Virus record (IMG/VR): IMGVR_UViG_3300032315_000675
Span: 1 to 64,000 of that record
Length of the DNA stretch: 64,000 bases
Strand: one strand, 5' to 3'
Source: a virus
Position numbers and translations under genes: made by a program. Of the stretch, positions 1 through 64,000 are shown piece after piece. Below the pieces are notes generated by a model. The model was not told where the DNA came from, ran no database searches, and saw nothing but the letters and a program-made list of their open reading frames with translations. The first letter of the stretch is position 1. Each line of letters starts with the position of its first letter.

Positions 1-49
1 CCTGTCAGAGAGACTGATAGGATCTTTAACATAAAAGGAAATAAAAAGT

Positions 50-559
50 ATGAAGAAGTTACTCGTAATCGCGGCTGTCGCAATGGCTGCTCTCACTACC
101 CCGGCAATGGCACAAGACTTCGCTGGTCCTCGTGCCGAGATTACTGTCGGTGCTGATAACGTGACCAACGGCATCGATCCAACTGACCTTGTTTATGGTG
201 CTGCTCTTGGTTATGACATTCAGCACGGTAAGTTTGTTTTTGGGGTGGACGCATCTGCTGCTAACATCTTTGATGACGCTGACCTCGGTGTAGGTGCCCG
301 CGTAGGCTATACCGTGAACGAAAATGTTCTCGCATATACCCGCGTTGGTTATACCAATCTTGAGCGCCCGCAGACTTGTGCTGGAAGTCGTCCAGTAGTT
401 TGCCGTGATACAGCAAACTTGGAAGGCCTCAATGCCGGTGCTGGACTTGAAGTCAAGGTTTCTGGTCCGGTGTTTTTCAAGGCTGAATATCGTTACACTG
501 ACTTTGACGACAACGTTGGTCGTCATAGCGGACTCATCGGTTTCGGCACCCGTTTCTAA
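50..559 (+). CDS. Outer-membrane beta-barrel (opacity/Omp-like) protein
   Basis: A 169-residue protein with a clear Sec signal peptide: Lys-Lys at residues 2-3, a hydrophobic core, and a predicted cut after TPAMA near residue 21. The mature part alternates hydrophobic and polar residues, has repeated Tyr/Phe-rich strands (YTRVGYTNL, AEYRYTDF) and ends in Phe (GTRF), the signal needed for BAM insertion. Two Cys about 10 residues apart in one loop could form a disulfide. It resembles small alphaproteobacterial opacity/porin-family proteins and should sit in the host outer membrane after expression. A good RBS (AAAGGAAA) precedes the ATG, and a GNRA-capped hairpin follows the stop. Such a protein could alter surface receptors or superinfection, but the role is inferred. 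Confidence 0.8.
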   Translation: MKKLLVIAAVAMAALTTPAMAQDFAGPRAEITVGADNVTNGIDPTDLVYGAALGYDIQHGKFVFGVDASAANIFDDADLGVGARVGYTVNENVLAYTRVGYTNLERPQTCAGSRPVVCRDTANLEGLNAGAGLEVKVSGPVFFKAEYRYTDFDDNVGRHSGLIGFGTRF

Positions 560-586
560 TATTACAGACTAATCTAGTAACAAAAT

Positions 587-612
587 AGCGGCGGGGAGAA
601 ATCTCCGCCGCT
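587..612 (+). terminator. GC-rich hairpin after the porin gene
   Basis: Arms AGCGGCGGGGA and TCTCCGCCGCT pair over 11 positions (one G-U) around a GAAA tetraloop. There is no U-tract afterwards, so it may act as an mRNA-end stabiliser or a weak terminator rather than a classical intrinsic terminator. Confidence 0.6.
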
Positions 613-622
613 ACCCTATTGT

Positions 623-630
623 AGTAAATA
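623..630 (+). promoter_or_regulatory. Degenerate T4-type late promoter (AGTAAATA)
   Basis: AGTAAATA lies 5 nt before the ATG at 636. With T4 late-promoter geometry (box at -13 to -6) the start site would fall on the A of that ATG. The match to TATAAATA is imperfect. Confidence 0.4.
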
Positions 631-635
631 CATAC

Positions 636-1184
636 ATGAGAATTGGTCTTAGTCAGAAGATATTGAATCATAATGGCACAGCACATGACGCCATTGACCA
701 CGGCTGGTACTCGATACTCGTTGGGCACAGTCTTTACTTTCTACCCAATACAAGTAATCAGCAATTCGACCACGTGGCTGACAATCTAGACTCACTGATA
801 CTTACCGGCGGCGAGTCTTCTGAATTAAGGCAGAGCGTAGAACTAAGTTTAGCAAACAGGATGATAGAGCGCGGCAAGCCTGTAGTGGGGATTGCTCAGG
901 GCGCACTAGCTATAGCTGATATACTAGGAGCTACGTTAGAGCCAATAAAGAAACACGTAACGGTAAACTATCCTATAATCTATCACGGCGAAGTAATAGA
1001 AGTCACAGGAGATCATGCTACTGGTATTCTAAAGAACGGAGCTAGTGTTGAGGTACTATGCACAGATTATAATGGATATACCGAAGCTTTCATAAAAGAT
1101 AACGTTGCCGGTATTTTATGGAATCCCGAACGGATGAGTAAACCTTGGATTCCACCCGAGATCGCCCTGTTATTAAGAATTTAA
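636..1184 (+). CDS. Class-I glutamine amidotransferase-like protein, catalytic residues lost
   Basis: A 182-residue protein resembling the peptidase C26 / gamma-glutamyl hydrolase branch of class-I amidotransferases. It has the MRIGLSQ start, the LILTGGE turn, the nucleophile-elbow region VVGIAQGALA and a C-terminal GILWNPE motif. In active members the elbow is G-x-C-x-G and the C-terminal motif is W-H-P-E. Here the nucleophile Cys is absent (GIAQG) and the His is Asn (WNPE), while Glu is kept, so ordinary amidohydrolase chemistry is unlikely. No RBS is visible, which fits a leaderless late transcript. Homologues occur in marine T4-like phages. It may be a binding or scaffold protein. Confidence 0.65.
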   Translation: MRIGLSQKILNHNGTAHDAIDHGWYSILVGHSLYFLPNTSNQQFDHVADNLDSLILTGGESSELRQSVELSLANRMIERGKPVVGIAQGALAIADILGATLEPIKKHVTVNYPIIYHGEVIEVTGDHATGILKNGASVEVLCTDYNGYTEAFIKDNVAGILWNPERMSKPWIPPEIALLLRI

Positions 1185-1192
1185 GATAAATA
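1185..1192 (+). promoter_or_regulatory. Late promoter GATAAATA, leaderless geometry
   Basis: GATAAATA ends exactly 5 nt before the ATG at 1198. By T4 late-promoter spacing, +1 would be the A of that ATG. The same arrangement is found at 51302-51309. Confidence 0.55.
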
Positions 1193-1197
1193 GCTTG

Positions 1198-1908
1198 ATG
1201 AGAGCAAGAGAATTCATATCCGAACGCAAAAAAAAGCGCAGCAAGAAAAAATCCACGCGTGGATATTTCTTTCCCGGATATGCCTACTATGGATTAGGAA
1301 GTTCTGATTCTAGTGGGGATTCAGGCGGAGACGGAGGGGGCGAAAGTATCAACGAAGCTCCTGAAGCAGAACTAGCTAGACGATTACCCTCACTCACCAA
1401 ACACAATTATAATGCGATTGACGCTTTAATGCGTAAGATTGCAAAGAAACATCGTATTACTAACGGGGCACTACATCGCTTATTTCAAAAAAAGTATAAC
1501 GACAGGCCTGATCGTTGGATTAAAAACAAGCTTGATGAAAACGACCCTATCGTTAGTGACATCTCGGATGAAGTAGAAAAGTTTGTTCAATGGACTGCTG
1601 AAAAACTTAACATTAAAAAGATTCCTAAGATAGAGTTATCAATGGACACTGAAGAAGCGCAAAATAATCATCATACTGGCGGCCATGTACCTGGAGAAGA
1701 TAGTGTTTGGGTTTATGCGAAGAATCGTAATCTAGTAGATATTCTTAGAACAGTATTCCATGAACTAGTACATGTTCGTCAACATGAGATAGGTATGATC
1801 AAGCCCGGCGATAGCTATCCGGGTAGTCCTATTGAGGTCATGGCAGACGTACTTGCTGGAAAATATATTAAGATATACGGTGAAAAGAATCATCACATCT
1901 TTCAATAA
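1198..1908 (+). CDS. HExxH metalloprotease-like protein with capsid-targeting-like N-terminus
   Basis: A 236-residue protein. Residues 1-9 (MRAREFISE) match the pattern of T4 capsid-targeting peptides (MKTYQEFIAE) and end in an I-x-E prohead-protease-type site. A Lys/Arg-rich segment and a Gly/Ser/Asp-rich low-complexity linker follow. The C-terminal half holds HELVHVRQHE, a zinc HExxH motif, and a downstream SPIEVMADVLAG helix whose Glu/Asp could be the third ligand. A TTG three bases upstream is also open, but ATG 1198 gives the conserved N-terminus. Inference: a zinc peptidase packaged with the genome and acting early in infection or during head assembly. Confidence 0.65.
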   Translation: MRAREFISERKKKRSKKKSTRGYFFPGYAYYGLGSSDSSGDSGGDGGGESINEAPEAELARRLPSLTKHNYNAIDALMRKIAKKHRITNGALHRLFQKKYNDRPDRWIKNKLDENDPIVSDISDEVEKFVQWTAEKLNIKKIPKIELSMDTEEAQNNHHTGGHVPGEDSVWVYAKNRNLVDILRTVFHELVHVRQHEIGMIKPGDSYPGSPIEVMADVLAGKYIKIYGEKNHHIFQ

Positions 1909-1922
1909 GGTTACCAATATAG

Positions 1923-1950
1923 TTGAATTATCTGCGTAGTCTGTTACAAT
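1923..1950 (+). promoter_or_regulatory. sigma70-type promoter for the dsbA-like/polymerase operon
   Basis: TTGAAT, 16-bp spacer, TACAAT, located 23 bp before the ATG at 1973. It probably drives the DsbA-like gene and DNA polymerase, which are joined by a 1-nt stop/start overlap. Confidence 0.55.
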
Positions 1951-1972
1951 AACTAGACTATAAGGAGAAACT

Positions 1973-2230
1973 ATGTCACGTACATTCAATCAAGAAGCTA
2001 AGACCAAGCTGACTCAGCTTATCAATGAAGGCATGGGTGTTTTACAGGAAATTGAAACTCTCAACGAAGGTCTCACTGATACTGTTAAGGCAATCGCTGA
2101 GGAACTTGAAATTAAGCCTAGCGTATTGAAGAAAGCAATTCGTATCGCGCATAAACAGCGCCTGAACGAAGAAAATGAAGCCCATGACGAACTCAACACT
2201 ATTTTGGAGACAGTTGGCAAGACTAACTGA
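1973..2230 (+). CDS. dsbA: DsbA-like late-transcription dsDNA-binding protein
   Basis: An 85-residue, highly charged, predominantly helical protein of the size and composition of T4 DsbA, the double-strand binding protein associated with late promoters. The central EELEIKPSVLKKAIRIAHKQ resembles the conserved helix of marine-phage DsbA-like proteins, and the C-terminus is acidic. It has an AGGAG RBS. Its stop overlaps the polymerase start, so the two are translationally coupled. It fits the TATAAATA-type late promoters seen in the window. The identity is by pattern and should be confirmed by profile search. Confidence 0.6.
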   Translation: MSRTFNQEAKTKLTQLINEGMGVLQEIETLNEGLTDTVKAIAEELEIKPSVLKKAIRIAHKQRLNEENEAHDELNTILETVGKTN

Positions 2231-4941
2231 TGGCATACGTTGACGCAATCTTAGAACAGAGCGCGGATAAGGTTTACGTAGTAGAGCGCACTCCCGAAGG
2301 TAAGCGGGCCTATAAGGAATATAGTACCAACTATGTTTTTTATTACTCTGATCCAAAGGGGAAACAACGTTCTATCTACGGAGACCCTGTATCTCGTTTC
2401 TCTACACGCAAACGTGCGGAGTTCGAGAAGGAGCGCAGAATTCACTCTAACAAACAATTGTTCGAGAGTGATGTTAACGTGGTCTTTAGGTGTCTGTCCG
2501 AAAACTATCTAAACGTAGAACCCCCGAAGCTTCATACTTGCTTCTTCGACATTGAAGTGGACTTTGACCCGGAGCGCGGGTTCAGTCCCACAGATGACCC
2601 ATTCAATGCAGTCACTGCGATCACGCTTTATCTTGATTGGCTGGATCAACTGATCACACTTGCGATTCCTCCGAGACACATGACGGATGAGACTGCACAA
2701 GAGTTGATCAAGGACTTTCCGAATACATTCCTCTTCCGCAGCGAAGTCGAAATGTTCGATACGTTTTTCGATCTTATCGAAGACGCAGACGTACTCACTG
2801 GCTGGAACTCGGAAGGGTATGACGTTCCCTACATGGTGAATCGTGTTACTCGTGTCATGAGTAAGAACGATACACGCAGGTTCTGTCTGATGGGGCAGCT
2901 TCCGAAGCCTCGTACTTATGAACGGTTCGGTAAGGAAGAACGGACATACGACTTTGTTGGTCGTATTCATCTTGACTACCTACAACTCTACAAGAAGTAT
3001 AACTACGAATCTCGTCACAGCTATTCACTTGATGCGATCGGTGAGTATGAACTAGGTGAGCGCAAGACTCAATACGAAGGATCATTGGATCAGCTATACA
3101 ACAAGGACTTTAGAAAGTTCATCGAGTATAACCGTCAGGACACATTGCTTGTGTTCAAGATTCATAATAAGCTAAAGTTTCTTGACCTCGCAAATGCTCT
3201 AGCGCATGAGAACACGGTACTGCTTCCGACTGTCATGGGGTCAGTGGCAATGATCGAAATGGCAGTCATGAACGAAGCACACGCCCGTGGATTCGTTGTT
3301 CCGGACAAGAAGCGTAAAGAATCTCGAGGTGAGGTTTCCCAAGCGGCTGGTGCTTATGTTGCTACTCCGAACAAGGGCATTCACGAATGGGTAGGAGCAG
3401 TTGACATCAACTCGCTGTATCCTTCTGCTATTCGTGCATTGAACATGGCCCCTGAAACTATCGTGGGTCAGCTTAGGCAGACGCTTACTGATCAGTACAT
3501 GAATGAGAAGAGCCTGTCACTAGCTAAAGACAAGCGCAAGCAGAAGAACGGCGATGACGCAGAAGCAGTCACTGGTGCTATTCTTTGGGAAGGGCTGTTT
3601 GGCTCACTAGAGTATACTGCGGTGATGAATCAAGAGAGGGGAACTACTCTCACTATTGATTATGCTGATGGACGTAGCGAGGAAAAGTCTGCGGCTGAAA
3701 TCTGGAAGATGATCTTTGACAGTCATCGTCCTTGGATCCTTTCAGCTAACGGAACCATCTTCACTTACGAGAAAGAAGGAATCATTCCGGGTCTATTGTC
3801 TCGCTGGTACTCAGAGCGTAAAGAAACTCAAAAGCTAGCCAGAGAAGCGTATGGTACAGACATGTTTGAGTACTACGATAAGCGTCAGCTTGTTCGTAAG
3901 ATTTTGCTAAACTCTGCATACGGCGCGCTCTTGAACGAACACTGCCGATTCTACGACAAGCGTATCGGTCAGTCTGTCACATTGTCTGGTCGTCAGATTG
4001 TCAAGCACATGATGAGTCAAATCAATGAAATCGTTGATGGTACTTATCAGCACGATGGTAAAGCTATCGTCTACGGTGACACTGACTCCTGCTACTTCAC
4101 TGCATATCCTGCACTCAAGCCTCAGATCGACAAGGGAGAATTAGAGTGGAGCAAGGAACTATGTATTGAACTATATGATAACATCGCAGACCAAGCTAAT
4201 GATAGCTTCCCTGCTTTCATGGAGAAGGCGTTTCATGCTCCGCGCAAGAACGGTGAAATCATCAAAGCTGGTCGTGAATTGATCGGTGATCGTGCTATCT
4301 TCATCACAAAGAAGCGTTATGCTATCAACATCTTTGATAAGGAAGGCAAGCGTCAAGACAAAGAAGGTAAGCTAGGCTCTGTCAAAGCAATGGGTCTTGA
4401 TCTGAAACGTGCTGACACGCCGAAATATGTTCAAGACTTCTTGATGCAAGTGCTTTGCATGGTCATTCAAGAAGGTAAGGACCGTGATGCTGTTGTTGAC
4501 AAGATTCGTGAGTTCAAGACTTGGCTTTCTACACAAGATAGTTGGACTAAGGGTAATCCGAAATCTGTCAACAATCTGACTAATCACACTATCAAGTTTG
4601 AGAAGACCGGCAAGTGTGCAGTTGGTCATGCTAAGGCTGCTATCAACTACAACTATCTTCGTAGAATGAACGGCGATCAGTATAGTCAGAAGATCGTTGA
4701 TGGCATGAAGGTAATCGTCTGTTCTCTCAAAGATAACATGTTCGGCTTTACTTCTGTCGCATATCCTACAGACGAACTTAGACTTCCGCAATGGTTCCTT
4801 GAACTGCCGTTTGATGACCTAGACATGGAGCGAAAGCTAGTTGATGAGAAGATCGACAATCTATTGGGTGTCCTAAACTGGAACATCCGCGTAGATACTA
4901 ATACTAACAGTACTGCCAATGATCTTTTCAGTTTCGGTTAA
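2230..4941 (+). CDS. 43: Family-B DNA polymerase (T4 gp43-like)
   Basis: A 903-residue replicative polymerase, close to T4 gp43 in length. The 3'-5' exonuclease motifs are FDIEVD (about 106-111), WNSEGYDVPYM (Exo II) and YNRQDT (about 300-305, Exo III). The polymerase motifs are DINSLYPS (A, about 393-400), KILLNSAYG (B, about 557-565) and YGDTDS (C, about 614-620), followed by TKKRYAINIFD (KKRY). All catalytic Asp residues are present, so polymerase and proofreading should both be active. It would copy the phage genome in complex with the clamp encoded downstream. If the genome contains 7-deazaguanine, this enzyme must read modified template. Confidence 0.97.
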   Translation: MAYVDAILEQSADKVYVVERTPEGKRAYKEYSTNYVFYYSDPKGKQRSIYGDPVSRFSTRKRAEFEKERRIHSNKQLFESDVNVVFRCLSENYLNVEPPKLHTCFFDIEVDFDPERGFSPTDDPFNAVTAITLYLDWLDQLITLAIPPRHMTDETAQELIKDFPNTFLFRSEVEMFDTFFDLIEDADVLTGWNSEGYDVPYMVNRVTRVMSKNDTRRFCLMGQLPKPRTYERFGKEERTYDFVGRIHLDYLQLYKKYNYESRHSYSLDAIGEYELGERKTQYEGSLDQLYNKDFRKFIEYNRQDTLLVFKIHNKLKFLDLANALAHENTVLLPTVMGSVAMIEMAVMNEAHARGFVVPDKKRKESRGEVSQAAGAYVATPNKGIHEWVGAVDINSLYPSAIRALNMAPETIVGQLRQTLTDQYMNEKSLSLAKDKRKQKNGDDAEAVTGAILWEGLFGSLEYTAVMNQERGTTLTIDYADGRSEEKSAAEIWKMIFDSHRPWILSANGTIFTYEKEGIIPGLLSRWYSERKETQKLAREAYGTDMFEYYDKRQLVRKILLNSAYGALLNEHCRFYDKRIGQSVTLSGRQIVKHMMSQINEIVDGTYQHDGKAIVYGDTDSCYFTAYPALKPQIDKGELEWSKELCIELYDNIADQANDSFPAFMEKAFHAPRKNGEIIKAGRELIGDRAIFITKKRYAINIFDKEGKRQDKEGKLGSVKAMGLDLKRADTPKYVQDFLMQVLCMVIQEGKDRDAVVDKIREFKTWLSTQDSWTKGNPKSVNNLTNHTIKFEKTGKCAVGHAKAAINYNYLRRMNGDQYSQKIVDGMKVIVCSLKDNMFGFTSVAYPTDELRLPQWFLELPFDDLDMERKLVDEKIDNLLGVLNWNIRVDTNTNSTANDLFSFG

Positions 4942-4949
4942 GCAAAGCA

Positions 4950-4978
4950 TTGACAAGCGTAAAGAAATCCACTATTAT
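4950..4978 (+). promoter_or_regulatory. sigma70 promoter for the sliding-clamp gene
   Basis: TTGACA, 17-bp spacer, TATTAT, close to consensus, in the 81-bp gap between polymerase and clamp genes. The clamp also has a good RBS (AAAGGAAA). Confidence 0.75.
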
Positions 4979-5022
4979 ACACAGTATAAAACCCTAAATA
5001 TCATTAACAAAGGAAACACATA

Positions 5023-5757
5023 ATGAAAGACTATTTGCTCGACCTAGTTGAACATACTCATGCCCTCGGCATCATTGATCTTGTCAAGATCGTGGGAACC
5101 GATGAGGAAACAGAATTTGGTGCATATTCAGACAACCAGGACGTCGTTATCTCTGGTTCGTTTAAGACTCCTATTCTCGATTTTGTAGGCACTTTTGGCA
5201 TGCCTAATTTGTCTAAGCTGAAAACTATCATCGGCTTTGATGAATATGATGCTAATGCTAAGATCAATCTTGTCCGAGAAGATCGCGATGATGAAAAGGA
5301 TGTTCCTGTTCGTATTCATTTTGAAACTGCAACCGGCGACTTCGTTAATGATTATCGCTTGATGGTCAAATACATTGTCGAAGACAAAGTAAAGAACGTC
5401 AAGTTCAAGGGCGCTACCTGGGATGTTGAGTTTGAACCTACTAATGCTGGTATCAGCCGTCTGAAGAAGCAGGCTTCTGCTAATAGCGAAGAACTCACGT
5501 TCAATGCTAAGACCGAGAACGGCGACCTTAAGATTTACTTCGGTGATCCTTCTACTCACTCCGGTAACTTTGTCTTCCAGCCGGGAGTAACTGGCACTCT
5601 GTCTCGTGCATGGAACTGGCCTGTCAAGGTATTCCTCGCAATCATGGATCTTCCTGGTGACAAGAAGATTCGCATGGCAGACGCAGGTGCTGTTGAAATC
5701 GTAGTAGACAGCGGTCTTGCAACATATCGTTATCTCTTGCCCGCACAGGCGAAGTAA
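5023..5757 (+). CDS. 45: Sliding clamp / late-transcription coactivator (gp45-like)
   Basis: A 244-residue protein with the T4 gp45 layout. It has two similar clamp domains, the C-terminal one marked by a VEFEPTNAGISRLKKQA helix and a TLSRAWNWPVKVFLAIMDL segment. T4 gp45 forms a trimeric ring that tethers gp43 and, with gp33 and gp55, activates late promoters. Direct adjacency to gp43 and its own strong promoter fit this role. The stop overlaps the next ATG (TAATGA). Sequence similarity within this family is low, so the call relies on length, domain pattern and context. Confidence 0.8.
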   Translation: MKDYLLDLVEHTHALGIIDLVKIVGTDEETEFGAYSDNQDVVISGSFKTPILDFVGTFGMPNLSKLKTIIGFDEYDANAKINLVREDRDDEKDVPVRIHFETATGDFVNDYRLMVKYIVEDKVKNVKFKGATWDVEFEPTNAGISRLKKQASANSEELTFNAKTENGDLKIYFGDPSTHSGNFVFQPGVTGTLSRAWNWPVKVFLAIMDLPGDKKIRMADAGAVEIVVDSGLATYRYLLPAQAK

Positions 5758-6137
5758 TGATCAACACAGTAAACGGATTGGGAAAGTATGTTATAGTCGA
5801 GGGTGGAATGCCCTCGACGACATATATGAATACTAGTTCAGGTTACATGAACGTCGGCGACCTGAGATACAACCCGACGAGAAACCAGGTTGAAGTCTAT
5901 GACGGGAATAACTGGATTACATTAAACAGCGGTCATGCTTCGGTTAGATTAACTTCTCACGCTGAAACAGTGATTGATTGGGCTGCTAAGAAGATGCAAG
6001 AGGATATGGAACTTGAAGCATTATCAAAATCTAATCCTACTATCGCTGACCTTGTTGAGCAGAAAAAGAATCTTGATCACAAGATCAAGATGGTACAAAT
6101 CTTAATTAAAGAAGAGCCAAAAGTTGGAACAAATTAA
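5757..6137 (+). CDS. Conserved phage protein of unknown function with fibre-like motif and coiled coil
   Basis: A 126-residue protein. The N-terminal half contains VGDLRYNPTRNQVEVYDG-W, a motif common in phage fibre-type proteins. Residues 85-118 are charged and heptad-like (DLVEQKKNLDHKIKMVQIL), suggesting a coiled coil. It is translationally coupled to the clamp gene upstream and overlaps the start of the DpdA-like gene. The function is unknown. Confidence 0.6.
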   Translation: MINTVNGLGKYVIVEGGMPSTTYMNTSSGYMNVGDLRYNPTRNQVEVYDGNNWITLNSGHASVRLTSHAETVIDWAAKKMQEDMELEALSKSNPTIADLVEQKKNLDHKIKMVQILIKEEPKVGTN

Positions 6138-7713
6138 TCTCTCAGCATCACATAACCCAGATTGGGCGTTGTTTTTGCCAGCAGTCTCGTCTTTCTTCAT
6201 CGCCGGCTTAGGAAAGCAGCGTGAAGGTGAAAACTATTTTGACCCGGCGAGAATCCCTGCGGCATTCAACGGTGATGTTGAGAAGTTAAACTTCCTTAAT
6301 GAGAAGGAAGGCTTGTATACTTACAAGTGGGGACTATATTCTGCTGGTCACGCAAATCTAGATATCACAAAGAATGATAACAACGAGTCTATCATTCGTA
6401 AGCGTGATCGGCAGAATACTTTCTTACTCGGTGACTCTGGTGGATTCCAGATTCTCAAGTGTCAGTGGCCTGCTGATTGGAAGGACCCTAATTGCCCTCG
6501 TGCAATGAAGAAGCGTACAGAAGTCCTCAAGTGGATGGATGAATACATGGACTATGGCATGTGTCTTGATATTCCATCACAGTCTCTTACGACTTATCAT
6601 ATCGATGACCCAAAAACCCGAAAGAAAGATCCGGTTACCGGAATACCAATCGTAGGTTCTGGCGTTTCCATTCATGGCATTAAAACAATTCAAGATGCTA
6701 TCACGGCGACTCATATAAACAATGAGTATTTCATTGCTAATCGTGATGGTCGTTGCAAGTTTCTAAACGTTCTGCAAGGACGTAATCATAAGCAGTCTGA
6801 TGACTGGTATGAAGAAATGAAGAAGTATTGCGACACTAACGTCTATGGTGACAAAGCATTCAATGGCTGGGCATTCGGTGGTCAAAACAAGATCGATATT
6901 CACTTGATGCTTAAACGAATCATCAACATCATTCACGATGGTTATCTTGAAGAAGGTAAGCAAGATTTGATTCACTGCCTTGGTACTTCTATCATGGAGT
7001 ATGCTGTAATCTTTACCGATATTCAGAAGGCTGTGCGTAAGTATCATAATCCAAACCTACAGATTACGTTTGACTGTGCATCTCCTTTCTTTGCTGCGGC
7101 AAAAGGTCTTGTTTACAATAACAACACGTTCGAACACGACAGTAAGTGGACGTATGCGATGGAGAAGACTGCCGAGGACAAAAAGTATGCCACTGACACT
7201 CGCAAGTTTAGTGATGGTGTACTCGCAGACGAGATTCATAAGTTGTTTACTGATAGTCCCGTAACGGACATGATGGTGATGAAGGACCTTTGCTATCGTG
7301 GTCAAGGTTTCTTAGGTCAGCACGGTAAAGAGACCAAGACTAGCTGGGACACTCTTAGCTACACTCTCATTCAGGCACACAACGTGTATCAGCATATGAC
7401 TGCGGTTCAAGAAGCTAATCGTCGCTACGAGCAGGGTATCATGCCGAAGATGGTCTTTGATCGTTTCGATGGTAGAACGTTTGGGCAAATTGTTGATGAG
7501 ATTTTCTCACTTAAAGATAGACAAAAGAGCTTAGATTTGCTAGAGTCACATAGTAGATTCTGGACTCAGATGAAAGCAGGGCAAGGGTTCTCTGGTAAGA
7601 AGACTATCAATGCCCAAACAATGTTTAACCAGTTATTTGAAGTCGCAGATAGCGACCCCAAAGATGAAGAAATTGAAGACAGCGACGATGCAATGAAAGG
7701 TGTGCTAGAATGA
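6124..7713 (+). CDS. dpdA: DNA 7-deazaguanine transglycosylase-like protein (DpdA/TGT family)
   Basis: A 529-residue TIM-barrel enzyme of the tRNA-guanine transglycosylase superfamily, much longer than bacterial Tgt. It shows DSGGFQIL (about 104-111), an NVLQGRN strand, GWAFGG, and FDCASPF around residue 317, where the Asp matches the Tgt nucleophile in FDCVxPTR. The AHN of the zinc-site helix is kept, but the CxCxxC cluster of Tgt is not visible. In phages with FolE, QueD and QueE, all encoded within 9 kb here, such proteins are DpdA enzymes that exchange guanine in DNA for preQ0 or related bases. The start is a TTG overlapping the upstream gene. No in-frame ATG exists before the conserved core. 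Confidence 0.75.
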   Translation: MEQINLSASHNPDWALFLPAVSSFFIAGLGKQREGENYFDPARIPAAFNGDVEKLNFLNEKEGLYTYKWGLYSAGHANLDITKNDNNESIIRKRDRQNTFLLGDSGGFQILKCQWPADWKDPNCPRAMKKRTEVLKWMDEYMDYGMCLDIPSQSLTTYHIDDPKTRKKDPVTGIPIVGSGVSIHGIKTIQDAITATHINNEYFIANRDGRCKFLNVLQGRNHKQSDDWYEEMKKYCDTNVYGDKAFNGWAFGGQNKIDIHLMLKRIINIIHDGYLEEGKQDLIHCLGTSIMEYAVIFTDIQKAVRKYHNPNLQITFDCASPFFAAAKGLVYNNNTFEHDSKWTYAMEKTAEDKKYATDTRKFSDGVLADEIHKLFTDSPVTDMMVMKDLCYRGQGFLGQHGKETKTSWDTLSYTLIQAHNVYQHMTAVQEANRRYEQGIMPKMVFDRFDGRTFGQIVDEIFSLKDRQKSLDLLESHSRFWTQMKAGQGFSGKKTINAQTMFNQLFEVADSDPKDEEIEDSDDAMKGVLE

Positions 7714-7919
7714 CAGACTATGACACAGAAATTTATCTTTTACAAAAAGAATTCGATTCCCTGACTACTCAAGCGAATGCAGCGGAGCAGGCCGGAGAAA
7801 ACGCTCTTGAGATTCACGTACAACGCGGTGCCGTTTATGAAGAACTCACTCGCCTCAACAGGTTGAAGTTTGAAGAACTTCACGAAACAATAGGATACGA
7901 TGATGACTATGACTATTGA
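7710..7919 (+). CDS. Small acidic helical protein, unknown
   Basis: 69 residues, rich in Glu and Ala, with a predicted single long helix and a C-terminal DDDYDY tail. It overlaps the dpdA-like stop (ATGA) and the next gene, so it is in the same operon. I do not recognise it. Confidence 0.55.
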   Translation: MTDYDTEIYLLQKEFDSLTTQANAAEQAGENALEIHVQRGAVYEELTRLNRLKFEELHETIGYDDDYDY

Positions 7920-8379
7920 TGATATGTCGGCAGCTAGGGTTGCCGCTCAAGCAGAACATCGCAGTCGAATTAAGGATCAGGCTAAGCGAATGATCTGGGT
8001 AACCTTTCAGCGTGAAGGTATTCACAAGTATCCAGGTGCCGACACTGACCCTACACTAGCAACGGGCGATGAGTTCGATGTTAGTTTTCTAGGTTTCCCT
8101 CACCGACACATCTTTCATTTCAAGGTGGGGATTCAAGTATTTCATAACGACCGAGATATCGAGTTTATTCAGTTTAAACGTTGGCTTGAAAAGGTTTTCA
8201 ACGATGGATTGATGCAACTAGACTATCGGTCGTGTGAAATGGTTAGCGATGAGCTATATGACATGATTGCAACTCGCTACCCCAAACGTGACATTGAGAT
8301 TACCGTTTCAGAAGACGGTGAAAACGGTGCCACGATCTACTATAACATTTTTAAACCTGTACATTCAATCGCCATCTAA
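7900..8379 (+). CDS. Conserved phage protein, possible T-fold (PTPS/QueD-like) member
   Basis: A 159-residue protein. The centre reads FPHRHIFHFKV, a His-x-His in a beta-strand context like the HGH zinc site of pterin synthases, followed by DIEFIQFKRWLEKVF, resembling the DFxxLK segment. The C-terminal RSCEMVSDEL and ITVSEDGENGA resemble the catalytic-helix and Glu-strand pattern of the T-fold. It lies between the dpdA-like gene and folE/queD, so a pterin or deazapurine role is possible but unproven. The start could be at 7900, 7903 or 7909. Confidence 0.5.
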   Translation: MMTMTIDDMSAARVAAQAEHRSRIKDQAKRMIWVTFQREGIHKYPGADTDPTLATGDEFDVSFLGFPHRHIFHFKVGIQVFHNDRDIEFIQFKRWLEKVFNDGLMQLDYRSCEMVSDELYDMIATRYPKRDIEITVSEDGENGATIYYNIFKPVHSIAI

Positions 8380-8390
8380 GGAGTTATTCA

Positions 8391-8675
8391 ATGGCAAATC
8401 TTAATAACAAGTCTAACGTCAACCAAATCTTCAACGATCTGGACCTGTATCGTGATTTCTGTAGAGAATACGGTTACAGATTCGATGAACGAGACTTGTA
8501 CAGCGGTCAGAGCTATGTCTGGCGTCAACACCAAAAGGCTCTTACAGGAAAGACTGTAAAGGATCAATGGGAAGTTGATCGTATCCGCTTCAAGGAACAA
8601 CAAGAGCAGAAAGATCAGCGCAAGAGTGCTACTACTGTCCGCTCTAAGAATCAGAGCTTCCGCAAACGTGTATAG
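8391..8675 (+). CDS. Small basic protein, unknown
   Basis: 94 residues with a strongly basic C-terminus (QKDQRKSATTVRSKNQSFRKRV), suggesting nucleic-acid contact. It has an AAGGAG RBS. I do not recognise a family. It ends 10 bp before the glycosyltransferase gene. Confidence 0.5.
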   Translation: MANLNNKSNVNQIFNDLDLYRDFCREYGYRFDERDLYSGQSYVWRQHQKALTGKTVKDQWEVDRIRFKEQQEQKDQRKSATTVRSKNQSFRKRV

Positions 8676-8685
8676 AAAAAATAAT

Positions 8686-9876
8686 ATGCGTAGATTATAC
8701 TACATGGGTTTGGAAGCATACAATGCCCGTTATACATTACAACTAACTGAATGGAACAGGCGTGTCTTTGACCATCGTGGTCTTGATGTTACTTACGTTC
8801 CCGGTGAGACTCTTGATGACAGTCAGAAGATTGTTGTTGGGCAGGTACTTGATGCACATGGTCGCTCTTACTTTGCGATGAGCCAGATGATGAATCTGGT
8901 TAAGATGATGCAGCAAGGTGAGGTCACTAACGAAGATGTAATCTACTTTGAAGACATGTTCCAGCCGGGCTTTGAAAGTCTAGGCTACATCATCAATCAA
9001 GTTCCTGATAACCTTCGTCCTCGTATCTTTGTTCGCTGTCTTGCTCAAGCAATCGATCCAGATGACTTTGTTCATGTTTGGGGAATGTCTAAGTGGATGA
9101 GTGACTATGAGCGCATGGTCAACGAAATCGTTTCTATCTCAGGTGGTGCAGTTCTTGCGACTAACGAAGAAATGGTAATGCACATGAAGGTAGCAGGTTG
9201 GACTGCTCCTATCTATAATATCTCCGGGCTTGCTTTTGGTAAGAATGAAGTAATCCAACGTCTCGGGGACAAGCTTAGGAACTTTACTGATCGTCGCCTG
9301 CGTGTAGTGTTCTCTGCACGTTGGGACCAAGAGAAGCAGCCTGACTTCTACATGGACCTTGTTGAAGCCTGGAAAGAACGTTTCCCTAGCAAGGACGTAG
9401 AGTTTGTCGTTTGCAGCGGTAGTTCATTGAAATCAAACAATGAAAGTTACATGGCTCGCACTCGCAAGATGCAAGATAGCGGCAAGCTGACTGTCTACGA
9501 AAACCTAGACAAGCAGAAGTACTACGAAATCCTCAATGATAGTCGTGTCGTTTTCAACTGTGCGCTACAAGATTGGGTTTCTAATACTGTAAGCGAAGCT
9601 GATGCTTTGGGATGCAATGTACTTTACCCTGCTTATCGTAGCTTCCCCGAGACGTTTGCAAACGATTATGAGCGTATGTACATTCCGTGGTCGATTGATG
9701 ACGCAGTGAACAAGCTGGATCCATTGCTTCGTAAGGCTCATCCTAACATGGGCAAGATCAGTGATTGGACTGACAAGACTGTTGATCGTGTGATCGACAT
9801 CATTGAAGGCAAAGGTGAACAATGGTTGCGTATGTCAACAGACTATCGCAAACATTCTAAGGAAGCAAAGTATTAA
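8686..9876 (+). CDS. GT-B fold glycosyltransferase
   Basis: A 396-residue protein with a Rossmann-like second half typical of GT4-type enzymes: [17 protein letters not shown] (about 205-221), a [10 protein letters not shown] strand, and [13 protein letters not shown], which corresponds to the E-x7-E-like nucleotide-sugar region. The ATG at 8686 starts at [12 protein letters not shown]; the longer frame to 8575 overlaps the previous gene and is rejected. The ATG of the next gene overlaps its stop. The substrate may be modified DNA, a virion protein or host surface glycan. It pairs with a second GT-B enzyme at 15846 and an epimerase at 17185. Confidence 0.75.
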
Positions 9877-10940
9877 TGCGTATTGAAAACGAGATACTGC
9901 TTGACTTTAGCGATGTGTTGATTCGCCCAAAGCGGTCAACACTTGCTAGCCGTAAGGAAGTGCAGCTACAACGAACCTACACATTTAAGCATAGCGGTCG
10001 TATTTGGGCCGGTGTTCCTATCATGGCCTCTAACATGGATGGTGTTGGTACTGTTGGTGTGGCTTTAGCGTTGCAAGCTCAAGACATGTTTACTTGTTTG
10101 ACCAAAGATACTATTGAAATTCCCTATGGATTGAATCCTCATAGATATGCTATCAGCACAGGCACGAGTGATAAAGACTTTGAACGCTTGCAAATGATAT
10201 TGAGAAAGCATAGTTATATTCATTTTATCTGCATTGATGTAGCAAATGGATATAGTGAACACTTTGGTGAGTTTGTTGCTAAGATTCGTGAGAAGTATCC
10301 AGAACACACAATTATTGCGGGTAATGTAGTAACCGCAGACATGACACAGGAGTTAATCTTAAATGGAGCAGACATTGTTAAAGTGGGCATCGGTCCTGGG
10401 AGCGTTTGCACAACTCGTATTCAAACTGGCGTTGGCTATCCTCAGCTTAGTGCTATTATGGAGTGCGCTGATGCTGCTCATGGTCTTGGCGGACATATCA
10501 TCTCCGACGGAGGATGTGTATATCCAGGAGATGTTGCTAAGGCATTCGGGGCCGGTGCAGATTTCGTGATGCTCGGTGGAATGCTTGCCGGACATGATGA
10601 AGGCGGTGGAGAAATGTTCACTCGCTGGAAGCAGACTGGATATTGTGACGAAACCGGTGATCCTATTTTACGAGGAGACCGAAAAGTGCAGTTCTACGGG
10701 ATGAGTAGTGATACTGCTATGAAGAAGCATCACGGCGGTGTGGCAGAGTATCGTAGTAGCGAAGGCAGAACAGTAGAGATTCCTTATAAAGGTCCGATTG
10801 AAAACACTATAAAAGATATTCTAGGTGGACTTCGCAGCACTTGCACTTATGTTGGTGCAAGTGAACTTAAGCATCTAAGTAAATGCACGACCTTTGTTCG
10901 GGTAAATAATCAATTTAACAACGTATTTGTAGAAAGATAA
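9876..10940 (+). CDS. guaC: GMP reductase
   Basis: A 354-residue IMPDH/GMPR-family barrel with no CBS domains, the length of E. coli GuaC. It has [23 protein letters not shown] with the catalytic Cys at residue 178, a [10 protein letters not shown] loop, [14 protein letters not shown], and [20 protein letters not shown] followed by [14 protein letters not shown], all hallmarks of GMPR rather than IMPDH. It converts GMP to IMP and ammonia with NADPH. Encoded next to folE, it could rebalance purine pools from degraded host DNA and free guanylate for adenylate synthesis, or respond to guanine released by base exchange. That link is inference. Confidence 0.9.
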
Positions 10941-10944
10941 AAAT

Positions 10945-11382
10945 ATGCATCCTGAAATCAGAAACATTATTCCCCTATATTATGAGTTTGAACCTAAAAG
11001 CTTCGAAGCGTTGAATGAACATGTCACATTCATCATACAAATTTGCGAAGATAATAGTCCAAAGGTCTATTCTTTGGAAGATTGGATTGATACTCTAAAC
11101 CTCAACATTAAATGTAAATTTAAATTACGGTATGATGAACAGGCTCGACGGCCGACCATTTCTGCTGGTGATTGTGGTAGACTTACAACCACTGAGCCAC
11201 GCGGACTTGTTTTAAATATGACAGAGGTCGAGGCTGAAAAGTTTGAGAAATTGTTATTGTTCCCGCTGCTTACCCAAGAGGGCGATGCATTCACTGTTGT
11301 GAAGATTAACAATTGTGAAATTGCAAGAAATATTGAACAAAAGAAAATTGATATTTTTAATTCCTTTTTTTCAGTTGAATAA
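10945..11382 (+). CDS. Hypothetical protein
   Basis: 145 residues with no recognised domain. It begins 4 bp after guaC with no strong RBS, so it is probably coupled. It is rich in Glu, Lys and Ile, and its base composition is more A+T-rich than its neighbours. The TAA overlaps an AATAAATA string (11378-11385) that could act as a late promoter for folE. Confidence 0.5.
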   Translation: MHPEIRNIIPLYYEFEPKSFEALNEHVTFIIQICEDNSPKVYSLEDWIDTLNLNIKCKFKLRYDEQARRPTISAGDCGRLTTTEPRGLVLNMTEVEAEKFEKLLLFPLLTQEGDAFTVVKINNCEIARNIEQKKIDIFNSFFSVE

Positions 11383-11465
11383 ATAAGAACGTAACACAAA
11401 GGTTACGACATGAGAGTAATCTCTCCGTTGGGTATTAACGTTAGATACTTTGAAAGGAAAAAACT

Positions 11466-12146
11466 ATGTCTTTTAATAAAAATAAATGTGACCCCGAACT
11501 AGGTCGTCGAGTTCACGAACATCTAGTGAAGATGGGGGTTGAAACTCCCACTATTGAAAACAATCTCAGCAGAACAGACAAAATTGAGATCATTGAACGC
11601 AAGTTTAAGGATATCATGGAAACCTTAGGGCTTGACCTAAGTGATGACAGTCTTATTGAAACTCCGAAACGTGTTGCCAAAATGTATGTAGGTGAAATCT
11701 TTTGGGGCCTCGACTATGAAGCATTTCCGAAATGCACTACAGTTGACAACAAGATGAAGTACAACGAGATGGTCGTTGAACGCAACGTGAATGTGCAATC
11801 TAACTGTGAACATCACTTCGTGATCATTGACGGACTTGCAACCGTTGCATATGTTCCTAACGAAAAAGTCCTTGGTCTATCAAAGATCAATCGTATCGTT
11901 GAATATTTCAGCAAGCGTCCTCAGATTCAGGAGCGGTTGACTGAACAGGTATTCCATGCACTTCGTTTTATTCTCGAAACGGAAGATGTTGCGGTCATGA
12001 TTGATGCACAGCACTATTGCGTTAAAAGTCGCGGCGTTGAGGATACTGGTTCTTCTACGGTGACAGTGCGTTTGGGCGGTGGATTCAAGACTGATCCTGC
12101 TGCCCGGGCAGAGTTTCTTAGTATTGCTCGTATGGGTAAATGCTAA
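11466..12146 (+). CDS. folE: GTP cyclohydrolase I
   Basis: A 226-residue FolE: SNCEHHF (Cys114, His116/117) and QHYCVKSRG supply the zinc and catalytic residues, and VAYVPNEKVLGLSKINRIV is the classic signature. It converts GTP to dihydroneopterin triphosphate, the first step towards preQ0. It shares a TAATG stop/start with the next gene. The 5' region (11391-11465) contains a small GTAAC/GTTAC hairpin and an AAAGGAAA RBS. With queD and queE downstream it feeds the phage deazaguanine pathway. Confidence 0.95.
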   Translation: MSFNKNKCDPELGRRVHEHLVKMGVETPTIENNLSRTDKIEIIERKFKDIMETLGLDLSDDSLIETPKRVAKMYVGEIFWGLDYEAFPKCTTVDNKMKYNEMVVERNVNVQSNCEHHFVIIDGLATVAYVPNEKVLGLSKINRIVEYFSKRPQIQERLTEQVFHALRFILETEDVAVMIDAQHYCVKSRGVEDTGSSTVTVRLGGGFKTDPAARAEFLSIARMGKC

Positions 12147-12616
12147 TGATTTTTAACAAGATTAAGAAACTAAAAGAGGACGGCCTCATGATTGGCATTA
12201 CCTTCTCGACCTTTGATATGCTACATGCGGGTCACATTGCAATGCTTTCAGAAGCTAAGAATCACTGCGACTATTTGATTTGCGGGTTGCAGACTGATCC
12301 TACTATTGACCGACCAGATACAAAGAACAAGCCAGTTCAAAGTATTGTAGAGAGGCAGATTCAACTTAGTGCTTGCCGCTTTGTTGATGAGATTGTTATC
12401 TACGAAACGGAAAAGGATTTGATAGATTTGCTATTGACTTTGCCACTAGATTGTCGTATACTGGGTGTAGAGTATGAAAATAGAGACTTCACTGGTCGAG
12501 GCGAATGTCAAGAACGAGGGATTGAACTCATATTCAATAGTAGAGACCACAGCTTTAGCAGTAGCAATCTACGAAAGCGTGTAGCAGAAGCAGAAAGAAA
12601 CAAAGATGGAACCTAA
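12146..12616 (+). CDS. Cytidylyltransferase-like nucleotidyltransferase
   Basis: A 156-residue protein of the glycerol-3-phosphate cytidylyltransferase / HIGH superfamily: GITFSTFDMLHAGHIAML carries the HxGH motif, and SFSSSNLRKRV matches the C-terminal SSTxxR/K motif. It would activate a small phosphorylated substrate with CTP or ATP. The ATG overlaps the folE stop; an in-frame ATG at 12140 is also possible. It may supply an activated sugar or alcohol for the glycosyltransferases, which is inference. Confidence 0.75.
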   Translation: MIFNKIKKLKEDGLMIGITFSTFDMLHAGHIAMLSEAKNHCDYLICGLQTDPTIDRPDTKNKPVQSIVERQIQLSACRFVDEIVIYETEKDLIDLLLTLPLDCRILGVEYENRDFTGRGECQERGIELIFNSRDHSFSSSNLRKRVAEAERNKDGT

Positions 12617-12824
12617 AGACCCTAATAAGAAAAATGATATTTGGTTCGGCGGCTGGAGTTATAATTTTACTATGCCGGCCAATTCATATAAGACTCCTCA
12701 ATATAAGAAGGAGACTGTTGAAGAAACGATTGCACGAATGGATGTCGATGACGAAATAGTTAGTGCGATGAATTCATATCCTACTGCCGAGAAGATGCTT
12801 AACAAATTGTATGGAAAATCATAA
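12606..12824 (+). CDS. Small hypothetical protein
   Basis: 72 residues, no recognised domain. It overlaps the 3' end of the nucleotidyltransferase gene and the start of the Smr-like gene, so it sits inside a tightly packed operon. Confidence 0.5.
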   Translation: MEPKDPNKKNDIWFGGWSYNFTMPANSYKTPQYKKETVEETIARMDVDDEIVSAMNSYPTAEKMLNKLYGKS

Positions 12825-13029
12825 GTTAGACTTACACGGTGTGCGGCATCAAGATGTTGATGCTCTAGTGGAGAACTTTGTTCTGACGAATCAGCAAAGT
12901 TTTCCGCTTACCATCATATGCGGTAACAGTGTAAAAATGACACAACTAGCTGAAACAGTACTAAATAGGATTGGTTGTAACACTCTTGTATTACGTTACG
13001 GAACAATCATTGTACATGGGTTCAAATAA
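12811..13029 (+). CDS. Smr-domain-like protein
   Basis: A 72-residue stand-alone domain with LDLHGVRHQDVDALV at the N-terminus and a central PLTIICGNSVKM, the LDxHG and IxGxG-type motifs of Smr (MutS2 C-terminal) nuclease domains. The second motif is weakened (ICGNS instead of I-x-G-K-G). Smr domains nick branched DNA or cleave RNA. Similar miniature versions occur in marine T4-like phages. Confidence 0.6.
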   Translation: MENHKLDLHGVRHQDVDALVENFVLTNQQSFPLTIICGNSVKMTQLAETVLNRIGCNTLVLRYGTIIVHGFK

Positions 13030-13113
13030 AAACATCCGAACCGGTCTCTTTGGGCATCATCCCGGTATACAAACTCTGCCGCCTGTGCTAATATTAACAT
13101 AGGAGATTAAAGT

Positions 13114-13617
13114 ATGGCAGGACAATCAGTATCATACAAGTACACGAGTACTAAAGAATGGCATGACGCATTCCCGTGTGCGTATCGTCAATGGCGCGCC
13201 GATAGTCACTGTAATAACATTCATGGTTATTCATTTACTATTAAGGTATACTTCGGTGCTGATACGCTAGATGCACGTAACTGGTGTGCAGACTACGGTG
13301 GTCTAAAAGACCTCAAGGCAATTCTTGAAGACCAGTTCGACCATACTCTGCTTGTAGCAGAAGACGATCCTGATATGGATTTGTTCAACCTGTTGCAAGA
13401 GCGCGGTATAGCAAAGTTGACTATCATCCCGGCAACTGGGTGTGAAGCACTTGCTGACATGCTCTACAAGTTCATCAACAGTGTCTATATCCCAGATCAT
13501 TGGGGTTCGGGTGAAGCTGAACGACTTTGGTGCTATCGAGTAGAAGTTCGTGAAACACAAAGCAACATGGCTTTCCGTGAAGGTCATCGTGAATGGAATG
13601 AGGATTTGATCGGATGA
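13114..13617 (+). CDS. queD: 6-carboxytetrahydropterin synthase-like protein (QueD)
   Basis: A 167-residue T-fold enzyme matching the long QueD subfamily: FPCAYRQW (about 20-27), CNNIHGYSF (Cys33, His37), DYGGLKDLK, FDHTLL (Asp76, His77) and a C-terminal VEVRE Glu. The role is conversion of dihydroneopterin triphosphate to 6-carboxytetrahydropterin. Unusually, the first zinc His of the canonical FxxAH motif is Tyr24 here, so metal binding needs checking. The RBS is AGGAG. The stop overlaps the next small gene. It lies between folE and queE. Confidence 0.85.
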   Translation: MAGQSVSYKYTSTKEWHDAFPCAYRQWRADSHCNNIHGYSFTIKVYFGADTLDARNWCADYGGLKDLKAILEDQFDHTLLVAEDDPDMDLFNLLQERGIAKLTIIPATGCEALADMLYKFINSVYIPDHWGSGEAERLWCYRVEVRETQSNMAFREGHREWNEDLIG

Positions 13618-13778
13618 AGTTAGTTGAAAAGAAAGTAACGGTAGGTGATGACCTCCTTCCAGTAATGACCGTTACTATGGAACTTAGCATGGAAAAGATC
13701 ATGGATGAACAAGCAATTGATCCTAATTTCTATGCGGAATTTGGTAGGAAGTTCTTTCAGGCACTTGAAAACAAATGA
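13614..13778 (+). CDS. 54-residue hypothetical protein
   Basis: A short open frame (start MKLVEKKVTVGDD, end QALENK) whose ATG overlaps the queD stop (ATGA) and which fills the space to the PRTase gene. Acidic and probably helical. Coupled translation supports it being real; the function is unknown. Confidence 0.5.
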   Translation: MKLVEKKVTVGDDLLPVMTVTMELSMEKIMDEQAIDPNFYAEFGRKFFQALENK

Positions 13779-13790
13779 GGATAAGAGATA

Positions 13791-14339
13791 ATGACTAAGA
13801 AAGTACACTACACAGAAAAACAAATCGACACCTTTATCCATACTATCATTCGACAACTAACCAATGATGATTGGAAACCTGACTATATAGTTGGTGTTAC
13901 TCGCGGAGGACTAGTGCCTGCTCTTAAGATCAGTCACTACTTTGATGTTCCGATGGAAACTCTCAAGGTTAATCTGCGCGATGGCGGTGAAAGTGAAACA
14001 AACTGCTGGATGTCAGAAGACGCATTCGGTTATGTTCCTGTATTAGAACGAGCAATCGTAAAGAGCCGCTGGGACACGAAGAAGCGTAAGAATATTCTTA
14101 TCGTAGATGATGTCAATGACACTGGTGCAACTCTAGAATGGATCAAGAAAAGTTGGGAAAGCTGCTGCTTACCCAACGAACCTACATGGGAAACAGTCTG
14201 GGGGAACAATGTTCGCTTTGCTGTATTAGTTAACAATGACGCAAGTCCTACAGAAGTCAATTATATCGGGGAGTCTATCAATAAGACAGAAGACCCTCAG
14301 TGGTGTGTTTTTCCCTGGGAGTGTTGGTGGAAACTTTAA
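13791..14339 (+). CDS. Type-I phosphoribosyltransferase
   Basis: A 182-residue PRTase: IVGVTRGGLVPA near the N-terminus, the PRPP loop ILIVDDVNDTGATL (about 103-116), and a terminal WCVFPWECWW resembling the aromatic hood of xanthine/hypoxanthine-type enzymes. It probably salvages a purine (or a deazapurine) onto PRPP. The position between queD and queE makes recycling of the guanine released by DpdA a plausible job, not shown. The AGGATAAGAG leader provides an RBS. Confidence 0.8.
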   Translation: MTKKVHYTEKQIDTFIHTIIRQLTNDDWKPDYIVGVTRGGLVPALKISHYFDVPMETLKVNLRDGGESETNCWMSEDAFGYVPVLERAIVKSRWDTKKRKNILIVDDVNDTGATLEWIKKSWESCCLPNEPTWETVWGNNVRFAVLVNNDASPTEVNYIGESINKTEDPQWCVFPWECWWKL

Positions 14340-14728
14340 GAGACGACTTGATGGTGCAACAGCAGATAACGACTGATTGGGAACATATGGTCGGAGTGAT
14401 CATGCTGAACCAAACAGGAAGAAAGCCTGTGAAATACGTTCTGCCGAAATTCTTAAAAAAGTTTCCAAACCCAACAAGTCTCCTAAATAGCACAGTGGAG
14501 GAAGTGATCGATATCATCAAGCCACTTGGTATGTATAACATCAGAGAGAAACGGTTGCGCCGAATGTCAGAGGACTACTTGACTTGGAATAAACAAGATG
14601 CGTTAGCCCTTTACGGAATCGGTAAATACGGTAATGATAGTTATGAGATTTTCTTTAAACAAAACTACGACGTAACACCCACCGATAAAGAATTAGTGCG
14701 GTTCCTAAATGATAGAAAAGATAGTTGA
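14327..14728 (+). CDS. MBD4-like HhH-GPD DNA glycosylase
   Basis: About 133 residues, closely patterned on the glycosylase domain of MBD4: VGVIMLNQTGRKPV, IDIIKPLGMYNIREKRL (helix-hairpin-helix region), DALALYGIGKYGNDSY, and TPTDKELVRFL, where the Asp matches the catalytic Asp of HhH-GPD enzymes. MBD4 removes T or U mispaired with G. The start is uncertain: GTG 14327, preceded by GGGAG, keeps the VETLRDD helix and overlaps the PRTase by 13 nt; ATG 14351 is an alternative. A T/U-glycosylase inside a deazaguanine cluster is unusual. Confidence 0.75.
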   Translation: METLRDDLMVQQQITTDWEHMVGVIMLNQTGRKPVKYVLPKFLKKFPNPTSLLNSTVEEVIDIIKPLGMYNIREKRLRRMSEDYLTWNKQDALALYGIGKYGNDSYEIFFKQNYDVTPTDKELVRFLNDRKDS

Positions 14729-14730
14729 CA

Positions 14731-15573
14731 ATGGCTGTGATTAAAGTAAGCGAATTATTCTACTCAATTCAAGGTGAAGGACGATACATGGGCGTACCAA
14801 GTATTTTCCTCAGAACGTTTGGCTGTAACTTCACTTGCGGCGGATTCGGAATGCCTAAAGGAGAGATGTCAGACGAGCGTGAGAAGTTAAATCCAAAAGA
14901 TTATACTGAGTATGGTTCTCTTCCGCTTCTCTCTACAGGCTGCGATTCATATGCATCCTGGGATCCTCGGTTTAAGCATCTGTCTCCTGTCAGAGACATC
15001 GATTCTATCGTCGATAGTATTATGAAGCTGCTACCGTTTGGAGAATGGAGGGACGAACACCTTGTCATCACAGGAGGAGAACCTCTCTTAGGTTGGCAAC
15101 GTGCTTATCCTGCGTTACTCGGTCATCCCAAAATGAAGGGTCTGAAGGAGATTACGTTTGAGACAAATGGTACACAAGAGTTGAGCGAAGAACTGTATGG
15201 GTTTTTGATCGACTGGGAAACTTCACAAAATAATCGACAGGTTACATTTAGTGTCAGTGCAAAACTAAGCTGTAGCGGTGAGTCTAGAGAACGGGCAATC
15301 TGCCCAGACATTGTCAGTAACTATGAGAATGTTGGGTATGCGTATCTCAAGTTTGTGATCGCTACCGAAGATGATGCTCAAGAAGCTCTTGAAGTAACCA
15401 AGCTTTATCGTGATAGCGGGTTCGAAGGACCCGTGTATTTCATGCCAGTAGGCGGTGTTGAAAGTGTCTACCATCTTAACAACAAGAATGTTGCACTGGC
15501 TGCGATGAAGCACGGTGTTCGCTATAGTGATCGTTTACAAGTCCCTCTTTTCAAAAATCAATGGGCAACTTAA
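14731..15573 (+). CDS. queE: 7-carboxy-7-deazaguanine synthase (QueE, radical SAM)
   Basis: A 280-residue protein: SELFYSIQGEGRYMGVPSIF is the QueE start motif, CNFTC supplies Cys32 and Cys36, and STGCDSYASW supplies the third cluster Cys near residue 71 after a roughly 35-residue insertion. VITGGEPLL and ITFETNGT are SAM-binding and substrate motifs. It converts 6-carboxytetrahydropterin to CDG. The spaced third Cys appears to be a phage/alternate QueE arrangement rather than the bacterial CxxxCxxC. A TTG two codons upstream is also open; ATG is preferred. Confidence 0.92.
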   Translation: MAVIKVSELFYSIQGEGRYMGVPSIFLRTFGCNFTCGGFGMPKGEMSDEREKLNPKDYTEYGSLPLLSTGCDSYASWDPRFKHLSPVRDIDSIVDSIMKLLPFGEWRDEHLVITGGEPLLGWQRAYPALLGHPKMKGLKEITFETNGTQELSEELYGFLIDWETSQNNRQVTFSVSAKLSCSGESRERAICPDIVSNYENVGYAYLKFVIATEDDAQEALEVTKLYRDSGFEGPVYFMPVGGVESVYHLNNKNVALAAMKHGVRYSDRLQVPLFKNQWAT

Positions 15574-15585
15574 GGAGATAACAAT

Positions 15586-15849
15586 ATGAAGAAAATTTAT
15601 GAAGTGTTAGTAGCATATGACCCTGAATTAGGTCGTGATGTTCGTTGTAGATCAGACATTGATACCCAAGGTGGATTCACCCGATTGGAAGATGGTACTA
15701 TACTGCACCGAGATTCTAAGACTAAGAAACACAGACTTTTTATGCGAGTATATAAGGGTCCTGCCCGAGAAGCACACCAGCTTGCAGGAACGCTTAGGTT
15801 AGCATATGATGGATTGGGGATTCCTCATTCTATTCTTAGGAGAGTATGA
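15586..15849 (+). CDS. Small hypothetical protein
   Basis: 87 basic residues, no recognised domain, with an AAGGAG RBS. It overlaps the following glycosyltransferase (ATGA). Co-transcribed with queE. Confidence 0.5.
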   Translation: MKKIYEVLVAYDPELGRDVRCRSDIDTQGGFTRLEDGTILHRDSKTKKHRLFMRVYKGPAREAHQLAGTLRLAYDGLGIPHSILRRV

Positions 15850-17183
15850 TAGTGAAGCGAATCGGGTTTCTAGTTAGTTCACAGACGCTAATTCCTCATG
15901 GCGGTATCGGTCAATTCACAAAGAGCTTTTGTGATATGATGGATGCTCGCGGCATCAAAGTAGACATCATTACCGACAAGTCGCCTCAGGGCGTTGCTGA
16001 TGAGTTTATCAAAGAAATTAAAGCAAACATCATCTATCCAAAAAAAACTCGCACATACACGGATCATAGTGCCATTTTTATGTACGGTGATAGTTACTGC
16101 TATGAACGTATGGCAAACTTTCGCAACGCAATTGTCAAGGCATTAACTACTAATATTTACGATGCCTTTGTTTGCAATACGTACGAGACCGTGCAAGTTG
16201 CAAGCACTATGGGACTTGAGGATTGTATTCAAGTCATTGCTTACACTCACCTCGAGAGCCAAATCTTCAAGGACACTAAGAATCCGTTCTTAGATAACGT
16301 CAATGAAATGATGCGTAAGCAACTAGGCATCAACAACGTTGCCATTGGAACACAAAGCAAGTTCAATCAACTACAATTTTGGGAAGGAAATGCATTTCAT
16401 CTTCCTATTCCCTTACCAGAGCAAGGGCTATTGCAAGAATACAATAAGCCACGTGAAGGTGTATTGTTCATCGGTCGATGGGAAGAAGGCAAGAACCCTG
16501 AACTTTATCTCGATCTTATTGAACAGACTAAGTTGCCTGCCCGTGTTATGACTAACGCGAATGGTGCTAAGAAATTTGAAGACCGTTTGAAGAAGTTAGG
16601 GGTTGACTACAAGATTGCTGTCAGCGTCATTGGACAAGAGAAGGTAGATTTCATCACAAGCTGCCGAGTGGCATTCAATCCTAGCACAGTAGAAAGCTAC
16701 GGTATTGCGTTCCATGAACAGACTATTCAACTACCTACGTTTGCTCTTGAGAACCAACGCTGGACCCAAAACTTTGATAGCCGTTCATTCTTCACTACAA
16801 ACAAGAAGAATATGGCAACAGACATTATAGAAGCATATAATAATTACGACACCGCAGAGAAGTGGTATGCTAACGGGTACCTTGAAGTATTCAAAGCACA
16901 AGAAGACCAAGTGTTCCATCATTGGAACGAGTGTTTCGGTAGCTTTACCGGCAAGCAATCTAACAGCAGTACTGCTAAGATATGTAATGAAACTACAGTA
17001 AAATACGCTGACTTCATTGACGCACTGAAGCGTAACATCATTTGCATAGATGATGTCAGGTCAGTACTCACAAACAGACACAAGTTCCGTGTCATCTACA
17101 CTGACAAGGATACGTGGTTGACTAAGGATCCTTCTTTTGAACCATCAGAAGAAGTTACTGGATTAGGATTATTTGAGTTTTAA
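15846..17183 (+). CDS. GT4-type glycosyltransferase
   Basis: A 445-residue GT-B enzyme. The N-terminus has IGFLVSS-TLIPHGGIGQFTKSF (donor loop Gly-Gly-Ile-Gly). The second domain has VLFIGRWEEGKNPELYLDL and FNPSTVESYGIAFHEQ, the canonical GT4 E-x7-E-like region. About 130 extra C-terminal residues have no assignment. It is followed 1 nt later by a sugar epimerase, suggesting a dedicated sugar-nucleotide supply. The target could be DNA, virion or host glycan. Confidence 0.8.
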   Translation: MIVKRIGFLVSSQTLIPHGGIGQFTKSFCDMMDARGIKVDIITDKSPQGVADEFIKEIKANIIYPKKTRTYTDHSAIFMYGDSYCYERMANFRNAIVKALTTNIYDAFVCNTYETVQVASTMGLEDCIQVIAYTHLESQIFKDTKNPFLDNVNEMMRKQLGINNVAIGTQSKFNQLQFWEGNAFHLPIPLPEQGLLQEYNKPREGVLFIGRWEEGKNPELYLDLIEQTKLPARVMTNANGAKKFEDRLKKLGVDYKIAVSVIGQEKVDFITSCRVAFNPSTVESYGIAFHEQTIQLPTFALENQRWTQNFDSRSFFTTNKKNMATDIIEAYNNYDTAEKWYANGYLEVFKAQEDQVFHHWNECFGSFTGKQSNSSTAKICNETTVKYADFIDALKRNIICIDDVRSVLTNRHKFRVIYTDKDTWLTKDPSFEPSEEVTGLGLFEF

Positions 17184-17184
17184 T

Positions 17185-18033
17185 ATGAAAAAGGTTTTAG
17201 TGACAGGCTGTTCAGGATACATCGGATCACATCTTTGCAAGCTACTTGAAAATGATTATGAGGTATACGGACTTGATGTGCGTCAACCTAATCATCCGGT
17301 AAAAGAATTCTTTCAGCTTGACATCAACAAGCCGTTCAAGACTGATAGAGAGTTTGACGCAGTTGTGCATCTGGCTGCGCTAGTCAACGTCAGTGAGAGT
17401 GAAGTGGTTCCAATCATGTATTACATCACTAACCTTAACGGCACGATGAATGTACTGAATAAGGTCAAGACGAAAAACTTTATCTTTGCTTCTACCGGCG
17501 CAGCAGCACTATGTGAGAGCGCATACGGTATTAGTAAGAGAGCCGCAGAAGATGTGGTCACCGAATATTGTACGCGCCACACCTCTACTCCTCACACGAT
17601 TTTTAGGTTCTATAACGTTCTTGGTTCCTCAAGTTATCCTCCCACTAATCCAGATGGCTTGATGTATAAGATGATGGAATCTAGTTATACCAGAGAGTTC
17701 ACGATCTTCGGGGATGATTATGACACCCCAGACGGAACGTGTGTGCGTGACTACGTTCACGTTGATGAAATCTGCGAGGCTATCAAGCTAGCGATTGAAA
17801 AGCCAGCTAATAAGATCGAGTGTTTAGGTCACGGTGTAGGATACACTGTTAGAGAAATCTTTGACAAGTTCTTAGAAGTGAACGAAGAAGCATTGTATAA
17901 AGACACTGATGAGGCAATTATTTGTAAAGTCGGTCCCCGTAGAAAAGGGGACGTACCTCATAGCGTACTAGAAGATGTGTCCCCTTATATGAAAAATCTC
18001 TATACTATAGAAGAGTTACTCAAACTACCTTAG
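17185..18033 (+). CDS. NAD-dependent epimerase/dehydratase (GalE-like)
   Basis: A 282-residue extended-SDR protein: VTGCSGYIGSHLCKLL is the NAD-binding GxxGxxG loop, VVHLAALVNVSES follows, and YGISKRAAEDV holds the catalytic Tyr-x3-Lys. RDYVHVDEICEAI is a typical UDP-sugar epimerase element. It is shorter than bacterial GalE (about 338). It probably interconverts UDP-hexoses used by the adjacent glycosyltransferase. The ATG at 17185 is preferred over an upstream TTG. Its 3' end overlaps the convergent GP88 gene by 4 nt. Confidence 0.85.
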   Translation: MKKVLVTGCSGYIGSHLCKLLENDYEVYGLDVRQPNHPVKEFFQLDINKPFKTDREFDAVVHLAALVNVSESEVVPIMYYITNLNGTMNVLNKVKTKNFIFASTGAAALCESAYGISKRAAEDVVTEYCTRHTSTPHTIFRFYNVLGSSSYPPTNPDGLMYKMMESSYTREFTIFGDDYDTPDGTCVRDYVHVDEICEAIKLAIEKPANKIECLGHGVGYTVREIFDKFLEVNEEALYKDTDEAIICKVGPRRKGDVPHSVLEDVSPYMKNLYTIEELLKLP

Positions 18034-19337
18034 TGCATCAATAGGAATGAGTTAAGAACGTCATTGCGATTGGCGGAGTCGTCGCCGTCGCCCGGCTTAA
18101 CAATGACGTTCCACTTACCTACTTCCTTACCTTGAGGTGTTTTCATCATCTCATCATAAGTCAAGATGGACTCCGGCTTTACGCTGTATTTTGCAGCAAT
18201 GCGTTGCTTAAGCGAATTGATTGCGTTCTTGTCGATGTAGAACAGCTTTCCTTTCTCGTCTCGGTCAAGAAGGTCCTTGAATAGAACCTCGGGAACAACT
18301 CGACTGTTCTTAGTTTTTTGGAAGTCAATCTGCTTCTCTTCTCCTGGCTTCGCACCCATCGAATAGTTAATCTTGAAGTTGTCTGGCTTTCCGCCCTGTG
18401 CAACTGATGCTAGTTTGGTGTAAGCATAGAAATCTACATTAGGGTGCTTTTTAGCTAATGCATACGACATTGCAAGATATTGAGGAGAGAAGAAGTCGCC
18501 GGCATCATGCCATCGAATAACAAGTTTAGTTTTCTTGTCTTTCTTGTTGAACTTCTTGTCGGCAGCATCAATTTCTCTGCTCATCATGTCCATGAAGCCG
18601 TCAGGGTCATTATACAAGAAGTTTAGAAGCTGCGTTTGTCCTTCAGCAACATTCTTCCACTGAACATATCCGCCCTTCATAGCATAACAGTAAGTCTGAC
18701 ATTCTCCTGCGCCCGGGCAAGTATCGATGATCACAAACTTCTTGTCGTCTTCGTCATATGCTAGTCCCTTTAGAGCAGGAAGACCGATGTTGTAAAACAC
18801 ACTAGTACTACCATCGCTATGCTGCATCTTTTCATTCTGCTTTAGAATCTTACCCGGACGCCGAGTGATCAAGTTCTGTAGAGCATCTAGGTCATACTTT
18901 TTACCGTCTTGGTCAACGATAGGAACTACTGAACTTCGGTGAATGTAGGGCTGCTTGAACTTGTCCTGCTTAGTTTTGCCTGACACATACTTGTCAGTTC
19001 CGCGAGCGGTCTTTTTTGCTGCACCCGTCTTAGGGTCTGTGACAGGTTTACCCATGATACGATCTAGATAACCCTTCAATTCCTTTGGACTTAACTCACG
19101 AGAAGGTGCGTCAAGTTTAGCTTCTTCAATTTCCTCATCGTCCCAACGCTTATCATCTGCGTCGTCTTCGGGGTACTCCGGGGTGTCGCCTGGTTCTTCT
19201 TCATCAGGTGTTACCACCCCCGCTGCATTGAGAAACTGATCCAATGTCATCACGTTCAGTTTATCCGAAAACGGAGAAGAACCCTTGACTTCTTCCGAAT
19301 TCTCTGTTATAAGATTGAGTATGTTTCTAATATCCAT
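18030..19337 (-). CDS. Phage GP88-family protein with capsid-targeting-like N-terminus
   Basis: A 435-residue protein of the phage gene-product-88 family: DTCPGAGECQTYCYAMKGG gives a Cys cluster, followed by VIRWHDAGDFFSPQYL, VDFYAYTKLASVAQGG and INYSMGAKPGEE. The family function is unknown; the Cys pattern suggests a metal or Fe-S site. From the internal ATG the protein begins MDIRNILNLITE, ending in an I-x-E prohead-protease-type site. A 120-residue acidic, low-complexity region precedes the domain. It is the only long minus-strand gene here, with its own late promoter GATAAATA upstream. Confidence 0.7.
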   Translation of the reverse strand: MDIRNILNLITENSEEVKGSSPFSDKLNVMTLDQFLNAAGVVTPDEEEPGDTPEYPEDDADDKRWDDEEIEEAKLDAPSRELSPKELKGYLDRIMGKPVTDPKTGAAKKTARGTDKYVSGKTKQDKFKQPYIHRSSVVPIVDQDGKKYDLDALQNLITRRPGKILKQNEKMQHSDGSTSVFYNIGLPALKGLAYDEDDKKFVIIDTCPGAGECQTYCYAMKGGYVQWKNVAEGQTQLLNFLYNDPDGFMDMMSREIDAADKKFNKKDKKTKLVIRWHDAGDFFSPQYLAMSYALAKKHPNVDFYAYTKLASVAQGGKPDNFKINYSMGAKPGEEKQIDFQKTKNSRVVPEVLFKDLLDRDEKGKLFYIDKNAINSLKQRIAAKYSVKPESILTYDEMMKTPQGKEVGKWNVIVKPGDGDDSANRNDVLNSFLLMH

Positions 19338-19366
19338 GATAAATCCTAGTATCTTTGATGTGCTTG

Positions 19367-19374
19367 TATTTATC
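19367..19374 (-). promoter_or_regulatory. Late promoter (GATAAATA on the minus strand) for the GP88 gene
   Basis: Plus-strand TATTTATC reads GATAAATA on the minus strand, about 30 nt before the preferred ATG, leaving room for a short leader. Confidence 0.5.
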
Positions 19375-19393
19375 AATTTAAAAGAGGTTAGCT

Positions 19394-19984
19394 ATTAACA
19401 TTTTTTATATACACTCTGACCCAACCATTGCTGCACAGTCGATGGTTGACCGTCACGTAGTTAAAATGATTTTGGAGACGGCCCAGCTACTCTCTACTGC
19501 ACATCGGGTGATCGATGGTGTAGAGTATGCGGGTCAGTCCCAGTCTGGTCGTAAAGCAAAACGATGGCGGTTGTCAGGTAATGCTGACGCTATTATGTAT
19601 GCTGCTACTCATATCAATCATCCTTCAGCAGTTTGGGTTCGTGAAAACTCTGCCAACTATGTTTGGTTGTATGAACATCTATTAGCACTTGGTCGCGAGT
19701 ATACTTATCGGTATGGTCGTACCCATCTTACTATTGATAAGCTAAAGGATATTCTCAAGGAAGCTCCTGAGCAGATCACAGAAAGCAAAGTAATGACTAA
19801 GATGCCATCTTGTATGGACAAGCAGTACATTGTTAGCCTGGACCCGATTGTCAACTATCGTAATTATTACAACTACGGAAAGACTGACTTACTGCGCTGG
19901 ACTGACCGCGAACCTCCCGGCTGGATCGACGGTGAAGTTATTCAGCAGTCAGGTAAAAAGACGATATATACTATTGAAAGGTAA
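19394..19984 (+). CDS. Conserved marine-phage protein (HVVKM family), probable ATT start
   Basis: A conserved T4-like phage protein of unknown function with RHVVKMILETAQLLSTAHRV, HPSAVWVRENSANYVWLYEH and a C-terminal NYRNYYNYGKTDLLRW. The first ATG is at 19442, but the frame upstream (to a TAA at 19379) reads NIFYIHSDPTIAAQS, which as I recall is the usual N-terminus of this family (xIFYxDxDP-AA). The only sensible initiator there is ATT 19394, with AGAGG 6 nt before it. So either a rare ATT start is used, or the N-terminus is lost and translation begins at 19442. Confidence 0.65.
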   Translation: MNIFYIHSDPTIAAQSMVDRHVVKMILETAQLLSTAHRVIDGVEYAGQSQSGRKAKRWRLSGNADAIMYAATHINHPSAVWVRENSANYVWLYEHLLALGREYTYRYGRTHLTIDKLKDILKEAPEQITESKVMTKMPSCMDKQYIVSLDPIVNYRNYYNYGKTDLLRWTDREPPGWIDGEVIQQSGKKTIYTIER

Positions 19985-19988
19985 AAAT

Positions 19989-20435
19989 ATGTTTGACAAA
20001 TTAAAGAAATGGTTCACTGACCCGATGTTTCCGGAAGAACAGCCGGCGGCTCCTGAACCAAAGCCTGAACCAAAACCTGAAGTGAAGGCACCTAGAAAGC
20101 CTAAGGTGGAACTCACTGACAAGGAAAAGGCTACTGCGGCTGGTGAACCCTACATCGCTATTCTCAAGGTTGATCTGGATCCAAATGACATCAACAATGG
20201 TGCATTTGATCTTGACTGGAATGACAAGTTCCTTCTCAATCTAATTAAACAAGGGTACAAGATTCGTGCCGATGACACAGACGCCATGATCGTTGACCGT
20301 TGGTTCCAAACTGTTTGTCGAAATATCGCACTTGAGGTATACGAGCAAGAACAAGCTGATCCAGATAAGCGAGAAAGCGACATGCGTATTATTCAGCAGC
20401 GTGATCTGGGCGGCGGATACACAGAAGTTAGCTGA
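19989..20435 (+). CDS. Conserved phage protein, unknown
   Basis: 148 residues: a short amphipathic start (MFDKLKKWFTDPMF), a Pro/Glu/Lys linker (residues about 17-40), then a globular domain with GEPYIAILKVDLDPND and VDRWFQTVCRNIALEVYEQEQAD. I recognise the pattern from marine T4-like phages, but no function is known. The longer frame to 19830 overlaps the previous gene and is not used. Confidence 0.6.
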   Translation: MFDKLKKWFTDPMFPEEQPAAPEPKPEPKPEVKAPRKPKVELTDKEKATAAGEPYIAILKVDLDPNDINNGAFDLDWNDKFLLNLIKQGYKIRADDTDAMIVDRWFQTVCRNIALEVYEQEQADPDKRESDMRIIQQRDLGGGYTEVS

Positions 20436-20481
20436 TAGTACAAATAAGATGATATTAACATATAAAAAGGAACTTGAATAA

Positions 20482-20967
20482 ATGCGATATCTTACTGATC
20501 TTGTAGAATACGTACATTCCAATCGTAGTATCGAAACAAAAAAATATATTATTCATCAAATGGTTAAAACGGTAGATTCCAATAAAGGGTATTTATGGGA
20601 AGAGGTATTAGAAAAGGCAATGTCCCACACGACACGATTGCCCGGTAACTCGGTTGGTATGGACTTTACCGATACTACAGATGCGAAGTTGGCTAGGTTC
20701 TCTAGAAAGAAAAACGCAAGTACACTAGAGGCTTCTATAAGCGGGATCGCTAATAAGGTTGGTCCTCTACGGGTGTGTTTGCTAGTTCCTGGACATGAAT
20801 TCCATCGTCTCATGTACATGTTTATTCCTTATGAAGCGTATGCGCCATACATAAGAGGGCATAGCAGTGCATTGAAAGTGACGTTGAGTCCACGGGGGAA
20901 TGTTCAGGGACCTCTTTCCAAATATGTTTGTTCGTTCGATGAAGTATGCAAACCATATACTAATTAG
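20482..20967 (+). CDS. Hypothetical protein, weak nuclease-like motif
   Basis: 161 residues with an AAAGGAA RBS. GMDFTDTTDAKLARF contains an Asp followed by D-x-K after 7 residues, reminiscent of PD-(D/E)xK nucleases, followed by strands VGPLRVCLLVPG and LMYMFIPYEAY of a restriction-endonuclease-like core. The evidence is weak and the function is unknown. A strong promoter for the next gene follows. Confidence 0.45.
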   Translation: MRYLTDLVEYVHSNRSIETKKYIIHQMVKTVDSNKGYLWEEVLEKAMSHTTRLPGNSVGMDFTDTTDAKLARFSRKKNASTLEASISGIANKVGPLRVCLLVPGHEFHRLMYMFIPYEAYAPYIRGHSSALKVTLSPRGNVQGPLSKYVCSFDEVCKPYTN

Positions 20968-20970
20968 GAC

Positions 20971-20999
20971 TTGACAACTGCTCATAAATAGCGTATTAT
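20971..20999 (+). promoter_or_regulatory. sigma70 promoter for the 5' nuclease gene
   Basis: TTGACA, 17-bp spacer, TATTAT, only about 28 bp before the start at 21027. Confidence 0.7.
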
Positions 21000-21026
21000 C
21001 TACGTATATTATGATAAAGGTATCTC

Positions 21027-22031
21027 GTGAAATACGCACTGATCGACACTGCTAACACTTTCTTCCGCGCCCGCCATGTTGCTGCTCGCAACACTGATAC
21101 GTGGGAGAAGATTGGCATGGCTATGCATCTAACGCTTTCGTCTGTAAATCAGGCTGTGCGTATGTTCAACATTGACCACGTTGTGTTCTGTCTTGAAGGA
21201 CGTTCATGGCGTAAAGAATTCTACAAGCCCTACAAAGCGCATCGTGCTATTGATAACACTGCGTTGACTGAGGCTGAAATCGAAGAAAATAAGATGTTCT
21301 GGGAAACGTATGAAGCATTCACTACGTTCCTGTCGCAGAAGACTAATGCTAGTGTGTTGCGTCATCCTAATGCAGAAGCAGATGACCTTATCGCCCGCTT
21401 TGTTGACTTGCACCCCGAAGATGAACACTATATCATTTCGTCCGACACTGACTTCGTTCAGTTGATCAGCGAGAATGTGCATCAGTACAACGGTGTCGCA
21501 GGTCAGTTGATCAAGCTAGACGGGTATTTCAATGATCGAGGTAAGCCTGTCAAGGACAAGAAGACCGGTGAGCAAAAGCTGCTAGAAGATCCGGAATACC
21601 TTCTCTTTAAGAAGATCATTCGCGGCGATGCTACTGACAATGTGTTCTCTGCATACCCCGGTGTTCGTGAGAAGGGTTCTAAGAACTCTGTCGGCATCAA
21701 GGAAGCATTTGAAGATCGCAACAAGCAAGGATTCAACTGGAACAATCTGATGCTACAGCGTTGGTCTGATCACAACGGCGATGAACATCGTGTCAAGGAT
21801 GACTACGAACGCAACAAGACGCTGATTGATCTCCGAGCGCAACCAGCAGAAATCAAGGCTGCGGTCGACAGCGTGATCAAAGAGAACGTGCGTACAACTG
21901 TAACCCCAATGGTTGGCATTCATCTTATGAAGTTCTGCGGCAAGTATGAACTCACAAAGATTTCTGAGCAAGCTGAAACTTATTCCAAGTGGCTCAACAA
22001 TACGTATAAAGGAGTTCTCAATGCCGATTGA
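21027..22031 (+). CDS. rnh: 5'-3' exonuclease / RNase H (T4 Rnh, FEN-1 family)
   Basis: A 334-residue flap-nuclease-type enzyme. The N-terminal ALIDTANTFFRARH gives the first metal Asp, VVFCLEGRSWRKEFYKPYKAHR the arch region, AEADDLIARFV and IISSDTDFVQLI the acidic metal cluster, and KIIRGDATDNVFSAYPGV the H3TH DNA-binding loop. The T4 homologue removes RNA primers and flaps on the lagging strand. It starts with GTG at 21027. The next gene starts within its 3' end. Confidence 0.88.
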   Translation: MKYALIDTANTFFRARHVAARNTDTWEKIGMAMHLTLSSVNQAVRMFNIDHVVFCLEGRSWRKEFYKPYKAHRAIDNTALTEAEIEENKMFWETYEAFTTFLSQKTNASVLRHPNAEADDLIARFVDLHPEDEHYIISSDTDFVQLISENVHQYNGVAGQLIKLDGYFNDRGKPVKDKKTGEQKLLEDPEYLLFKKIIRGDATDNVFSAYPGVREKGSKNSVGIKEAFEDRNKQGFNWNNLMLQRWSDHNGDEHRVKDDYERNKTLIDLRAQPAEIKAAVDSVIKENVRTTVTPMVGIHLMKFCGKYELTKISEQAETYSKWLNNTYKGVLNAD

Positions 22032-22323
22032 TCCTGTATATCTCTGTAAAGATTGTAAGTTTAGCAAGATGGATGTCTTGGATACTATTTTTACACTCGG
22101 TGGCCGAATGGGTGTTAGAGGATCTATGTACAATTGTGCTAAAACAGTAAAGCTAGCGCATAGCGTACTTGACCCTGTCACAGGTCCCGAAAGGGTGAAG
22201 CCTGAGATGCCATATTGCTCGGTTGAACGGAAGTACGGCGACTGCGGCCCTAATGCAAAGCATTGGGTACCTAAACACAAGAAAGATTTATTTAAAATGT
22301 TGACAAAGGAATCACATGACTGA
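22021..22323 (+). CDS. Small Cys-rich (zinc-finger-like) conserved phage protein
   Basis: 100 residues beginning MPIDPVYLCKDCKF, with further Cys in MYNCAKTV, MPYCSVERKYGDCG, giving a likely C-x2-C...C...C-x8-C metal site. AAAGGAG stands upstream. Conserved next to rnh in related phages as far as I recall. The function is unknown. Confidence 0.6.
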   Translation: MPIDPVYLCKDCKFSKMDVLDTIFTLGGRMGVRGSMYNCAKTVKLAHSVLDPVTGPERVKPEMPYCSVERKYGDCGPNAKHWVPKHKKDLFKMLTKESHD

Positions 22324-22774
22324 ACTAGTAGCGAAGCCAATCGTAAAGAATCAGTTTTGGATCGTCACTGACGGTAACAAGAAGGTAGGAAACATTGAAG
22401 TTAATAATGACGGGTACGGTGTCCGGCTTAATGGCACGTTGTTGCAGTTCAATAACACTGACGAGTTGAAGAAAAAGACTCATATTCGTTTTGAGCCTAT
22501 AAAGTCAAACAACAAGAAAGTTTCGCTTCCCTATCCTGAATATCCAACTACTGCTCGCACTTACAACTCGCTACTTGATGTTAAACGAGGACTGCATCTT
22601 TTTACTAAGACACGCAAGTCTAAATGTCAGCATGCCGCAGGTTGGTTTGTGATGGATCAAAACGGTGTTAAGGTTGTTGTTTTTTGTCCTAAATACATCT
22701 TTGTCCAGCGCTATCCGTACTCCGGACCTTACAAAACAGAAGCTGAGGCGGAAGCTCAGATAAATACAACATGA
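22316..22774 (+). CDS. Conserved marine-phage protein, unknown
   Basis: 152 residues: KPIVKNQFWIVTDGNKKVGN, then GYGVRLNG and a C-terminal CPKYIFVQRYPYSGPYKTEAEA. The pattern is familiar from T4-like cyanophages and pelagiphages, always among replication genes, without known function. It overlaps both neighbours by a few bases, forming a conserved 22-23.7 kb cluster. Confidence 0.65.
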   Translation: MTELVAKPIVKNQFWIVTDGNKKVGNIEVNNDGYGVRLNGTLLQFNNTDELKKKTHIRFEPIKSNNKKVSLPYPEYPTTARTYNSLLDVKRGLHLFTKTRKSKCQHAAGWFVMDQNGVKVVVFCPKYIFVQRYPYSGPYKTEAEAEAQINTT

Positions 22775-22971
22775 TGCATATTAACCGATTCATGGATAGG
22801 ATGACCGTAGCTGACTCCAAACAAAACAAAGATTTGGTGTTGCCGATGACGGATGCCCGTGGGTTGCGCGATGATATCTCTAGATTGCTTTTAGACTTGC
22901 ACGAGTTGTCTAAGAATAAGAATCAAAACGAGGTAATACAAGTCGAAGTTAAGGGCGGATCATTCAAGTGA
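22771..22971 (+). CDS. Conserved small phage protein, unknown
   Basis: 66 residues: HINRFMDRMTVADSKQN, LVLPMTDARGLRDDISRLL, ending IQVEVKGGSFK. A conserved member of the same cluster, overlapping the neighbours by 4 nt on each side. The start may be the second Met (22774). Confidence 0.65.
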   Translation: MMHINRFMDRMTVADSKQNKDLVLPMTDARGLRDDISRLLLDLHELSKNKNQNEVIQVEVKGGSFK

Positions 22972-23273
22972 GTAGAACGCAACCAAATGTACTATTAGAG
23001 CATGTAGATAAGAAGACCTACAAGTGTGACCAGATTGTAGAGGCTGCTGGAATTTGGGCTGTGTTCTACGACGGTCAGCCTATCAACCTCAAGTCTTCAC
23101 ATTATCTAGCAAACGACGCTGCTCCGAAATACAAGAAAACAAGTTTTTCAAATCCAGGCCATGCTAGGAACTTATGCAGAAAACTAAACTCACAATTTAA
23201 GACTGACAAGTTTACTGTAGTGTTTATGAACACCGGTAGAACGGTCTACCCTGATGACCTATCCCAAGACTAA
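22968..23273 (+). CDS. Conserved small phage protein, unknown
   Basis: 101 residues: QPNVLLEHVDKKTYKCDQIV, IWAVFYDGQPINLKSSHYL and KYKKTSFSNPGHARNL. Conserved in marine T4-like phages downstream of the previous two genes. It begins with GTG at 22968, overlapping the upstream stop. Confidence 0.65.
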   Translation: MSRTQPNVLLEHVDKKTYKCDQIVEAAGIWAVFYDGQPINLKSSHYLANDAAPKYKKTSFSNPGHARNLCRKLNSQFKTDKFTVVFMNTGRTVYPDDLSQD

Positions 23274-23679
23274 AATTGAAATTGTCAAAACTATCTTGGC
23301 TGAAACTCGGGATGATCCGGACTTTCCTTGGAACAACCATGAACCTGACAAGCTGATATTTGAATGGTTTGTTACAGGGAGAAGAGGAAACGGCCTTAGA
23401 CTAACTGATGTTGGTGCTTCTGCCTTCACAAAAGCAAACATCGCTCACTACACATTTGACCTTAAGCAGGAGCTGTCGAACACGGTCTCGCCAACGGGGG
23501 CGAACTGGGAGAGCTATGTTATGCTTCTAAACAAGAAGATACATTGCCCCTATTACATCGGCGCAACAATCGATGAGAAGAAGAAGAAAAAACCCTATAT
23601 TAGAATCTACGATCATAAGATAGCTATGCTCATGACCTTGTACGGCACAGTAGATGAATATCTGGAATCGGTAAAATAG
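23254..23679 (+). CDS. Conserved phage protein, unknown
   Basis: 141 residues: FEWFVTGRRGNGLRLTDVG, then KKIHCPYYIGATI and IYDHKIAMLMTLYGTVDEYL. A recurring family in T4-like phages of unknown function. Last gene of the replication block; a terminator follows. Confidence 0.6.
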   Translation: MTYPKTKIEIVKTILAETRDDPDFPWNNHEPDKLIFEWFVTGRRGNGLRLTDVGASAFTKANIAHYTFDLKQELSNTVSPTGANWESYVMLLNKKIHCPYYIGATIDEKKKKKPYIRIYDHKIAMLMTLYGTVDEYLESVK

Positions 23680-23739
23680 TCATCTATGCCAACGGTACGT
23701 ACTAAATATATGGTAGCCCCGCTTTAAACAGAGAGAAAA

Positions 23740-23765
23740 TGTCTGAATCTTCGGGCATTTTTTTT
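23740..23765 (+). terminator. Intrinsic terminator after the replication block
   Basis: TGTCTGAA and TTCGGGCA pair as a stem (two G-U pairs) followed by eight T (23758-23765). It separates the replication block from the first strong early promoter. Confidence 0.75.
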
Positions 23766-23776
23766 GGATAAAAAGG

Positions 23777-23804
23777 TTGACATTGGCTTCGTATTTGTTA
23801 TGAT
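23777..23804 (+). promoter_or_regulatory. sigma70 early promoter
   Basis: TTGACA, 16-bp spacer, TATGAT, directly after the terminator and 25 bp before the next gene. First of the early-region promoters. Confidence 0.75.
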
Positions 23805-23828
23805 TAGTATGTAGCAAGGAGATAGCAA

Positions 23829-24026
23829 ATGGCACAAGTTAATGTTAAGTTTCGTGTTCACTGCGTAGATTCAGAGCGTGGTTGGGGCCAAGACTACTGG
23901 CACATCGATTTCGATACCCGCGCTGAAGCTGAAAAGTTTAAGGCAGACATCAATGCTAAGAACACTGCAAGTGTTGCCCCTGACTTCTACAGCCAGGCAA
24001 ATAGCATCGAAATGATTGAAGCATAA
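23829..24026 (+). CDS. Small early protein, unknown
   Basis: 65 residues: MAQVNVKFRVHCVDSERGWG, then a FDTRAEAEKFKADINAKN helix. AAGGAG RBS. A monocistronic unit bounded by a promoter upstream and a terminator-promoter element that starts 2 nt after the stop. Confidence 0.6.
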   Translation: MAQVNVKFRVHCVDSERGWGQDYWHIDFDTRAEAEKFKADINAKNTASVAPDFYSQANSIEMIEA

Positions 24027-24028
24027 AA

Positions 24029-24081
24029 ATCGTACCCGAGGTCATTTTTCGGTTGACTTCGGGTACCCATTTTGCTATATT
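24029..24081 (+). promoter_or_regulatory. Fused terminator-promoter element, copy A
   Basis: Arms GTACCCGAGGTC (24032-24043) and GACTTCGGGTAC (24055-24066) form a 12-bp hairpin with one G-U pair. The -35 TTGACT (24053-24058) overlaps the descending arm, and TATATT (24076-24081) lies 17 bp later. It ends the upstream mRNA and starts the next. The initial transcribed region GAATCATAGATTGAA resembles the other copies. Confidence 0.75.
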
Positions 24082-24113
24082 GAATCATAGATTGAATCGA
24101 AGGATACAACGAC

Positions 24114-24296
24114 ATGGACCGCAAAGACAATATGAATACGAAAGAGTGGCACGAAGAACGTGATGCCTCCGATGCCCCTGTTTGGATGTCTGTTGACGAA
24201 GCCAATGGATGGGCTAGCGGCTGGAACGCAGCCGTAGAAGCGGCAAAGGCCGAGGCTCCGTGGTGGGCCACCGGCGCTGGCCGTAGGGCCGACTAA
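24114..24296 (+). CDS. Small Trp-rich early protein, unknown
   Basis: 60 residues with five Trp, including APVWMSVDEANGWASGWNAA. Reads from the copy-A promoter; AAGGA precedes the ATG. A possible host-takeover peptide; no family recognised. Confidence 0.5.
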   Translation: MDRKDNMNTKEWHEERDASDAPVWMSVDEANGWASGWNAAVEAAKAEAPWWATGAGRRAD

Positions 24297-24321
24297 AAAA
24301 AATTCAACAAAGAGGAAGACA

Positions 24322-24537
24322 ATGTCAACTGATGTGACTGACAAAACTTTCACGATGACAATGGCTCAAATGAAAGCCATGTTTGATGCTGGTGCTCGAT
24401 GTGGTGAGGGGCCGTCCAGTACACCCTACGCTGACTTCGTTGAGGCTGTTTACGAATTCGTTAACGAGGGCATGAAGTGGGGCGAAGAAGGCCACACTGA
24501 CTGGGATGTCGTTGAATCGATGGTTAAGAAGGGTTAA
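24322..24537 (+). CDS. Small early protein, unknown
   Basis: 71 residues, TFTMTMAQMKAMFDAGARCG near the start, of the FxMxxxQMxxxFxAG type common in phage early regions. AAAGAGGAAG RBS. Probably co-transcribed with the previous gene. Confidence 0.55.
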   Translation: MSTDVTDKTFTMTMAQMKAMFDAGARCGEGPSSTPYADFVEAVYEFVNEGMKWGEEGHTDWDVVESMVKKG

Positions 24538-24540
24538 GGT

Positions 24541-25374
24541 ATGAACTACGAATTGACTAAAGAAGCAATGACAGCCACGTTGCGTAACCTTCTGCATGAT
24601 CCTGTTAGGTCAGTTGAGATTCACGGACATCGTATTATGATCGCTGCTCCGGAACTCAGTGATGTCTTTCGTGACCACCTGAAAGAGCGGGAAGCTATGT
24701 TGCGACGGGAACTCAAGAACATCGAACATGTTCGAGATGGCTTCGAATCCGGTTCGCGGGCTATCGTTTCGGCTAGGCTTAAGAAAAACACGCAAGAACT
24801 TAAAGGAACTGGCATGAACTATGAATTGACAGATGAAACTATCGAACATGGTGGTCGGACGCTGTATCGCATTCGTGCGCTTATAGATATGCCGTATCAT
24901 CGCGTTAAGGCGGGTGAGCTTGGCGGGTTTGTCGAGAATATCGAGAACCTTCAAGAGAATGCTTGGGTCTTTGACGATGCTCAGGTCTTTGACGATGCTG
25001 CGATCTCTGGCAATGCTCGGGTCTCTAGTTTTGCCAAGGTCTATGGCGATGCTAAGGTATTTGGCGATGCTAGGATCTTTGGCAATGCTTTGGTCTATGG
25101 TAATGCTATTGTCTATGGCGATGCTCAGGTCCGTAGTAATGCTATGGTCTTTGACAATGCTATGGTCTTTGACAATGCTAAGGTCTATGACAACGCTCTG
25201 GTTTTTGGTGATGCTTGGGTCTCCGGTGATGCTAAGGTCTCTGATAATGCCAGAGTCTATGGCAATGCTGAGGTCTCTGATAATGCTAGAGTCTATGGCA
25301 ATGCTGAGGTCTATGGCAAGGCTTTGGTCTGTGGCACTGATGAGGTTTCTAGCGATGCTAAGGTCTCAAAATAA
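24541..25374 (+). CDS. Hexapeptide-repeat beta-helix protein with internal start
   Basis: 277 residues. Residues 1-91 are helical (MNYELTKEAMTATLRN). At residue 92 a second MNYELTDE begins, preceded by its own AAAGGA (ATG 24814), followed by LYRIRALIDMPYHRVKAGELGGFV and then about 20 tandem six-residue repeats of the form [VY]-x-G-N-A-x (left-handed beta-helix). The family is common in phages and prophages, often labelled transferase-hexapeptide or polymer-forming; no transferase His is visible. The two MNYELT starts suggest an in-frame fusion or partial duplication, and two protein forms may be made. Confidence 0.7.
   Translation: MNYELTKEAMTATLRNLLHDPVRSVEIHGHRIMIAAPELSDVFRDHLKEREAMLRRELKNIEHVRDGFESGSRAIVSARLKKNTQELKGTGMNYELTDETIEHGGRTLYRIRALIDMPYHRVKAGELGGFVENIENLQENAWVFDDAQVFDDAAISGNARVSSFAKVYGDAKVFGDARIFGNALVYGNAIVYGDAQVRSNAMVFDNAMVFDNAKVYDNALVFGDAWVSGDAKVSDNARVYGNAEVSDNARVYGNAEVYGKALVCGTDEVSSDAKVSK
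24960..25372 (+). repeat. Degenerate 18-bp tandem repeats encoding hexapeptides
   Basis: The coding sequence is built of about 20 variants of GTCTATGGCAATGCTGAG-like 18-mers. The regularity also keeps other frames open and is a natural site for slippage or recombination. Confidence 0.8.
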
Positions 25375-25377
25375 CAC

Positions 25378-25405
25378 TTGACATTAATTAGAGTCCTGTT
25401 ATTAT
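25378..25405 (+). promoter_or_regulatory. sigma70 early promoter, first of a tandem pair
   Basis: TTGACA, 16-bp spacer, TATTAT (an overlapping TATGAT at 25403 is an alternative), 3 nt after the stop of the hexapeptide gene. Confidence 0.6.
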
Positions 25406-25428
25406 GATAATAGGAAGTGAGAAAGAAC

Positions 25429-25456
25429 TTGACTTCTTCTTAAAATCTGTTATATT
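25429..25456 (+). promoter_or_regulatory. sigma70 early promoter, second of a tandem pair
   Basis: TTGACT, 16-bp spacer, TATATT, 42 bp before the ATG at 25498. Confidence 0.65.
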
Positions 25457-25497
25457 GTTTACACACTACATCGACAACACAAACAAGGACTAATGCA

Positions 25498-25698
25498 ATG
25501 AAACTAACTTTCAAGTGGGATGAGGACATGGGTGAGGCATTTCCGATCAAAAAGGATGTCACAGCCATCATGCAGGAACATCCATTGACTCTGGTTGACT
25601 TCCTCAATGATGTCATTGGTGAAGCCGAGGCCCTGCGCGAACATGCCATGCAGGGATTTAAAGACTGGTGTGAAGAGACTGCTCAGTCGGCAGAATAA
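25498..25698 (+). CDS. Small acidic early protein, unknown
   Basis: 66 residues: MKLTFKWDEDMGEAFPIKKD followed by a helical LVDFLNDVIGEAEALREHAM. AAGGAC-type RBS. Its own tandem promoters upstream and another promoter straight after the stop. Confidence 0.55.
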   Translation: MKLTFKWDEDMGEAFPIKKDVTAIMQEHPLTLVDFLNDVIGEAEALREHAMQGFKDWCEETAQSAE

Positions 25699-25701
25699 TT
25701 G

Positions 25702-25730
25702 TTGACACGCTGGCCCTGCTAGCGTATACA
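25702..25730 (+). promoter_or_regulatory. sigma70 early promoter
   Basis: TTGACA, 17-bp spacer, TATACA, 20 bp before the ATG at 25751. Confidence 0.7.
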
Positions 25731-25750
25731 CTCAAACAAAGGAAATTTTT

Positions 25751-25876
25751 ATGTTTACTTACGTGATTGTCGCTTTCATTCTTGGAATGGTTGTGATGGA
25801 CTTTATGTGGGCCTACAAGATGGGCATTCCCCAGGCCATGTGGCGTCGTTGGAAAAATCGCAAAACCCGCATTTAA
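25751..25876 (+). CDS. 41-residue single-span membrane protein
   Basis: Starts MFTYVIVAFILGMVVMDFMW (membrane segment) and ends in a basic tail (WRRWKNRKTRI). AAAGGAAAT RBS and a dedicated promoter support it despite its size. The positive-inside rule predicts N-out/C-in. Unknown function; early inner-membrane peptides of this type often alter host envelope functions. Confidence 0.65.
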   Translation: MFTYVIVAFILGMVVMDFMWAYKMGIPQAMWRRWKNRKTRI

Positions 25877-25879
25877 GGG

Positions 25880-25908
25880 TTGACTTCTTCACAAAGAATC
25901 TATACATT
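25880..25908 (+). promoter_or_regulatory. sigma70 early promoter
   Basis: TTGACT, 17-bp spacer, TACATT. The transcript would start AGATCATAGATTGAAG, the same initial region as copy A at 24081. Confidence 0.7.
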
Positions 25909-25940
25909 AAGATCATAGATTGAAGCAACGGAAGCGTCAC

Positions 25941-26600
25941 ATGTCTCGTTATAAAGCTCCCAAGATTTCTTATTCGACCGACGAAGTGTTTGCTGCTGCT
26001 TGTGCTGCACAGCGCATCAACGGTGAATATATCAAGGAAGACAAGCATCTTTACGATACTGACGGGTATGTCCTTTCGGTCGAGAAGGTCGCTAACAAAA
26101 AGCTGACTTCTCAGTTTCTTCGCGGTGATTTTGAAATCAGCGATGATGATCGTGAACAGGGGCAAGAGGTACGGCAGTACTGCAACTCTCTGACGTTCAA
26201 GATCCTGCAAGGAAAGACTCTGAGTGAGTTTGAGCAGACCATGCTCAAGATTGCTGACAAAGAGATTGTTGACAGCTTCTATGATATTGCTGTTGTTTCG
26301 TCTCTCCCTGCTTCGTATGAGCGTTCTAAGGTTCGGCGCGAGCAGAGCAATCGTCTCCTCGATCATCAGGGTTGTCTGAATCAAGCAGCAGGTACCGTGG
26401 TTGATCTTGAAATCGAAGTCGTGCGCTGCAACTATAGCAACAACTGGAACACTTATTATGTTACTGCTATTGTTGAAAATGCTGTAGTGTTTTTTGCGTT
26501 TCGTGATCAGATTGAACTTGGTTCTAAAATCCGTGTCAAGGGTAAGGTTAAATCCCACAAAGAAGATCGTACTCAACTTAGCCACGTGAAAGTTGTGTAA
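25941..26600 (+). CDS. Early protein with C-terminal OB-fold-like domain
   Basis: 219 residues. The N-terminal two-thirds is helical and charged (TSQFLRGDFEISDDDREQGQ). The C-terminal 75 residues (GTVVDLEIEVVRCNYSNNWN, then VVFFAFRDQIELGSKIRVKG, TQLSHVKVV) follow the five-strand OB-fold pattern of nucleic-acid-binding domains. Similar architecture occurs in phage early proteins of unknown role. The start at ATG 25941 is preceded by GGAAG. A large RNA hairpin lies in its 3' untranslated region. Confidence 0.6.
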   Translation: MSRYKAPKISYSTDEVFAAACAAQRINGEYIKEDKHLYDTDGYVLSVEKVANKKLTSQFLRGDFEISDDDREQGQEVRQYCNSLTFKILQGKTLSEFEQTMLKIADKEIVDSFYDIAVVSSLPASYERSKVRREQSNRLLDHQGCLNQAAGTVVDLEIEVVRCNYSNNWNTYYVTAIVENAVVFFAFRDQIELGSKIRVKGKVKSHKEDRTQLSHVKVV

Positions 26601-26607
26601 GAGTTAC

Positions 26608-26700
26608 AGGAAGCGGACAAGTCCCGAATGGCAGGTCGTATATTGGGTCTCCCTTAAGTGGGTTGTAAATTCCCTCAGTGTGCTGGCTTGTCCGCTTCTT
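26608..26700 (+). ncRNA. Structured RNA candidate (long closed stem)
   Basis: GAAGCGGACAAG (26610-26621) pairs perfectly with CTTGTCCGCTTC (26687-26698), extendable to about 14 bp, enclosing a 65-nt G/C-run-containing interior. The following T-rich tract (GTATTTTCTTTT) is weak. It could be a large terminator, an mRNA-processing element or a small RNA. A tRNA fold was tried and does not fit. Confidence 0.4.
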
Positions 26701-26723
26701 GTATTTTCTTTTAGGGTTTATGT

Positions 26724-27098
26724 ATGACGGATTGGACGATACCAATTCAAAGTGTAGGGCGCTCTTGCCGTCCGAGTATGGAAGTCAAAATGCTTACCGC
26801 AGGAAAAGGCAAGTCTGTTTTTGTGGATATAGAATCCGATGCTTGGATCCCGATGGTATCGCGACTCCAATCTGTACTGAGCCCTCACTATGCTGAATAT
26901 TTTGACTATGATACCGGTGAGACATACTGGAAGAAGTTCACTGGGATGCCTAAAATAGCAGACTTATATAGAGCAAACAATGTCATTCGCAAGAACGAAG
27001 ACGGTTCATATGAATATGTTAAGAATCGTCAAACTGGCGAGGAGCGGCCGCTGACCGAACAAGAAGTTATTTGGCTTATTTTGAAAGCAGGAGCATAA
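26724..27098 (+). CDS. Hypothetical protein
   Basis: 124 residues: MTDWTIPIQSVGRSCRPSME, then GKGKSVFVDIESDAWIPMV and an acidic C-terminal half (EERPLTEQEVIWLILKAGA). No recognised domain. It sits after the structured RNA and is followed 1 nt later by the next gene. Confidence 0.5.
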   Translation: MTDWTIPIQSVGRSCRPSMEVKMLTAGKGKSVFVDIESDAWIPMVSRLQSVLSPHYAEYFDYDTGETYWKKFTGMPKIADLYRANNVIRKNEDGSYEYVKNRQTGEERPLTEQEVIWLILKAGA

Positions 27099-27099
27099 A

Positions 27100-27438
27100 A
27101 TGCAAATCGCAATCGCAGACACTACCGGCAATGTTTCGCTTTGGTGCGAAGTCATCGGCATCAACAAAGATGGCTCCATCAATTTTAGTGTTATCAACGG
27201 TGCTTGGGATGGCAAGTATCACAATAATACAGTGTATGTAGAATATACTAAGGCAACCTATCCTGGCTTCCTTGTCTGGGTTGGTCAAGCTAAGTTCGGC
27301 GGTCAAGATTACAACGATGCTATTCCTTGGATTCAGGATCAGGTTGTTCATCCTGAATATGTGATGATCCAGCCTGATCAGTATGTTGGTCCTGTTAGAA
27401 AACCGCGGTGGGTAGACCAAGACGACATTCCTTTTTGA
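27100..27438 (+). CDS. Small beta-rich protein with SSB-like C-terminal tip
   Basis: 112 residues. The N-terminal half is beta-rich (GNVSLWCEVIGINKDGSINF). The extreme C-terminus is WVDQDDIPF, matching the D-D-D-I-P-F tip of bacterial SSB that docks host repair and replication proteins. No SSB OB-fold is evident. It may bind or decoy host SSB-interacting proteins, which is inference. AGGAG-type RBS. Confidence 0.6.
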   Translation: MQIAIADTTGNVSLWCEVIGINKDGSINFSVINGAWDGKYHNNTVYVEYTKATYPGFLVWVGQAKFGGQDYNDAIPWIQDQVVHPEYVMIQPDQYVGPVRKPRWVDQDDIPF

Positions 27439-27457
27439 GCGATGTTGAAAGCATAAG

Positions 27458-27688
27458 ATGGCAAACCCTGTTCCCGAACACAAAGACAAGTTAGGTAGAC
27501 TGCTCTCAGTAGGGGAGTACGTTGCCTACTCTGATAGCAATCAACTCCGTCTTGGAACTATCATAAAATTAAATCCAAAGATGTTAAAGATTAAGCCTCT
27601 AGGTAGCGCATGGGATATTAATAAATATCCTGATGACACCCTTAAGGTTGAAGGTCCTGACCTTACTTGGTATCTGCTGAAAAAGTAA
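27458..27688 (+). CDS. Small conserved phage protein, KOW/SH3-like
   Basis: 76 residues: DKLGRLLSVGEYVAYSDSNQ, LRLGTIIKLNPKMLKIKPLG, a short beta-barrel pattern like small SH3/KOW proteins in T4-like phages. Function unknown. Promoter of the ligase gene follows. Confidence 0.55.
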   Translation: MANPVPEHKDKLGRLLSVGEYVAYSDSNQLRLGTIIKLNPKMLKIKPLGSAWDINKYPDDTLKVEGPDLTWYLLKK

Positions 27689-27691
27689 GGC

Positions 27692-27720
27692 TTGACTTTT
27701 GTTTGTCTTCGCTGTATAGT
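27692..27720 (+). promoter_or_regulatory. sigma70 promoter for DNA ligase
   Basis: TTGACT, 17-bp spacer, TATAGT, 24 bp before the ATG at 27745, with AAAGGAAA RBS between. Confidence 0.75.
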
Positions 27721-27744
27721 CGCTATATAAACTAAAGGAAACAC

Positions 27745-29118
27745 ATGTCTGCATCTTGGATTCAAAAGCTGACTGAAAGCGATTCTCGCCTTCATAAAGA
27801 AGATGTCATTCTTCAAGCATTGACTGCCGCAAAGCTAGGCAATGACATCTCTTCGCGGTTTCTGCGAGGACTAAACGTATGCTATGATCCATACATCACG
27901 TTCGGTGTAAAGAAGATTCCCGACACAGTAGGTATCACTGGTGCAGAAAATCCAGTAGATGATTTCTACCAGCTTCTAGAAGACCTATTTGCTCGGCGCG
28001 TGACCGGGCATGATGCGCGTGATGCTATTCAGGGGCTTGCTGAACGGTTTGACAGTGATGAGTGGAATTACTTCTACGCTCCTATCCTTCGTCGGGATAT
28101 GCGTTGCGGCATCAGCGCGACCACAATCAACAAGATTGTTAAGAAAACGGTTTACGAAATTCCGATATTCAGTTGCCAGCTTGCTTCGAACAGCGAAGGC
28201 AGGCCTGAAATGCGCGGCACAAAGCGGCTTGAACCGAAACTAGACGGTGTGCGTGTTATTATGATTGTTCAGCCTAATTGGTCAATCGACGACCGTTCGA
28301 TCAGTTCGGTTATTTGCTACAGCCGTAACGGCAAGTTGTTTGACAACTTCTCGCACATTGAAGACCAAATCTGCAACAACGTTAAAGAGCTTATCGCTGC
28401 TGCTGATAAAGTGGATGACATGCAGAGCGGCATTCTTAAGCAAGGATTTGTCCTTGACGGCGAAGTCGTCGGCAACACTTTCCAAGAACTGATGCGTCAG
28501 GCTCGTCGTAAAGAAAATGTCGATGCTGCTGACAGCGTGTTCCACGTATTTGATGTTCTCCCGCTTGCTGACTTCCAACGCGGTCATTGGAATGCACCGT
28601 TGAGCAAGCGTATCGCTTTGCTTGAAGCTATGCAGCCTGCCTTTGATAAGATGCCCAACGCTGAACTTCTTCTTCATCTTCAAGTTGACCTTGATACAAA
28701 CGAAGGTAAGAACCAGACTGAACGTTACGCCAATGAAATGGTGAATGCAGGATTTGAAGGCATCATGATCAAGAATCTTGACGCACCTTATCTCTGTAAG
28801 CGTAGCACTGATTGGATGAAGTGGAAGCCTACTATCACAGTCGACCTTGAAGTGATCGGTCTTGAAGAAGGTACTGGTCGCAATAAGGGTCGGCTTGGCG
28901 CATTGGTCTGCAATGGTGTTGATGATGGTAAGGAGATCACTGTCAACGCTGGCAGTGGATTCAGTGACGCAGAGCGAGACAGTCTATGGGAAGATCGTAA
29001 TCTGATTGTTGGTCGCACTGTCGAGATTCTTGCTGATGCTGTTACGCAGAATCAAGATGGTACATATTCACTGCGCTTCCCGCGCTTTGTTCGATTCCGT
29101 GATGATAAAGGAGAATGA
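27745..29118 (+). CDS. 30: ATP-dependent DNA ligase (T4 gp30-like)
   Basis: 457 residues, near T4 gp30 length. EPKLDGVR (about 164-171) is motif I with the adenylated Lys; FVLDGEVV is motif III-like; AGFEGIMIKNLDAPY is motif IV; DWMKWKP is motif V; a C-terminal OB domain ends RFPRFVRFRDDKG. The N-terminal helical DNA-binding domain is of gp30 type. It seals nicks in replication and repair. It is translationally coupled to the next membrane protein (ATGA). Confidence 0.95.
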   Translation: MSASWIQKLTESDSRLHKEDVILQALTAAKLGNDISSRFLRGLNVCYDPYITFGVKKIPDTVGITGAENPVDDFYQLLEDLFARRVTGHDARDAIQGLAERFDSDEWNYFYAPILRRDMRCGISATTINKIVKKTVYEIPIFSCQLASNSEGRPEMRGTKRLEPKLDGVRVIMIVQPNWSIDDRSISSVICYSRNGKLFDNFSHIEDQICNNVKELIAAADKVDDMQSGILKQGFVLDGEVVGNTFQELMRQARRKENVDAADSVFHVFDVLPLADFQRGHWNAPLSKRIALLEAMQPAFDKMPNAELLLHLQVDLDTNEGKNQTERYANEMVNAGFEGIMIKNLDAPYLCKRSTDWMKWKPTITVDLEVIGLEEGTGRNKGRLGALVCNGVDDGKEITVNAGSGFSDAERDSLWEDRNLIVGRTVEILADAVTQNQDGTYSLRFPRFVRFRDDKGE

Positions 29119-29339
29119 TAATGAACATTAAAGAAAAATACAACACGTTGAGTGCCAAGACTAGAGCAGCTATCAAGACGGCTGCTATCATGACCTTTGC
29201 ATTTGTAGTGCCGACTGCATTTGTTGCTATCCCGCAGATTATGCTTCCTGTTGCTGCGTTTGCTCTACTTGCAGGAGCTACATGGGCTATATACAATCTC
29301 GTGTTAAGCGACATCAAATACAACGATCGGCATAAATGA
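29115..29339 (+). CDS. Small membrane protein, two spans
   Basis: 74 residues: a basic amphipathic start (MNIKEKYNTLSAKTRAAIKT) then two hydrophobic segments (IMTFAFVVPTAFVAIPQI and LPVAAFALLAGATWAIYNLV). ATG 29115 overlaps the ligase stop; ATG 29121 has a better spacing to GGAG. Function unknown. Confidence 0.55.
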   Translation: MIMNIKEKYNTLSAKTRAAIKTAAIMTFAFVVPTAFVAIPQIMLPVAAFALLAGATWAIYNLVLSDIKYNDRHK

Positions 29340-29340
29340 A

Positions 29341-29520
29341 ATGGGCAGGATTGTAGTTGTAGTTGAAGAGGAACCTCAACGGTGCGAATGCTGCGGTATT
29401 ATTGCCGAAACCCGCCCGTATGGGTTGAATCATGAAGAAATCTGCTTTGATTGTGCTATGAAGGACGAGTCGCTTACAGAAATCCGAGCTAAAGAGTTTT
29501 TATTCGGAGCGGAAGAATGA
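29341..29520 (+). CDS. 59-residue zinc-ribbon protein
   Basis: RCECCGII and ICFDCAM give a C-x2-C ... C-x2-C site spaced about 20 residues, with an acidic remainder. ATG lies 1 nt after the previous stop and its own stop overlaps the next ATG (AATGATA). Function unknown. Confidence 0.6.
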   Translation: MGRIVVVVEEEPQRCECCGIIAETRPYGLNHEEICFDCAMKDESLTEIRAKEFLFGAEE

Positions 29521-29735
29521 TATATTTAACCGTAGCTTTTAGTTTGTTGGTAGTATATGCATATTTTGCTACTTACATTGATAAACTTTTTGGGATTTAT
29601 GGTCTTGGTTGGACCTTCACTATGGGTATTGTTGCATGTTTGGTTTGGCCATTGTTTCTCGGACTTTCTATTCTCATTGTACCGTTGGTGCTAGTCATGC
29701 GTTTAGGCGCAAAGCATAGAGGAGATAAAATCTAA
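29517..29735 (+). CDS. Small membrane protein, two spans
   Basis: 72 residues: segments LTVAFSLLVVYAYFATYI and TMGIVACLVWPLFLGLSILI, basic C-terminus (RLGAKHRGDK). Coupled by overlap to both neighbours. Function unknown. Confidence 0.55.
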   Translation: MIYLTVAFSLLVVYAYFATYIDKLFGIYGLGWTFTMGIVACLVWPLFLGLSILIVPLVLVMRLGAKHRGDKI

Positions 29736-29980
29736 TGATAGAAGACGATGAGGATATGGAGAAGGTAACAGCCGAATGGTCTGCGAAGCTATTAGGGCTT
29801 CACCATACGTTTGAAGATGGTGATAGTATTGAAGTCACTCAAGTAAGACGTAGAGATACTGGTCCTTGGGTCACCTTTAATGTCAGGCAAGGTCCGGGTA
29901 TCCCGAGAAAGTTGCTTATGGGTATAGACGAGTTTCTCGGGACATATGGCCACTTGTTCATCAAAGAAGAAAATAGTTAA
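29735..29980 (+). CDS. Small acidic protein, unknown
   Basis: 81 residues with a very acidic start (MIEDDEDMEKV) and a beta-rich centre (GDSIEVTQVRRRDTGPWVTF). No recognised family; last gene of the ligase operon. Confidence 0.5.
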   Translation: MIEDDEDMEKVTAEWSAKLLGLHHTFEDGDSIEVTQVRRRDTGPWVTFNVRQGPGIPRKLLMGIDEFLGTYGHLFIKEENS

Positions 29981-30002
29981 CTTTATCCTCAGGGGATAGT
30001 AG

Positions 30003-30010
30003 TATAAATA
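30003..30010 (+). promoter_or_regulatory. Late promoter TATAAATA
   Basis: Perfect TATAAATA ending 4 nt before the ATG at 30015. The predicted start site is within 1 nt of the ATG, so the mRNA would be essentially leaderless. Confidence 0.65.
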
Positions 30011-30014
30011 AAGC

Positions 30015-31421
30015 ATGACTTTAAATAAAAAAATATTCAGTTTTGCAACTATCACCTTACTAGTTGCTCTTTCATTGAGTGCCGTTGCGGCTTGGTACTC
30101 TATTCAGGGATTGATGGCTATCTTCGCTGCTGCGCTCATCCCTATCATGATCATGGGAGGCTCCCTAGAACTAGCTAAGATAGTCACAACTGTTTGGTTA
30201 CATAGATATTGGGATAGGTGCGGTTGGGTGATGAAGCTCTACCTTATTCCTGCAGTCGTCGCTCTTGCATTGTTGACTAGCATGGGTATCTTTGGCTTCT
30301 TGTCAAAAGCACACAGTGACCAGAACTTAATAAGCGGAGATGCAGCAGCTAGGGTTGAACTGGTTGATGAAAGGATTCGGATTTCTCAGGAAAACATTGC
30401 CATGAACCAAAGGGCGATTGAGCAAATGAACAGCCAGGTTGACCAGTTACTAGGTAGAACAGATGACGACAGAGGGGCTAATCGTGCAATTCAGGTCCGC
30501 AGGCAACAAGCAACAGAGCGCAATCGACTACTCCAAGAGATAGCAGCCGAACAAGCCGAAATCGCACAGCTTAACGAAGAGGTTGCACCTATTCGTGCAG
30601 AGATACGCAAGATTGAAGCAGAAGTAGGTCCTATCAAATATATTGCTGCAATGATCTACGGGGATAACCCCGATACAAACCTGTTAGAACGTGCAGTACG
30701 ATGGATGATCGTTCTCATCGTTCTTGTCTTTGATCCTCTAGCTCTTATGCTCATGATAGCTGCACAGGGTAGTTACAAGTGGGATGAAGAGGACGCAAAG
30801 AAAGAAAAAAACAAGACTGACAGTAAGGATGAACCCGATGTTAAGCCAGCTAGTGTTGAGGAAATTAAAGATTATGTCTCAGATACAAGAGTATTACAAG
30901 ACGATGTTGCTCAAGTCGATGACACGGTGGGAGAACCACTACCTGAAGAACCTATTCCCGATGCCGATGAGTCGGAACCGAGTGGGGCAGAGCCTGCAGA
31001 AAGAGTAGAAATCCAAACTGAGGGCGTAACGCTTCATGAAATACAGGAAGGCTATTACGACGTTGAGGGGAAATCTATGAGTAAGGCTGCGCTATTAGGA
31101 ATGCGCCCTGAATTGTTTTCTGCTAAACCTGATACTGAGCCAAGTAACACTAACTTTGGAACCGAGTTTCCTAAATTTGCGAAGAAGTCTGACATATTTG
31201 TTCGCGTGGATGTTCTTCCTAATAAAGTTTTTAAATTTGACGGTCACAAGTGGATTGAAATCAGTAAAGAAAATAGTGATTCGTACTTGTATGACGAAGC
31301 ATATGTTCGCCACCTCATAAGCAAGGTTGGGTCCGGTGAGTATGATGTTGACTTGCTTTCAGAAAACGAGAAGGCACAGATTGAAGAATATCTTCAACGA
31401 AATCAGTCCCAAGATAAGTAA
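30015..31421 (+). CDS. Membrane-anchored coiled-coil protein, conserved in marine T4-like phages
   Basis: 468 residues. Three or four membrane segments at the N-terminus (TITLLVALSLSAVAAWYSI, LMAIFAAALIPIMIMGG, IPAVVALALLTSMGIFGFL), then a long coiled coil (about 115-210, ISQENIAMNQRAIEQMNSQ), another membrane segment (MIVLIVLVFDPLALMLMIAA) and an acidic Pro/Glu-rich tail. Proteins of this shape recur beside head or neck genes in cyanophages, sometimes seen in virions. It has no obvious enzyme motif. Its late promoter supports a virion or lysis-time role. Confidence 0.65.
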   Translation: MTLNKKIFSFATITLLVALSLSAVAAWYSIQGLMAIFAAALIPIMIMGGSLELAKIVTTVWLHRYWDRCGWVMKLYLIPAVVALALLTSMGIFGFLSKAHSDQNLISGDAAARVELVDERIRISQENIAMNQRAIEQMNSQVDQLLGRTDDDRGANRAIQVRRQQATERNRLLQEIAAEQAEIAQLNEEVAPIRAEIRKIEAEVGPIKYIAAMIYGDNPDTNLLERAVRWMIVLIVLVFDPLALMLMIAAQGSYKWDEEDAKKEKNKTDSKDEPDVKPASVEEIKDYVSDTRVLQDDVAQVDDTVGEPLPEEPIPDADESEPSGAEPAERVEIQTEGVTLHEIQEGYYDVEGKSMSKAALLGMRPELFSAKPDTEPSNTNFGTEFPKFAKKSDIFVRVDVLPNKVFKFDGHKWIEISKENSDSYLYDEAYVRHLISKVGSGEYDVDLLSENEKAQIEEYLQRNQSQDK

Positions 31422-31426
31422 GACAC

Positions 31427-32620
31427 ATGACTGATAAGATACAAAACTGTTCTTTCTGCGGAAACCACAAAGACCAAGTAAAAAAATTAATAGTAAGTGA
31501 AGACGTTTCGATTTGCAGCAGTTGTATTTCGTTATGCACCCAGCTACTGGAAGAAGAGAACAGTGAGGGGAAAAAGGAAATAGAATCTAAAAACTTCGAC
31601 GCATATAGCATTAAAAAACATTTGGATCAGTTGGTCATTGGACAAAATGACGCCAAAGAGGTGTTAGCAGTTGCGATATCTAATCACTACAAGCGAATCA
31701 ATCACCCGCCCAAAAACCTTGAGATTCAGAAGGGTAACGTTTTATTGATTGGTCCAACTGGATCAGGAAAGACTTTACTCGCTAGGGCAGTTGCAAAGTA
31801 TCTTAATGTGCCGTTTGTGGTTGCAGATGCAACTAGCCTTACTGAAGCAGGTTATGTAGGCGAAGATGTAGAGAGTATGATTTCGATGCTGCTTGCTTTG
31901 GCAGACAATGATGTTAGCAAAGCAGAGCGCGGAATCGTGTTTATCGATGAAATTGATAAGATTGCCCGCAAGAGCGAAAGCACTAGCATTACTCGTGATG
32001 TGAGCGGCGAAGGTGTGCAGCAAGCACTTCTAAAGTTAGTAGAAGGTACCAAGTGCAGAGTGAGTGCTGCGGGAAAGCGTAAGCATCCGCAGGGAGAATC
32101 AATCGAAGTTGATACTAAGAACATTCTATTCATTGCAGGCGGAGCATTCGTTGGACTTGAGAATGTTATTAAGTCTAGGACTCAAGGAACCTCTATCGGC
32201 TTCGGAGCTGACGTAAAGTCCAAAAACGAAAAGCCTAACATCAATCAAGTCACCCCCGATGATCTAACTCGTTTCGGAATGATTCCAGAATTCATCGGTA
32301 GGTTCACCACTACAATCACGCTACAAGAATTGACCCTACCACAACTGATAGAAGTCTTAACTGATATCAAGAACAGCTTTATTAAGCAGTATGCCTATCT
32401 GTTTTCGATTGATGATATCAATCTCTCGTTCACCGATCAGGCTATCGAAAAAATTGCACAGAACTGCATAGATTTAAAGACAGGTGCCCGCGGACTTCAT
32501 ACTGAGATTGAGCGTGTACTGATGCCGCACCTCTTCCACATCAATAAGTATAAAGAGAATAATCTAACTGATTTGATCATTGACGTAGAACATATCAATG
32601 AGCCTAAATCTATCTTTTAG
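31427..32620 (+). CDS. clpX: ClpX, AAA+ unfoldase of ClpXP
   Basis: 397 residues, complete. The zinc-binding domain uses Cys8, Cys11, Cys30 and Cys33. Walker A GPTGSGKT is at about 108-115, the pore loop [10 protein letters not shown] follows, and Walker B is GIVFIDEID at about 171. TSIGFGADV near 256 contains the IGF loop that docks into ClpP. A C-terminal small domain with sensor-2 ([11 protein letters not shown]) completes it. It should recognise and unfold substrates and feed ClpP (host or the phage ClpP at 36078). It lies 5 nt after the membrane-protein gene and is followed by sHSP, ClpS and ClpP. Confidence 0.95.
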
Positions 32621-32656
32621 TCCCGAAATACTATATTTTTTTACGTAATAGTATAC

Positions 32657-32725
32657 ACTAAATAATATCGTAGATGCTTTAATAGGTCTACGATAATAGT
32701 CTTGCTAACACATAGGAGATAAAAC
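32657..32725 (+). promoter_or_regulatory. ROSE-like RNA thermometer leader of the small heat-shock gene
   Basis: After a late-promoter-like ACTAAATA (32657-32664), hairpin 1 pairs TATCGTAGA (32666-32674) with TCTACGATA (32687-32695). Hairpin 2 pairs TCTTGCT (32700-32706) with AGGAGA (32714-32719), with one bulged G, covering the Shine-Dalgarno AGGAG 7 nt before the ATG. UUGCU facing AGGAG is the hallmark of ROSE thermometers before small heat-shock genes. Heating should open the RBS. Confidence 0.65.
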
Positions 32726-33187
32726 ATGACTAATGCACATCTAAGCCTTCGTTCCCTCGACATTCCGTCGATTCATAAATTTGCTGTAGGATTCGACAAC
32801 GTCTTTGACGAACTTCTACGAATCAATGCACAGCAAGCAAACGGATCAAATTATCCCCCATACAACGTAGTAAAGCATGATGACGATCATTTCGCCATTG
32901 AACTTGCTGTGGCTGGGTTTAACATCGGGGACATCTCTATCACAGTAGAGAAGAATCTTCTAACCATCAAGGGTGAGCAAACACAAAGTCTTGATGAACT
33001 AGAGAAGGAAGTCGAATACCTGCATCGCGGTATTTCAGCCCGTAGCTTCTCTCGCACATTCACTTTGGCGGAGCATGTCGAAGTGACAGGGGCAACATCA
33101 GAGAACGGTATTCTCAATATTGAACTTGAGCGTAGGGTTCCTGACGAACAAAAGCCCAAAACAATTGCTATTTCGTACAATAAATAA
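32726..33187 (+). CDS. ibpA: Small heat-shock protein (Hsp20/IbpA type)
   Basis: 153 residues with an alpha-crystallin domain: YNVVKHDDDHFAIELAVAGF, ISITVEKNLLTIKGEQ, YLHRGISARSFSRTFTLAEH and GILNIELERRVP, then a C-terminal PKTIAISYNK tail. The I/V-x-I/V oligomerisation motif is represented by TIAI. IbpA-type holdases keep unfolded proteins soluble. Position between clpX and clpS suggests a coordinated folding/degradation module. The leader carries a thermometer-like fold. Confidence 0.93.
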   Translation: MTNAHLSLRSLDIPSIHKFAVGFDNVFDELLRINAQQANGSNYPPYNVVKHDDDHFAIELAVAGFNIGDISITVEKNLLTIKGEQTQSLDELEKEVEYLHRGISARSFSRTFTLAEHVEVTGATSENGILNIELERRVPDEQKPKTIAISYNK

Positions 33188-33199
33188 TAGAAGTAACAT

Positions 33200-33230
33200 A
33201 GTGCTTGCAGTCATTGTGGCTGCAAGCACT
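33200..33230 (+). terminator. Strong hairpin between ibpA and clpS
   Basis: Perfect 11-bp arms AGTGCTTGCAG and CTGCAAGCACT with a 9-nt loop, followed by TTCTTAAAGG. With no long U-tract it may be a partial terminator or an RNA-processing/stability element setting clpS level. Confidence 0.55.
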
Positions 33231-33249
33231 TCTTAAAGGAATCATATTA

Positions 33250-33558
33250 ATGGCAAATGCAGAACCAAAAGCTAAGATTAGACCCAACGTTGCTCTCAAG
33301 GAGCCGCCCCTATACAAGGTCATCTACATGAATGATGAACACACATCGATGGAATTTGTGATTGAAAGTCTATGTGAATATTTCAACTACAATCCGGACA
33401 CTGCTACGCAGATTACAGTAGATGTTCACGAAAAGGGTAGTGCAGTTGTTGCAGTTTTGCCTTATGAAATTGCAGAACAAAAGGGTATCGAAGTGACACT
33501 TGATGCACGTGCCCAAGGATTTCCGCTTCAGGTCAAAGTCGAAGCAGAATCAGACTGA
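33250..33558 (+). CDS. clpS: ClpS, N-degron adaptor
   Basis: 102 residues, complete ClpS core: PPLYKVIYMNDEHTSMEFVI holds the N-degron pocket Asn-Asp, TQITVDVHEKGSAVVAV holds the second-pocket His, and LDARAQGFPLQVKVE closes the fold. A roughly 15-residue flexible N-terminus is kept. ClpS hands N-degron substrates to ClpA. No ClpA is visible in this window, so it may redirect host ClpAP or act with the phage ClpX. The ATG at 33250 with AAAGGA is chosen over an upstream start inside the hairpin. Confidence 0.9.
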   Translation: MANAEPKAKIRPNVALKEPPLYKVIYMNDEHTSMEFVIESLCEYFNYNPDTATQITVDVHEKGSAVVAVLPYEIAEQKGIEVTLDARAQGFPLQVKVEAESD

Positions 33559-34251
33559 CAATGTTATTCTCTTGGCCCAATAAGGTTGCTTATAGGGGCG
33601 AGGGTTATTGACATAATTTACGTTACCTAAACAAGTGTCAACCATCTTATCATAGGTTCCAAATACCCAATGCGTTACTTTGCGTTCAGTATCAATTTTT
33701 AAAGCAACGTGCAAGGGTATTTGGGCCGCTGTTACTTCAGGAGTTTCTTTGAAATACAAGTCTGGGTGAGGTACTGCATTAGTTACAACAATGACTTTCG
33801 TGATATCCAAATGTCTTTGAAGTTTTTCAATAGATTTATATAGATATGTTGTATCTTCTTCTCTCGACGCTGCTTCCATTAAGTTTTCTAATGTTAGGTT
33901 GTCGGTATCAACGTTAGACCATCCGTTAGCACCAATGATGGCAATTCCGTCAATCATCACTACATGGTGATGTAGTATGCAAACATTAGGAATAGGAAGA
34001 GTTAAATTCATCAACTCTTCTGTCCTAGACTGAATGTCAGTGGCAGTCTCATACTCTAATGTACCCGGAACGAAAAACACACCCTGATAACAAGTACCAA
34101 GATGTGCTAACGTTTGAAGTATAGTTCGCAAGTCAGAACTAATGTTGCCCGACACAATACAGTACAAACTAGACGCCTTGTTTTCCCAATTGAAGCTGTC
34201 TTCGGGTGATAAGTTTAGATCACCGAGGACATCAAAGCCGATATCTTGCAT
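33550..34251 (-). CDS. Degenerate metallophosphoesterase paralogue (pseudoenzyme)
   Basis: 233 residues laid out like calcineurin-type phosphoesterases, but with every metal motif altered relative to the intact enzyme at 43941: DLNLS for DLHLE, VSGNI for LSGDI, VPGTLEYE for IAGNHEFY, VTNAVPHP for VGHHAPTS, FGTYDK for HGHMHD, and NNPRPYK for CNPRGYK. The fold seems kept while catalysis should be lost. It is transcribed on the minus strand with a small membrane protein and overlaps the 3' end of clpS. Confidence 0.7.
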   Translation of the reverse strand: MQDIGFDVLGDLNLSPEDSFNWENKASSLYCIVSGNISSDLRTILQTLAHLGTCYQGVFFVPGTLEYETATDIQSRTEELMNLTLPIPNVCILHHHVVMIDGIAIIGANGWSNVDTDNLTLENLMEAASREEDTTYLYKSIEKLQRHLDITKVIVVTNAVPHPDLYFKETPEVTAAQIPLHVALKIDTERKVTHWVFGTYDKMVDTCLGNVNYVNNPRPYKQPYWAKRITLSV

Positions 34252-34262
34252 CTTTAGTTAGA

Positions 34263-34529
34263 TTACTTTGCAATCTTAATCTTAGGCTTCTTGATCGGTT
34301 TTTTAACAGCTTCTTCCGCTTCATGAATTTCCTCTGACGGAGAATCCATCTGAGGAACGTCCGTGATCTCAACTTCCTCGATCTCAGGCTCCGGTGGCCA
34401 GACTTCTGGTAAAACTTCTTTATCGATGACGGGTTCTGATTCTTCATTGCGTCTGTCAGTATACTTCTTATATGCGTGATAACCGACAAAAAGTGCTAAT
34501 GCGGCTAAGAGAGCTAGTGCGATTTCCAT
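34263..34529 (-). CDS. Single-span membrane protein with acidic linker and basic tail
   Basis: 88 residues: N-terminal segment IALALLAALALFVGYHAYKK, an acidic Pro/Glu-rich stretch (VLPEVWPPEPEIEEVEITDV) and a Lys-rich C-terminus (KKPIKKPKIKIAK). The layout recalls small i-spanin or anchoring proteins, but no spanin partner is visible. AGGAG RBS and a perfect late promoter stand upstream on the minus strand. Confidence 0.6.
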   Translation of the reverse strand: MEIALALLAALALFVGYHAYKKYTDRRNEESEPVIDKEVLPEVWPPEPEIEEVEITDVPQMDSPSEEIHEAEEAVKKPIKKPKIKIAK

Positions 34530-34562
34530 ATGATTCTCCTATTAAGTATGGTATCCATACTG

Positions 34563-34570
34563 TATTTATA
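34563..34570 (-). promoter_or_regulatory. Late promoter TATAAATA (minus strand)
   Basis: Plus-strand TATTTATA is TATAAATA on the minus strand, about 33 nt before the ATG at 34529. It drives the small membrane protein and the degenerate phosphoesterase. Confidence 0.65.
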
Positions 34571-34591
34571 TACGACTACATAACCCGAAAG

Positions 34592-34599
34592 AATAAATA
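34592..34599 (+). promoter_or_regulatory. Late promoter AATAAATA
   Basis: Ends 4 nt before the ATG of a 13-codon leader at 34604. Divergent from the minus-strand late promoter at 34563-34570. Confidence 0.5.
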
Positions 34600-34603
34600 A
34601 TTA

Positions 34604-34645
34604 ATGCATGACCTTGTAGACAGATTGGAACTTATCAACGAATGA
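34604..34645 (+). CDS. 13-residue leader peptide ending in a prohead-protease-type site
   Basis: ATG CAT ... GAA TGA encodes MHDLVDRLELINE and overlaps the next ATG by ATGA. The L-E-L-I-N-E end resembles the capsid-targeting peptides in this genome. It could couple translation, or be the true N-terminus of the next gene separated by a frameshift (programmed or mutational). Confidence 0.4.
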   Translation: MHDLVDRLELINE

Positions 34646-35970
34646 GTACAGGACTGGCTGGCAGAGGAACGGGTGACGTTTTTCGCAATAGCGACGGTGA
34701 CGAGATCACTTTCGACAACATCATTTTTGTCCCCGGACAGGGAGGAAAATTAGAGTATAAGGAGCTAAACGACGCTCTAATTTCCGTTGACAGTGCCGTG
34801 CAATGGTTGAACACCCGCACCGGTCGTACGGGAGGGTATGCTATTGCTACCTTTAATGGTCCTGCTGGTCCTTTATATTTTGGTAGATATTTAGAAAATG
34901 TCAAGGCTAACTTCGTATCTAACTTTGTTCCTAATCATGTAGCAGGGTATAAACTTGCAACTAAGACGGCACTGAAAGCCCAAGCCGGGCTGACCCCTCA
35001 GGAACTTCTGACAGAAAAGACAGACCTAACGGTAAATAATATTGTTACTCAGCTTTCAATAAGCTTAGGTACCGACAGCCCGCTGTATGCAGTTGCACAT
35101 AGGCTGGCTGAAGGTGATCCGCTACCAATGACCTTTTCGGCTCCTGCCGGGACTAGCTTCTCTGCATTTAGAGATTACTTTTGTGAAATCTTGCAACCTA
35201 TCGCCCTCCAAAGAGGTCAATGTACAGGTAATGCAGATGAAGCTGCTAAAATCTTTTTGGGCGGTAGCTTTGACGATACTCTAATCTCATTTGATTTCAG
35301 CAAGACTGCTGGATTGAGTGATAGTACGATGTCTAAAGAAGACGGCAAATATATAAAGGTTAGTAGCAAAGGCGGCACCGGTGCAACTGCTAGTACAAAG
35401 AATCTCATCACTAGCCTTGATGAACTAGCTCACACTCCTGACGGTAAAAAGTTGTTAGCTGAACATTCCGAAGTTGTAGAAATGTTGCGTGAGATAGCTG
35501 CATCAGGACAAGTAGGTGCTCCTCTTGGTTTAGGAGTTAAGTTTGGTATCATCGATGAAGAAGATGCTGTACAGATTCGTGACTTAAAGGACATCCCGCC
35601 GACCAAAGAAGATAAGATCGATGATCTTGGGTTAAGCGATAATCTTATAAGGTTAGCTAAATCTAGAAAGCCGGATAACCCAGAAAGAATCAGTTTATAC
35701 TTCCATCTAATCGCTGCAATAGCACACAAAGTTGCAAAGGAAGTAAACGAGACTACTGGATTCAGCAAGGCAGCCGCAGACATCCTAAACAACGGTGCGT
35801 TGATACAGGTTTATACTGAGGCCAAGGAAGACAAGGAAAATTGGATACTAGATAAGTTCAACGCAGTTTATCCCGGCAATAGCATCAAGGGTGTCTATCT
35901 ATCGGCTTCTAAGACGTACTACAGCACCGGCATCAAGGGTAACTTCACGTTCAAGATTGATCGAGGTTAG
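34642..35970 (+). CDS. Large conserved phage protein, unknown (possible nuclease-like core)
   Basis: 442 residues beginning MSTGLAGRGTGDVFRNSDGD. Notable stretches are LNTRTGRTGGYAIATF, the central DGKYIKVSSKGGTGATAS, and a helical C-terminal half. The D...(x)K-V-S-S-K-G-G pattern may be a nucleic-acid or phosphate-binding core; I cannot assign it. Homologues I recall are unannotated proteins of large myoviruses. It lies between the small membrane gene and clpP with a late promoter, so a virion role is possible. Confidence 0.5.
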   Translation: MSTGLAGRGTGDVFRNSDGDEITFDNIIFVPGQGGKLEYKELNDALISVDSAVQWLNTRTGRTGGYAIATFNGPAGPLYFGRYLENVKANFVSNFVPNHVAGYKLATKTALKAQAGLTPQELLTEKTDLTVNNIVTQLSISLGTDSPLYAVAHRLAEGDPLPMTFSAPAGTSFSAFRDYFCEILQPIALQRGQCTGNADEAAKIFLGGSFDDTLISFDFSKTAGLSDSTMSKEDGKYIKVSSKGGTGATASTKNLITSLDELAHTPDGKKLLAEHSEVVEMLREIAASGQVGAPLGLGVKFGIIDEEDAVQIRDLKDIPPTKEDKIDDLGLSDNLIRLAKSRKPDNPERISLYFHLIAAIAHKVAKEVNETTGFSKAAADILNNGALIQVYTEAKEDKENWILDKFNAVYPGNSIKGVYLSASKTYYSTGIKGNFTFKIDRG

Positions 35971-36077
35971 GGGTACTCAATGATAAGGCGTTCATTGCGA
36001 AAGTAATAGGTATCCAAACTCTTTGCTTTTAGCACCAAAGTAGTCTATCATTATTAAATCATTAAGAAGGATATTAC

Positions 36078-36671
36078 ATGAGCCTAGTCCCAATCGTACT
36101 CGAACAAACCAGCCGCGGCGAACGCAGCTACGACATTTATTCACGTTTGCTCAGGGAGCGTGTCATTTTGCTTGAGGGCGAAGTGCATGATCAGATGGCT
36201 AACTTGATTGTTGCACAGCTTCTTTATCTTGAATCAGAAGATTCAGATAAGGATATTTCTCTCTACATCAATAGCCCTGGCGGTAGCGTCACTGCTGGTA
36301 TGGCGATCTATGACACCATGATGTTTATCAAGCCGGAAATCACTACGATTGTGATGGGGCAGGCTTGTTCGATGGGTTCGCTTCTTGCACAAGCAGGTGC
36401 GCCCGGTAAGCGAATGATGCTTCCACACGCTCGACATATGATTCACCAGCCCTCGGGAGGCGCACGTGGTCAGGCTACTGATATGGAAATTCAAGTTCGT
36501 GAAATTCTTGCTGCGAAGAAGTCGTTGACCGAAATCTATGTCAAGCACAATAGCGGTGGTAAGACGTATGAGCAACTCGCCGCTGATATGGAACGAGACT
36601 ATTTTATGAGTGCAGAAGAAGCACGAATCTATGGTCTGATTGACAAGGTCGTAACCAGCAGGAATCCATGA
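36078..36671 (+). CDS. clpP: ClpP serine protease
   Basis: 197 residues, the bacterial length, with complete catalytic triad: Ser98 in GQACSMGS, His123 in MIHQPSGG and Asp174 in MERDYF. The [18 protein letters not shown] oxyanion and substrate strand is intact. It has a short propeptide-like N-terminus ([20 protein letters not shown]). It should assemble as a 14-mer and accept the phage or host ClpX. AAGGA RBS; about 107 bp of leader with a small CAATGA/TCATTG hairpin. Confidence 0.96.
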
Positions 36672-36713
36672 TCAGGGCCCGAGAGCTACATCTCACCGTT
36701 TTGTGCGTTAGCG

Positions 36714-36721
36714 TATAAATA
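36714..36721 (+). promoter_or_regulatory. TATAAATA box downstream of clpP
   Basis: Perfect TATAAATA, but the next gene is more than 100 bp away and has its own sigma70 promoter, so its use is uncertain. Confidence 0.35.
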
Positions 36722-36756
36722 AGAGTGAGCGCAATTCACATTTCGGTGAAAAAAGG

Positions 36757-36785
36757 TTGACTTCGGGTACGCTCTTTGTTAGAGT
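36757..36785 (+). promoter_or_regulatory. Early promoter, variant B of the repeated element
   Basis: TTGACT, 17-bp spacer, TAGAGT, within GGTTGACTTCGGGTAC shared with copies A, C and D, but without the upstream hairpin arm. The transcript starts in GCATCATAAGCTGAGAAACA. Confidence 0.65.
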
Positions 36786-36831
36786 GCATCATAAGCTGAG
36801 AAACACAAAATTCAAGGACATCAGATTTAAA

Positions 36832-37041
36832 ATGCTTTTTCAAAAAGTCTTTACACTTCGGGTCATTTACAAGAGTGGTTATGCCATTGACTTTGAAGTC
36901 ACTGAATATGAGATCGGTCCGTCTAGCGCCAAGTGGGTTTCTGCCAACGACGAGTTTCGTCCGATCCATCTGAACTACGATGAAGTAGCTTCGGTGTGGA
37001 AAGTCGGTCAACGTCTGCGCCTCAAGTTTTTCAAGAAATAA
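36832..37041 (+). CDS. Small early protein, unknown
   Basis: 69 residues: MLFQKVFTLRVIYKSGYAID, then a basic tail (QRLRLKFFKK). The frame extends upstream into the promoter, so ATG 36832 after AAGGA is used. Unknown function. Confidence 0.55.
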   Translation: MLFQKVFTLRVIYKSGYAIDFEVTEYEIGPSSAKWVSANDEFRPIHLNYDEVASVWKVGQRLRLKFFKK

Positions 37042-37052
37042 GGAAATATAAA

Positions 37053-37268
37053 ATGTCAGAAAAGTATGATGAACGTCACGGAGGTCCCTGGGACCGAGGC
37101 TCGGCTGATAGCTACTACGGTCGGGGTAGTAACCCTCATTACTACAAAGGTGGTAGCTATTCCAGCGAAAGGGTTGAGAAGGAGCGGATGACTCCTGAGG
37201 AAATCGAAGCCTATCTTGCAGGATACGCAGGAAACGAAGCCGAAGGTAACTTTAAAAACTGGAATTAA
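37053..37268 (+). CDS. Conserved small phage protein (DERHGGPWDRGSAD type)
   Basis: 71 residues starting MSEKYDERHGGPWDRGSADS, Tyr/Gly-rich, ending EAEGNFKNWN, with MTPEEIEAYLAGY in the middle. This compact family recurs in many T4-like phages without known function. AAGGAAA RBS. A terminator-promoter element begins 2 nt after the stop. Confidence 0.65.
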   Translation: MSEKYDERHGGPWDRGSADSYYGRGSNPHYYKGGSYSSERVEKERMTPEEIEAYLAGYAGNEAEGNFKNWN

Positions 37269-37269
37269 A

Positions 37270-37321
37270 ATCGTACCCGAAGTCGTTTTTGGTTGACTTC
37301 GGGTACCTTTTTGTCTATATT
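37270..37321 (+). promoter_or_regulatory. Fused terminator-promoter element, copy C (perfect stem)
   Basis: GTACCCGAAGTC (37273-37284) and GACTTCGGGTAC (37295-37306) form a perfect 12-bp stem with a 10-nt loop, followed by CTTTTTG. The -35 TTGACT (37293-37298) overlaps the 3' arm, and TATATT (37316-37321) lies 17 bp on. Leader AAATCATAAGCTGAGAAATA. Confidence 0.8.
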
Positions 37322-37351
37322 AAATCATAAGCTGAGAAATAGGAATATATT

Positions 37352-37759
37352 ATGGCTGAACAAGATCAAACAATCATCCTGACCTGTAAAGGATCGGGCA
37401 CCGAACAGTGGACGGCGGTATGTCCTGACTATCCGAAGGACGTTACCTCGGGGCACACTGCTTCGCAGGCCCTTCAGGCTTACAACATCATGCTCTGGCG
37501 GAAGCACTACGATAAGCGGGCGCGCATGGACAAATGCCGTGGCCTGCTACGTGATGAGGTCCGTCGTGCTGCTGGTATCCCTGAATGGGCTTTGCGTTTC
37601 CCGCGTTGGCTTCTCTGGAATAAGAAGGAACGGGATAGTCAGTACGACCGTATGGCCGAGATTGTGAGGCGTATCAGTGCAGCGCCCAATCTCCAGGATG
37701 CCACTTATGAGGAAGTGACCAAGCTCAGTATTGCCGAGTTCAAGGGTTTGGTTAAGTAA
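37352..37759 (+). CDS. Early hypothetical protein
   Basis: 135 residues; the N-terminal part (ILTCKGSGTEQWTAVCPDYP) looks like a small HicB-like or ubiquitin-like sheet, and the remainder is basic and helical (AGIPEWALRFPRWLLWNKKE). More G+C-rich than neighbours. Unknown function; reads from the copy-C promoter. Confidence 0.5.
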   Translation: MAEQDQTIILTCKGSGTEQWTAVCPDYPKDVTSGHTASQALQAYNIMLWRKHYDKRARMDKCRGLLRDEVRRAAGIPEWALRFPRWLLWNKKERDSQYDRMAEIVRRISAAPNLQDATYEEVTKLSIAEFKGLVK

Positions 37760-37765
37760 TAATTG

Positions 37766-37795
37766 ATGTCTGGAAATGCTAAAGTTTCAAAATAA
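37766..37795 (+). pseudogene. 3' remnant of a hexapeptide-repeat gene
   Basis: ATG-TCT-GGA-AAT-GCT-AAA-GTT-TCA-AAA-TAA reads MSGNAKVSK, matching the last residues (DAKVSK) of the protein at 24541, and the DNA CAAAATAAC after it is shared with 25367-25375. It is probably a vestige left by recombination. Confidence 0.5.
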
Positions 37796-37798
37796 CTG

Positions 37799-37828
37799 TT
37801 GCTTTTTCCTGTAAAGCGTATGTAATAG
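37799..37828 (+). promoter_or_regulatory. Early promoter with TTGCTT -35
   Basis: TTGCTT, 18-bp spacer, TAATAG, then GTATAAGCTGAGAAACAGAG, the conserved early leader. A close relative is at 39359. Confidence 0.5.
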
Positions 37829-37857
37829 AGTATAAGCTGAGAAACAGAGATTTGATA

Positions 37858-37899
37858 ATGTTTGAAGTAACTACCGAGAAGCTCGGAGAATCACAATGA
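37858..37899 (+). pseudogene. Truncated 13-codon early ORF at the edge of the GC-rich island
   Basis: Encodes MFEVTTEKLGESQ and stops where the G+C-rich sequence begins, overlapping the ATG at 37896. It reads as the 5' end of an early gene whose remainder was replaced by the island. It may now serve as a coupling leader. Confidence 0.45.
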
Positions 37900-38678
37900 C
37901 CCCGTTTATGCCGACAGTCACCCTGTCCCCGGATGCCCTTGTGCGTATCGAGGGTGGCGAGGTTATAACATGGGCCGAGTGCGAACGCCGTTTACTTGCC
38001 GCCCGCACCCCTGACAAAGCCGGCAAAAGACGCCTAAAACTATACCCCTCTGATCCAAAAGGACCGCCCATGTTAAGAAAGCAAATGACCGCCCATGCAC
38101 CAGAGGGTGAGCCGCTGTTTGTTAGCGTGACTTGCGGAGGCGAACTCTGCTGGTGCGGAAAGCCTGCGGTCCGAAAGGTTGGGGAGGAGTTTGCGTATGA
38201 CGAGCCGAACCCTGAACGACACAACCTCACTCGGTATATCTGCGCCTATCACTTCGCTGAACTCATGGGGCCTGCAGGTGCGCGATCTGTCGGCATTGCC
38301 CCTGCCCCAGAGGGGGAGGCGTGGCGGACTGTTCCGGTAGAGCCGACCGAAGCGATGTTGGACGCGATGTTCACCGCGTATGTCGGCAGCGAAGGCAGTT
38401 ACCGAGCCGCCTACTGTGCAATGCTCGCAGCATCCCCTGTCGTTCCGGTAGAGGTGAGCAGGGAGATTGATTTCCCCACAGTTGACGAGCCGATGGCAGA
38501 CGGCTTTTTGTATCGAACCACAGTTACCGGCGAGCGCCACATCGTTCATGCCGATACTGGGTTTGTCCTAGTCAAGTTACCCTACGACTATCGTTTTACC
38601 GACAACGCGACGCAGCGTAGTAACGCCGACGCCATCCTCGCAGCCCTTCGCCCTACCGATACAGGGAGGGAAGGGTGA
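37896..38678 (+). CDS. G+C-rich island protein, unknown, mosaic
   Basis: 260 residues, rich in Pro/Ala/Arg. VPVEPTEAMLDAMFTAYV followed by YRAAYCAMLAASP is a module common in alphaproteobacterial phages. CGGELCWCGKPAV and YICAYHFAEL give a Cys/His pattern. It ends ILAALRPTDTGREG, which is repeated at the end of the protein at 39886. The base composition is strikingly richer in G+C than the rest of the window, indicating transfer from another phage type. Confidence 0.6.
   Translation: MTPFMPTVTLSPDALVRIEGGEVITWAECERRLLAARTPDKAGKRRLKLYPSDPKGPPMLRKQMTAHAPEGEPLFVSVTCGGELCWCGKPAVRKVGEEFAYDEPNPERHNLTRYICAYHFAELMGPAGARSVGIAPAPEGEAWRTVPVEPTEAMLDAMFTAYVGSEGSYRAAYCAMLAASPVVPVEVSREIDFPTVDEPMADGFLYRTTVTGERHIVHADTGFVLVKLPYDYRFTDNATQRSNADAILAALRPTDTGREG
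38627..38671 (+). repeat. Perfect 45-bp direct repeat, copy 1
   Basis: Identical to 40341-40385. It encodes the shared C-terminal DAILAALRPTDTGR in two otherwise different genes. The core CCCTACCGATACAGGG recurs near 41213. Confidence 0.9.
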
Positions 38679-38899
38679 TGGTTCGGCAGAGTTTTCGTTG
38701 TGATTTGTTCGGACACAAAATGCCGGAACAAGGGTGGTGGGGAGACGGGCTTTATGGCCGGGTCGTTCCCGGCGGCACTGACGGTATCGGTCGATCACAT
38801 TTTGACGTTGTTCTCACCTGCCCGCGATGCGGCGCAGATTGGACCACCGCCCGCTTCCACGGTCATCAAGTAGAAAAATACATGGAGCGTCCCCAATGA
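38675..38899 (+). CDS. Small zinc-ribbon protein, unknown
   Basis: 74 residues: FRCDLFGHKM near the start and LTCPRCGADW later give a C...H/C-x2-C metal site, flanked by Gly-rich sequence. Typical of alphaproteobacterial phage islands. It overlaps the 45-bp repeat and the next ATG (ATGA). Confidence 0.55.
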   Translation: MMVRQSFRCDLFGHKMPEQGWWGDGLYGRVVPGGTDGIGRSHFDVVLTCPRCGADWTTARFHGHQVEKYMERPQ

Positions 38900-39168
38900 C
38901 CACCCCTGACATAGCCGATCTGTTGCACGAGCCTTACCCGCACCCCGCAGTGCCGGTTTACGATCGGACCCGCGATGAGTTTGCAATGACTGCACTGACG
39001 GGGCTTCTATCGGGTCGCGCGTTCTGGTACACCGACGCCTCTAACTATGCAAAAGCTGCCTACATCATTGCCGACGCCATGCTAGCAGAGAGAAACATCA
39101 TGACCCCCGACGAACTCCCCGCTGACGCAAAGCCCGAGCCGCCCTTAAAGGAGAAGACTAATGAATGA
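38896..39168 (+). CDS. GC-rich island protein, unknown
   Basis: 90 residues: MTTPDIADLLHEPYPHPAVP, then LTGLLSGRAFWYTDASNYAK. It ends TPDELPADAKPEPPLKEKTN, built from two direct-repeat linkers (39104-39125 and 39133-39158) that reappear in neighbouring genes. It shares its start with the protein at 40449. Function unknown. Confidence 0.55.
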   Translation: MTTPDIADLLHEPYPHPAVPVYDRTRDEFAMTALTGLLSGRAFWYTDASNYAKAAYIIADAMLAERNIMTPDELPADAKPEPPLKEKTNE

Positions 39169-39355
39169 GATCGATGCAATCCGTCACGTCCGTAAACAGT
39201 CAGAGACTCAGTTTGAGCCCGTCATGCGTAATCTTATTACAGCTATCGGGCAAGCGGAGCGCTTAGGTACGCTAACGCAAGAGCAATTCGATCAACTACA
39301 TCAGGCAGCTGATCGACTCCTTACTGCTGCACAGACATCAAAATTGCTAAAATAA
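39161..39355 (+). CDS. Small helical early protein, unknown
   Basis: 64 residues, a helical hairpin pattern (AIRHVRKQSETQFEPVMRNL and LTQEQFDQLHQAADRLLTAA). AAAGGAGAAG RBS comes from the repeated linker. Composition returns to the phage average. Confidence 0.5.
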   Translation: MNEIDAIRHVRKQSETQFEPVMRNLITAIGQAERLGTLTQEQFDQLHQAADRLLTAAQTSKLLK

Positions 39356-39358
39356 AGG

Positions 39359-39387
39359 TTGCTTTATTCTTATAAAGTGTATACATT
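39359..39387 (+). promoter_or_regulatory. Early promoter with TTGCTT -35
   Basis: TTGCTT, 17-bp spacer, TACATT; leader AATTATAAGCTGAGACACAG matches the other early leaders. It reads into the chimeric gene at 39419. Confidence 0.6.
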
Positions 39388-39418
39388 AAATTATAAGCTG
39401 AGACACAGAGAGATACAC

Positions 39419-39889
39419 ATGAAATTGTTTCTGGTAAAATTCACTGTTTCGTCGTCAACGTATATGAATGACGATGAACGCGACGATGAATACACCCGTA
39501 TGGTGGAAGCGGTTGACGAAGACCATGTCGAACGTATTATCAAAAATCAACCAGAGTTTAAAACCGATGAGTATTCGGTTTATCGTCGGGTCTATTTTAA
39601 TGAAATTACTACGGTCTTGAGGGATTCGTCAAATTCATCCCCCGACGAACTCCCCGCTGATATGGAGGCGGTTGTCGCGCGGCTTGAGGTGTCGGCAATC
39701 GACCCTGTTCCGTGGTCGGACCTCCGCGCCCTCCTGAAAGCATACCAAGAGCAGCGCCGGGCTTTGGTGGCCTGTCGGGGTGCCGCCGCGCCGCTGCTGG
39801 AGCAATCCGAAGACCGTGTCTGGCGTCGCGCCAAGATGATCGTGGACACGGTTGACACCGCCCTCAACCAGAAAGGTGATGAACGATGA
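39419..39889 (+). CDS. Chimeric early protein (AT-rich head, GC-rich tail)
   Basis: 156 residues. Residues 1-70 (MKLFLVKFTVSSSTYMNDDE to FNEITTVL) are A+T-rich phage sequence. From SPDELPADMEAVV onward the coding sequence is G+C-rich and helical (LRALLKAYQEQRRALVACRG). The switch coincides with a 22-bp direct repeat (39639-39660), also present at 39104-39125. It is best explained by recombination joining two unrelated genes in frame. Confidence 0.6.
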   Translation: MKLFLVKFTVSSSTYMNDDERDDEYTRMVEAVDEDHVERIIKNQPEFKTDEYSVYRRVYFNEITTVLRDSSNSSPDELPADMEAVVARLEVSAIDPVPWSDLRALLKAYQEQRRALVACRGAAAPLLEQSEDRVWRRAKMIVDTVDTALNQKGDER

Positions 39890-40389
39890 GCGAGAAACTG
39901 TTACCTTGTCCGTTCTGTGGGGGCGAAAGTAACCTTTGGCACAACCCGCCGCACAGTTTTGGCGTGGTCTGCGATGCTTGCGGCTGCGAAATTACTGGGC
40001 CGGACAACACTCGCGCGGGAGCCATCGCAGCATGGAACCGCCGCACCCCTGCACCAGAGGGGGAGGCTTCGCTTTGGGGCTGCGCTGACGGGAACGGAAT
40101 AGACCCACGGTTGGTCTTCCGTGACAGGCCCACTGCCGAACAGGTCGCCGCTGATATGAATATGGTGGTCCAGCCCCTCTACGCATCCCCTGTCGTTCCG
40201 GTAGGGGTGAGCGAAAGAATGGATGAAGTCAAAAGCTGGGTGGAAGACGCGGAGTGCAGCCGAGGTTGCTCGTCTTGGCGTCCTGACGTTCACGGGCGAT
40301 CACGTTGTGACTGTGGGCGAGGGGATGCGCTTGAAGCCACCGACGCCATCCTCGCAGCCCTTCGCCCTACCGATACAGGGAGGGAGTGA
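39886..40389 (+). CDS. Lar-like zinc-ribbon protein fused to island modules
   Basis: 167 residues. The N-terminus EKLLPCPFCGG, VVCDACGCEI and AIAAWNRR is the Lar (restriction alleviation) zinc-ribbon pattern with two C-x2-C pairs. The rest is a patchwork: APEGEA and YASPVVPVGVS repeats shared with the protein at 37896, a Cys-rich DAECSRGCSSWR, and ending ILAALRPTDTGRE. Lar proteins modulate type I restriction in Rac prophage; here that is only suggested. Confidence 0.6.
   Translation: MSEKLLPCPFCGGESNLWHNPPHSFGVVCDACGCEITGPDNTRAGAIAAWNRRTPAPEGEASLWGCADGNGIDPRLVFRDRPTAEQVAADMNMVVQPLYASPVVPVGVSERMDEVKSWVEDAECSRGCSSWRPDVHGRSRCDCGRGDALEATDAILAALRPTDTGRE
40341..40385 (+). repeat. Perfect 45-bp direct repeat, copy 2
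   Basis: Identical to 38627-38671. Deletion or duplication between copies would remove or add five genes. Confidence 0.9.
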
Positions 40390-40448
40390 TGGGACGCAAA
40401 CTCTACCCGTCAAACCCAAAAGCACCGCCGCCTAAACAGGAACCCCCA

Positions 40449-40781
40449 ATGACCACCACTGACATAGCCGGTCTGTGCGAAGGGTTTGACGAACTTCTGA
40501 TTTCCCTTCGCAGTGAGACCGATAGCCATCCTCGTGGGGGTCGGAGGCTTGTAAATCCCGATGGCCCCGAAGCAGCCGACACCCTTGAACTCCTAGTCGC
40601 TGAGGTGGAGCGGATGCGGGAGGCTTTGGAGTTCTACGCTGACGAAGATAACTGGTTCGGAGTTTACATGACTGGTTGCGGACCAATGGCTGATGATTGG
40701 TCCATCGACGGTCACCCCTACTGGCCAGATGGAAAGCCCGGAAAAACCGCCCGAGCCGCCCTTAAAGGAGAAGACCAGTGA
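40449..40781 (+). CDS. GC-rich island protein, unknown
   Basis: 110 residues: MTTTDIAGLCEGFDELLISL, then ADTLELLVAEVERMREALEF and YWPDGKPGKTARAALKGEDQ. This layout recurs in rhizobial and caulobacter phage early genes. The start is chosen by paralogy with 38896 and by AGGA upstream; ATG 40389 is a weaker option. Its end is the 26-bp repeated linker (40750-40775). Confidence 0.55.
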   Translation: MTTTDIAGLCEGFDELLISLRSETDSHPRGGRRLVNPDGPEAADTLELLVAEVERMREALEFYADEDNWFGVYMTGCGPMADDWSIDGHPYWPDGKPGKTARAALKGEDQ

Positions 40782-40924
40782 GCCTAAGACTTTCACGTAA
40801 GACACAATTTGTCGAAGGTGGCCTTCTTGATCTTTTATCTTATTTGGATTCTATATCCGGATGGGTAAACTATTGTGAAATTACATTTCTTGAAAGAGGT
40901 TACGTTGTCCGCACAGGAGAATAA
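40778..40924 (+). CDS. 48-residue hypothetical protein (GTG start)
   Basis: GTG overlaps the upstream TGA and is preceded by AAAGGAGA. Encodes MSLRLSRKTQFVEGGLLDLL and onward, at normal phage composition. It fills the gap to the DUF551-like gene. Plausible but small. Confidence 0.4.
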   Translation: MSLRLSRKTQFVEGGLLDLLSYLDSISGWVNYCEITFLERGYVVRTGE

Positions 40925-40928
40925 TAAT

Positions 40929-41240
40929 ATGGAAGAACTTAAAAATTGGAAACCAATCTCAGACGCACCTAAAGACGGCGCGGCGATCTATACTCACGAT
41001 GGAGCGAATCCTGTTATTGCCGCTTGGTGTTCTTGGCCCAACCACAGTTTCGAAGAGGAAGGTCCGTGGTGGAACCGAAGAAAGGTCAAAGTAGAAAAGC
41101 CCAACACAGAGGGCTGGTATGCCGTATATTGTGTCCGTGGTAAATGGACCGCTTCTCACCAGATTTTCCCATCACTTTGGAGGCCCTTGCCAAAGATGCC
41201 TTGGGAATGCATCCCTACCGATACAGGGGTGGAAGGGTGA
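40929..41240 (+). CDS. DUF551-like protein
   Basis: 103 residues: NWKPISDAPKDGAAIYTHDG, then IAAWCSWPN and a C-terminal PSLWRPLPKMP, matching the W-x-P-I-x-x-A-P-x-D-G start and Trp-Pro-Leu-Pro end of DUF551-type phage proteins. Function unknown. Its last codons (PTDTGVEG) come from the same repeat core as 38627 and 40341. AGGAG RBS at 40929. Confidence 0.65.
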   Translation: MEELKNWKPISDAPKDGAAIYTHDGANPVIAAWCSWPNHSFEEEGPWWNRRKVKVEKPNTEGWYAVYCVRGKWTASHQIFPSLWRPLPKMPWECIPTDTGVEG

Positions 41241-41344
41241 TGGGCTTCGTAATCGGCATAGTGATCGTTTCGGGTCTCGTCATCGCCATAGGCTTCGCTC
41301 CTGCGAAGAAAGACTATCGCACCCTGACATGTGACTTCGACTAG
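41240..41344 (+). CDS. 34-residue single-span membrane peptide
   Basis: MGFVIGIVIVSGLVIAIGFA then a short charged tail (PAKKDYRTLTCDFD). The ATG overlaps the previous stop. Membrane character and coupling support it. Confidence 0.5.
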   Translation: MGFVIGIVIVSGLVIAIGFAPAKKDYRTLTCDFD

Positions 41345-41358
41345 AAAGGTGATGAACG

Positions 41359-41550
41359 ATGACCGATACAGTAGAAGAATTATTCCGAATGCAAGTTGCA
41401 CATGGGCTGGAGAAGTCCACGTTGCTAAAAGACTCCGGAGGTTGGCCGGACTACCAAGAAATTTCTGATTACATTGATCGAATGGACAAAACAGAGTTTC
41501 TTTTGTATCTATCGATAGCGATTGAAGATCGACTTAGAAATCTGGAATGA
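41359..41550 (+). CDS. Small acidic early protein, unknown
   Basis: 63 residues: MTDTVEELFRMQVAHGLEKS, YIDRMDKTEFLLYLSIAIED. Translated from the repeated 20-bp RBS block AGAAAGGTGATGAACGATGA, also in front of the Lar-like gene. Function unknown. Confidence 0.5.
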   Translation: MTDTVEELFRMQVAHGLEKSTLLKDSGGWPDYQEISDYIDRMDKTEFLLYLSIAIEDRLRNLE

Positions 41551-41580
41551 CATGTCATCTTGCACATACTAGTAATTAAA

Positions 41581-41634
41581 AATCGTATCCGAGGTCATTT
41601 TTTGTTTGACTTCGGGTACCCGTTTTGCTACATT
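41581..41634 (+). promoter_or_regulatory. Fused terminator-promoter element, copy D
   Basis: GTATCCGAGGTC (41584-41595) and GACTTCGGGTAC (41608-41619) pair with two G-U pairs. TTGACT 41606-41611, 17-bp spacer, TACATT 41629-41634. Leader GAATCATAGACAGCAG. Confidence 0.75.
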
Positions 41635-41667
41635 GAATCATAGACAGCAGCAAACGGAGATATCACG

Positions 41668-41919
41668 ATGAATACTATGTTCTTCAAAGTCCGCGCAAAA
41701 CCCACCGACGCGCAAGTGATCCAGCTTAGTGCTGACTTTTACGAAAACTTTACCAACAAAAACGCGATGTACTTCACCGAGATTGCGATTAACGCAGACA
41801 CTACGCTTGCTACCGTGCAAAACAAAGCAGAAGTGATTGCGAACTGGCAACGCGCCCGTGCCGTAGTCGCTTACCAAAGTAAAGTAGTGAAACTGCTCAC
41901 CCAATCGCAACGCAAATAA
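41668..41919 (+). CDS. Small early protein, unknown
   Basis: 83 residues: MFFKVRAKPTDAQVIQLSAD, ending KVVKLLTQSQRK. Single-gene unit between two terminator-promoter elements. Function unknown. Confidence 0.55.
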   Translation: MNTMFFKVRAKPTDAQVIQLSADFYENFTNKNAMYFTEIAINADTTLATVQNKAEVIANWQRARAVVAYQSKVVKLLTQSQRK

Positions 41920-41973
41920 AAGATCATTTACCCGATCTTTTCGGTTGACATTGGTTACCCTCTTTGCTACATT
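41918..41973 (+). promoter_or_regulatory. Terminator followed by early promoter, copy E
   Basis: The hairpin here is different: AAAAGATC (41918-41925), loop ATTTACCC, GATCTTTT (41934-41941). It overlaps the stop codon. TTGACA 41945-41950, 17-bp spacer, TACATT 41968-41973, then GAATCATAGACAGACA. The promoter half is homologous to copy D while the terminator half has been replaced. Confidence 0.75.
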
Positions 41974-42010
41974 GAATCATAGACAGACACAAACAAACGG
42001 AGATACGAAC

Positions 42011-42286
42011 ATGATCTACACTCTCAAGATTTATCGTTATGATCGTCGCTGCAAGAGCGGTGAACGCTTCGTCAAGACCTACGAGTATGATCGCCCGGAC
42101 GATGCTTCGATGGATCGTGAAGTCAACGCTCTCCGTGGCTGCGGCTACTTTGACGACATGTTCCGCATCGAATATGCTCCCAAGTTCATCACTGTCAAGA
42201 ACCTGATGAGCGGCAAGGATGTGCAGGTTGCTGCTGATACTCCCTACTACCTTCGTCCCGACTCTGAATCCTACTGGTGCAACTAA
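42011..42286 (+). CDS. Small early protein, unknown
   Basis: 91 residues: MIYTLKIYRYDRRCKSGERF, FITVKNLMSGKDVQVAADTP. Beta-rich. AACGGAGAT RBS. Function unknown. Confidence 0.55.
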   Translation: MIYTLKIYRYDRRCKSGERFVKTYEYDRPDDASMDREVNALRGCGYFDDMFRIEYAPKFITVKNLMSGKDVQVAADTPYYLRPDSESYWCN

Positions 42287-42287
42287 G

Positions 42288-42479
42288 ATGACTATGACGA
42301 CCGAAATGACCAACCCCGAACTTCTCAACTATTTGATTGAGTCCGCAACTGTTCCCGCAGAAGCAAAGACTGCATATTCTGCTGGTTACTTTGAGGGAAC
42401 TCTGCTGACCCTGATGGAACGTTTTCCTGAGGTTCGTGCAGAGATTGAAGACCGCGTAAACTATCGTAGGAGCAACTAA
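42288..42479 (+). CDS. Small early protein, unknown
   Basis: 63 residues: MTTEMTNPELLNYLIESATV, AYSAGYFEGTLLTLMERFPE. Mostly helical; begins 1 nt after the previous stop. Function unknown. Confidence 0.5.
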   Translation: MTMTTEMTNPELLNYLIESATVPAEAKTAYSAGYFEGTLLTLMERFPEVRAEIEDRVNYRRSN

Positions 42480-42480
42480 G

Positions 42481-42663
42481 ATGGTGACCGACAATGATCA
42501 CGCCCTGCGCATCGTCCAGAAGATGGCGAAAGAACGCAACAAGACCATCGGGGATGTTCTTGCTGAATTTATCAAGTGGGAAAAGAATAATGAGTGCCAG
42601 CATTTTTGGCCCGATGAAAACACGGCATGTCTCATGCTGATTAAGCGACGAGCGAGTCAGTAA
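42481..42663 (+). CDS. Small early protein, unknown
   Basis: 60 residues, basic and helical: ALRIVQKMAKERNKTIGDVL. AGGAG RBS inside the end of the previous gene. Function unknown. Confidence 0.5.
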   Translation: MVTDNDHALRIVQKMAKERNKTIGDVLAEFIKWEKNNECQHFWPDENTACLMLIKRRASQ

Positions 42664-42710
42664 TGCTGCAATATATCCCTTCAAAAGTCAACATCTACAA
42701 GGAAAATAAA

Positions 42711-42926
42711 ATGGAAACTGTCGTTAAGGTTGTCGGTATCGCTGTTGTCGGTATCGCTGTTATCGTTGTCCTCGGGCTTATTCTTAGCCTGCCGGTCATG
42801 TGGCTTTGGAATGCCTGTCTCGTTGCCGCTATTCCTGGAATCAAGGAAATCGGGTGGCTCCAGGCTTGGGGTATCTTGATTCTGTGTGGATTGCTCTTTA
42901 AGAATACGTCTTCGTCTTCTAACTAA
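42711..42926 (+). CDS. Small membrane protein, two spans
   Basis: 71 residues: VVGIAVVGIAVIVVLGLILS and LPVMWLWNACLVAAIPGI, then IGWLQAWGILILCGLLFK. The layout matches a small membrane family seen in many phages and prophages (LPVMWLWN ... LLFK). ATG 42711 with AAGGAAA is preferred over 42663. Function unknown. Confidence 0.6.
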   Translation: METVVKVVGIAVVGIAVIVVLGLILSLPVMWLWNACLVAAIPGIKEIGWLQAWGILILCGLLFKNTSSSSN

Positions 42927-42943
42927 GAAAACTTAGAGTTTGG

Positions 42944-42951
42944 TATAAATA
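42944..42951 (+). promoter_or_regulatory. Late promoter TATAAATA
   Basis: Perfect box with about a 55-nt leader before the exported protein at 43013, which has its own AGGAG RBS. Confidence 0.6.
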
Positions 42952-43012
42952 TAGGCATACCAGATAATAACTAAAATCTAAAAATCAAAATTAATATTAC
43001 AGGAGAATAAAA

Positions 43013-43234
43013 ATGCTAAAAACTATTACTGCACTAATGATCGGAGCTAGCCTAGTTGCTGGTCAAGCCATTGCTCAAAACAGCGCACTGACACCTCGGG
43101 TCGGTGATCGGGTCGGTTCTCAGGCCGACATGTCTAGCGAGATTGCCGGCATGCCGCTGTCAGTGCTACTGATTGGTTCTATCGTAGCTGTTGTCGCTTA
43201 CAAAGCACTAGACGACAAACCTGCAAGTAACTAA
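43013..43234 (+). CDS. Exported/membrane protein with signal peptide
   Basis: 73 residues: signal peptide MLKTITALMIGASLVAGQAI with AxA-type cut (AIAQ), a short polar part, then a hydrophobic PLSVLLIGSIVAVVAYKAL segment near the C-terminus. It may be periplasmic and re-anchored in the inner membrane. Late promoter upstream suggests a role near lysis or envelope exit; speculative. Confidence 0.6.
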   Translation: MLKTITALMIGASLVAGQAIAQNSALTPRVGDRVGSQADMSSEIAGMPLSVLLIGSIVAVVAYKALDDKPASN

Positions 43235-43246
43235 ACAAAATAACAC

Positions 43247-43275
43247 TTGACAACTGCTTAGGTTGGGCGTATAGT
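43247..43275 (+). promoter_or_regulatory. sigma70 early promoter
   Basis: TTGACA, 17-bp spacer, TATAGT. The AAATAACACTTGACA context is identical to 25369-25383. A 14-codon leader ORF (MGSVMDCKCGARIR) ends on the next ATG. Confidence 0.7.
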
Positions 43276-43333
43276 TGATATATATTTCGACTATGGGGTC
43301 AGTCATGGACTGCAAGTGCGGTGCTAGAATAAG

Positions 43334-43540
43334 ATGAATGCAGCTAAAGAAAACACATTTAGGGCATTGCGTGATGAGGAGTTGCTTGTGACCAGTTTTT
43401 GGTGTAGGTTTGGTTGGCACACTTGGACCAAATATCGTGAACCCGAACTTGTTCGTGAGGGCATCCATAAGCTGACCATTCAAGAACGCAGATGCGGGTC
43501 TTGTAACATCGCCAATCGTAAAGTCTTGAATAAGGATTAA
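43334..43540 (+). CDS. Small zinc-ribbon-like early protein
   Basis: 68 residues: SFWCRFGWHTWTKYREPELV and QERRCGSCNIANRKVL give a C...C-x2-C pattern with His and Trp, common among phage small proteins. Function unknown. Confidence 0.55.
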   Translation: MNAAKENTFRALRDEELLVTSFWCRFGWHTWTKYREPELVREGIHKLTIQERRCGSCNIANRKVLNKD

Positions 43541-43543
43541 GCA

Positions 43544-43909
43544 GTGTCAATGCACCTAGCACCTGTGTTCGTTAGCACGATCAATCAGGGTAAGATCAAA
43601 AAGAAACTCACTGCACCCCAGCAACGAGCATTAGCTGAACACGAGGCCTGGCTACGCAAGCGCGGGCTTCATAGCGATCAACTTAACGCAAGGAAACCTA
43701 AAAAGCGGGTCGCAGAAGAAAGCACCTTCACCTACGAGTCTCGCTGCACCGTTCCTACCTCAAACACGGTGGGCAATGGGTTCAAGAAAGAAGAAAATAC
43801 CTATACAGGCACCTTGATTAAAGGAGTGGCTACGATGCATAAGAGCAATGCCGTTCCTGTCATTGACAAAAAACAAATGGAAGAAATCTCCCGGATGCGT
43901 CGGGGCTGA
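43544..43909 (+). CDS. Conserved phage protein, unknown (TMHKSNAVP family)
   Basis: 121 residues: TAPQQRALAEHEAWLRKRGL, a Lys-rich middle, and a strongly conserved end ATMHKSNAVPVIDKKQMEEI then SRMRRG. The family is widespread in large phages; function unknown. Confidence 0.65.
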   Translation: MSMHLAPVFVSTINQGKIKKKLTAPQQRALAEHEAWLRKRGLHSDQLNARKPKKRVAEESTFTYESRCTVPTSNTVGNGFKKEENTYTGTLIKGVATMHKSNAVPVIDKKQMEEISRMRRG

Positions 43910-43940
43910 TCTACTACGAGATTCGCAAGAAGGAAGAATA

Positions 43941-44780
43941 ATGAAAATTGCATTAGCTAGTGATTTACATCTAGAGTTTCAGACTATCACGCTCCCCAAC
44001 ACTGAGGGGGCGAAGGTCCTTATTCTGTCCGGCGATATCTGCGTAGCACATTCATTGCATGATCATCCCATTGACAAGCCTGTGCCTAAAGACGCAATGA
44101 AGCCTGGACGTAATCAAAGTGCTGCATATAAGTACCGTGAGTTCTTCCAACATGTCAGTGCAGAGTATGACCACGTAGTTTACATTGCAGGCAACCACGA
44201 GTTCTATCATGGTCGCTTCCCTGATGCCTATGACTGGCTGCGGGAAGAAATGAAGAATTATACTAACATTCACTTCCTTGATAAAGAGCATGTTGAGATT
44301 GATGGTGTGACCTTCGTAGGCGGCACCCTCTGGACGGATATGAACAAGAATGATCCTACTACTATGCAAGTCATTGAGGGTATGATAAATGACTTTCGAA
44401 TCATTCGTAACAGTCAGCGCAACTATTCTAGATTTACTCCTCTGGATTCCGTAGTCCATCATAAGGAGACGGTAGAGTACATCAAGAATGTAGTTGACAG
44501 TGACCCTGCGAAGAAGTACGTTGTAGTTGGACACCATGCTCCTACGTCCTTGAGTATCCACGAAAAGTACAAGAAAGATGTATGGATGAACGGCGGCTAC
44601 TATAGTGACCTGTCTGAGTTCATACTAGATCGCCCTCAGATCGCCCTCTGGACACATGGACACATGCACGATCCTCATGACTACATGATGGGAGAGACAC
44701 GCATTGTGTGCAATCCTAGGGGCTATAAGGGGCACGATCCTCACGCTGACCACTTTCAATTAAAGTTTTTGGAGATTTGA
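43941..44780 (+). CDS. Calcineurin-type metallophosphoesterase
   Basis: 279 residues with all five metal motifs: SDLHLEF (Asp8, His10), LSGDI, IAGNHEFY, VVGHHAPTS and LWTHGHMHD, plus VCNPRGYKG. It is expected to bind two metals and hydrolyse phosphoesters (nucleotides or nucleic acid ends). It is a paralogue of the degenerate protein at 33550. The longer frame to 43848 overlaps the previous gene and is rejected. GGAAGAAT RBS. Confidence 0.88.
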   Translation: MKIALASDLHLEFQTITLPNTEGAKVLILSGDICVAHSLHDHPIDKPVPKDAMKPGRNQSAAYKYREFFQHVSAEYDHVVYIAGNHEFYHGRFPDAYDWLREEMKNYTNIHFLDKEHVEIDGVTFVGGTLWTDMNKNDPTTMQVIEGMINDFRIIRNSQRNYSRFTPLDSVVHHKETVEYIKNVVDSDPAKKYVVVGHHAPTSLSIHEKYKKDVWMNGGYYSDLSEFILDRPQIALWTHGHMHDPHDYMMGETRIVCNPRGYKGHDPHADHFQLKFLEI

Positions 44781-44782
44781 GT

Positions 44783-44998
44783 ATGACTGGTATTATTTGG
44801 GAATCGAAGTTGGATGAAGTGTTCGATTGTAAGGTCGAACGTATTGACGAGAGCCGCGGTAAGCTGACTGTCGTTGATCAATTTGATCGTATCCTTCTTG
44901 ACACGGAAGTTGGACTGTCATATGGTGCAATGTTTGGACCTGACGTAGCAGACGTTGCCCTTTGGGAAGACATGGTCATTAAGGTTATTGACGGATAA
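44783..44998 (+). CDS. Small acidic protein, unknown
   Basis: 71 residues: MTGIIWESKLDEVFDCKVER, then FDRILLDTEVGLSYGAMFGP. Starts within 5 nt of the phosphoesterase stop and is probably coupled. Function unknown. Confidence 0.5.
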   Translation: MTGIIWESKLDEVFDCKVERIDESRGKLTVVDQFDRILLDTEVGLSYGAMFGPDVADVALWEDMVIKVIDG

Positions 44999-45011
44999 TT
45001 ACCCGTTTCAC

Positions 45012-45048
45012 TTGTGTTAATCATCAAATGGTTGTATTATGATAACAC
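45012..45048 (+). promoter_or_regulatory. Promoter flanked by inverted repeat
   Basis: TTGTGT, 17-bp spacer, TATTAT. GTGTTA (45014-45019) and TAACAC (45043-45048) form an inverted pair around the promoter, a possible operator. A terminator follows about 25 nt downstream. Confidence 0.45.
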
Positions 45049-45070
45049 GCTGTAATTATACAAAAGGTTC

Positions 45071-45099
45071 GAGGGGTCCTTTCAAAACCCCTCATTTTT
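45071..45099 (+). terminator. Intrinsic terminator / attenuator
   Basis: GAGGGGT (45071-45077), loop CCTTTCAAA, ACCCCTC (45087-45093), then ATTTTTT. It stops read-through before the gene at 45118. With the promoter at 45012 it would define a roughly 50-nt small RNA or an attenuated leader. Confidence 0.8.
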
Positions 45100-45117
45100 T
45101 GGTATGAAGGTATCACA

Positions 45118-45651
45118 ATGAGGGTAAAACTCGGACGCTATCTTAAGTCAAAAGAACGGAAGATAGATATTCAAATTGACAAGTTTGATACGTGGTCGTT
45201 TGACCACACCTTGTCTTTGATCATCTTGCCAGCCCTCATTCAACTAAGACAGACTAAGACCGGAACGCCTGGAAATTTTGTGAATGATAGCGCAGAAGAT
45301 TATCATGATCAAGCTACATTTGACTTCATGAAAGAAGACAAGGATGAAGTTTTCCAAAAAGGATGCGATGAATGGGACAACACGCTTGATAAGATGATTT
45401 GGTCTTTTCAGCAGATTGCGTTGGTTGACTATGACAGCAAGTATCATCATGGTGAGATGAATATCAGTTGGGAGAAGTCAGACAAGCAGTGGCCAAATCC
45501 TATAACAGGAAAGATGGAGGGCACGTATGAGATGGTCGACAACAATCCCGGTGAACACTGGTATGATTCTGTCGGACATCGTCTGCATGAGGAGCGCATC
45601 CAAGAAGGTTTAGAACTGTTTGGTAAGCATTTTCGCTCACTCTGGGATTAG
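45118..45651 (+). CDS. Conserved phage protein, unknown (MRVKLGRY family)
   Basis: 177 residues: MRVKLGRYLKSKERKIDIQI, FDTWSFDHTLSLIILPALIQ, and WYDSVGHRLHEERIQEGLEL. A recurrent family in marine and T4-like phages with no known function. Confidence 0.65.
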   Translation: MRVKLGRYLKSKERKIDIQIDKFDTWSFDHTLSLIILPALIQLRQTKTGTPGNFVNDSAEDYHDQATFDFMKEDKDEVFQKGCDEWDNTLDKMIWSFQQIALVDYDSKYHHGEMNISWEKSDKQWPNPITGKMEGTYEMVDNNPGEHWYDSVGHRLHEERIQEGLELFGKHFRSLWD

Positions 45652-45690
45652 GTTATCTTTAATCCTATAAGTCGTAATGAAAGATTTAAA

Positions 45691-46119
45691 ATGAAACCTA
45701 AATACATATCCCTTTATATGGACATCGCTGAAAGAATAAGCCAGATGTCACACGCCAAAAGACTTCAAGTAGGTAGCGTGATTGTAAAGAACGATACTAT
45801 TCTCTCATATGGTTGGAATGGTATGCCTGCAGGATGGCCGAATACTTGTGAGGTTATACAAGAAGACGGTTCACTAAAAACTAAGCCCGAAGTTCTCCAT
45901 TCTGAAATGAATGCCCTGATGAAGGTAGCGCAGTCTACTGAATCTTCGTCAGGAGCAACATTGTTTTGCACCCATGCCCCGTGCATCGATTGTGCAAAAG
46001 CCATCTTCCAAGCCGGTATCTCTGATCTGTACTACCGAGAAGAATACCGCTCAACGGCGGGAACACAGTTTTTGAAGATATCGGGAGTAAATGTCCATAG
46101 ATATTCCGACCGCACATAA
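45691..46119 (+). CDS. Deoxycytidylate/cytidine deaminase family protein
   Basis: 142 residues: LQVGSVIVKNDTILSYGWNG, VLHSEMNAL (zinc His and catalytic Glu) and THAPCIDCAKAIFQAG (P-C-x2-C). Length and motif order match dCMP deaminases, which turn dCMP into dUMP for thymidylate synthesis. The allosteric dCTP-site residues of T4 Cd were not checked. Confidence 0.88.
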   Translation: MKPKYISLYMDIAERISQMSHAKRLQVGSVIVKNDTILSYGWNGMPAGWPNTCEVIQEDGSLKTKPEVLHSEMNALMKVAQSTESSSGATLFCTHAPCIDCAKAIFQAGISDLYYREEYRSTAGTQFLKISGVNVHRYSDRT

Positions 46120-46279
46120 AATTGAAGTAAAATTTCCGTTTGGCGAACTCGATTCTATGATCGAGTGGTGCGGCAAGAACTGCCAAGCTGAGTGGAAGTT
46201 TGATGATAGTGACAATGGCTACACATTTTATTTTGAGTCTGAGAAAGACTATGTTGCATTTATGATTTGGAAAACGTAA
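46091..46279 (+). CDS. Small conserved phage protein, unknown
   Basis: 62 residues: KIEVKFPFGELDSMIEWCGK, YTFYFESEKDYVAFMIWK. It overlaps the deaminase 3' end by 29 nt and the next start (TAATG). Function unknown. Confidence 0.55.
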   Translation: MSIDIPTAHKIEVKFPFGELDSMIEWCGKNCQAEWKFDDSDNGYTFYFESEKDYVAFMIWKT

Positions 46280-46548
46280 TGAAGTACTACGTGTTTAAGA
46301 GGGAATCCAATAAGTTTGATGACATTCTCAACGATGTAGCATTAAAGCCGGTTGCCAGGCACAAGATTAGATTCAAGAACCATTTGATACTCGGATTTGC
46401 AGACGATGATGAAAAGATCATGTCATTCATGACTATCAAGTACGGTGATGACATGATCTCTTTGAGCGACATTGCGCCTGATAGAACTCCTATCATGGGC
46501 AAAGATTATACACCTATTCGTAGAGACAAAAAGGTTGTTAGCCCTTAA
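46279..46548 (+). CDS. Conserved phage protein, unknown (KYGDDMI family)
   Basis: 89 residues: YYVFKRESNKFDDILNDVAL, FKNHLILGFADDDEKI, IKYGDDMISLSDIAPDRTPI, GKDYTPIRR. Well conserved in T4-like marine phages, function unknown. Convergent with the endolysin gene, overlapping by 11 nt. Confidence 0.65.
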   Translation: MKYYVFKRESNKFDDILNDVALKPVARHKIRFKNHLILGFADDDEKIMSFMTIKYGDDMISLSDIAPDRTPIMGKDYTPIRRDKKVVSP

Positions 46549-47164
46549 TAAGTCCTAACATTACAGCGTACTTTTTAGTTTTGTCTTTGCGATCATCAAG
46601 CCCGTGAGTGCCGCCGTTAATTCTCTTTGTTAAAGCTAGAATAGTAGCATCGTCTACTCCTTTGTCGCAAATAGCCCATAAGTTATTTGTTTCAAAGAAG
46701 AACATCGCACTCTCAAAAGAATATTTGGTCGCAACAACGTCAGGGTTAGTCATGACCTCTGGATCACCGATGTGCTTTGAGAATGCTAGATAGTTGTCTT
46801 TGCCAGTCAACTGAATAGCTCCGCGACCACGATATTTCCATCCGTCACCGCTCTTTTCGTCACCGTTTCCCATACGATTTGCGTAAACACGATTGGCAAT
46901 CATTTCCGGCTTGCGCTCATACTTTGCAGCAGTAGCAGCATCAGGGAAATACTTCTTAAAAGTGCCTTGTAGACCTTTAGCACCATAGTTAAGATTTTCG
47001 TTGAATGCTTTGAACCCACCGCTTTCGTGGGCGCATTGTGCAAAGAAGTGTGCTGCACGACTCGGCGTCATCTTATAGTGAGCTATGGCAGCCTTTAATG
47101 TGCCTGGACCAAATGCTCCGTCAGCAGTAACACCTACTTTTTCTTGAAGATGTATCAAACTCAT
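46538..47164 (-). CDS. GH19-type endolysin (chitinase-fold muramidase)
   Basis: 208 residues. A short peptidoglycan-binding-like start (LQEKVGVTADGAFGPGTLKA) is followed by a GH19 core: HFFAQCAHESGGF with the catalytic Glu47, NENLNYGAKGL, YRGRGAIQLTGKDNY and a C-terminal TKRINGGTHGLDDR. It cleaves the glycan backbone at lysis. No signal peptide or membrane span is seen, so a holin or other export route is needed. It forms a minus-strand operon with the M15 peptidase. Confidence 0.9.
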   Translation of the reverse strand: MSLIHLQEKVGVTADGAFGPGTLKAAIAHYKMTPSRAAHFFAQCAHESGGFKAFNENLNYGAKGLQGTFKKYFPDAATAAKYERKPEMIANRVYANRMGNGDEKSGDGWKYRGRGAIQLTGKDNYLAFSKHIGDPEVMTNPDVVATKYSFESAMFFFETNNLWAICDKGVDDATILALTKRINGGTHGLDDRKDKTKKYAVMLGLIKG

Positions 47165-47174
47165 TTAACTCTCC

Positions 47175-47675
47175 TTAGAATGTTTTCCATTCATCTTTTG
47201 GATCAAAATCATTAGTTGGCAAGTACTTAGTTGACTTACCGTCTTTCTTTGCGATCAATTTCTGTTTGCGATTGCCGCCTTCTTTCTTGATAGAAGCATG
47301 TACCCATCCTGAGTTCTTGTCACCTTCTACGTAGAATTCCAAAATTATTTGGTCAAACTCTAGGTTATCAGCAATCCAGTCTGCTACGATTTTGTTTGAA
47401 ATACCATTGATTTCAAAGTCAATAGCTTGACCATTAACATGCTGACTGGTCTTTGAACCGCCGACAGCAGCATTAACCTTCGGTGCGCGGTATGATGAAT
47501 TGATTGATATCGGCTTACCAAAGTGCTTGCGTACTGGCTCAAGAATCTTTTCGCAGCAATAACGCATATTTTCAATATGTTCTGGTGTAGGGGTATTCGA
47601 CAAACCTAAGCGTTGGGCGGTAGGTGATACAATCATTTCTTCTAGTGTAAAGTGTTCTGTTAGTTTAGTTGGCAT
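47175..47675 (-). CDS. M15A-type D,D-carboxypeptidase endolysin
   Basis: 166 residues: EHFTLEEMIVS start, ISINSSYRAPKVNAAVGGSK, SQHVNGQAIDFEI (zinc His and Asp) and WVHASI (third ligand His). It cuts peptide cross-links of peptidoglycan. The start is ATG at 47675, preceded by GGGAG; the longer frame upstream runs through the promoter region and is rejected. Together with GH19 it attacks both glycan and peptide bonds. Confidence 0.9.
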   Translation of the reverse strand: MPTKLTEHFTLEEMIVSPTAQRLGLSNTPTPEHIENMRYCCEKILEPVRKHFGKPISINSSYRAPKVNAAVGGSKTSQHVNGQAIDFEINGISNKIVADWIADNLEFDQIILEFYVEGDKNSGWVHASIKKEGGNRKQKLIAKKDGKSTKYLPTNDFDPKDEWKTF

Positions 47676-47701
47676 ACATTTGCTCCCTCGTCCGGCAGAT
47701 G

Positions 47702-47709
47702 TATTTATA
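47702..47709 (-). promoter_or_regulatory. Late promoter TATAAATA for the lysis operon (minus strand)
   Basis: Plus-strand TATTTATA is a perfect minus-strand TATAAATA with about a 20-nt leader to the M15 start. Late timing is right for lysis genes. Confidence 0.7.
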
Positions 47710-47718
47710 CAAAAGGAC

Positions 47719-47747
47719 TTGACTTCGCCTATATGACATGCTATATA
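47719..47747 (+). promoter_or_regulatory. sigma70 promoter for the HAD phosphatase
   Basis: TTGACT, 17-bp spacer, TATATA. +1 would fall at or next to the ATG at 47754, so the mRNA may be leaderless or use ATG 47772. Divergent from the lysis promoter. Confidence 0.6.
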
Positions 47748-47753
47748 TAGTAT

Positions 47754-48305
47754 ATGAAAATAGTTAAATTTATGGAAAATCCCGTTTCGGCAGGAAACAC
47801 GAAACCCATCGTATATGTTGATATGGATGGGGTCTTGGCTGACCTCTACAATCATGCCGCTGAAATCCATGACGTTGAACATTACAACGAAATGACTAGA
47901 GATGAATGGGAGACGTTCTTTAAAGATAGCAACGCACATCATCTGTTTCGTGACATTCCTCCCTTCGCTACCGCTAATCAATTGCTCAATCTCGTAAAGA
48001 AGTATGCTAGCGGATATTGTATTCTCAGCAGCCCATTGAACTTTGACCGTGAAGGTAGCATCAAGGGCAAGCGTGAATGGCTTGCAAAACATATCAATGT
48101 TCCTGCTGATGAGATCATCTTCGAACATGAAAAATACAAATACGCTGTGCAGCCTGACGGTACTCCTAACGTATTGATTGATGACTACGGAGTGAACACT
48201 CGTGCATGGGACAACGCAGGCGGCATCGCTTGCAAATATCAGGCTGACGAGAATGACCTTAGTGTAGTAGAGGATGTTCTAAAAGAAACGTTCGGGGATA
48301 AATAG
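47754..48305 (+). CDS. HAD-family phosphatase (5'-nucleotidase-like)
   Basis: 183 residues: VYVDMDGVLADLYNHAAEI (DxDGV, HAD motif I), YCILSSPLNFD (motif II), KHINVPADEIIF and VLIDDYGVNTRAW (motif IV, D-D). It resembles phage deoxynucleotidases and the 5'(3')-nucleotidase family, acting on nucleoside monophosphates. Early promoter; ends just before a late promoter for the head-type protein. Confidence 0.8.
   Translation: MKIVKFMENPVSAGNTKPIVYVDMDGVLADLYNHAAEIHDVEHYNEMTRDEWETFFKDSNAHHLFRDIPPFATANQLLNLVKKYASGYCILSSPLNFDREGSIKGKREWLAKHINVPADEIIFEHEKYKYAVQPDGTPNVLIDDYGVNTRAWDNAGGIACKYQADENDLSVVEDVLKETFGDK
48297..48304 (+). promoter_or_regulatory. Late promoter GATAAATA
   Basis: Overlaps the stop codon of the HAD gene and lies 23 nt before the ATG at 48328, leaving space for a GGAG RBS. 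Confidence 0.6.
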
Positions 48306-48327
48306 TATTATACATTCGGAGATTGCA

Positions 48328-50391
48328 ATGAGTGATGCTAGAGACCTTTACAAGCTATTCAGAGAGCTTGAGAACCAACACCAAGTAAATGACACCGTGG
48401 GTTTGCATGACAGTTTTGATTTAGAACTTAACGAACACTTCGTCATTGAAAGCGGAGTAGTTGGCTTTATGGAAGATGGTGTCATCATCCAGCTTGACGA
48501 ACAAGCATTAGAGTTTCTAGACTTTAGCGGGATGCTCACAGAATCTTTGCAAGAAGTTGGTCTTAAAGATCATGAGCCAAGAAAAGTAGAAGGTGTGTAC
48601 GGGGTGAATGCGAAGCCTTTTACTAAGAAGTTCAATAATCTAAAAGCGATGAATAAATTTTTCGACCACCCCGACAATGAGGGAAACTATCAAATAGAAC
48701 GTATTTCAAAGGTCTCCGAATCAGTTGAACTTAATGAGATATCTGACGAATTGATGGCAAGATATTTCGTCAAGACTCAGCCCAAAAGAGGTGAGACTGT
48801 CCCCGATAAAAGACAGCCCTTTAGGCAACGGGCCAGAGGCGGCGCCGATAGATATTGGGACAAGCAGATAAAAGATAACGACGCTGCCGATGTACAAAAA
48901 GTGTTGGCTAGAACCCCCAAAGTTCATGACCTAAGACATATGAGTCATGGAGAAGTCTATGATCTCACACAAACTTCCGATGACATTCGTGATGGAGATG
49001 TTCTTCATGTAAAGGATGGCTCTGCCGTCATGTTTAAGGCTTGGCCTACAATGGTAAACGGCAATAGCAAATCTCTGCACTCATTCGATACAGGATACTC
49101 ATGGGACGACGAGGATTTAAGCCACTATAAGCGAGCAGTTGATATCGCCAAATCTTTGAAAGAAGAAATGGGGCCAAACTCGTCCAGACGATCCACAAAC
49201 GAGTCATTACTAGCAGAAGGTTCTAGTCAAGGTGTAGCAAACGCCATCCTTAATAGAATCATCCATCGTCATGCAGATGTTCTTGGTAAATACGGTCCAA
49301 TCAGAGTCCCGGCAGCCGTTGACGAGGTAGCAGCTAGACTAGATGACCTAGAAGAAATCGGTTCAAGCGATGTAAGTATTTGGACTAATCAAGTCATCGC
49401 TAACCTAGAAAAAGGTTGGTATGATGATATGGATCCAGAGTCTCCGGTCAGACGAGCCGTGGGCGAATCAGCAGAAGATTCTGACATTTTTGAGAGAATC
49501 GTAAAGAGCGATGACGCCTTCGAATTAATTTACAAAGGTATCACGGGTCGCCTTGGTGAAGCGGCACGTGGCAAGCTTCAAAAAATCTACGATGTCGTAG
49601 CTCGTGATAACGGTCTCGATCCAGGTGATGATCTTGAGGAGATCATTGATGGTATGATTCCCCGCATTCATGAACTTTATGATATTGGTTTTGATAACTC
49701 AGCTCCAAGAAAAGACGAGCTAGATGAAATCAAGAAACTTGCATTTGGACGAGACGCTTTAGAAGAAAATCCTATGTTGATGGCTTTGGGGACGGCGGCT
49801 GCTACTGGCGCAGGCCGAGAGCTTGCGGGCAGAGTCGCTGACAAGATTGGACTAGAAGAAAAGTTCGTAGATGAAGGATGGGGTAAGAACCTTGCAGGGG
49901 CCGGTGCTGTGATTGGCGCGCTTGCTGCTATTGCCGGTATCGATAAGATGGAAGCAGATCGTCTAATGAAATCTGAACCGCAGCTAGTCACCTTGACTCA
50001 AATGCGCCAAGAAGCAGAGCAAGAGGGCGACAAAAGGGCTGTTGATGCCCTCGATCACCGAATCAGAGTGACACTTAATTCTATCCGTAATACTGGAAGA
50101 CCTGTAATGGGTCCAGACGGTGAGCCAGTCGATCCTAGAAAATCATTAGGCGAAGCAGAATATCAAGGACGAAAGGTTACCCTCAATAAGCCGATGCAGG
50201 GAGATGTTGCAAAAAGCAAAGTATATGTCAAGAAGCCAGACGGTAAGGTCGTGAAGGTAAACTTCGGCGATAAGAATATGACTATCAAGAAGTCTAATCC
50301 GGCGCGCCGCAAATCATTCCGTGCAAGACACAACTGTGAAAATCCGGGACCAAAATGGAAGGCCAGATACTGGTCATGCCGAGCTTGGTAA
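48328..50391 (+). CDS. Large virion/prohead protein with C-terminal basic Cys domain
   Basis: 687 residues, acidic and helical, with several L/I-x-E sites (for example VELNE, LLAE) of the kind cut by prohead proteases. A Gly/Ala-rich hydrophobic stretch lies near about residues 485-545 (MALGTAAATGAGRELAGRVA, GAGAVIGALAAIAGI). The last 80 residues (QGRKVTLNKPMQGD, VYVKKPDGKVVKVNFGDKNM, RRKSFRARHNC, YWSCRAW) form a conserved marine-phage C-terminal domain (DUF5872-like) with paired Cys. Probably a head or scaffold-associated component; exact role unknown. Confidence 0.65.
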   Translation: MSDARDLYKLFRELENQHQVNDTVGLHDSFDLELNEHFVIESGVVGFMEDGVIIQLDEQALEFLDFSGMLTESLQEVGLKDHEPRKVEGVYGVNAKPFTKKFNNLKAMNKFFDHPDNEGNYQIERISKVSESVELNEISDELMARYFVKTQPKRGETVPDKRQPFRQRARGGADRYWDKQIKDNDAADVQKVLARTPKVHDLRHMSHGEVYDLTQTSDDIRDGDVLHVKDGSAVMFKAWPTMVNGNSKSLHSFDTGYSWDDEDLSHYKRAVDIAKSLKEEMGPNSSRRSTNESLLAEGSSQGVANAILNRIIHRHADVLGKYGPIRVPAAVDEVAARLDDLEEIGSSDVSIWTNQVIANLEKGWYDDMDPESPVRRAVGESAEDSDIFERIVKSDDAFELIYKGITGRLGEAARGKLQKIYDVVARDNGLDPGDDLEEIIDGMIPRIHELYDIGFDNSAPRKDELDEIKKLAFGRDALEENPMLMALGTAAATGAGRELAGRVADKIGLEEKFVDEGWGKNLAGAGAVIGALAAIAGIDKMEADRLMKSEPQLVTLTQMRQEAEQEGDKRAVDALDHRIRVTLNSIRNTGRPVMGPDGEPVDPRKSLGEAEYQGRKVTLNKPMQGDVAKSKVYVKKPDGKVVKVNFGDKNMTIKKSNPARRKSFRARHNCENPGPKWKARYWSCRAW

Positions 50392-50525
50392 AAAAGTTTG
50401 TGCTTGGAACAGAGACTAAATATTGTTATGACTGATCGGACACCGAAAGAAGCAAAGAGCGGCGTTTTTCCAATGCCGATATTCCTTTGATATTTCATCG
50501 CTTGGGAAGAATTGCAGCATAATAC

Positions 50526-50693
50526 ATGTCTGACACCCGATTCGAAGTAATTACCCAAGAAGATCCGGACACCGGAGACCTGATTATACCTATCCCTATT
50601 CCTCTTCTTAAGCATTTAGGCTGGAAAGAGGGCGATGACGTTCAGATTGACGTTGGGGAAGATGGACAAATCTATTTGAGGAAAGCAAACTAA
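50526..50693 (+). CDS. 55-residue AbrB/SpoVT-like protein
   Basis: FEVITQEDPDTGDLIIPIPI, LKHLGWKEGDDVQIDV, GQIYLRKAN follows the swapped-hairpin AbrB pattern (polar turn, P-x-x-L, G-W-x-x-G-D). Such small DNA-binding-like proteins recur in T4-like phages. Its stop overlaps the next ATG (TAATG). The gap before it (50392-50525) holds only a 20-codon frame I do not trust. Confidence 0.6.
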   Translation: MSDTRFEVITQEDPDTGDLIIPIPIPLLKHLGWKEGDDVQIDVGEDGQIYLRKAN

Positions 50694-51055
50694 TGAGCCT
50701 ATCCGTTGGATCGCCGCTGACCGGCACACTCACAACACAGTCTACTATAGCTACTCAACCTACAATAACCTATACGGGTACGCCATCTACTATAACAAAT
50801 GGCTGGCTCAATGCAAATACAGGACCTACAACTCTTAAAGTTGCAGGCGATGCTGAATTTGGCGGGGATATAAAGATCAAAGGCGTAAATCTAACTTCAA
50901 GACTAGACGCGATTGAAGAACGTTTAGGTATCCTACGCCCGAACAATGATCTTGAAGGTAAGTGGGAGAAGCTAAAGGCACTCGGTGAAGAATATCGGGC
51001 GCTAGAAAAAGATATTCTTGAGAGGGAGAAGATTTGGGACTTGCTCAGAAAATGA
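50693..51055 (+). CDS. Conserved phage protein with coiled-coil end, probably structural
   Basis: 120 residues: a Thr/Ser-rich first part (fibre-like), LKVAGDAEFGGDIKIKGVNL, LDAIEERLGILRPNNDLEGK and a coiled-coil WEKLKALGEEYRALEKDILE. Familiar in marine T4-like phages; function unknown but probably a small virion protein. Confidence 0.65.
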   Translation: MSLSVGSPLTGTLTTQSTIATQPTITYTGTPSTITNGWLNANTGPTTLKVAGDAEFGGDIKIKGVNLTSRLDAIEERLGILRPNNDLEGKWEKLKALGEEYRALEKDILEREKIWDLLRK

Positions 51056-51075
51056 ATAGTTCTATAAGTTGATTT

Positions 51076-51291
51076 ATGTCTAAAGAAAATACACTTAAAG
51101 TTGAAGGAGATGTGATTGACGTACTCCCGAACGCAACATTCAAAGTCAAGCTTGATAACGATATGATTGTATTGAGTTACATATCAGGAAAGATGCGACA
51201 GCATGAGATTCGCATTTTGCTAGGAGACAAGGTTGAACTTGAGGTCAGCCCCTATGACTTATCAAGAGGCAGGATAGTTCGGCGCAAGTAA
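51076..51291 (+). CDS. infA: Translation initiation factor IF-1 homologue
   Basis: 71 residues, the length of bacterial IF-1 (72), colinear throughout: [54 protein letters not shown]. These are the OB-fold signature blocks of IF-1, including SGKMR and RI-L-GD-V. IF-1 sits in the 30S A site and tunes initiation. A phage copy could favour phage mRNAs, for example leaderless late transcripts; that is speculation. Confidence 0.92.
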
Positions 51292-51301
51292 TAGCCGAAG
51301 T

Positions 51302-51309
51302 GATAAATA
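51302..51309 (+). promoter_or_regulatory. Late promoter GATAAATA, leaderless geometry
   Basis: Ends 5 nt before the ATG at 51315, so by T4 geometry +1 is the A of ATG, as at 1185-1192. Confidence 0.55.
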
Positions 51310-51314
51310 GTCTC

Positions 51315-51875
51315 ATGAGAGAATTTATCACGCTTCTTGAGGAAAAGTCAAAACCCCAAGACATAGAAATCATCCCACTTAACTTCACCGAGCGTGAGGT
51401 TTCTCCCGTTATGGGGGGAGACACCTTAGACTTGCACTACAATAAGCTCGCTAAGGGATACGCACAACGCTACAATGACAAAGAAGGTGACCCTGAGTTT
51501 AACTACGCAGGGGCATTCCTGCACAATACGTGGTTTCCTCAGTTCAGAGAAGTGAGAAACAACAACAAACCAAATGGTCCTATGGTAGGGTTCATCAACA
51601 AGCACTTCGGTAACTTCGATGACTTCAAGGACGACGTAGAAGAAGTCGCTATGACGATACAAGGTTCTGGTTGGGTCTATCTAGCTTATGACGGTAAGAT
51701 CAAGACGATCAAGAATCATGAAGTGCGTGACGACATCTTGCTGCTGATTGACTGGTGGGAACACGCTTGGATTCTTGATTATGGGAGTGACAAGAAGAAG
51801 TATCTCAAAGAGCTTTGGAAGATCATCAACTGGAACGTGGTTTCTACCCGTTTAGGAAAATTCTGGTCGTCGTAG
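51315..51875 (+). CDS. Fe/Mn superoxide dismutase with capsid-targeting-like N-terminus
   Basis: 186 residues. Residues 1-10 (MREFITLLEE) resemble the other putative capsid-targeting peptides. The SOD core follows: LDLHYNKLAKGY (His41), GAFLHNTWF (His70), IQGSGWVYLAYD and LLIDWWEHAWILDY (Asp146, His150), then the INWNVVSTRL end, so all four metal ligands are present. It should dismutate superoxide. Late promoter and targeting motif suggest packaging or virion association. No RBS, consistent with leaderless translation. Confidence 0.85.
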   Translation: MREFITLLEEKSKPQDIEIIPLNFTEREVSPVMGGDTLDLHYNKLAKGYAQRYNDKEGDPEFNYAGAFLHNTWFPQFREVRNNNKPNGPMVGFINKHFGNFDDFKDDVEEVAMTIQGSGWVYLAYDGKIKTIKNHEVRDDILLLIDWWEHAWILDYGSDKKKYLKELWKIINWNVVSTRLGKFWSS

Positions 51876-52058
51876 ATGGACACTAATGATCTAAAAAGAC
51901 TAGCAGGTATTGTTGATAGTAGAGGTAAGCCTACTCATGCGGAGCCCATTGACCGTAGCAAGATCACCGCTAAGCCCGGCACAGACGAATGGTTCAAAGC
52001 TATGTTCCCTATAAACGACACTCAAATGCCAGTCGGGTTCAGAGGTCGTAAGAAATGA
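51876..52058 (+). CDS. Conserved small phage protein (PGTDEWFK family)
   Basis: 60 residues: MDTNDLKRLAGIVDSRGKPT, AKPGTDEWFKAMFPINDTQM, PVGFRGRKK. Recurs in marine T4-like phages as a short late protein. Starts directly after the SOD stop and overlaps the next gene. Function unknown. Confidence 0.6.
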   Translation: MDTNDLKRLAGIVDSRGKPTHAEPIDRSKITAKPGTDEWFKAMFPINDTQMPVGFRGRKK

Positions 52059-52390
52059 GAGCTAAAGAATTCTTGTATGAGTCCGACACACAGACAGCAT
52101 ATCATGCTACCCCTAGAGATAACTTAGGAAGTGTACTGCATAAAGGATTGGTTCCAAAAAAGAGCAAGCATTATCCCAGTGCAGGTAAAAGAGTATACCT
52201 TTTTCCGTCAATTGATGCAGCAAACGAAGCACTTTTGGATTGGTTAGAAGATAGGTTTTCGAATGATATTCTATCATTATTAAAGATTGATCTTCGTGGA
52301 TTATCTGTATTTGAGGATTTTGACGAACTTTATACTACCGATCCAATATCACCTGATAGAATTTCAGTAATAGACGAGCATTGGGGATAA
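52055..52390 (+). CDS. ADP-ribosyltransferase/KptA-like small protein with targeting N-terminus
   Basis: 111 residues. MRAKEFLYE at the N-terminus is a targeting-like motif ending in L-x-E. Then TAYHATPRDNLGSVLHKGLV resembles the Y-H-x-T/S ... I-L-x-x-G-L start of ART and RNA 2'-phosphotransferase folds, RVYLFPSIDAANEAL the Y-L strand and helix, and ISPDRISVIDE a final I-x-P-x-x-I strand. T4 also injects an ADP-ribosyltransferase (Alt), so function and packaging may be analogous. The catalytic residue assignment is not certain. Confidence 0.6.
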   Translation: MRAKEFLYESDTQTAYHATPRDNLGSVLHKGLVPKKSKHYPSAGKRVYLFPSIDAANEALLDWLEDRFSNDILSLLKIDLRGLSVFEDFDELYTTDPISPDRISVIDEHWG

Positions 52391-52391
52391 G

Positions 52392-53540
52392 ATGAGAGCT
52401 AGAGAATTTATCACCGAAAATCGTAATAGGTATTTAGAAATCGAGTTTGTCTGCGTAAACAAGAACGTTTCGGGTTCTACCTCCCCCAAAGACCAAGACG
52501 CCTTGTTTCAGGCTTTAAAGCAGGTCCCGAATATCATTGTGTACCGTCAGGACTTTGACGAGTCTGAAGAACACACCTCAGGCGGCAAGAGTATGGCTGT
52601 CATTGTCGTTAAGGGCGGCAATACAACCGCTACTAAAGTTCGGGCACTAGCAGCACAGCATGGTGTAATGATTGATCTAACTACATACCGAGATGATAGA
52701 TTTATTGATCGGTTGTATAATGACCGTGTGCCTGCAGTGACTAGCTGGTATGATAATAGCAGTCCTGCTGTAACCGAAAACATTGAAATCCCTATCGGGC
52801 GGGGTCGTGCTAATACTTCTGTACCAGACATTTTATATCATAGTTTGCGTGGAAGGGCACTTAACATGTCAGGTGGAATTGACGCATATGTACCGGGAAA
52901 TCCGCAGGAATGGCGTGAACTCGGCTCTAGGTTTAAGCAACCGATACAAGGACTCGTGTATCTTAGTAACAAACCATTGGATCAGAGTGCTTTGGCGATT
53001 GATGTACACAAACTTAATCCAAACCTACTTAGATATACCGGTCAGTCCGAAGGTTATCTAATATACGGTGACAATATTCCTGCAGATGCTATCATTGATG
53101 TTTCCAGACAAGAAATTGATGAGAACGACGAACCTGTAACAATCAAAATTGGCGGAACTGATCCCAAAGTTAAAGCATGGATTCAAAAAGTATATGACAT
53201 GTTCCCGCAGCAATTTGGAAACAAGCATGTCATGCCTCTAGGCGGAGAAGGGGACGATCAGGAGTTTGCATTGTTTGAGCTTGTTACTAGTTTCAGCAAG
53301 CGAGGCGCAGTAGAAGTTAAATGGATTGAAGCCTATCCGCTCAGACAGGGGGTAGGTAGTAAAGCCATGAAGATACTGCAAGACTTAGCAAAACAAGACG
53401 GTATTGCTCTTACTGTCTACCCTTGGGATAAAGGACAGGTATCCCAATCAAAGCTCATGAAGTTTTATAAGAAACAAGGCTTCGTGCCAAGAAGCACAGG
53501 CTCTAAAAACATGATATGGGAACCCTCACCCGATAAGTGA
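52392..53540 (+). CDS. Targeted two-domain protein: ART-like domain plus GNAT acetyltransferase
   Basis: 382 residues. Residues 1-9 are MRAREFITE, nearly identical to the metalloprotease at 1198. Residues about 140-235 (DILYHSLRGRALNMSGGIDA, GLVYLSNKPLDQSALAIDVH, YLIYGDNIPADAI) follow the ART/KptA-like strand order. The C-terminal about 85 residues are a GNAT fold: VEVKWIEAYPLRQGVGSKAM gives the acetyl-CoA R-x-G-x-G loop, FYKKQGFVPR the last helix. Probably a packaged effector that modifies host proteins; substrates unknown. Confidence 0.65.
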   Translation: MRAREFITENRNRYLEIEFVCVNKNVSGSTSPKDQDALFQALKQVPNIIVYRQDFDESEEHTSGGKSMAVIVVKGGNTTATKVRALAAQHGVMIDLTTYRDDRFIDRLYNDRVPAVTSWYDNSSPAVTENIEIPIGRGRANTSVPDILYHSLRGRALNMSGGIDAYVPGNPQEWRELGSRFKQPIQGLVYLSNKPLDQSALAIDVHKLNPNLLRYTGQSEGYLIYGDNIPADAIIDVSRQEIDENDEPVTIKIGGTDPKVKAWIQKVYDMFPQQFGNKHVMPLGGEGDDQEFALFELVTSFSKRGAVEVKWIEAYPLRQGVGSKAMKILQDLAKQDGIALTVYPWDKGQVSQSKLMKFYKKQGFVPRSTGSKNMIWEPSPDK

Positions 53541-53554
53541 TTTCAGCCCAAATT

Positions 53555-53562
53555 GATAAATA
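53555..53562 (+). promoter_or_regulatory. Late promoter GATAAATA for the fibre genes
   Basis: GATAAATA with a 20-nt leader containing AGGGACTGAG before the ATG at 53583. Confidence 0.6.
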
Positions 53563-53582
53563 CTATCAATAGGGACTGAGAA

Positions 53583-56500
53583 ATGAGCATAAACGGTCAA
53601 CAAATAATTAACATTGGATTGCCTAATGAATCTGCAGGCAGCGACTCCCTGTACGAGGCGTTCAACAAGACAGAAGACAACTTTACAACCTTATTCACCT
53701 GTGCTAGCCCTTATACTAATTTTGTGGCGCTTACTGGCATCAGTGTGAATTCTAATGCTAACGCAGGTACAGTGTCTATCACTAACACCGGCGTTACTAA
53801 CATCATTGCTGGTACAAACATAACAATCAATCAATCTAACGGAAACGTTACTATTTCGTCAACCGGCGGCGGTAACGGTGGAGGAAGTGGCACTGTTACT
53901 AGCGTAGGACTTGCACCAGTATCAAATAGTAGAATCGTTGTGACTAATTCACCTATCGTTTCTTCAGGGAACATCGGCATTGACCTAGCTACAACAGGTG
54001 TTGTTCCTGGAACATACACTGCCCCTACAGTAACACTTGACGCATATGGCAGAATCACTTCTGCTGCTAATACAACTAGCAGCGGTACTGTAACAAGCGT
54101 AGGAATTATCCCTGGTTCAGGCATCGGAGTTGCAAGCAGCCCGGTTACTACTGTCGGAAACGTGACTGTAACAAATACGGGTGTCGTGAGATTGACTGCT
54201 GGACTTGGCATCACGCTTTCAGCACCTAACGGAATTGTTCAGGTTTCTTCGGTTTATACAGGAACTGTAACTTCAGTAGGAATCAGTAGCAATACACTGA
54301 CCGTATCAAGCAGTCCTATAACTGCATCAGGTAATATTGCAGTTGAGTTGCCCTCATCGATCACGCTTAGTGGAAACATCACTGCTGCAAACGGAAATCT
54401 TGGAAATCTAGCAACAGCAAATTTCTTCTCGGGCGACGGCGGATTGTTGTCAAATCTTGCTGGTGCTGTTGGAACACAAACAACTATAGCTAACGGCACG
54501 AGCAATGTAAGAGTCTTTACTAACGGAAACGTTACTACTAGTGTTGCCGGTAACGCGAACATAGTGATCGTCACTGGAACTGGCGCCAACATTGCCGGCA
54601 CTGCTAATATCTCAGGCAATGCAAATGTTGGGAATATCGGTGCTTCATCCGGGGTGTTCACATCAAATGTAACATCCGGCAACGTCTATGCTAACTCAGG
54701 CACAGTTGGAGCTTCATTGCTAGCAGGTACACTAACAACTGCGGCACAGCCAAACATCACTAGTGTTGGTACATTAGGCTCACTAACTGTAACAGGTAAA
54801 GTAACTGCTGGTCAATTACAAGGTGACGGTGGCAACATCAGTAACATTCAAGGCGGCAATGTGTCTGGTGCAGTAGCTACTGCAACTACTGCCGCGACTG
54901 TCACAACTGCCGCGCAACCAAACATCACATCTGTTGGTACGCTGACTTCGTTGACTACTTCAGGAAATACATTCTTGGCGACTTCAAGTGGTAACGTCGG
55001 CATCAACACTACGAACCCCACCTCCGCCCTGGTAGTTGGTGGCTCTCAGGCAGGAAACGCAGGCCTAGAGGTCGTCCCCGGTTCGGGGGTAGTCCTTCAG
55101 GGCTACAACCGAAGTACATCTGCCTACACTAGTCTGAACTTAGATGGCGCTACGATCGGGTTCCGCCCTAATGGGTCTACTCGTTTAACTGTAGACGCAT
55201 CCGGTGCTAACGTAACCGGTACTTTCGGGGTAAGCGGGAACGCTAACGTAGGTAATTTGGGCACTGCGGGTTTGGTTGTTGCAACGGGAAATGTTACTGG
55301 AGGCAATTTAGTTACCGGAGGCGTCGTGGCCGCAACAGGTAACGTAGTTGCCGGAAACCTATATGCTAATTCGGGTACACTTGGAGTCGCTATCCTTAAT
55401 GTATCTGGTATAAGTAATCTCAACGCGGTTGGTAATGTAAGAATTTCGGGCGGCAGCGCGAACCAAATATTAAAAACAGATGGTGCAGGAAACTTAACCT
55501 GGGTTGATCCAAACGGCGGATACTATTTACATACGCAAAACTCATCAAGTAGTACATGGACTGTAACTCACAATCTTAATAGACAATATGTGACAGTTGA
55601 AGCGATTGATGCTAATGGAAATTCATACACCGGTCGTTATGATTATCCAACAATCAACTATACCAATGCGAATGCATTGACAATGACGTTTGCTTCCGCA
55701 GTCCAAGGATACGCTGCTGTTACCGGCGGCGGCACAAACATCAATAGCGTTAGTGTGGGGAACTCCACACCCGGCGGGGTCAACACTCAAGTACAATTCA
55801 ACGATGCGGGTGCATTAGCAGGCAGTTCAGGCCTTGTATATAACAAGACTACAGGAACATTGACCGCTACGCTATATGCCGGATCAGGCGCAAATTTAAC
55901 CAATATCGCAGGTGCTAATGTTACAGGGGCAGTGTCCTTTGCATCAACTGCTAATGCAGTAGCTGGCGCAAATGTCTCAGGCACAGTGTCTAGTGCAACT
56001 ACTGCTGCAACTGTAACAACTGCTGCACAACCAAACATCACATCAGTTGGTACATTGGCTAATCTCAACGTCTCCGGCAATGTAAGTTTCACCGGATCCA
56101 ACGTCTCTTTGGGTTCCAACGCAAATGTAAGAATCACAGGTGGTTCGTCTGGACAAATATTGTCTACTGATGGTTCCGGAAATCTAAGTTGGGTTCCTAC
56201 TGGAACAGCTACAACTGCTGCAACAGTCACAACTAACGCACAGCCAAACATCACATCTGTTGGTACACTGACATCATTGAGTGTGTCGGGCAACATCAGC
56301 GGTGCTAATCTAACAGGTAATCATTTCGGGAACGGGGCATCATTATCAAGTATCACCGGTGCCAATGTTACAGGCACTGTACCTACTGCAAACAACTCTG
56401 CATTCTTGGGTGGTACCGCAGCCGCAAGTTATCTTTTGACAACTGGTACTGGTAGCTCACTTACTGCAATTGCAGGTGCTAATGTTACAGGCACTGTTGC

Positions 56501-57014
56501 TAATGCGACAACAGTAACAGGTGCAACTCAAAACAATATCACAACACTGGGAGCCTTGACAGTGTTAAGCTCCGGTGCAAACACGACGGCAGGTACTATC
56601 ACAGGTAATTGGTCACTCTCTACTGGTTCGCGATTATCTGCTACCTACGCTGACTTAGCAGAATATTATCAAGCTGACGCAACGTATGAACCAGGAACTG
56701 TTCTCATGTTTGGCGGTGACAATGAAGTTACACTCGCAGAGGAAGCAACGAATAGAGTTGCCGGCGTAGTATCTACAAACCCTGCGTATGCAATGAATTC
56801 TGGTTGCCCTGATATTGCAGTAGCAATCGCACTGCAAGGTAGAGTACCTTGCAAAGTTCAGGGTACTGTTAGAAAAGGTGACATGATGATCAGCGCAGGC
56901 AGCGGCTACGCGGTAGCTTGCAGCGAACCTCGTTTAGGACAAGTCATCGGTAAAGCATTAGAAAACTTTGATCTCAGCGACGGCGTGATTGAAATCGTAG
57001 TCGGCAGATTATAA
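53583..57014 (+). CDS. Giant tail-fibre protein 1
   Basis: 1143 residues, very rich in Gly, Asn, Thr, Val and Ala. Repeated blocks such as TTAAQPNITSVGTLTSL and GNANVGNLG (more than ten variants) suggest a long beta-structured shaft. The C-terminal 130 residues form a distinct domain: ATYADLAEYYQADATYEPGT, EEATNRVAGVVSTNPAYAMN, ALQGRVPCKVQGTVRKGDMM, a module recurrent at fibre ends in marine phages. It likely carries receptor contact or trimerisation. Under a late promoter. Confidence 0.85.
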   Translation: MSINGQQIINIGLPNESAGSDSLYEAFNKTEDNFTTLFTCASPYTNFVALTGISVNSNANAGTVSITNTGVTNIIAGTNITINQSNGNVTISSTGGGNGGGSGTVTSVGLAPVSNSRIVVTNSPIVSSGNIGIDLATTGVVPGTYTAPTVTLDAYGRITSAANTTSSGTVTSVGIIPGSGIGVASSPVTTVGNVTVTNTGVVRLTAGLGITLSAPNGIVQVSSVYTGTVTSVGISSNTLTVSSSPITASGNIAVELPSSITLSGNITAANGNLGNLATANFFSGDGGLLSNLAGAVGTQTTIANGTSNVRVFTNGNVTTSVAGNANIVIVTGTGANIAGTANISGNANVGNIGASSGVFTSNVTSGNVYANSGTVGASLLAGTLTTAAQPNITSVGTLGSLTVTGKVTAGQLQGDGGNISNIQGGNVSGAVATATTAATVTTAAQPNITSVGTLTSLTTSGNTFLATSSGNVGINTTNPTSALVVGGSQAGNAGLEVVPGSGVVLQGYNRSTSAYTSLNLDGATIGFRPNGSTRLTVDASGANVTGTFGVSGNANVGNLGTAGLVVATGNVTGGNLVTGGVVAATGNVVAGNLYANSGTLGVAILNVSGISNLNAVGNVRISGGSANQILKTDGAGNLTWVDPNGGYYLHTQNSSSSTWTVTHNLNRQYVTVEAIDANGNSYTGRYDYPTINYTNANALTMTFASAVQGYAAVTGGGTNINSVSVGNSTPGGVNTQVQFNDAGALAGSSGLVYNKTTGTLTATLYAGSGANLTNIAGANVTGAVSFASTANAVAGANVSGTVSSATTAATVTTAAQPNITSVGTLANLNVSGNVSFTGSNVSLGSNANVRITGGSSGQILSTDGSGNLSWVPTGTATTAATVTTNAQPNITSVGTLTSLSVSGNISGANLTGNHFGNGASLSSITGANVTGTVPTANNSAFLGGTAAASYLLTTGTGSSLTAIAGANVTGTVANATTVTGATQNNITTLGALTVLSSGANTTAGTITGNWSLSTGSRLSATYADLAEYYQADATYEPGTVLMFGGDNEVTLAEEATNRVAGVVSTNPAYAMNSGCPDIAVAIALQGRVPCKVQGTVRKGDMMISAGSGYAVACSEPRLGQVIGKALENFDLSDGVIEIVVGRL

Positions 57015-57033
57015 ACATTATAGGATTTCAAGA

Positions 57034-60000
57034 ATGATTGATAGCATTAAGATTACGAGTTTAACTAACATAGGTGCAAATCTATCCTACACCTCTATAT
57101 TCCCGGTAGTAAACATAACGGGAACTCCGATCACTAACAAAGCTAATCTGCAAATTATAGGTAACTACATTCTTAGCCAAGCCGGCGGCGCAAACATGGT
57201 TCAAGCTGCTCAAGCTACTCTTGCTCAATCGGTAGTCAATGCTGCACAGCCAAACATCACATCAGTTGGCACATTGAGCATCAGCACATTGAAAATCTCA
57301 GGTGGTGTTAGCGGGTATATTCTTAGAACTGATGGTGCAGGAAATCTAACTTGGATTGCTTCAACTGCGACTGTATCAGGTTCAAACACTCAAATCCAAT
57401 TTAACAATGCCGGTAGCTTTGGTAGTTCAGCCAACCTTACCTATAACAATACAACCGGTATCTTTACTGCACCGTTCGTAGCAGGTAATGGCAATGGTTT
57501 ATCAAATATTCAAGGTGCTAACGTATCGGGATTTGTTGCTAATGCTAATATTGCTAATACTGCATTTGCAGTAGCAGCCGCAAACGTGTCCGGTTTAGGT
57601 AATATTGCAACAATCAATTTAACCGGTAGCAATGCTAATGTGTTATACGGTAATGGCGTATTTGCGGCAATAGCAGGTGGTGCTAATACAGGCAATATAA
57701 CATTTGTTAATACCACTATTTCAGCACCAAATGATGATGATATCGTTGTGCAAGCAATGGACAGTGATGGCATTGTAAGTTCATCTTTAGAGCTGTCGCC
57801 CGGCGATACAACCCGCTTGGAACAATGGAGCAGTCAACAGAGCGACACCTTCACTACAGCCGACTGGACTACGGGTGTTTACATAAATCAAGGCGGACAA
57901 GGCGCAATTCAATTTACTGGTGCTGCCAACATCATTGCCTTTGTTAATTCTCTAGATGGAGTTGGTCATATTTACTACAGTGTAAACGGTGGACCGCAGT
58001 TGGTCTATGACGGTACTAGCGATGGTGGGGGAAACATCACATTTTACACACCCACACTGCCAGCAACTGATCCTACAGTAGTAACTAGTTTTGAATATTT
58101 TTACAGTTATAATTCAGGTTTTGAAATAGTTTCTGGTGAAGGCACTGAAGTCAATATCTATGGCGGCTATGCTGATATCAATTTACGAACTACAGGTCAA
58201 CAGGATATCAATTTAGACTCCTCAGGTGATGTAATATTAACTGCTAACAGTACAGTAAATTGGACATTTGCCTCAACTGGTAACTTAACACTACCAGGCA
58301 ATACATTTGCTGTTAACTACGCTAACGGTACTCAAGTATCAATTGGTGGCGGTGGTGCTAATACAGGTAATGTGACATTTAGCGACCAAATCGTATTAGG
58401 CACTGGCAGCAATGATGGCAGTGGCGGATTGTATTTGGCTCCTGGAAGTAATAGTATTGCTAATAGTGCATTACAATACCTGAGAGTGCGCGGTGGTGAT
58501 GTTGTCACACACATTCACCTTGACACAGGCAACAACGCCTTTTATGACCAATACTTTGGTAATGATGCTAAGTATGTAAAATTAGAAGCAGGTGATGCAG
58601 GCAATGTCGTAATCGGTACTGATGATGCCAATGGTAATCAGTACAGTTGGTCATTTACTAGTGACGGTAATTTAATCCTAGCAGATGGCAACAGTATAAT
58701 TACGAGCATTGCTAATAGTTCGCTGGATCCAAATAATGCAAATGTCAGCACAATGGTCTTTACACCGGATCAAAATTATACCTCACAAGCATTAGTAATT
58801 GACCCAACTGGACCAAGTCATATTCACTTACGAGCACCAGGTGCAAATATTGACGAACCAGATGCTAATATATTCTTAGGTGGCGAAGAATCAAGTTTTG
58901 AAGTAGGTTACTATAACGGTGCCGCTCCCAACTTATTCATTCACAGTAATAACAATACTTGGACATTTGATAATGGTGGAACTCTACTATTCCCGCGTGA
59001 TACTGATCCTAATACTGCTGATCCTATCTTAGCTATTGTCGGTGGTGCAAATCCTAGCATTAGTGCAATTGATGCAAGTTTAGCTGGGCCCGCCAATCTT
59101 GGTATTTCGGCTCTTACTACTATATTCAGTGGCGTCAGCGGTGACGAAATTAAGATTTATCCTGATGATGGCGAAATCAGTTCAACAGCAAATCTTCAGA
59201 TTTGGGCTAACTCGGGCGGCAATACTGAATACAGTTGGACGTTTGGTACAGATGGTAGTTTAACATTACCAATTGGTGTATCAATTGATTATAACGAAAA
59301 CGTTCAGTATCCTAAGATTATTGCAGACAGTGGCAAGTTATTCAGCGTTCAAGGACAAGGTAATACTGGTTCTGCGGCACTAGCGTGGACTATAGATCCT
59401 AATGCGGCATCTCAGTATGCGGCTGTCGCTGTTACCAGAGCCGGCGGAGACGATCTTGCCAAGGTGGTATTACAAGCACAATCTAATTCAGGTGATGTTG
59501 CAACTGCAAAGACTTGGCAATTTAGTGAAACTGGTAACTTGACCTTGCCATTAGGCAGTATTGTTTATGAAACCAACATTCCAGACCAATCACTTAGTGG
59601 TAGTGCTATTGCTTTAAAACCAATAGGTGGAACTACTGCCAATCAACAGTTATTAATATATCCAACAGCGGCTGACGGTGACCATATACATATGACAAGT
59701 GGAAACTTGTATACAACCGAGTTATTCTTAGGTAGTGATAACTTCTATGTCAAGTTAGCAAATACAGGTAATGTTGTTATCAACAGTAACAATGGTAATA
59801 GCAATACTGCTATGTGGACATTTGACACTGCCGGTAACCTGACGGCGCCCGGGGTAGTAGATGCTACAGGATTTACAGGCGATGGCAGTACATTATCTAA
59901 TGTCGCTACCAAAGTAACAAGTAGTTGGACACTCGCGTCCGGTAATAATACAGTGAGCATTTCTGTGCCCGGTAGCGGCACTTATACAATTTGGATTAAT

Positions 60001-60270
60001 GGTAATATTCCAAACGGTATCGTAACTTACATTGCTACTGCGGTTGTCACAAATACAAATGTACCAGTACTAGGTGATCAATATGGTTGGTATTACGAAG
60101 TTGGGAATGCGTTAGTGCTTACGTCAATACCTAATCAGTTTGTAGGAACTGCGGGTGCAATCAGCAATGTTAATACTTACTTAGGCAACACAGCTAACGT
60201 GTTTACATTCGGCATCACTAACAATAGCGGTAATGCAGCAGTTGTTAATTATGGTTACACTAAACTATAA
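57034..60270 (+). CDS. Giant tail-fibre protein 2
   Basis: 1078 residues with the same Gly/Asn/Thr-rich style, sharing AAQPNITSVGTLSIS and SGGVSGYILRTDGAGNLTWI with fibre 1, then repeated TWTFASTGNLTLPGN-like blocks (W-T/S-F-x-x-x-G-x-L-x-L-P) at least six times. Its C-terminal domain differs from fibre 1 (WTLASGNNTVSISVPGSGTY, VNYGYTKL). Shared N-terminal shaft blocks and different tips suggest duplication followed by tip exchange. Confidence 0.82.
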   Translation: MIDSIKITSLTNIGANLSYTSIFPVVNITGTPITNKANLQIIGNYILSQAGGANMVQAAQATLAQSVVNAAQPNITSVGTLSISTLKISGGVSGYILRTDGAGNLTWIASTATVSGSNTQIQFNNAGSFGSSANLTYNNTTGIFTAPFVAGNGNGLSNIQGANVSGFVANANIANTAFAVAAANVSGLGNIATINLTGSNANVLYGNGVFAAIAGGANTGNITFVNTTISAPNDDDIVVQAMDSDGIVSSSLELSPGDTTRLEQWSSQQSDTFTTADWTTGVYINQGGQGAIQFTGAANIIAFVNSLDGVGHIYYSVNGGPQLVYDGTSDGGGNITFYTPTLPATDPTVVTSFEYFYSYNSGFEIVSGEGTEVNIYGGYADINLRTTGQQDINLDSSGDVILTANSTVNWTFASTGNLTLPGNTFAVNYANGTQVSIGGGGANTGNVTFSDQIVLGTGSNDGSGGLYLAPGSNSIANSALQYLRVRGGDVVTHIHLDTGNNAFYDQYFGNDAKYVKLEAGDAGNVVIGTDDANGNQYSWSFTSDGNLILADGNSIITSIANSSLDPNNANVSTMVFTPDQNYTSQALVIDPTGPSHIHLRAPGANIDEPDANIFLGGEESSFEVGYYNGAAPNLFIHSNNNTWTFDNGGTLLFPRDTDPNTADPILAIVGGANPSISAIDASLAGPANLGISALTTIFSGVSGDEIKIYPDDGEISSTANLQIWANSGGNTEYSWTFGTDGSLTLPIGVSIDYNENVQYPKIIADSGKLFSVQGQGNTGSAALAWTIDPNAASQYAAVAVTRAGGDDLAKVVLQAQSNSGDVATAKTWQFSETGNLTLPLGSIVYETNIPDQSLSGSAIALKPIGGTTANQQLLIYPTAADGDHIHMTSGNLYTTELFLGSDNFYVKLANTGNVVINSNNGNSNTAMWTFDTAGNLTAPGVVDATGFTGDGSTLSNVATKVTSSWTLASGNNTVSISVPGSGTYTIWINGNIPNGIVTYIATAVVTNTNVPVLGDQYGWYYEVGNALVLTSIPNQFVGTAGAISNVNTYLGNTANVFTFGITNNSGNAAVVNYGYTKL

Positions 60271-60300
60271 TTAGACTAAATAAAACAAAGGAAACATAGC

Positions 60301-60630
60301 ATGGCAGTAACAGTTGGATCAGGAATAGGCATAGGCCCCGGCATTACGCTCACCAGCAGCGTATTGGTCACGACCAGCTCTGGCCAAAACGTTGGCGGCA
60401 GCCCAAACACTCAAGGATTTTTCTTTGCTGTGTTAAACAGAAGCGAACCGGGTTGGGATTACTTTGCAGCCAATGGTAACAACGGAAATTGGACAGCCAC
60501 TGGTGATTTTGGTAGCGGTACTGCCACTGTTCCTGTACTCAGCGTTCCACAAGATGCTGATTCAGTTTACCCAATAGTAAGCGGCGGCCAATTCCAGCCT
60601 GGATTGTTTTATACTTTTAGCGGATATTAA
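60301..60630 (+). CDS. Short tail/adhesin protein with GxGI tag, 1 of 5
   Basis: 109 residues beginning MAVTVGSGIGIGPGITLTSS, the tag shared with four following genes, then a small beta domain (FFFAVLNRSEPGWDYFAANG). AAAGGAAA RBS and a weak ACTAAATA box upstream. Probably a virion surface protein. Confidence 0.65.
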   Translation: MAVTVGSGIGIGPGITLTSSVLVTTSSGQNVGGSPNTQGFFFAVLNRSEPGWDYFAANGNNGNWTATGDFGSGTATVPVLSVPQDADSVYPIVSGGQFQPGLFYTFSGY

Positions 60631-60632
60631 AA

Positions 60633-61367
60633 ATGGCAATCAACATCGGCGGCGGAATCAACATTGGAACAGGCATCTCAATAGGTGTTGGTGAGCCGAT
60701 CAACGGCAGTGCCCAGTTCAACGGCAGCAACTACCTATCCGTTGCTGGTGGTGCAGGCACAGCAATGGGAACCGGTGATTTTACCTGGGAATCATGGGTA
60801 TACCCAACCAGCAGTTTGGACTATCAGTGTTTTATAGACACTAGAACACAGCCATTGACAGGTGGTGACGACACTGGCTTCTACTTTGGAACAAACTTCA
60901 ATACATTGGCACCAATATACTATACTACAAACCTACAGTTTGAATCAACGGTCAGCATGACTCTAAACGCTTGGAACCATGTGGCGTTGACCAGAAATAA
61001 CGGAACAGTAACCTTATGGGTAAACGGTGCCAGTGGTGGAACACAATCAAACGCTACAGATTTAACACAGCAACGAGTCTTGATAGGCGGTGACGGACTA
61101 GGCACCGCGTTGAACCTAATAGGTAGTATATCCAATCTACGCATGGTAAAAGGCGTGGCGGTTTATACAGGTGCATTCACTGTGCCCACAGCACCACTTG
61201 CGGCCACGCAGAGCGCAGGCACAAACATCTCGGCTATTACAGGCACACAAACATCTTTGTTGTTGAACACAGTAGTTGGTGCCAACTTCTTGGCAGACAG
61301 TAGCACCAATAACTTCACCGTTACCAATAATGGCAGTGTGACAAGCAACGCATCAAATCCGTTCTAA
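60633..61367 (+). CDS. LamG-like adhesin with GxGI tag, 2 of 5
   Basis: 244 residues: tag MAINIGGGINIGTGISIGVG, then a concanavalin/LamG-like jelly roll (SAQFNGSNYLSVAGGAGTAM, FTWESWVYPT, WNHVALTRNNGTVTLWVNG, IGSISNLRMVKGVAVYTGAF). It probably binds carbohydrate on the host surface. Closest relative in the window is 61829. Confidence 0.75.
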   Translation: MAINIGGGINIGTGISIGVGEPINGSAQFNGSNYLSVAGGAGTAMGTGDFTWESWVYPTSSLDYQCFIDTRTQPLTGGDDTGFYFGTNFNTLAPIYYTTNLQFESTVSMTLNAWNHVALTRNNGTVTLWVNGASGGTQSNATDLTQQRVLIGGDGLGTALNLIGSISNLRMVKGVAVYTGAFTVPTAPLAATQSAGTNISAITGTQTSLLLNTVVGANFLADSSTNNFTVTNNGSVTSNASNPF

Positions 61368-61368
61368 C

Positions 61369-61376
61369 AATAAATA
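61369..61376 (+). promoter_or_regulatory. Late promoter AATAAATA
   Basis: Between LamG gene 2 and tag gene 3, 20 nt before the ATG at 61397. It implies separate transcription of downstream adhesins. Confidence 0.45.
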
Positions 61377-61396
61377 TTCAGTTAAGGAAATAACAA

Positions 61397-61816
61397 ATGA
61401 CAATAACAATCGCAAGCGGAATACAAGTAGGGCCTGGAATTTCATTAGGTGGAACGGGTGGCGGCGGTACTCCGGGCGTAGACAATGTAATTGGTTACAA
61501 CGAAGTGCCTCCTCCGGTCACGGCGCTCGGAACATTAGAAGATCCAACTGCTACTATTAACAGCCCAACTGGATTCACAATCAATGACGATACTAAAACA
61601 GGTATTGCTATTAGTGGATTGACTGCAAGTAACCAAGCTTGGTTTGCGGCAAACTATCTGACTATGCCAGGCACATATACTTGTACATGGGGGCCTGGTA
61701 GCACCGCGGCATCAAGTAGTATTACTGTTTTTCAACTCGCAGGAAGTCTTCTTGTGTTCCGTGTTCTAGGGCAATCCGGCCCTACAACATATAACTATCC
61801 ATTCACATTCAGCTAA
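61397..61816 (+). CDS. Short adhesin with GxGI tag, 3 of 5
   Basis: 139 residues: tag MTITIASGIQVGPGISLGGT, a Gly-rich linker, then a beta domain (TGFTINDDTKTGIAISGLTA, FRVLGQSGPTTYNYPFTF). No LamG pattern. Function inferred as virion surface from context. Confidence 0.65.
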   Translation: MTITIASGIQVGPGISLGGTGGGGTPGVDNVIGYNEVPPPVTALGTLEDPTATINSPTGFTINDDTKTGIAISGLTASNQAWFAANYLTMPGTYTCTWGPGSTAASSSITVFQLAGSLLVFRVLGQSGPTTYNYPFTFS

Positions 61817-61828
61817 AGGAAATATAAC

Positions 61829-62578
61829 ATGGCAACAACTCTCACATTAGGACCAGGAATACAAATAGGAGCCGGAATAACTCTCGGTTCTTTACCGCCT
61901 GCTCCACCGCCCCCCGCGGCAGAAGGTAGTCTAGTTTTCAACCGCAGCAACTATCTATCTATTCCCAATAATTCAGCATTTGATCAGAACGCCGGTGCTT
62001 GGACAGTAGAATGTTTTGCATATCCAAATCCAGATAACACCAGCCAAATCGGCACGATCTATAATCAAGGTGAAGTCAGTAGATTTTTGGGACTTTATTA
62101 TGAAAATGCTAGGTTTGGGATTATACAGAGCAGCGGTGGCTTCCTGCCTGGTCCTAATTCCTTTCCTAAAAACAACTGGTACCACGTAGCCATGGTATAT
62201 AACGGATCCAATTTGGTAACTTTGTATGTTAACGGAAATAGTGTAGCATCTGCAAATCCCGGCGCTATGGCCGCATCTGGAGCAGATACTTTCATTGGCA
62301 CCTGGTCTCTCGGGTACACAGATGGAAAATTCAAAGGTAACCTATCAAACCTCCGTGTAGTTAAGGGCGTTGCAGTTTATACTGGTAATTTCACAGTACC
62401 GACAGCGCCGTTAACGGTCACTCAAAGCAGTGGTACAAATATTTCAGCAATCACTTCAGGTCAGACTCAACTACTGTTGAACACCGCTGCTCCTGATTAC
62501 TTCTTGGATGCTTCAACGAATGCGTTTACTGTCACTAACGTTGGTTCAGTAGCAACAAGCACCGATAACCCATTTTAA
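61829..62578 (+). CDS. LamG-like adhesin with GxGI tag, 4 of 5
   Basis: 249 residues: tag TLTLGPGIQIGAGITLGSLP, Pro-rich linker, LamG-like domain (GSLVFNRSNYLSIPNNSAFD, WTVECFAYPNPDNTS, WYHVAMVYNGSNLVTLYVNG, NLSNLRVVKGVAVYTGNFTV). Its C-terminal third is nearly colinear with gene 2, indicating duplication. Confidence 0.75.
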   Translation: MATTLTLGPGIQIGAGITLGSLPPAPPPPAAEGSLVFNRSNYLSIPNNSAFDQNAGAWTVECFAYPNPDNTSQIGTIYNQGEVSRFLGLYYENARFGIIQSSGGFLPGPNSFPKNNWYHVAMVYNGSNLVTLYVNGNSVASANPGAMAASGADTFIGTWSLGYTDGKFKGNLSNLRVVKGVAVYTGNFTVPTAPLTVTQSSGTNISAITSGQTQLLLNTAAPDYFLDASTNAFTVTNVGSVATSTDNPF

Positions 62579-62591
62579 TAAGGAATAGAAC

Positions 62592-63299
62592 ATGACATTA
62601 ACAATCGGAGCAGGAATCTCAGTAGGTCCTGGAATCAGCTTTAGTTCATCAGTGCCTGGTGATCCCTATATAGCAGACGTAATCTCTTTAATTCCTATGA
62701 CAGGAACAGTAGGCGATGCACCCACTGTTACGTATGGCACAACTAACACGCTCACCGCTGTCGGCACACCACCGTTGATCTCTGCTGCACAGTCTAATTG
62801 GGGAACAACTTCTACCGCGTTTAGCGCCATCGGGTCTCTATATTTGTCAGTACTTCCTGCTATGACCGGGGACCTCACTTGGGAAACTTTTGTATATCCA
62901 ACTGAAGTTTCGGGTTCGGGCTTCCATATACTTACTAATTGGAATAGTCCAGCCGGTCGTCTACTTTATATACAATCAGGTGCACTGAATTTTTACAACA
63001 GCAATGCACCGACGCAGGCAATATCAGGTGGAACCGTAACAGTCAATCAATGGCACCATGTTGCGATATCTCGTACTTCTGGAAACACAAAACTTTTCCT
63101 GAACGGACAGCAAGTAGGAAGTACGGTATTGAATGATAACTCTAATTTTAGCGGTGCATCAACAAGTTTGGGAATCGGTGGATATTCAGGGAGTTCTGGT
63201 GACTTTAAAGGTTACATGAACGATGTTCGTATCACAGTCGGCGTTGGCAGATACACTTCTAACTTCACACCAGCTGCACAGCCGTTCCCAGCGTTCTAA
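62592..63299 (+). CDS. LamG-like adhesin with GxGI tag, 5 of 5
   Basis: 235 residues: tag MTLTIGAGISVGPGISFSSS, then a more divergent LamG-like domain (LTWETFVYPTEVSGSGFHIL, WHHVAISRTSGNTKLFLNG, FKGYMNDVRITVGVGRYTSN). It followed the same architecture with a faster-evolving tip. Confidence 0.75.
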   Translation: MTLTIGAGISVGPGISFSSSVPGDPYIADVISLIPMTGTVGDAPTVTYGTTNTLTAVGTPPLISAAQSNWGTTSTAFSAIGSLYLSVLPAMTGDLTWETFVYPTEVSGSGFHILTNWNSPAGRLLYIQSGALNFYNSNAPTQAISGGTVTVNQWHHVAISRTSGNTKLFLNGQQVGSTVLNDNSNFSGASTSLGIGGYSGSSGDFKGYMNDVRITVGVGRYTSNFTPAAQPFPAF

Positions 63300-63315
63300 T
63301 TAAAAAGGAACAGGT

Positions 63316-64000
63316 ATGAAATATCCGCGCCCCGTAGTCGATGCAACACAAGATCCGGGATTACATCGCCGCCCTATCGAGTTTAAGCCGGCTAAATTGC
63401 CGATCGACATTGCTAAATTTCATTGGGTTCGTGACAAGCCTGACCGCAGAGATTATCTCTACATACCAACTACTACAAAAACACCGTCTACGGTCGACTT
63501 GAGAGAGTTCACGACGCCCGTAGAAGATCAAGGTAGCTTGGGTAGCTGCACGGGACATGCTGTTGCAAGCGCGATTGAATTGATCAATAAGAAGAATAAG
63601 ATTGTCAACGAAATTAGTAGATTGTTCATATACTACTACGAACGTCTGTTGATTGGCACTGTACACTACGATAGCGGAGCGTACATCAGAGATGGAATCA
63701 AAGCTACAAACCGCTGGGGCGCACCAGTAGAAAACTTATGGCCCTATAACATATCTAAGTTTAGGGTAGCTCCATCTCGCCCTGCTATCATGGATGCGTC
63801 AAAGCGCAAAGTCACCCGGTATGAACGTGCTATTAACTTCAACGCCTGCATTGATGCACTGTCAAACGGGTACCCGGTCATTGTCGGATTCACTGTTTAC
63901 AGCAGCTTCATAAGCGGCAATTGGCATCGTACTACTGCTGTCATGCCCTACCCTAATACCCGCTCAGAGAGAGTATTAGGGGGACACGCAGTGCTTCTAG
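63316..64000 (+). CDS. Papain-like (C1A) cysteine protease, cut by the window end
   Basis: The first 228 residues are visible. A roughly 50-residue N-terminal part precedes STVDLREFTTPVEDQGSLGS then CTGHAVASAI, the Q-x5-C catalytic block of C1 peptidases. Later SNGYPVIVGFTVYSSF and GGHAVLL supply the His strand; the catalytic Asn would be beyond the window. Phage C1A peptidases occur near tail genes and may process fibres or act at the host surface. ATG 63316 after AAAGGAACAGG. Confidence 0.85.
   Translation, partial: MKYPRPVVDATQDPGLHRRPIEFKPAKLPIDIAKFHWVRDKPDRRDYLYIPTTTKTPSTVDLREFTTPVEDQGSLGSCTGHAVASAIELINKKNKIVNEISRLFIYYYERLLIGTVHYDSGAYIRDGIKATNRWGAPVENLWPYNISKFRVAPSRPAIMDASKRKVTRYERAINFNACIDALSNGYPVIVGFTVYSSFISGNWHRTTAVMPYPNTRSERVLGGHAVLL

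Follow-up and report, generated by a model that had tools for sequence, protein, structure and literature searches.

ROSE elements are RNA thermometers found in the leaders of bacterial small heat-shock genes, in which a U(U/C)GCU motif pairs imperfectly with the Shine-Dalgarno sequence (SD) in the last hairpin. Those of rhizobia (Rfam RF00435, ROSE) and of enterobacterial ibpA (RF01832, ROSE_2) have three to four hairpins, whereas the short ROSE-like elements of Pseudomonas ibpA (RF02523, ROSE_3) have only two (PMC3669281). The latter are proven thermometers, in which hairpin II melts upon warming while hairpin I stays closed and the start codon is open at all temperatures (PMC3669281). In phages, the RNA thermometers on record are those of lambda cIII and SPbeta blyA, the latter of the fourU type (PMC10586365, which counts one earlier phage RNA thermometer besides its own). 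Neither is ROSE-like nor controls a chaperone gene, and each is known from a single phage. The gene hsp20 is one of the 25 core genes of T4-like cyanophages (PMC3037559), yet its role is unsettled, capsid scaffolding and host stress survival having both been proposed (also PMC7674155). We describe here a ROSE-like leader, inferred to respond to temperature, in front of a viral hsp20 gene and of its counterparts in nearly every related phage examined.

A two-hairpin leader in front of a viral hsp20 gene

The sequence analysed (the window) comprises the 64,000 nucleotides at positions 1 to 64,000 of the IMG/VR record IMGVR_UViG_3300032315_000675, a 77.4-kb virus contig with DNA polymerase, baseplate-wedge-like and endolysin genes. 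A sequence-only reading of the leader at 32657-32725 had proposed a ROSE-like RNA thermometer in which the second of two hairpins pairs UCUUGCU with AGGAGA around one bulged G. Our analysis confirmed this description of the sequence. The relevant features are as follows.

31427..32620 (+), clpX-like gene (zf-C4_ClpX, E 6e-12; AAA_2, E 1e-32)
32657..32664 (+), ACTAAATA, T4-late-promoter-like box
32666..32695 (+), hairpin I, a stable stem with one bulged G (32676) and U.G / C-G pairs next to it
32697..32701 (+), UAGUC, 5' strand of a predicted alternative helix with 32728-32732 (GACUA) that closes the start codon
32699..32720 (+), hairpin II, anti-SD UCUUGCU (32700-32706, bulged G32704) paired with AGGAGA (32714-32719)
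32714..32718 (+), Shine-Dalgarno AGGAG, contained in hairpin II
32726..33187 (+), hsp20 / ibpA-like small heat-shock protein gene, 153 aa (PF00011, E 2.3e-20)
33250..33558 (+), clpS-like adaptor gene (PF02617, E 1.5e-26)
36078..36671 (+), clpP-like protease gene (PF00574, E 7e-81)

The full leader folded into the two hairpins at 20, 37 and 45°C. In hairpin II the predicted pairs are G32699.U32720, U32700-A32719, C32701-G32718, U32702-A32717, U32703.G32716, C32705-G32715, U32706-A32714 and A32707-U32713, with G32704 bulged and UUGCU at 32702-32706. Hairpin II alone is marginally stable, with a predicted energy of -6.4 kcal/mol at 20°C, -3.4 at 37°C and -2.0 at 45°C. Over 84 nt, the fold was better than all 200 dinucleotide shuffles (z -2.5). 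In this longer stretch, however, the minimum free energy structure at 37°C exchanged hairpin II for the UAGUC/GACUA helix that closes the AUG, at almost the same energy; related leaders have GUCAU against AUGAC instead. A Pseudomonas ibpA leader folded side by side showed the same bulged-G layout.

We then compared the leader with the Rfam models. At gathering level nothing was found in the window or in 10 related loci. This is a threshold effect, since a relaxed Rfam-wide scan of 201 nt returned ROSE_3 (RF02523) as the top match, at 32668-32731, with 28.7 bits (E 2.3e-4) against a gathering score of 43. The alignment covered the full length of the model, including the bulged G of hairpin I. 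No match to RF00435 or RF01832 was obtained at E up to 10, whereas bacterial ibpA/hsp20 leaders used as positive controls gave ROSE, ROSE_2 and ROSE_3 above threshold, the Pseudomonas leader reaching 69 bits for ROSE_3. A family search with RF02523 in the genome itself gave no hit, not even in controls, and was uninformative. The element most resembles the short Pseudomonas type rather than the multi-hairpin rhizobial and enterobacterial type to which the sequence-only reading had compared it. It differs from the Pseudomonas elements by its location in a phage genome, by a late-promoter-like instead of a sigma-32 transcription signal, by a weaker, A+U-rich hairpin II, by a predicted helix closing the AUG, and by its score below the Rfam cutoff; we do not consider it a member of the current Rfam families.

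The element is the usual leader of hsp20 in related viruses

In order to test whether the element is conserved, we searched IMG/VR with the Hsp20 protein. The search yielded 171 relatives, up to 89% identical, and 80 hsp20 loci were kept. Leaders were read directly and 25 of them were used to build a covariance model (R1). R1 detected the element directly before hsp20 in every locus with upstream DNA except one (locus L072), in which it lies before dnaK and the hsp20 start overlaps the dnaK end. In these loci, U(U/C)GCU was found within 20 nt upstream of the SD in 57 of 57 distinct hsp20 leaders with GGAG and in 3 of 3 dnaK leaders, but in 0 of 79 other leaders with GGAG. Three R1 hits before clpS (loci L040, 3458-3513; L054, 2369-2428; L058, 3449-3508) are plain hairpins without UUGCU; clpS genes of this phage group, including that of the window (33187-33250), have their own strong leader hairpins without the anti-SD motif. 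In the reverse test, a DNA pattern devoid of any protein information (TTGCTTA..AGGAG..ATGAC) was run over IMG/VR. Of 120 hits, 104 precede Hsp20 genes, of 28-57% identity.

We next asked whether the element occurs in named phages. Among 22 named phage genomes, a sample of the 509 phage records with hsp20, R1 matched before hsp20 in 20 at E up to 0.05. These include cyanophages S-PM2, S-CAM1, P-RSM4, S-RIM2, S-SSM4, S-CRM01, P-SSM7 and MED4-213, pelagiphages Mosig, HTVC008M and HTVC115P, methylophage Melnitz-3 (34.1 bits for ROSE_3), Agrobacterium jumbo phage Atu_ph07 and Pseudomonas phage MIJ3. The two phages missed were S-TIM5 and S-B68. In S-SSM4 (NC_020875.1, 116276-117474), the annotated hsp20 start (GTG) is too far downstream, the ROSE-like leader and SD pointing to an earlier ATG (ATGACAGGATCATTACG). 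The record OQ572409.1 (UNVERIFIED Pseudomonas phage Y7) carries a bacterial-type ibpA with a full ROSE_3 element (69 bits) and is probably host DNA in a mislabelled record. The sequence-only reading knew of no described phage-borne ROSE element, and none was found in our searches of openly licensed papers. Cyanophage S-CREM1 has been scanned with Rfam and Melnitz with a riboswitch scanner, without mention of ROSE in the parts of these reports consulted, as expected for scores below threshold.

Comparative evidence supports both helices

Plain MAFFT alignments misplaced the SD because of changes in loop length, and a same-length subset was used for independent pair counts. On a sequence-only alignment of 25 viral leaders, hairpin I showed compensatory changes in 7 of 11 pairs, with 94% of cells paired, whereas the core of hairpin II never varied, so that most pairs there carry no covariation signal within this set. 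On 85 distinct leaders aligned to R1, a procedure that leans towards the structure, all 11 pairs of hairpin I had changes on both sides (covariation score 0.490, against 0.152 for shuffled data) and the SD helix was 99.8% paired with one-sided changes. The flank of the SD helix could be tested independently. The base before CU(U/C)GCU and the base after AGGAG were complementary in 104 of 159 distinct leaders (U-A 74, C-G 17, A-U 13), against a shuffled mean of 74.2 (sd 3.7, maximum 88 of 5000 shuffles). Related sequences are not independent and these counts overstate the number of events. In S-TIM5, S-B68, ACG-2014e and S-WAM2, the SD itself has changed. By inspection of the sequence, the anti-SD strand has changed with it around a bulged G (CAC-G-CUU/AAGGUG, UAC-G-CU/AGGUA and GUC-G-CUU/AAGGAC). 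Local folding showed the stem for S-TIM5, ACG-2014e and S-WAM2, but not clearly for S-B68.

A late-promoter-like box precedes hairpin I

A TAAATA box was found within 26 nt upstream of hairpin I in 121 of 160 leaders, mostly 8-11 nt away, against 28 of 143 in the next segment upstream. TAAATA is not enriched in the window as a whole. T4 late-type consensus boxes have been reported for S-PM2, and a variant with C in place of A at -12 for Aeromonas phage Aeh1 (PMC2988020); the ACTAAATA box of the window, with C in second place, resembles this variant. Assuming the 6-nt spacing to +1 that is usual for T4 late promoters, transcription is predicted to start near 32670, at hairpin I, and the 5' UTR would consist essentially of the two hairpins.

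Many viral dnaK genes share the leader

The same ROSE-like leader was observed in front of many viral dnaK genes (loci L047, L050, L053, L055 and L072, about 970-1085; L309-L427; L428-L507, about 1440-1509), where the gene order clpX-dnaK-hsp20-clpS matches that of the window apart from dnaK. In an unbiased set, chosen by protein only, 48 of 67 distinct viral dnaK leaders have the motif. Most of the others have UUACU or UCACU, which would put an A at the bulge. A subgroup (L436, L438, L442, L444, L450, L462, L469, L474, L503 and L507) has UCUUACUU (or CUCACUU) before the SD, that is, an inferred bulged A instead of the bulged G. In 46 of 47 cases tested, a second element just downstream of dnaK precedes hsp20. 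Two unrelated chaperone families therefore share the leader in these viruses. The bulged-A type leader also precedes a groES-groEL pair downstream of dnaK in L507 (3069-3132), a contig listed as viral. A groES version of the DNA pattern gave no hits. A viral contig with dnaK (L470) also carries a permuted tmRNA (406-778, Rfam 139 bits).

Possible function of the leader

The most likely interpretation is that the leader is a short, two-hairpin, ROSE-like RNA thermometer. In this inferred scheme, a phage late-type promoter starts the mRNA almost at hairpin I, which acts as a stable scaffold. In the cold, hairpin II, or its near-isoenergetic alternative pairing the AUG, hides the SD and start codon; warming melts this marginal stem, destabilised by the bulged G and the U.G pair, and Hsp20 is translated. 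The temperature response is inferred from the anatomy of the element, its conservation and covariation, its near-exclusive link to hsp20 and dnaK, and the behaviour of Pseudomonas elements of the same layout. Against it, neither mean nor joint SD accessibility computed with ViennaRNA showed the SD to be more closed than in other genes or shuffled leaders, although the AUG was. Many of these phages come from natural waters, so that the useful temperature range is unknown. More broadly, it is somewhat more likely than not that many large T4-like phages run their own RNA-thermometer chaperone regulon, in which one late-type promoter plus a ROSE-like leader module drives hsp20 and, in many, dnaK as well (perhaps groES in one contig, with the bulged-A variant). 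Translation of phage chaperones would thereby be tied to temperature or folding stress during infection, independently of the host's heat-shock transcription. RNA thermometers would then be common in phages, and the leader would suggest that hsp20 is meant to be induced by heat or folding stress, with a bearing on how warming changes phage infection in lakes and oceans.

An alternative, tentative but possible and not exclusive of a thermometer, is that the leader is mainly a proteostasis sensor to which free Hsp20 oligomers bind, repressing their own translation until clients made during infection titrate them away. E. coli IbpA binds and represses its own 5' UTR through R93, a residue that occurs with RNA thermometers in alpha- and gammaproteobacteria (PMC10474464). 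The equivalent residue is Arg106 in the window's Hsp20; it is invariant in 16 diverse viral Hsp20s and present in 20 of 22 named phages, and a phage making much capsid protein could use such a control. However, R97/K98, also needed in E. coli, are often missing (INE in S-PM2, ARG or ARN in others), and the same leader on dnaK would require Hsp20 to act in trans. It is unlikely that the leader is a fixed structure for mRNA stability or basal tuning of late chaperone mRNAs, without sensing. The great stability of hairpin I at the predicted 5' end, the unremarkable predicted SD accessibility and the unrelated leader hairpins of clpS would agree with this view, but it does not explain the nearly invariant anti-SD with its bulged G, its covariation with the SD, or its restriction to chaperone genes in the loci compared. 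A Pho box for host PhoB has been predicted upstream of S-PM2d hsp20 (ATTCAAACTCGCTTAAATA; PMC10976474), but the same study found no PhoB binding and no phosphate response for this gene. This segment is the anti-SD strand of the S-PM2 element (locus L288, 531-597) and is conserved in phages of unrelated hosts. This reading is rejected on the published data. Finally, although any AGGAG in A+T-rich DNA finds some partner, chance pairing with a U-rich upstream stretch is ruled out by the motif counts in hsp20 and other leaders of the same loci, by the outcome of the motif-only scan and by the covariation.

Origin of the viral hsp20 genes

An alignment of 16 diverse Hsp20s was too variable for a genome scan, and a closer set was used to search for cellular relatives. 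The nearest cellular Hsp20s were about 45% identical to that of the window, which lies in a well-supported virus-only clade, and a recent copy of a host gene is therefore rejected for the window. Cyanophage Hsp20s form another clade, while those of pelagiphages group with SAR11 (Pelagibacterales). Interestingly, cellular SAR11 hsp20 genes have two-hairpin ROSE-like leaders of their own, which we did not find described (loci L202-L281, about 2940-3009, just upstream of hsp20; R1 27-47 bits). In these leaders, hairpin I with UCGCC...GGGGC is followed by CUUGCU and AGGAGG before hsp20.
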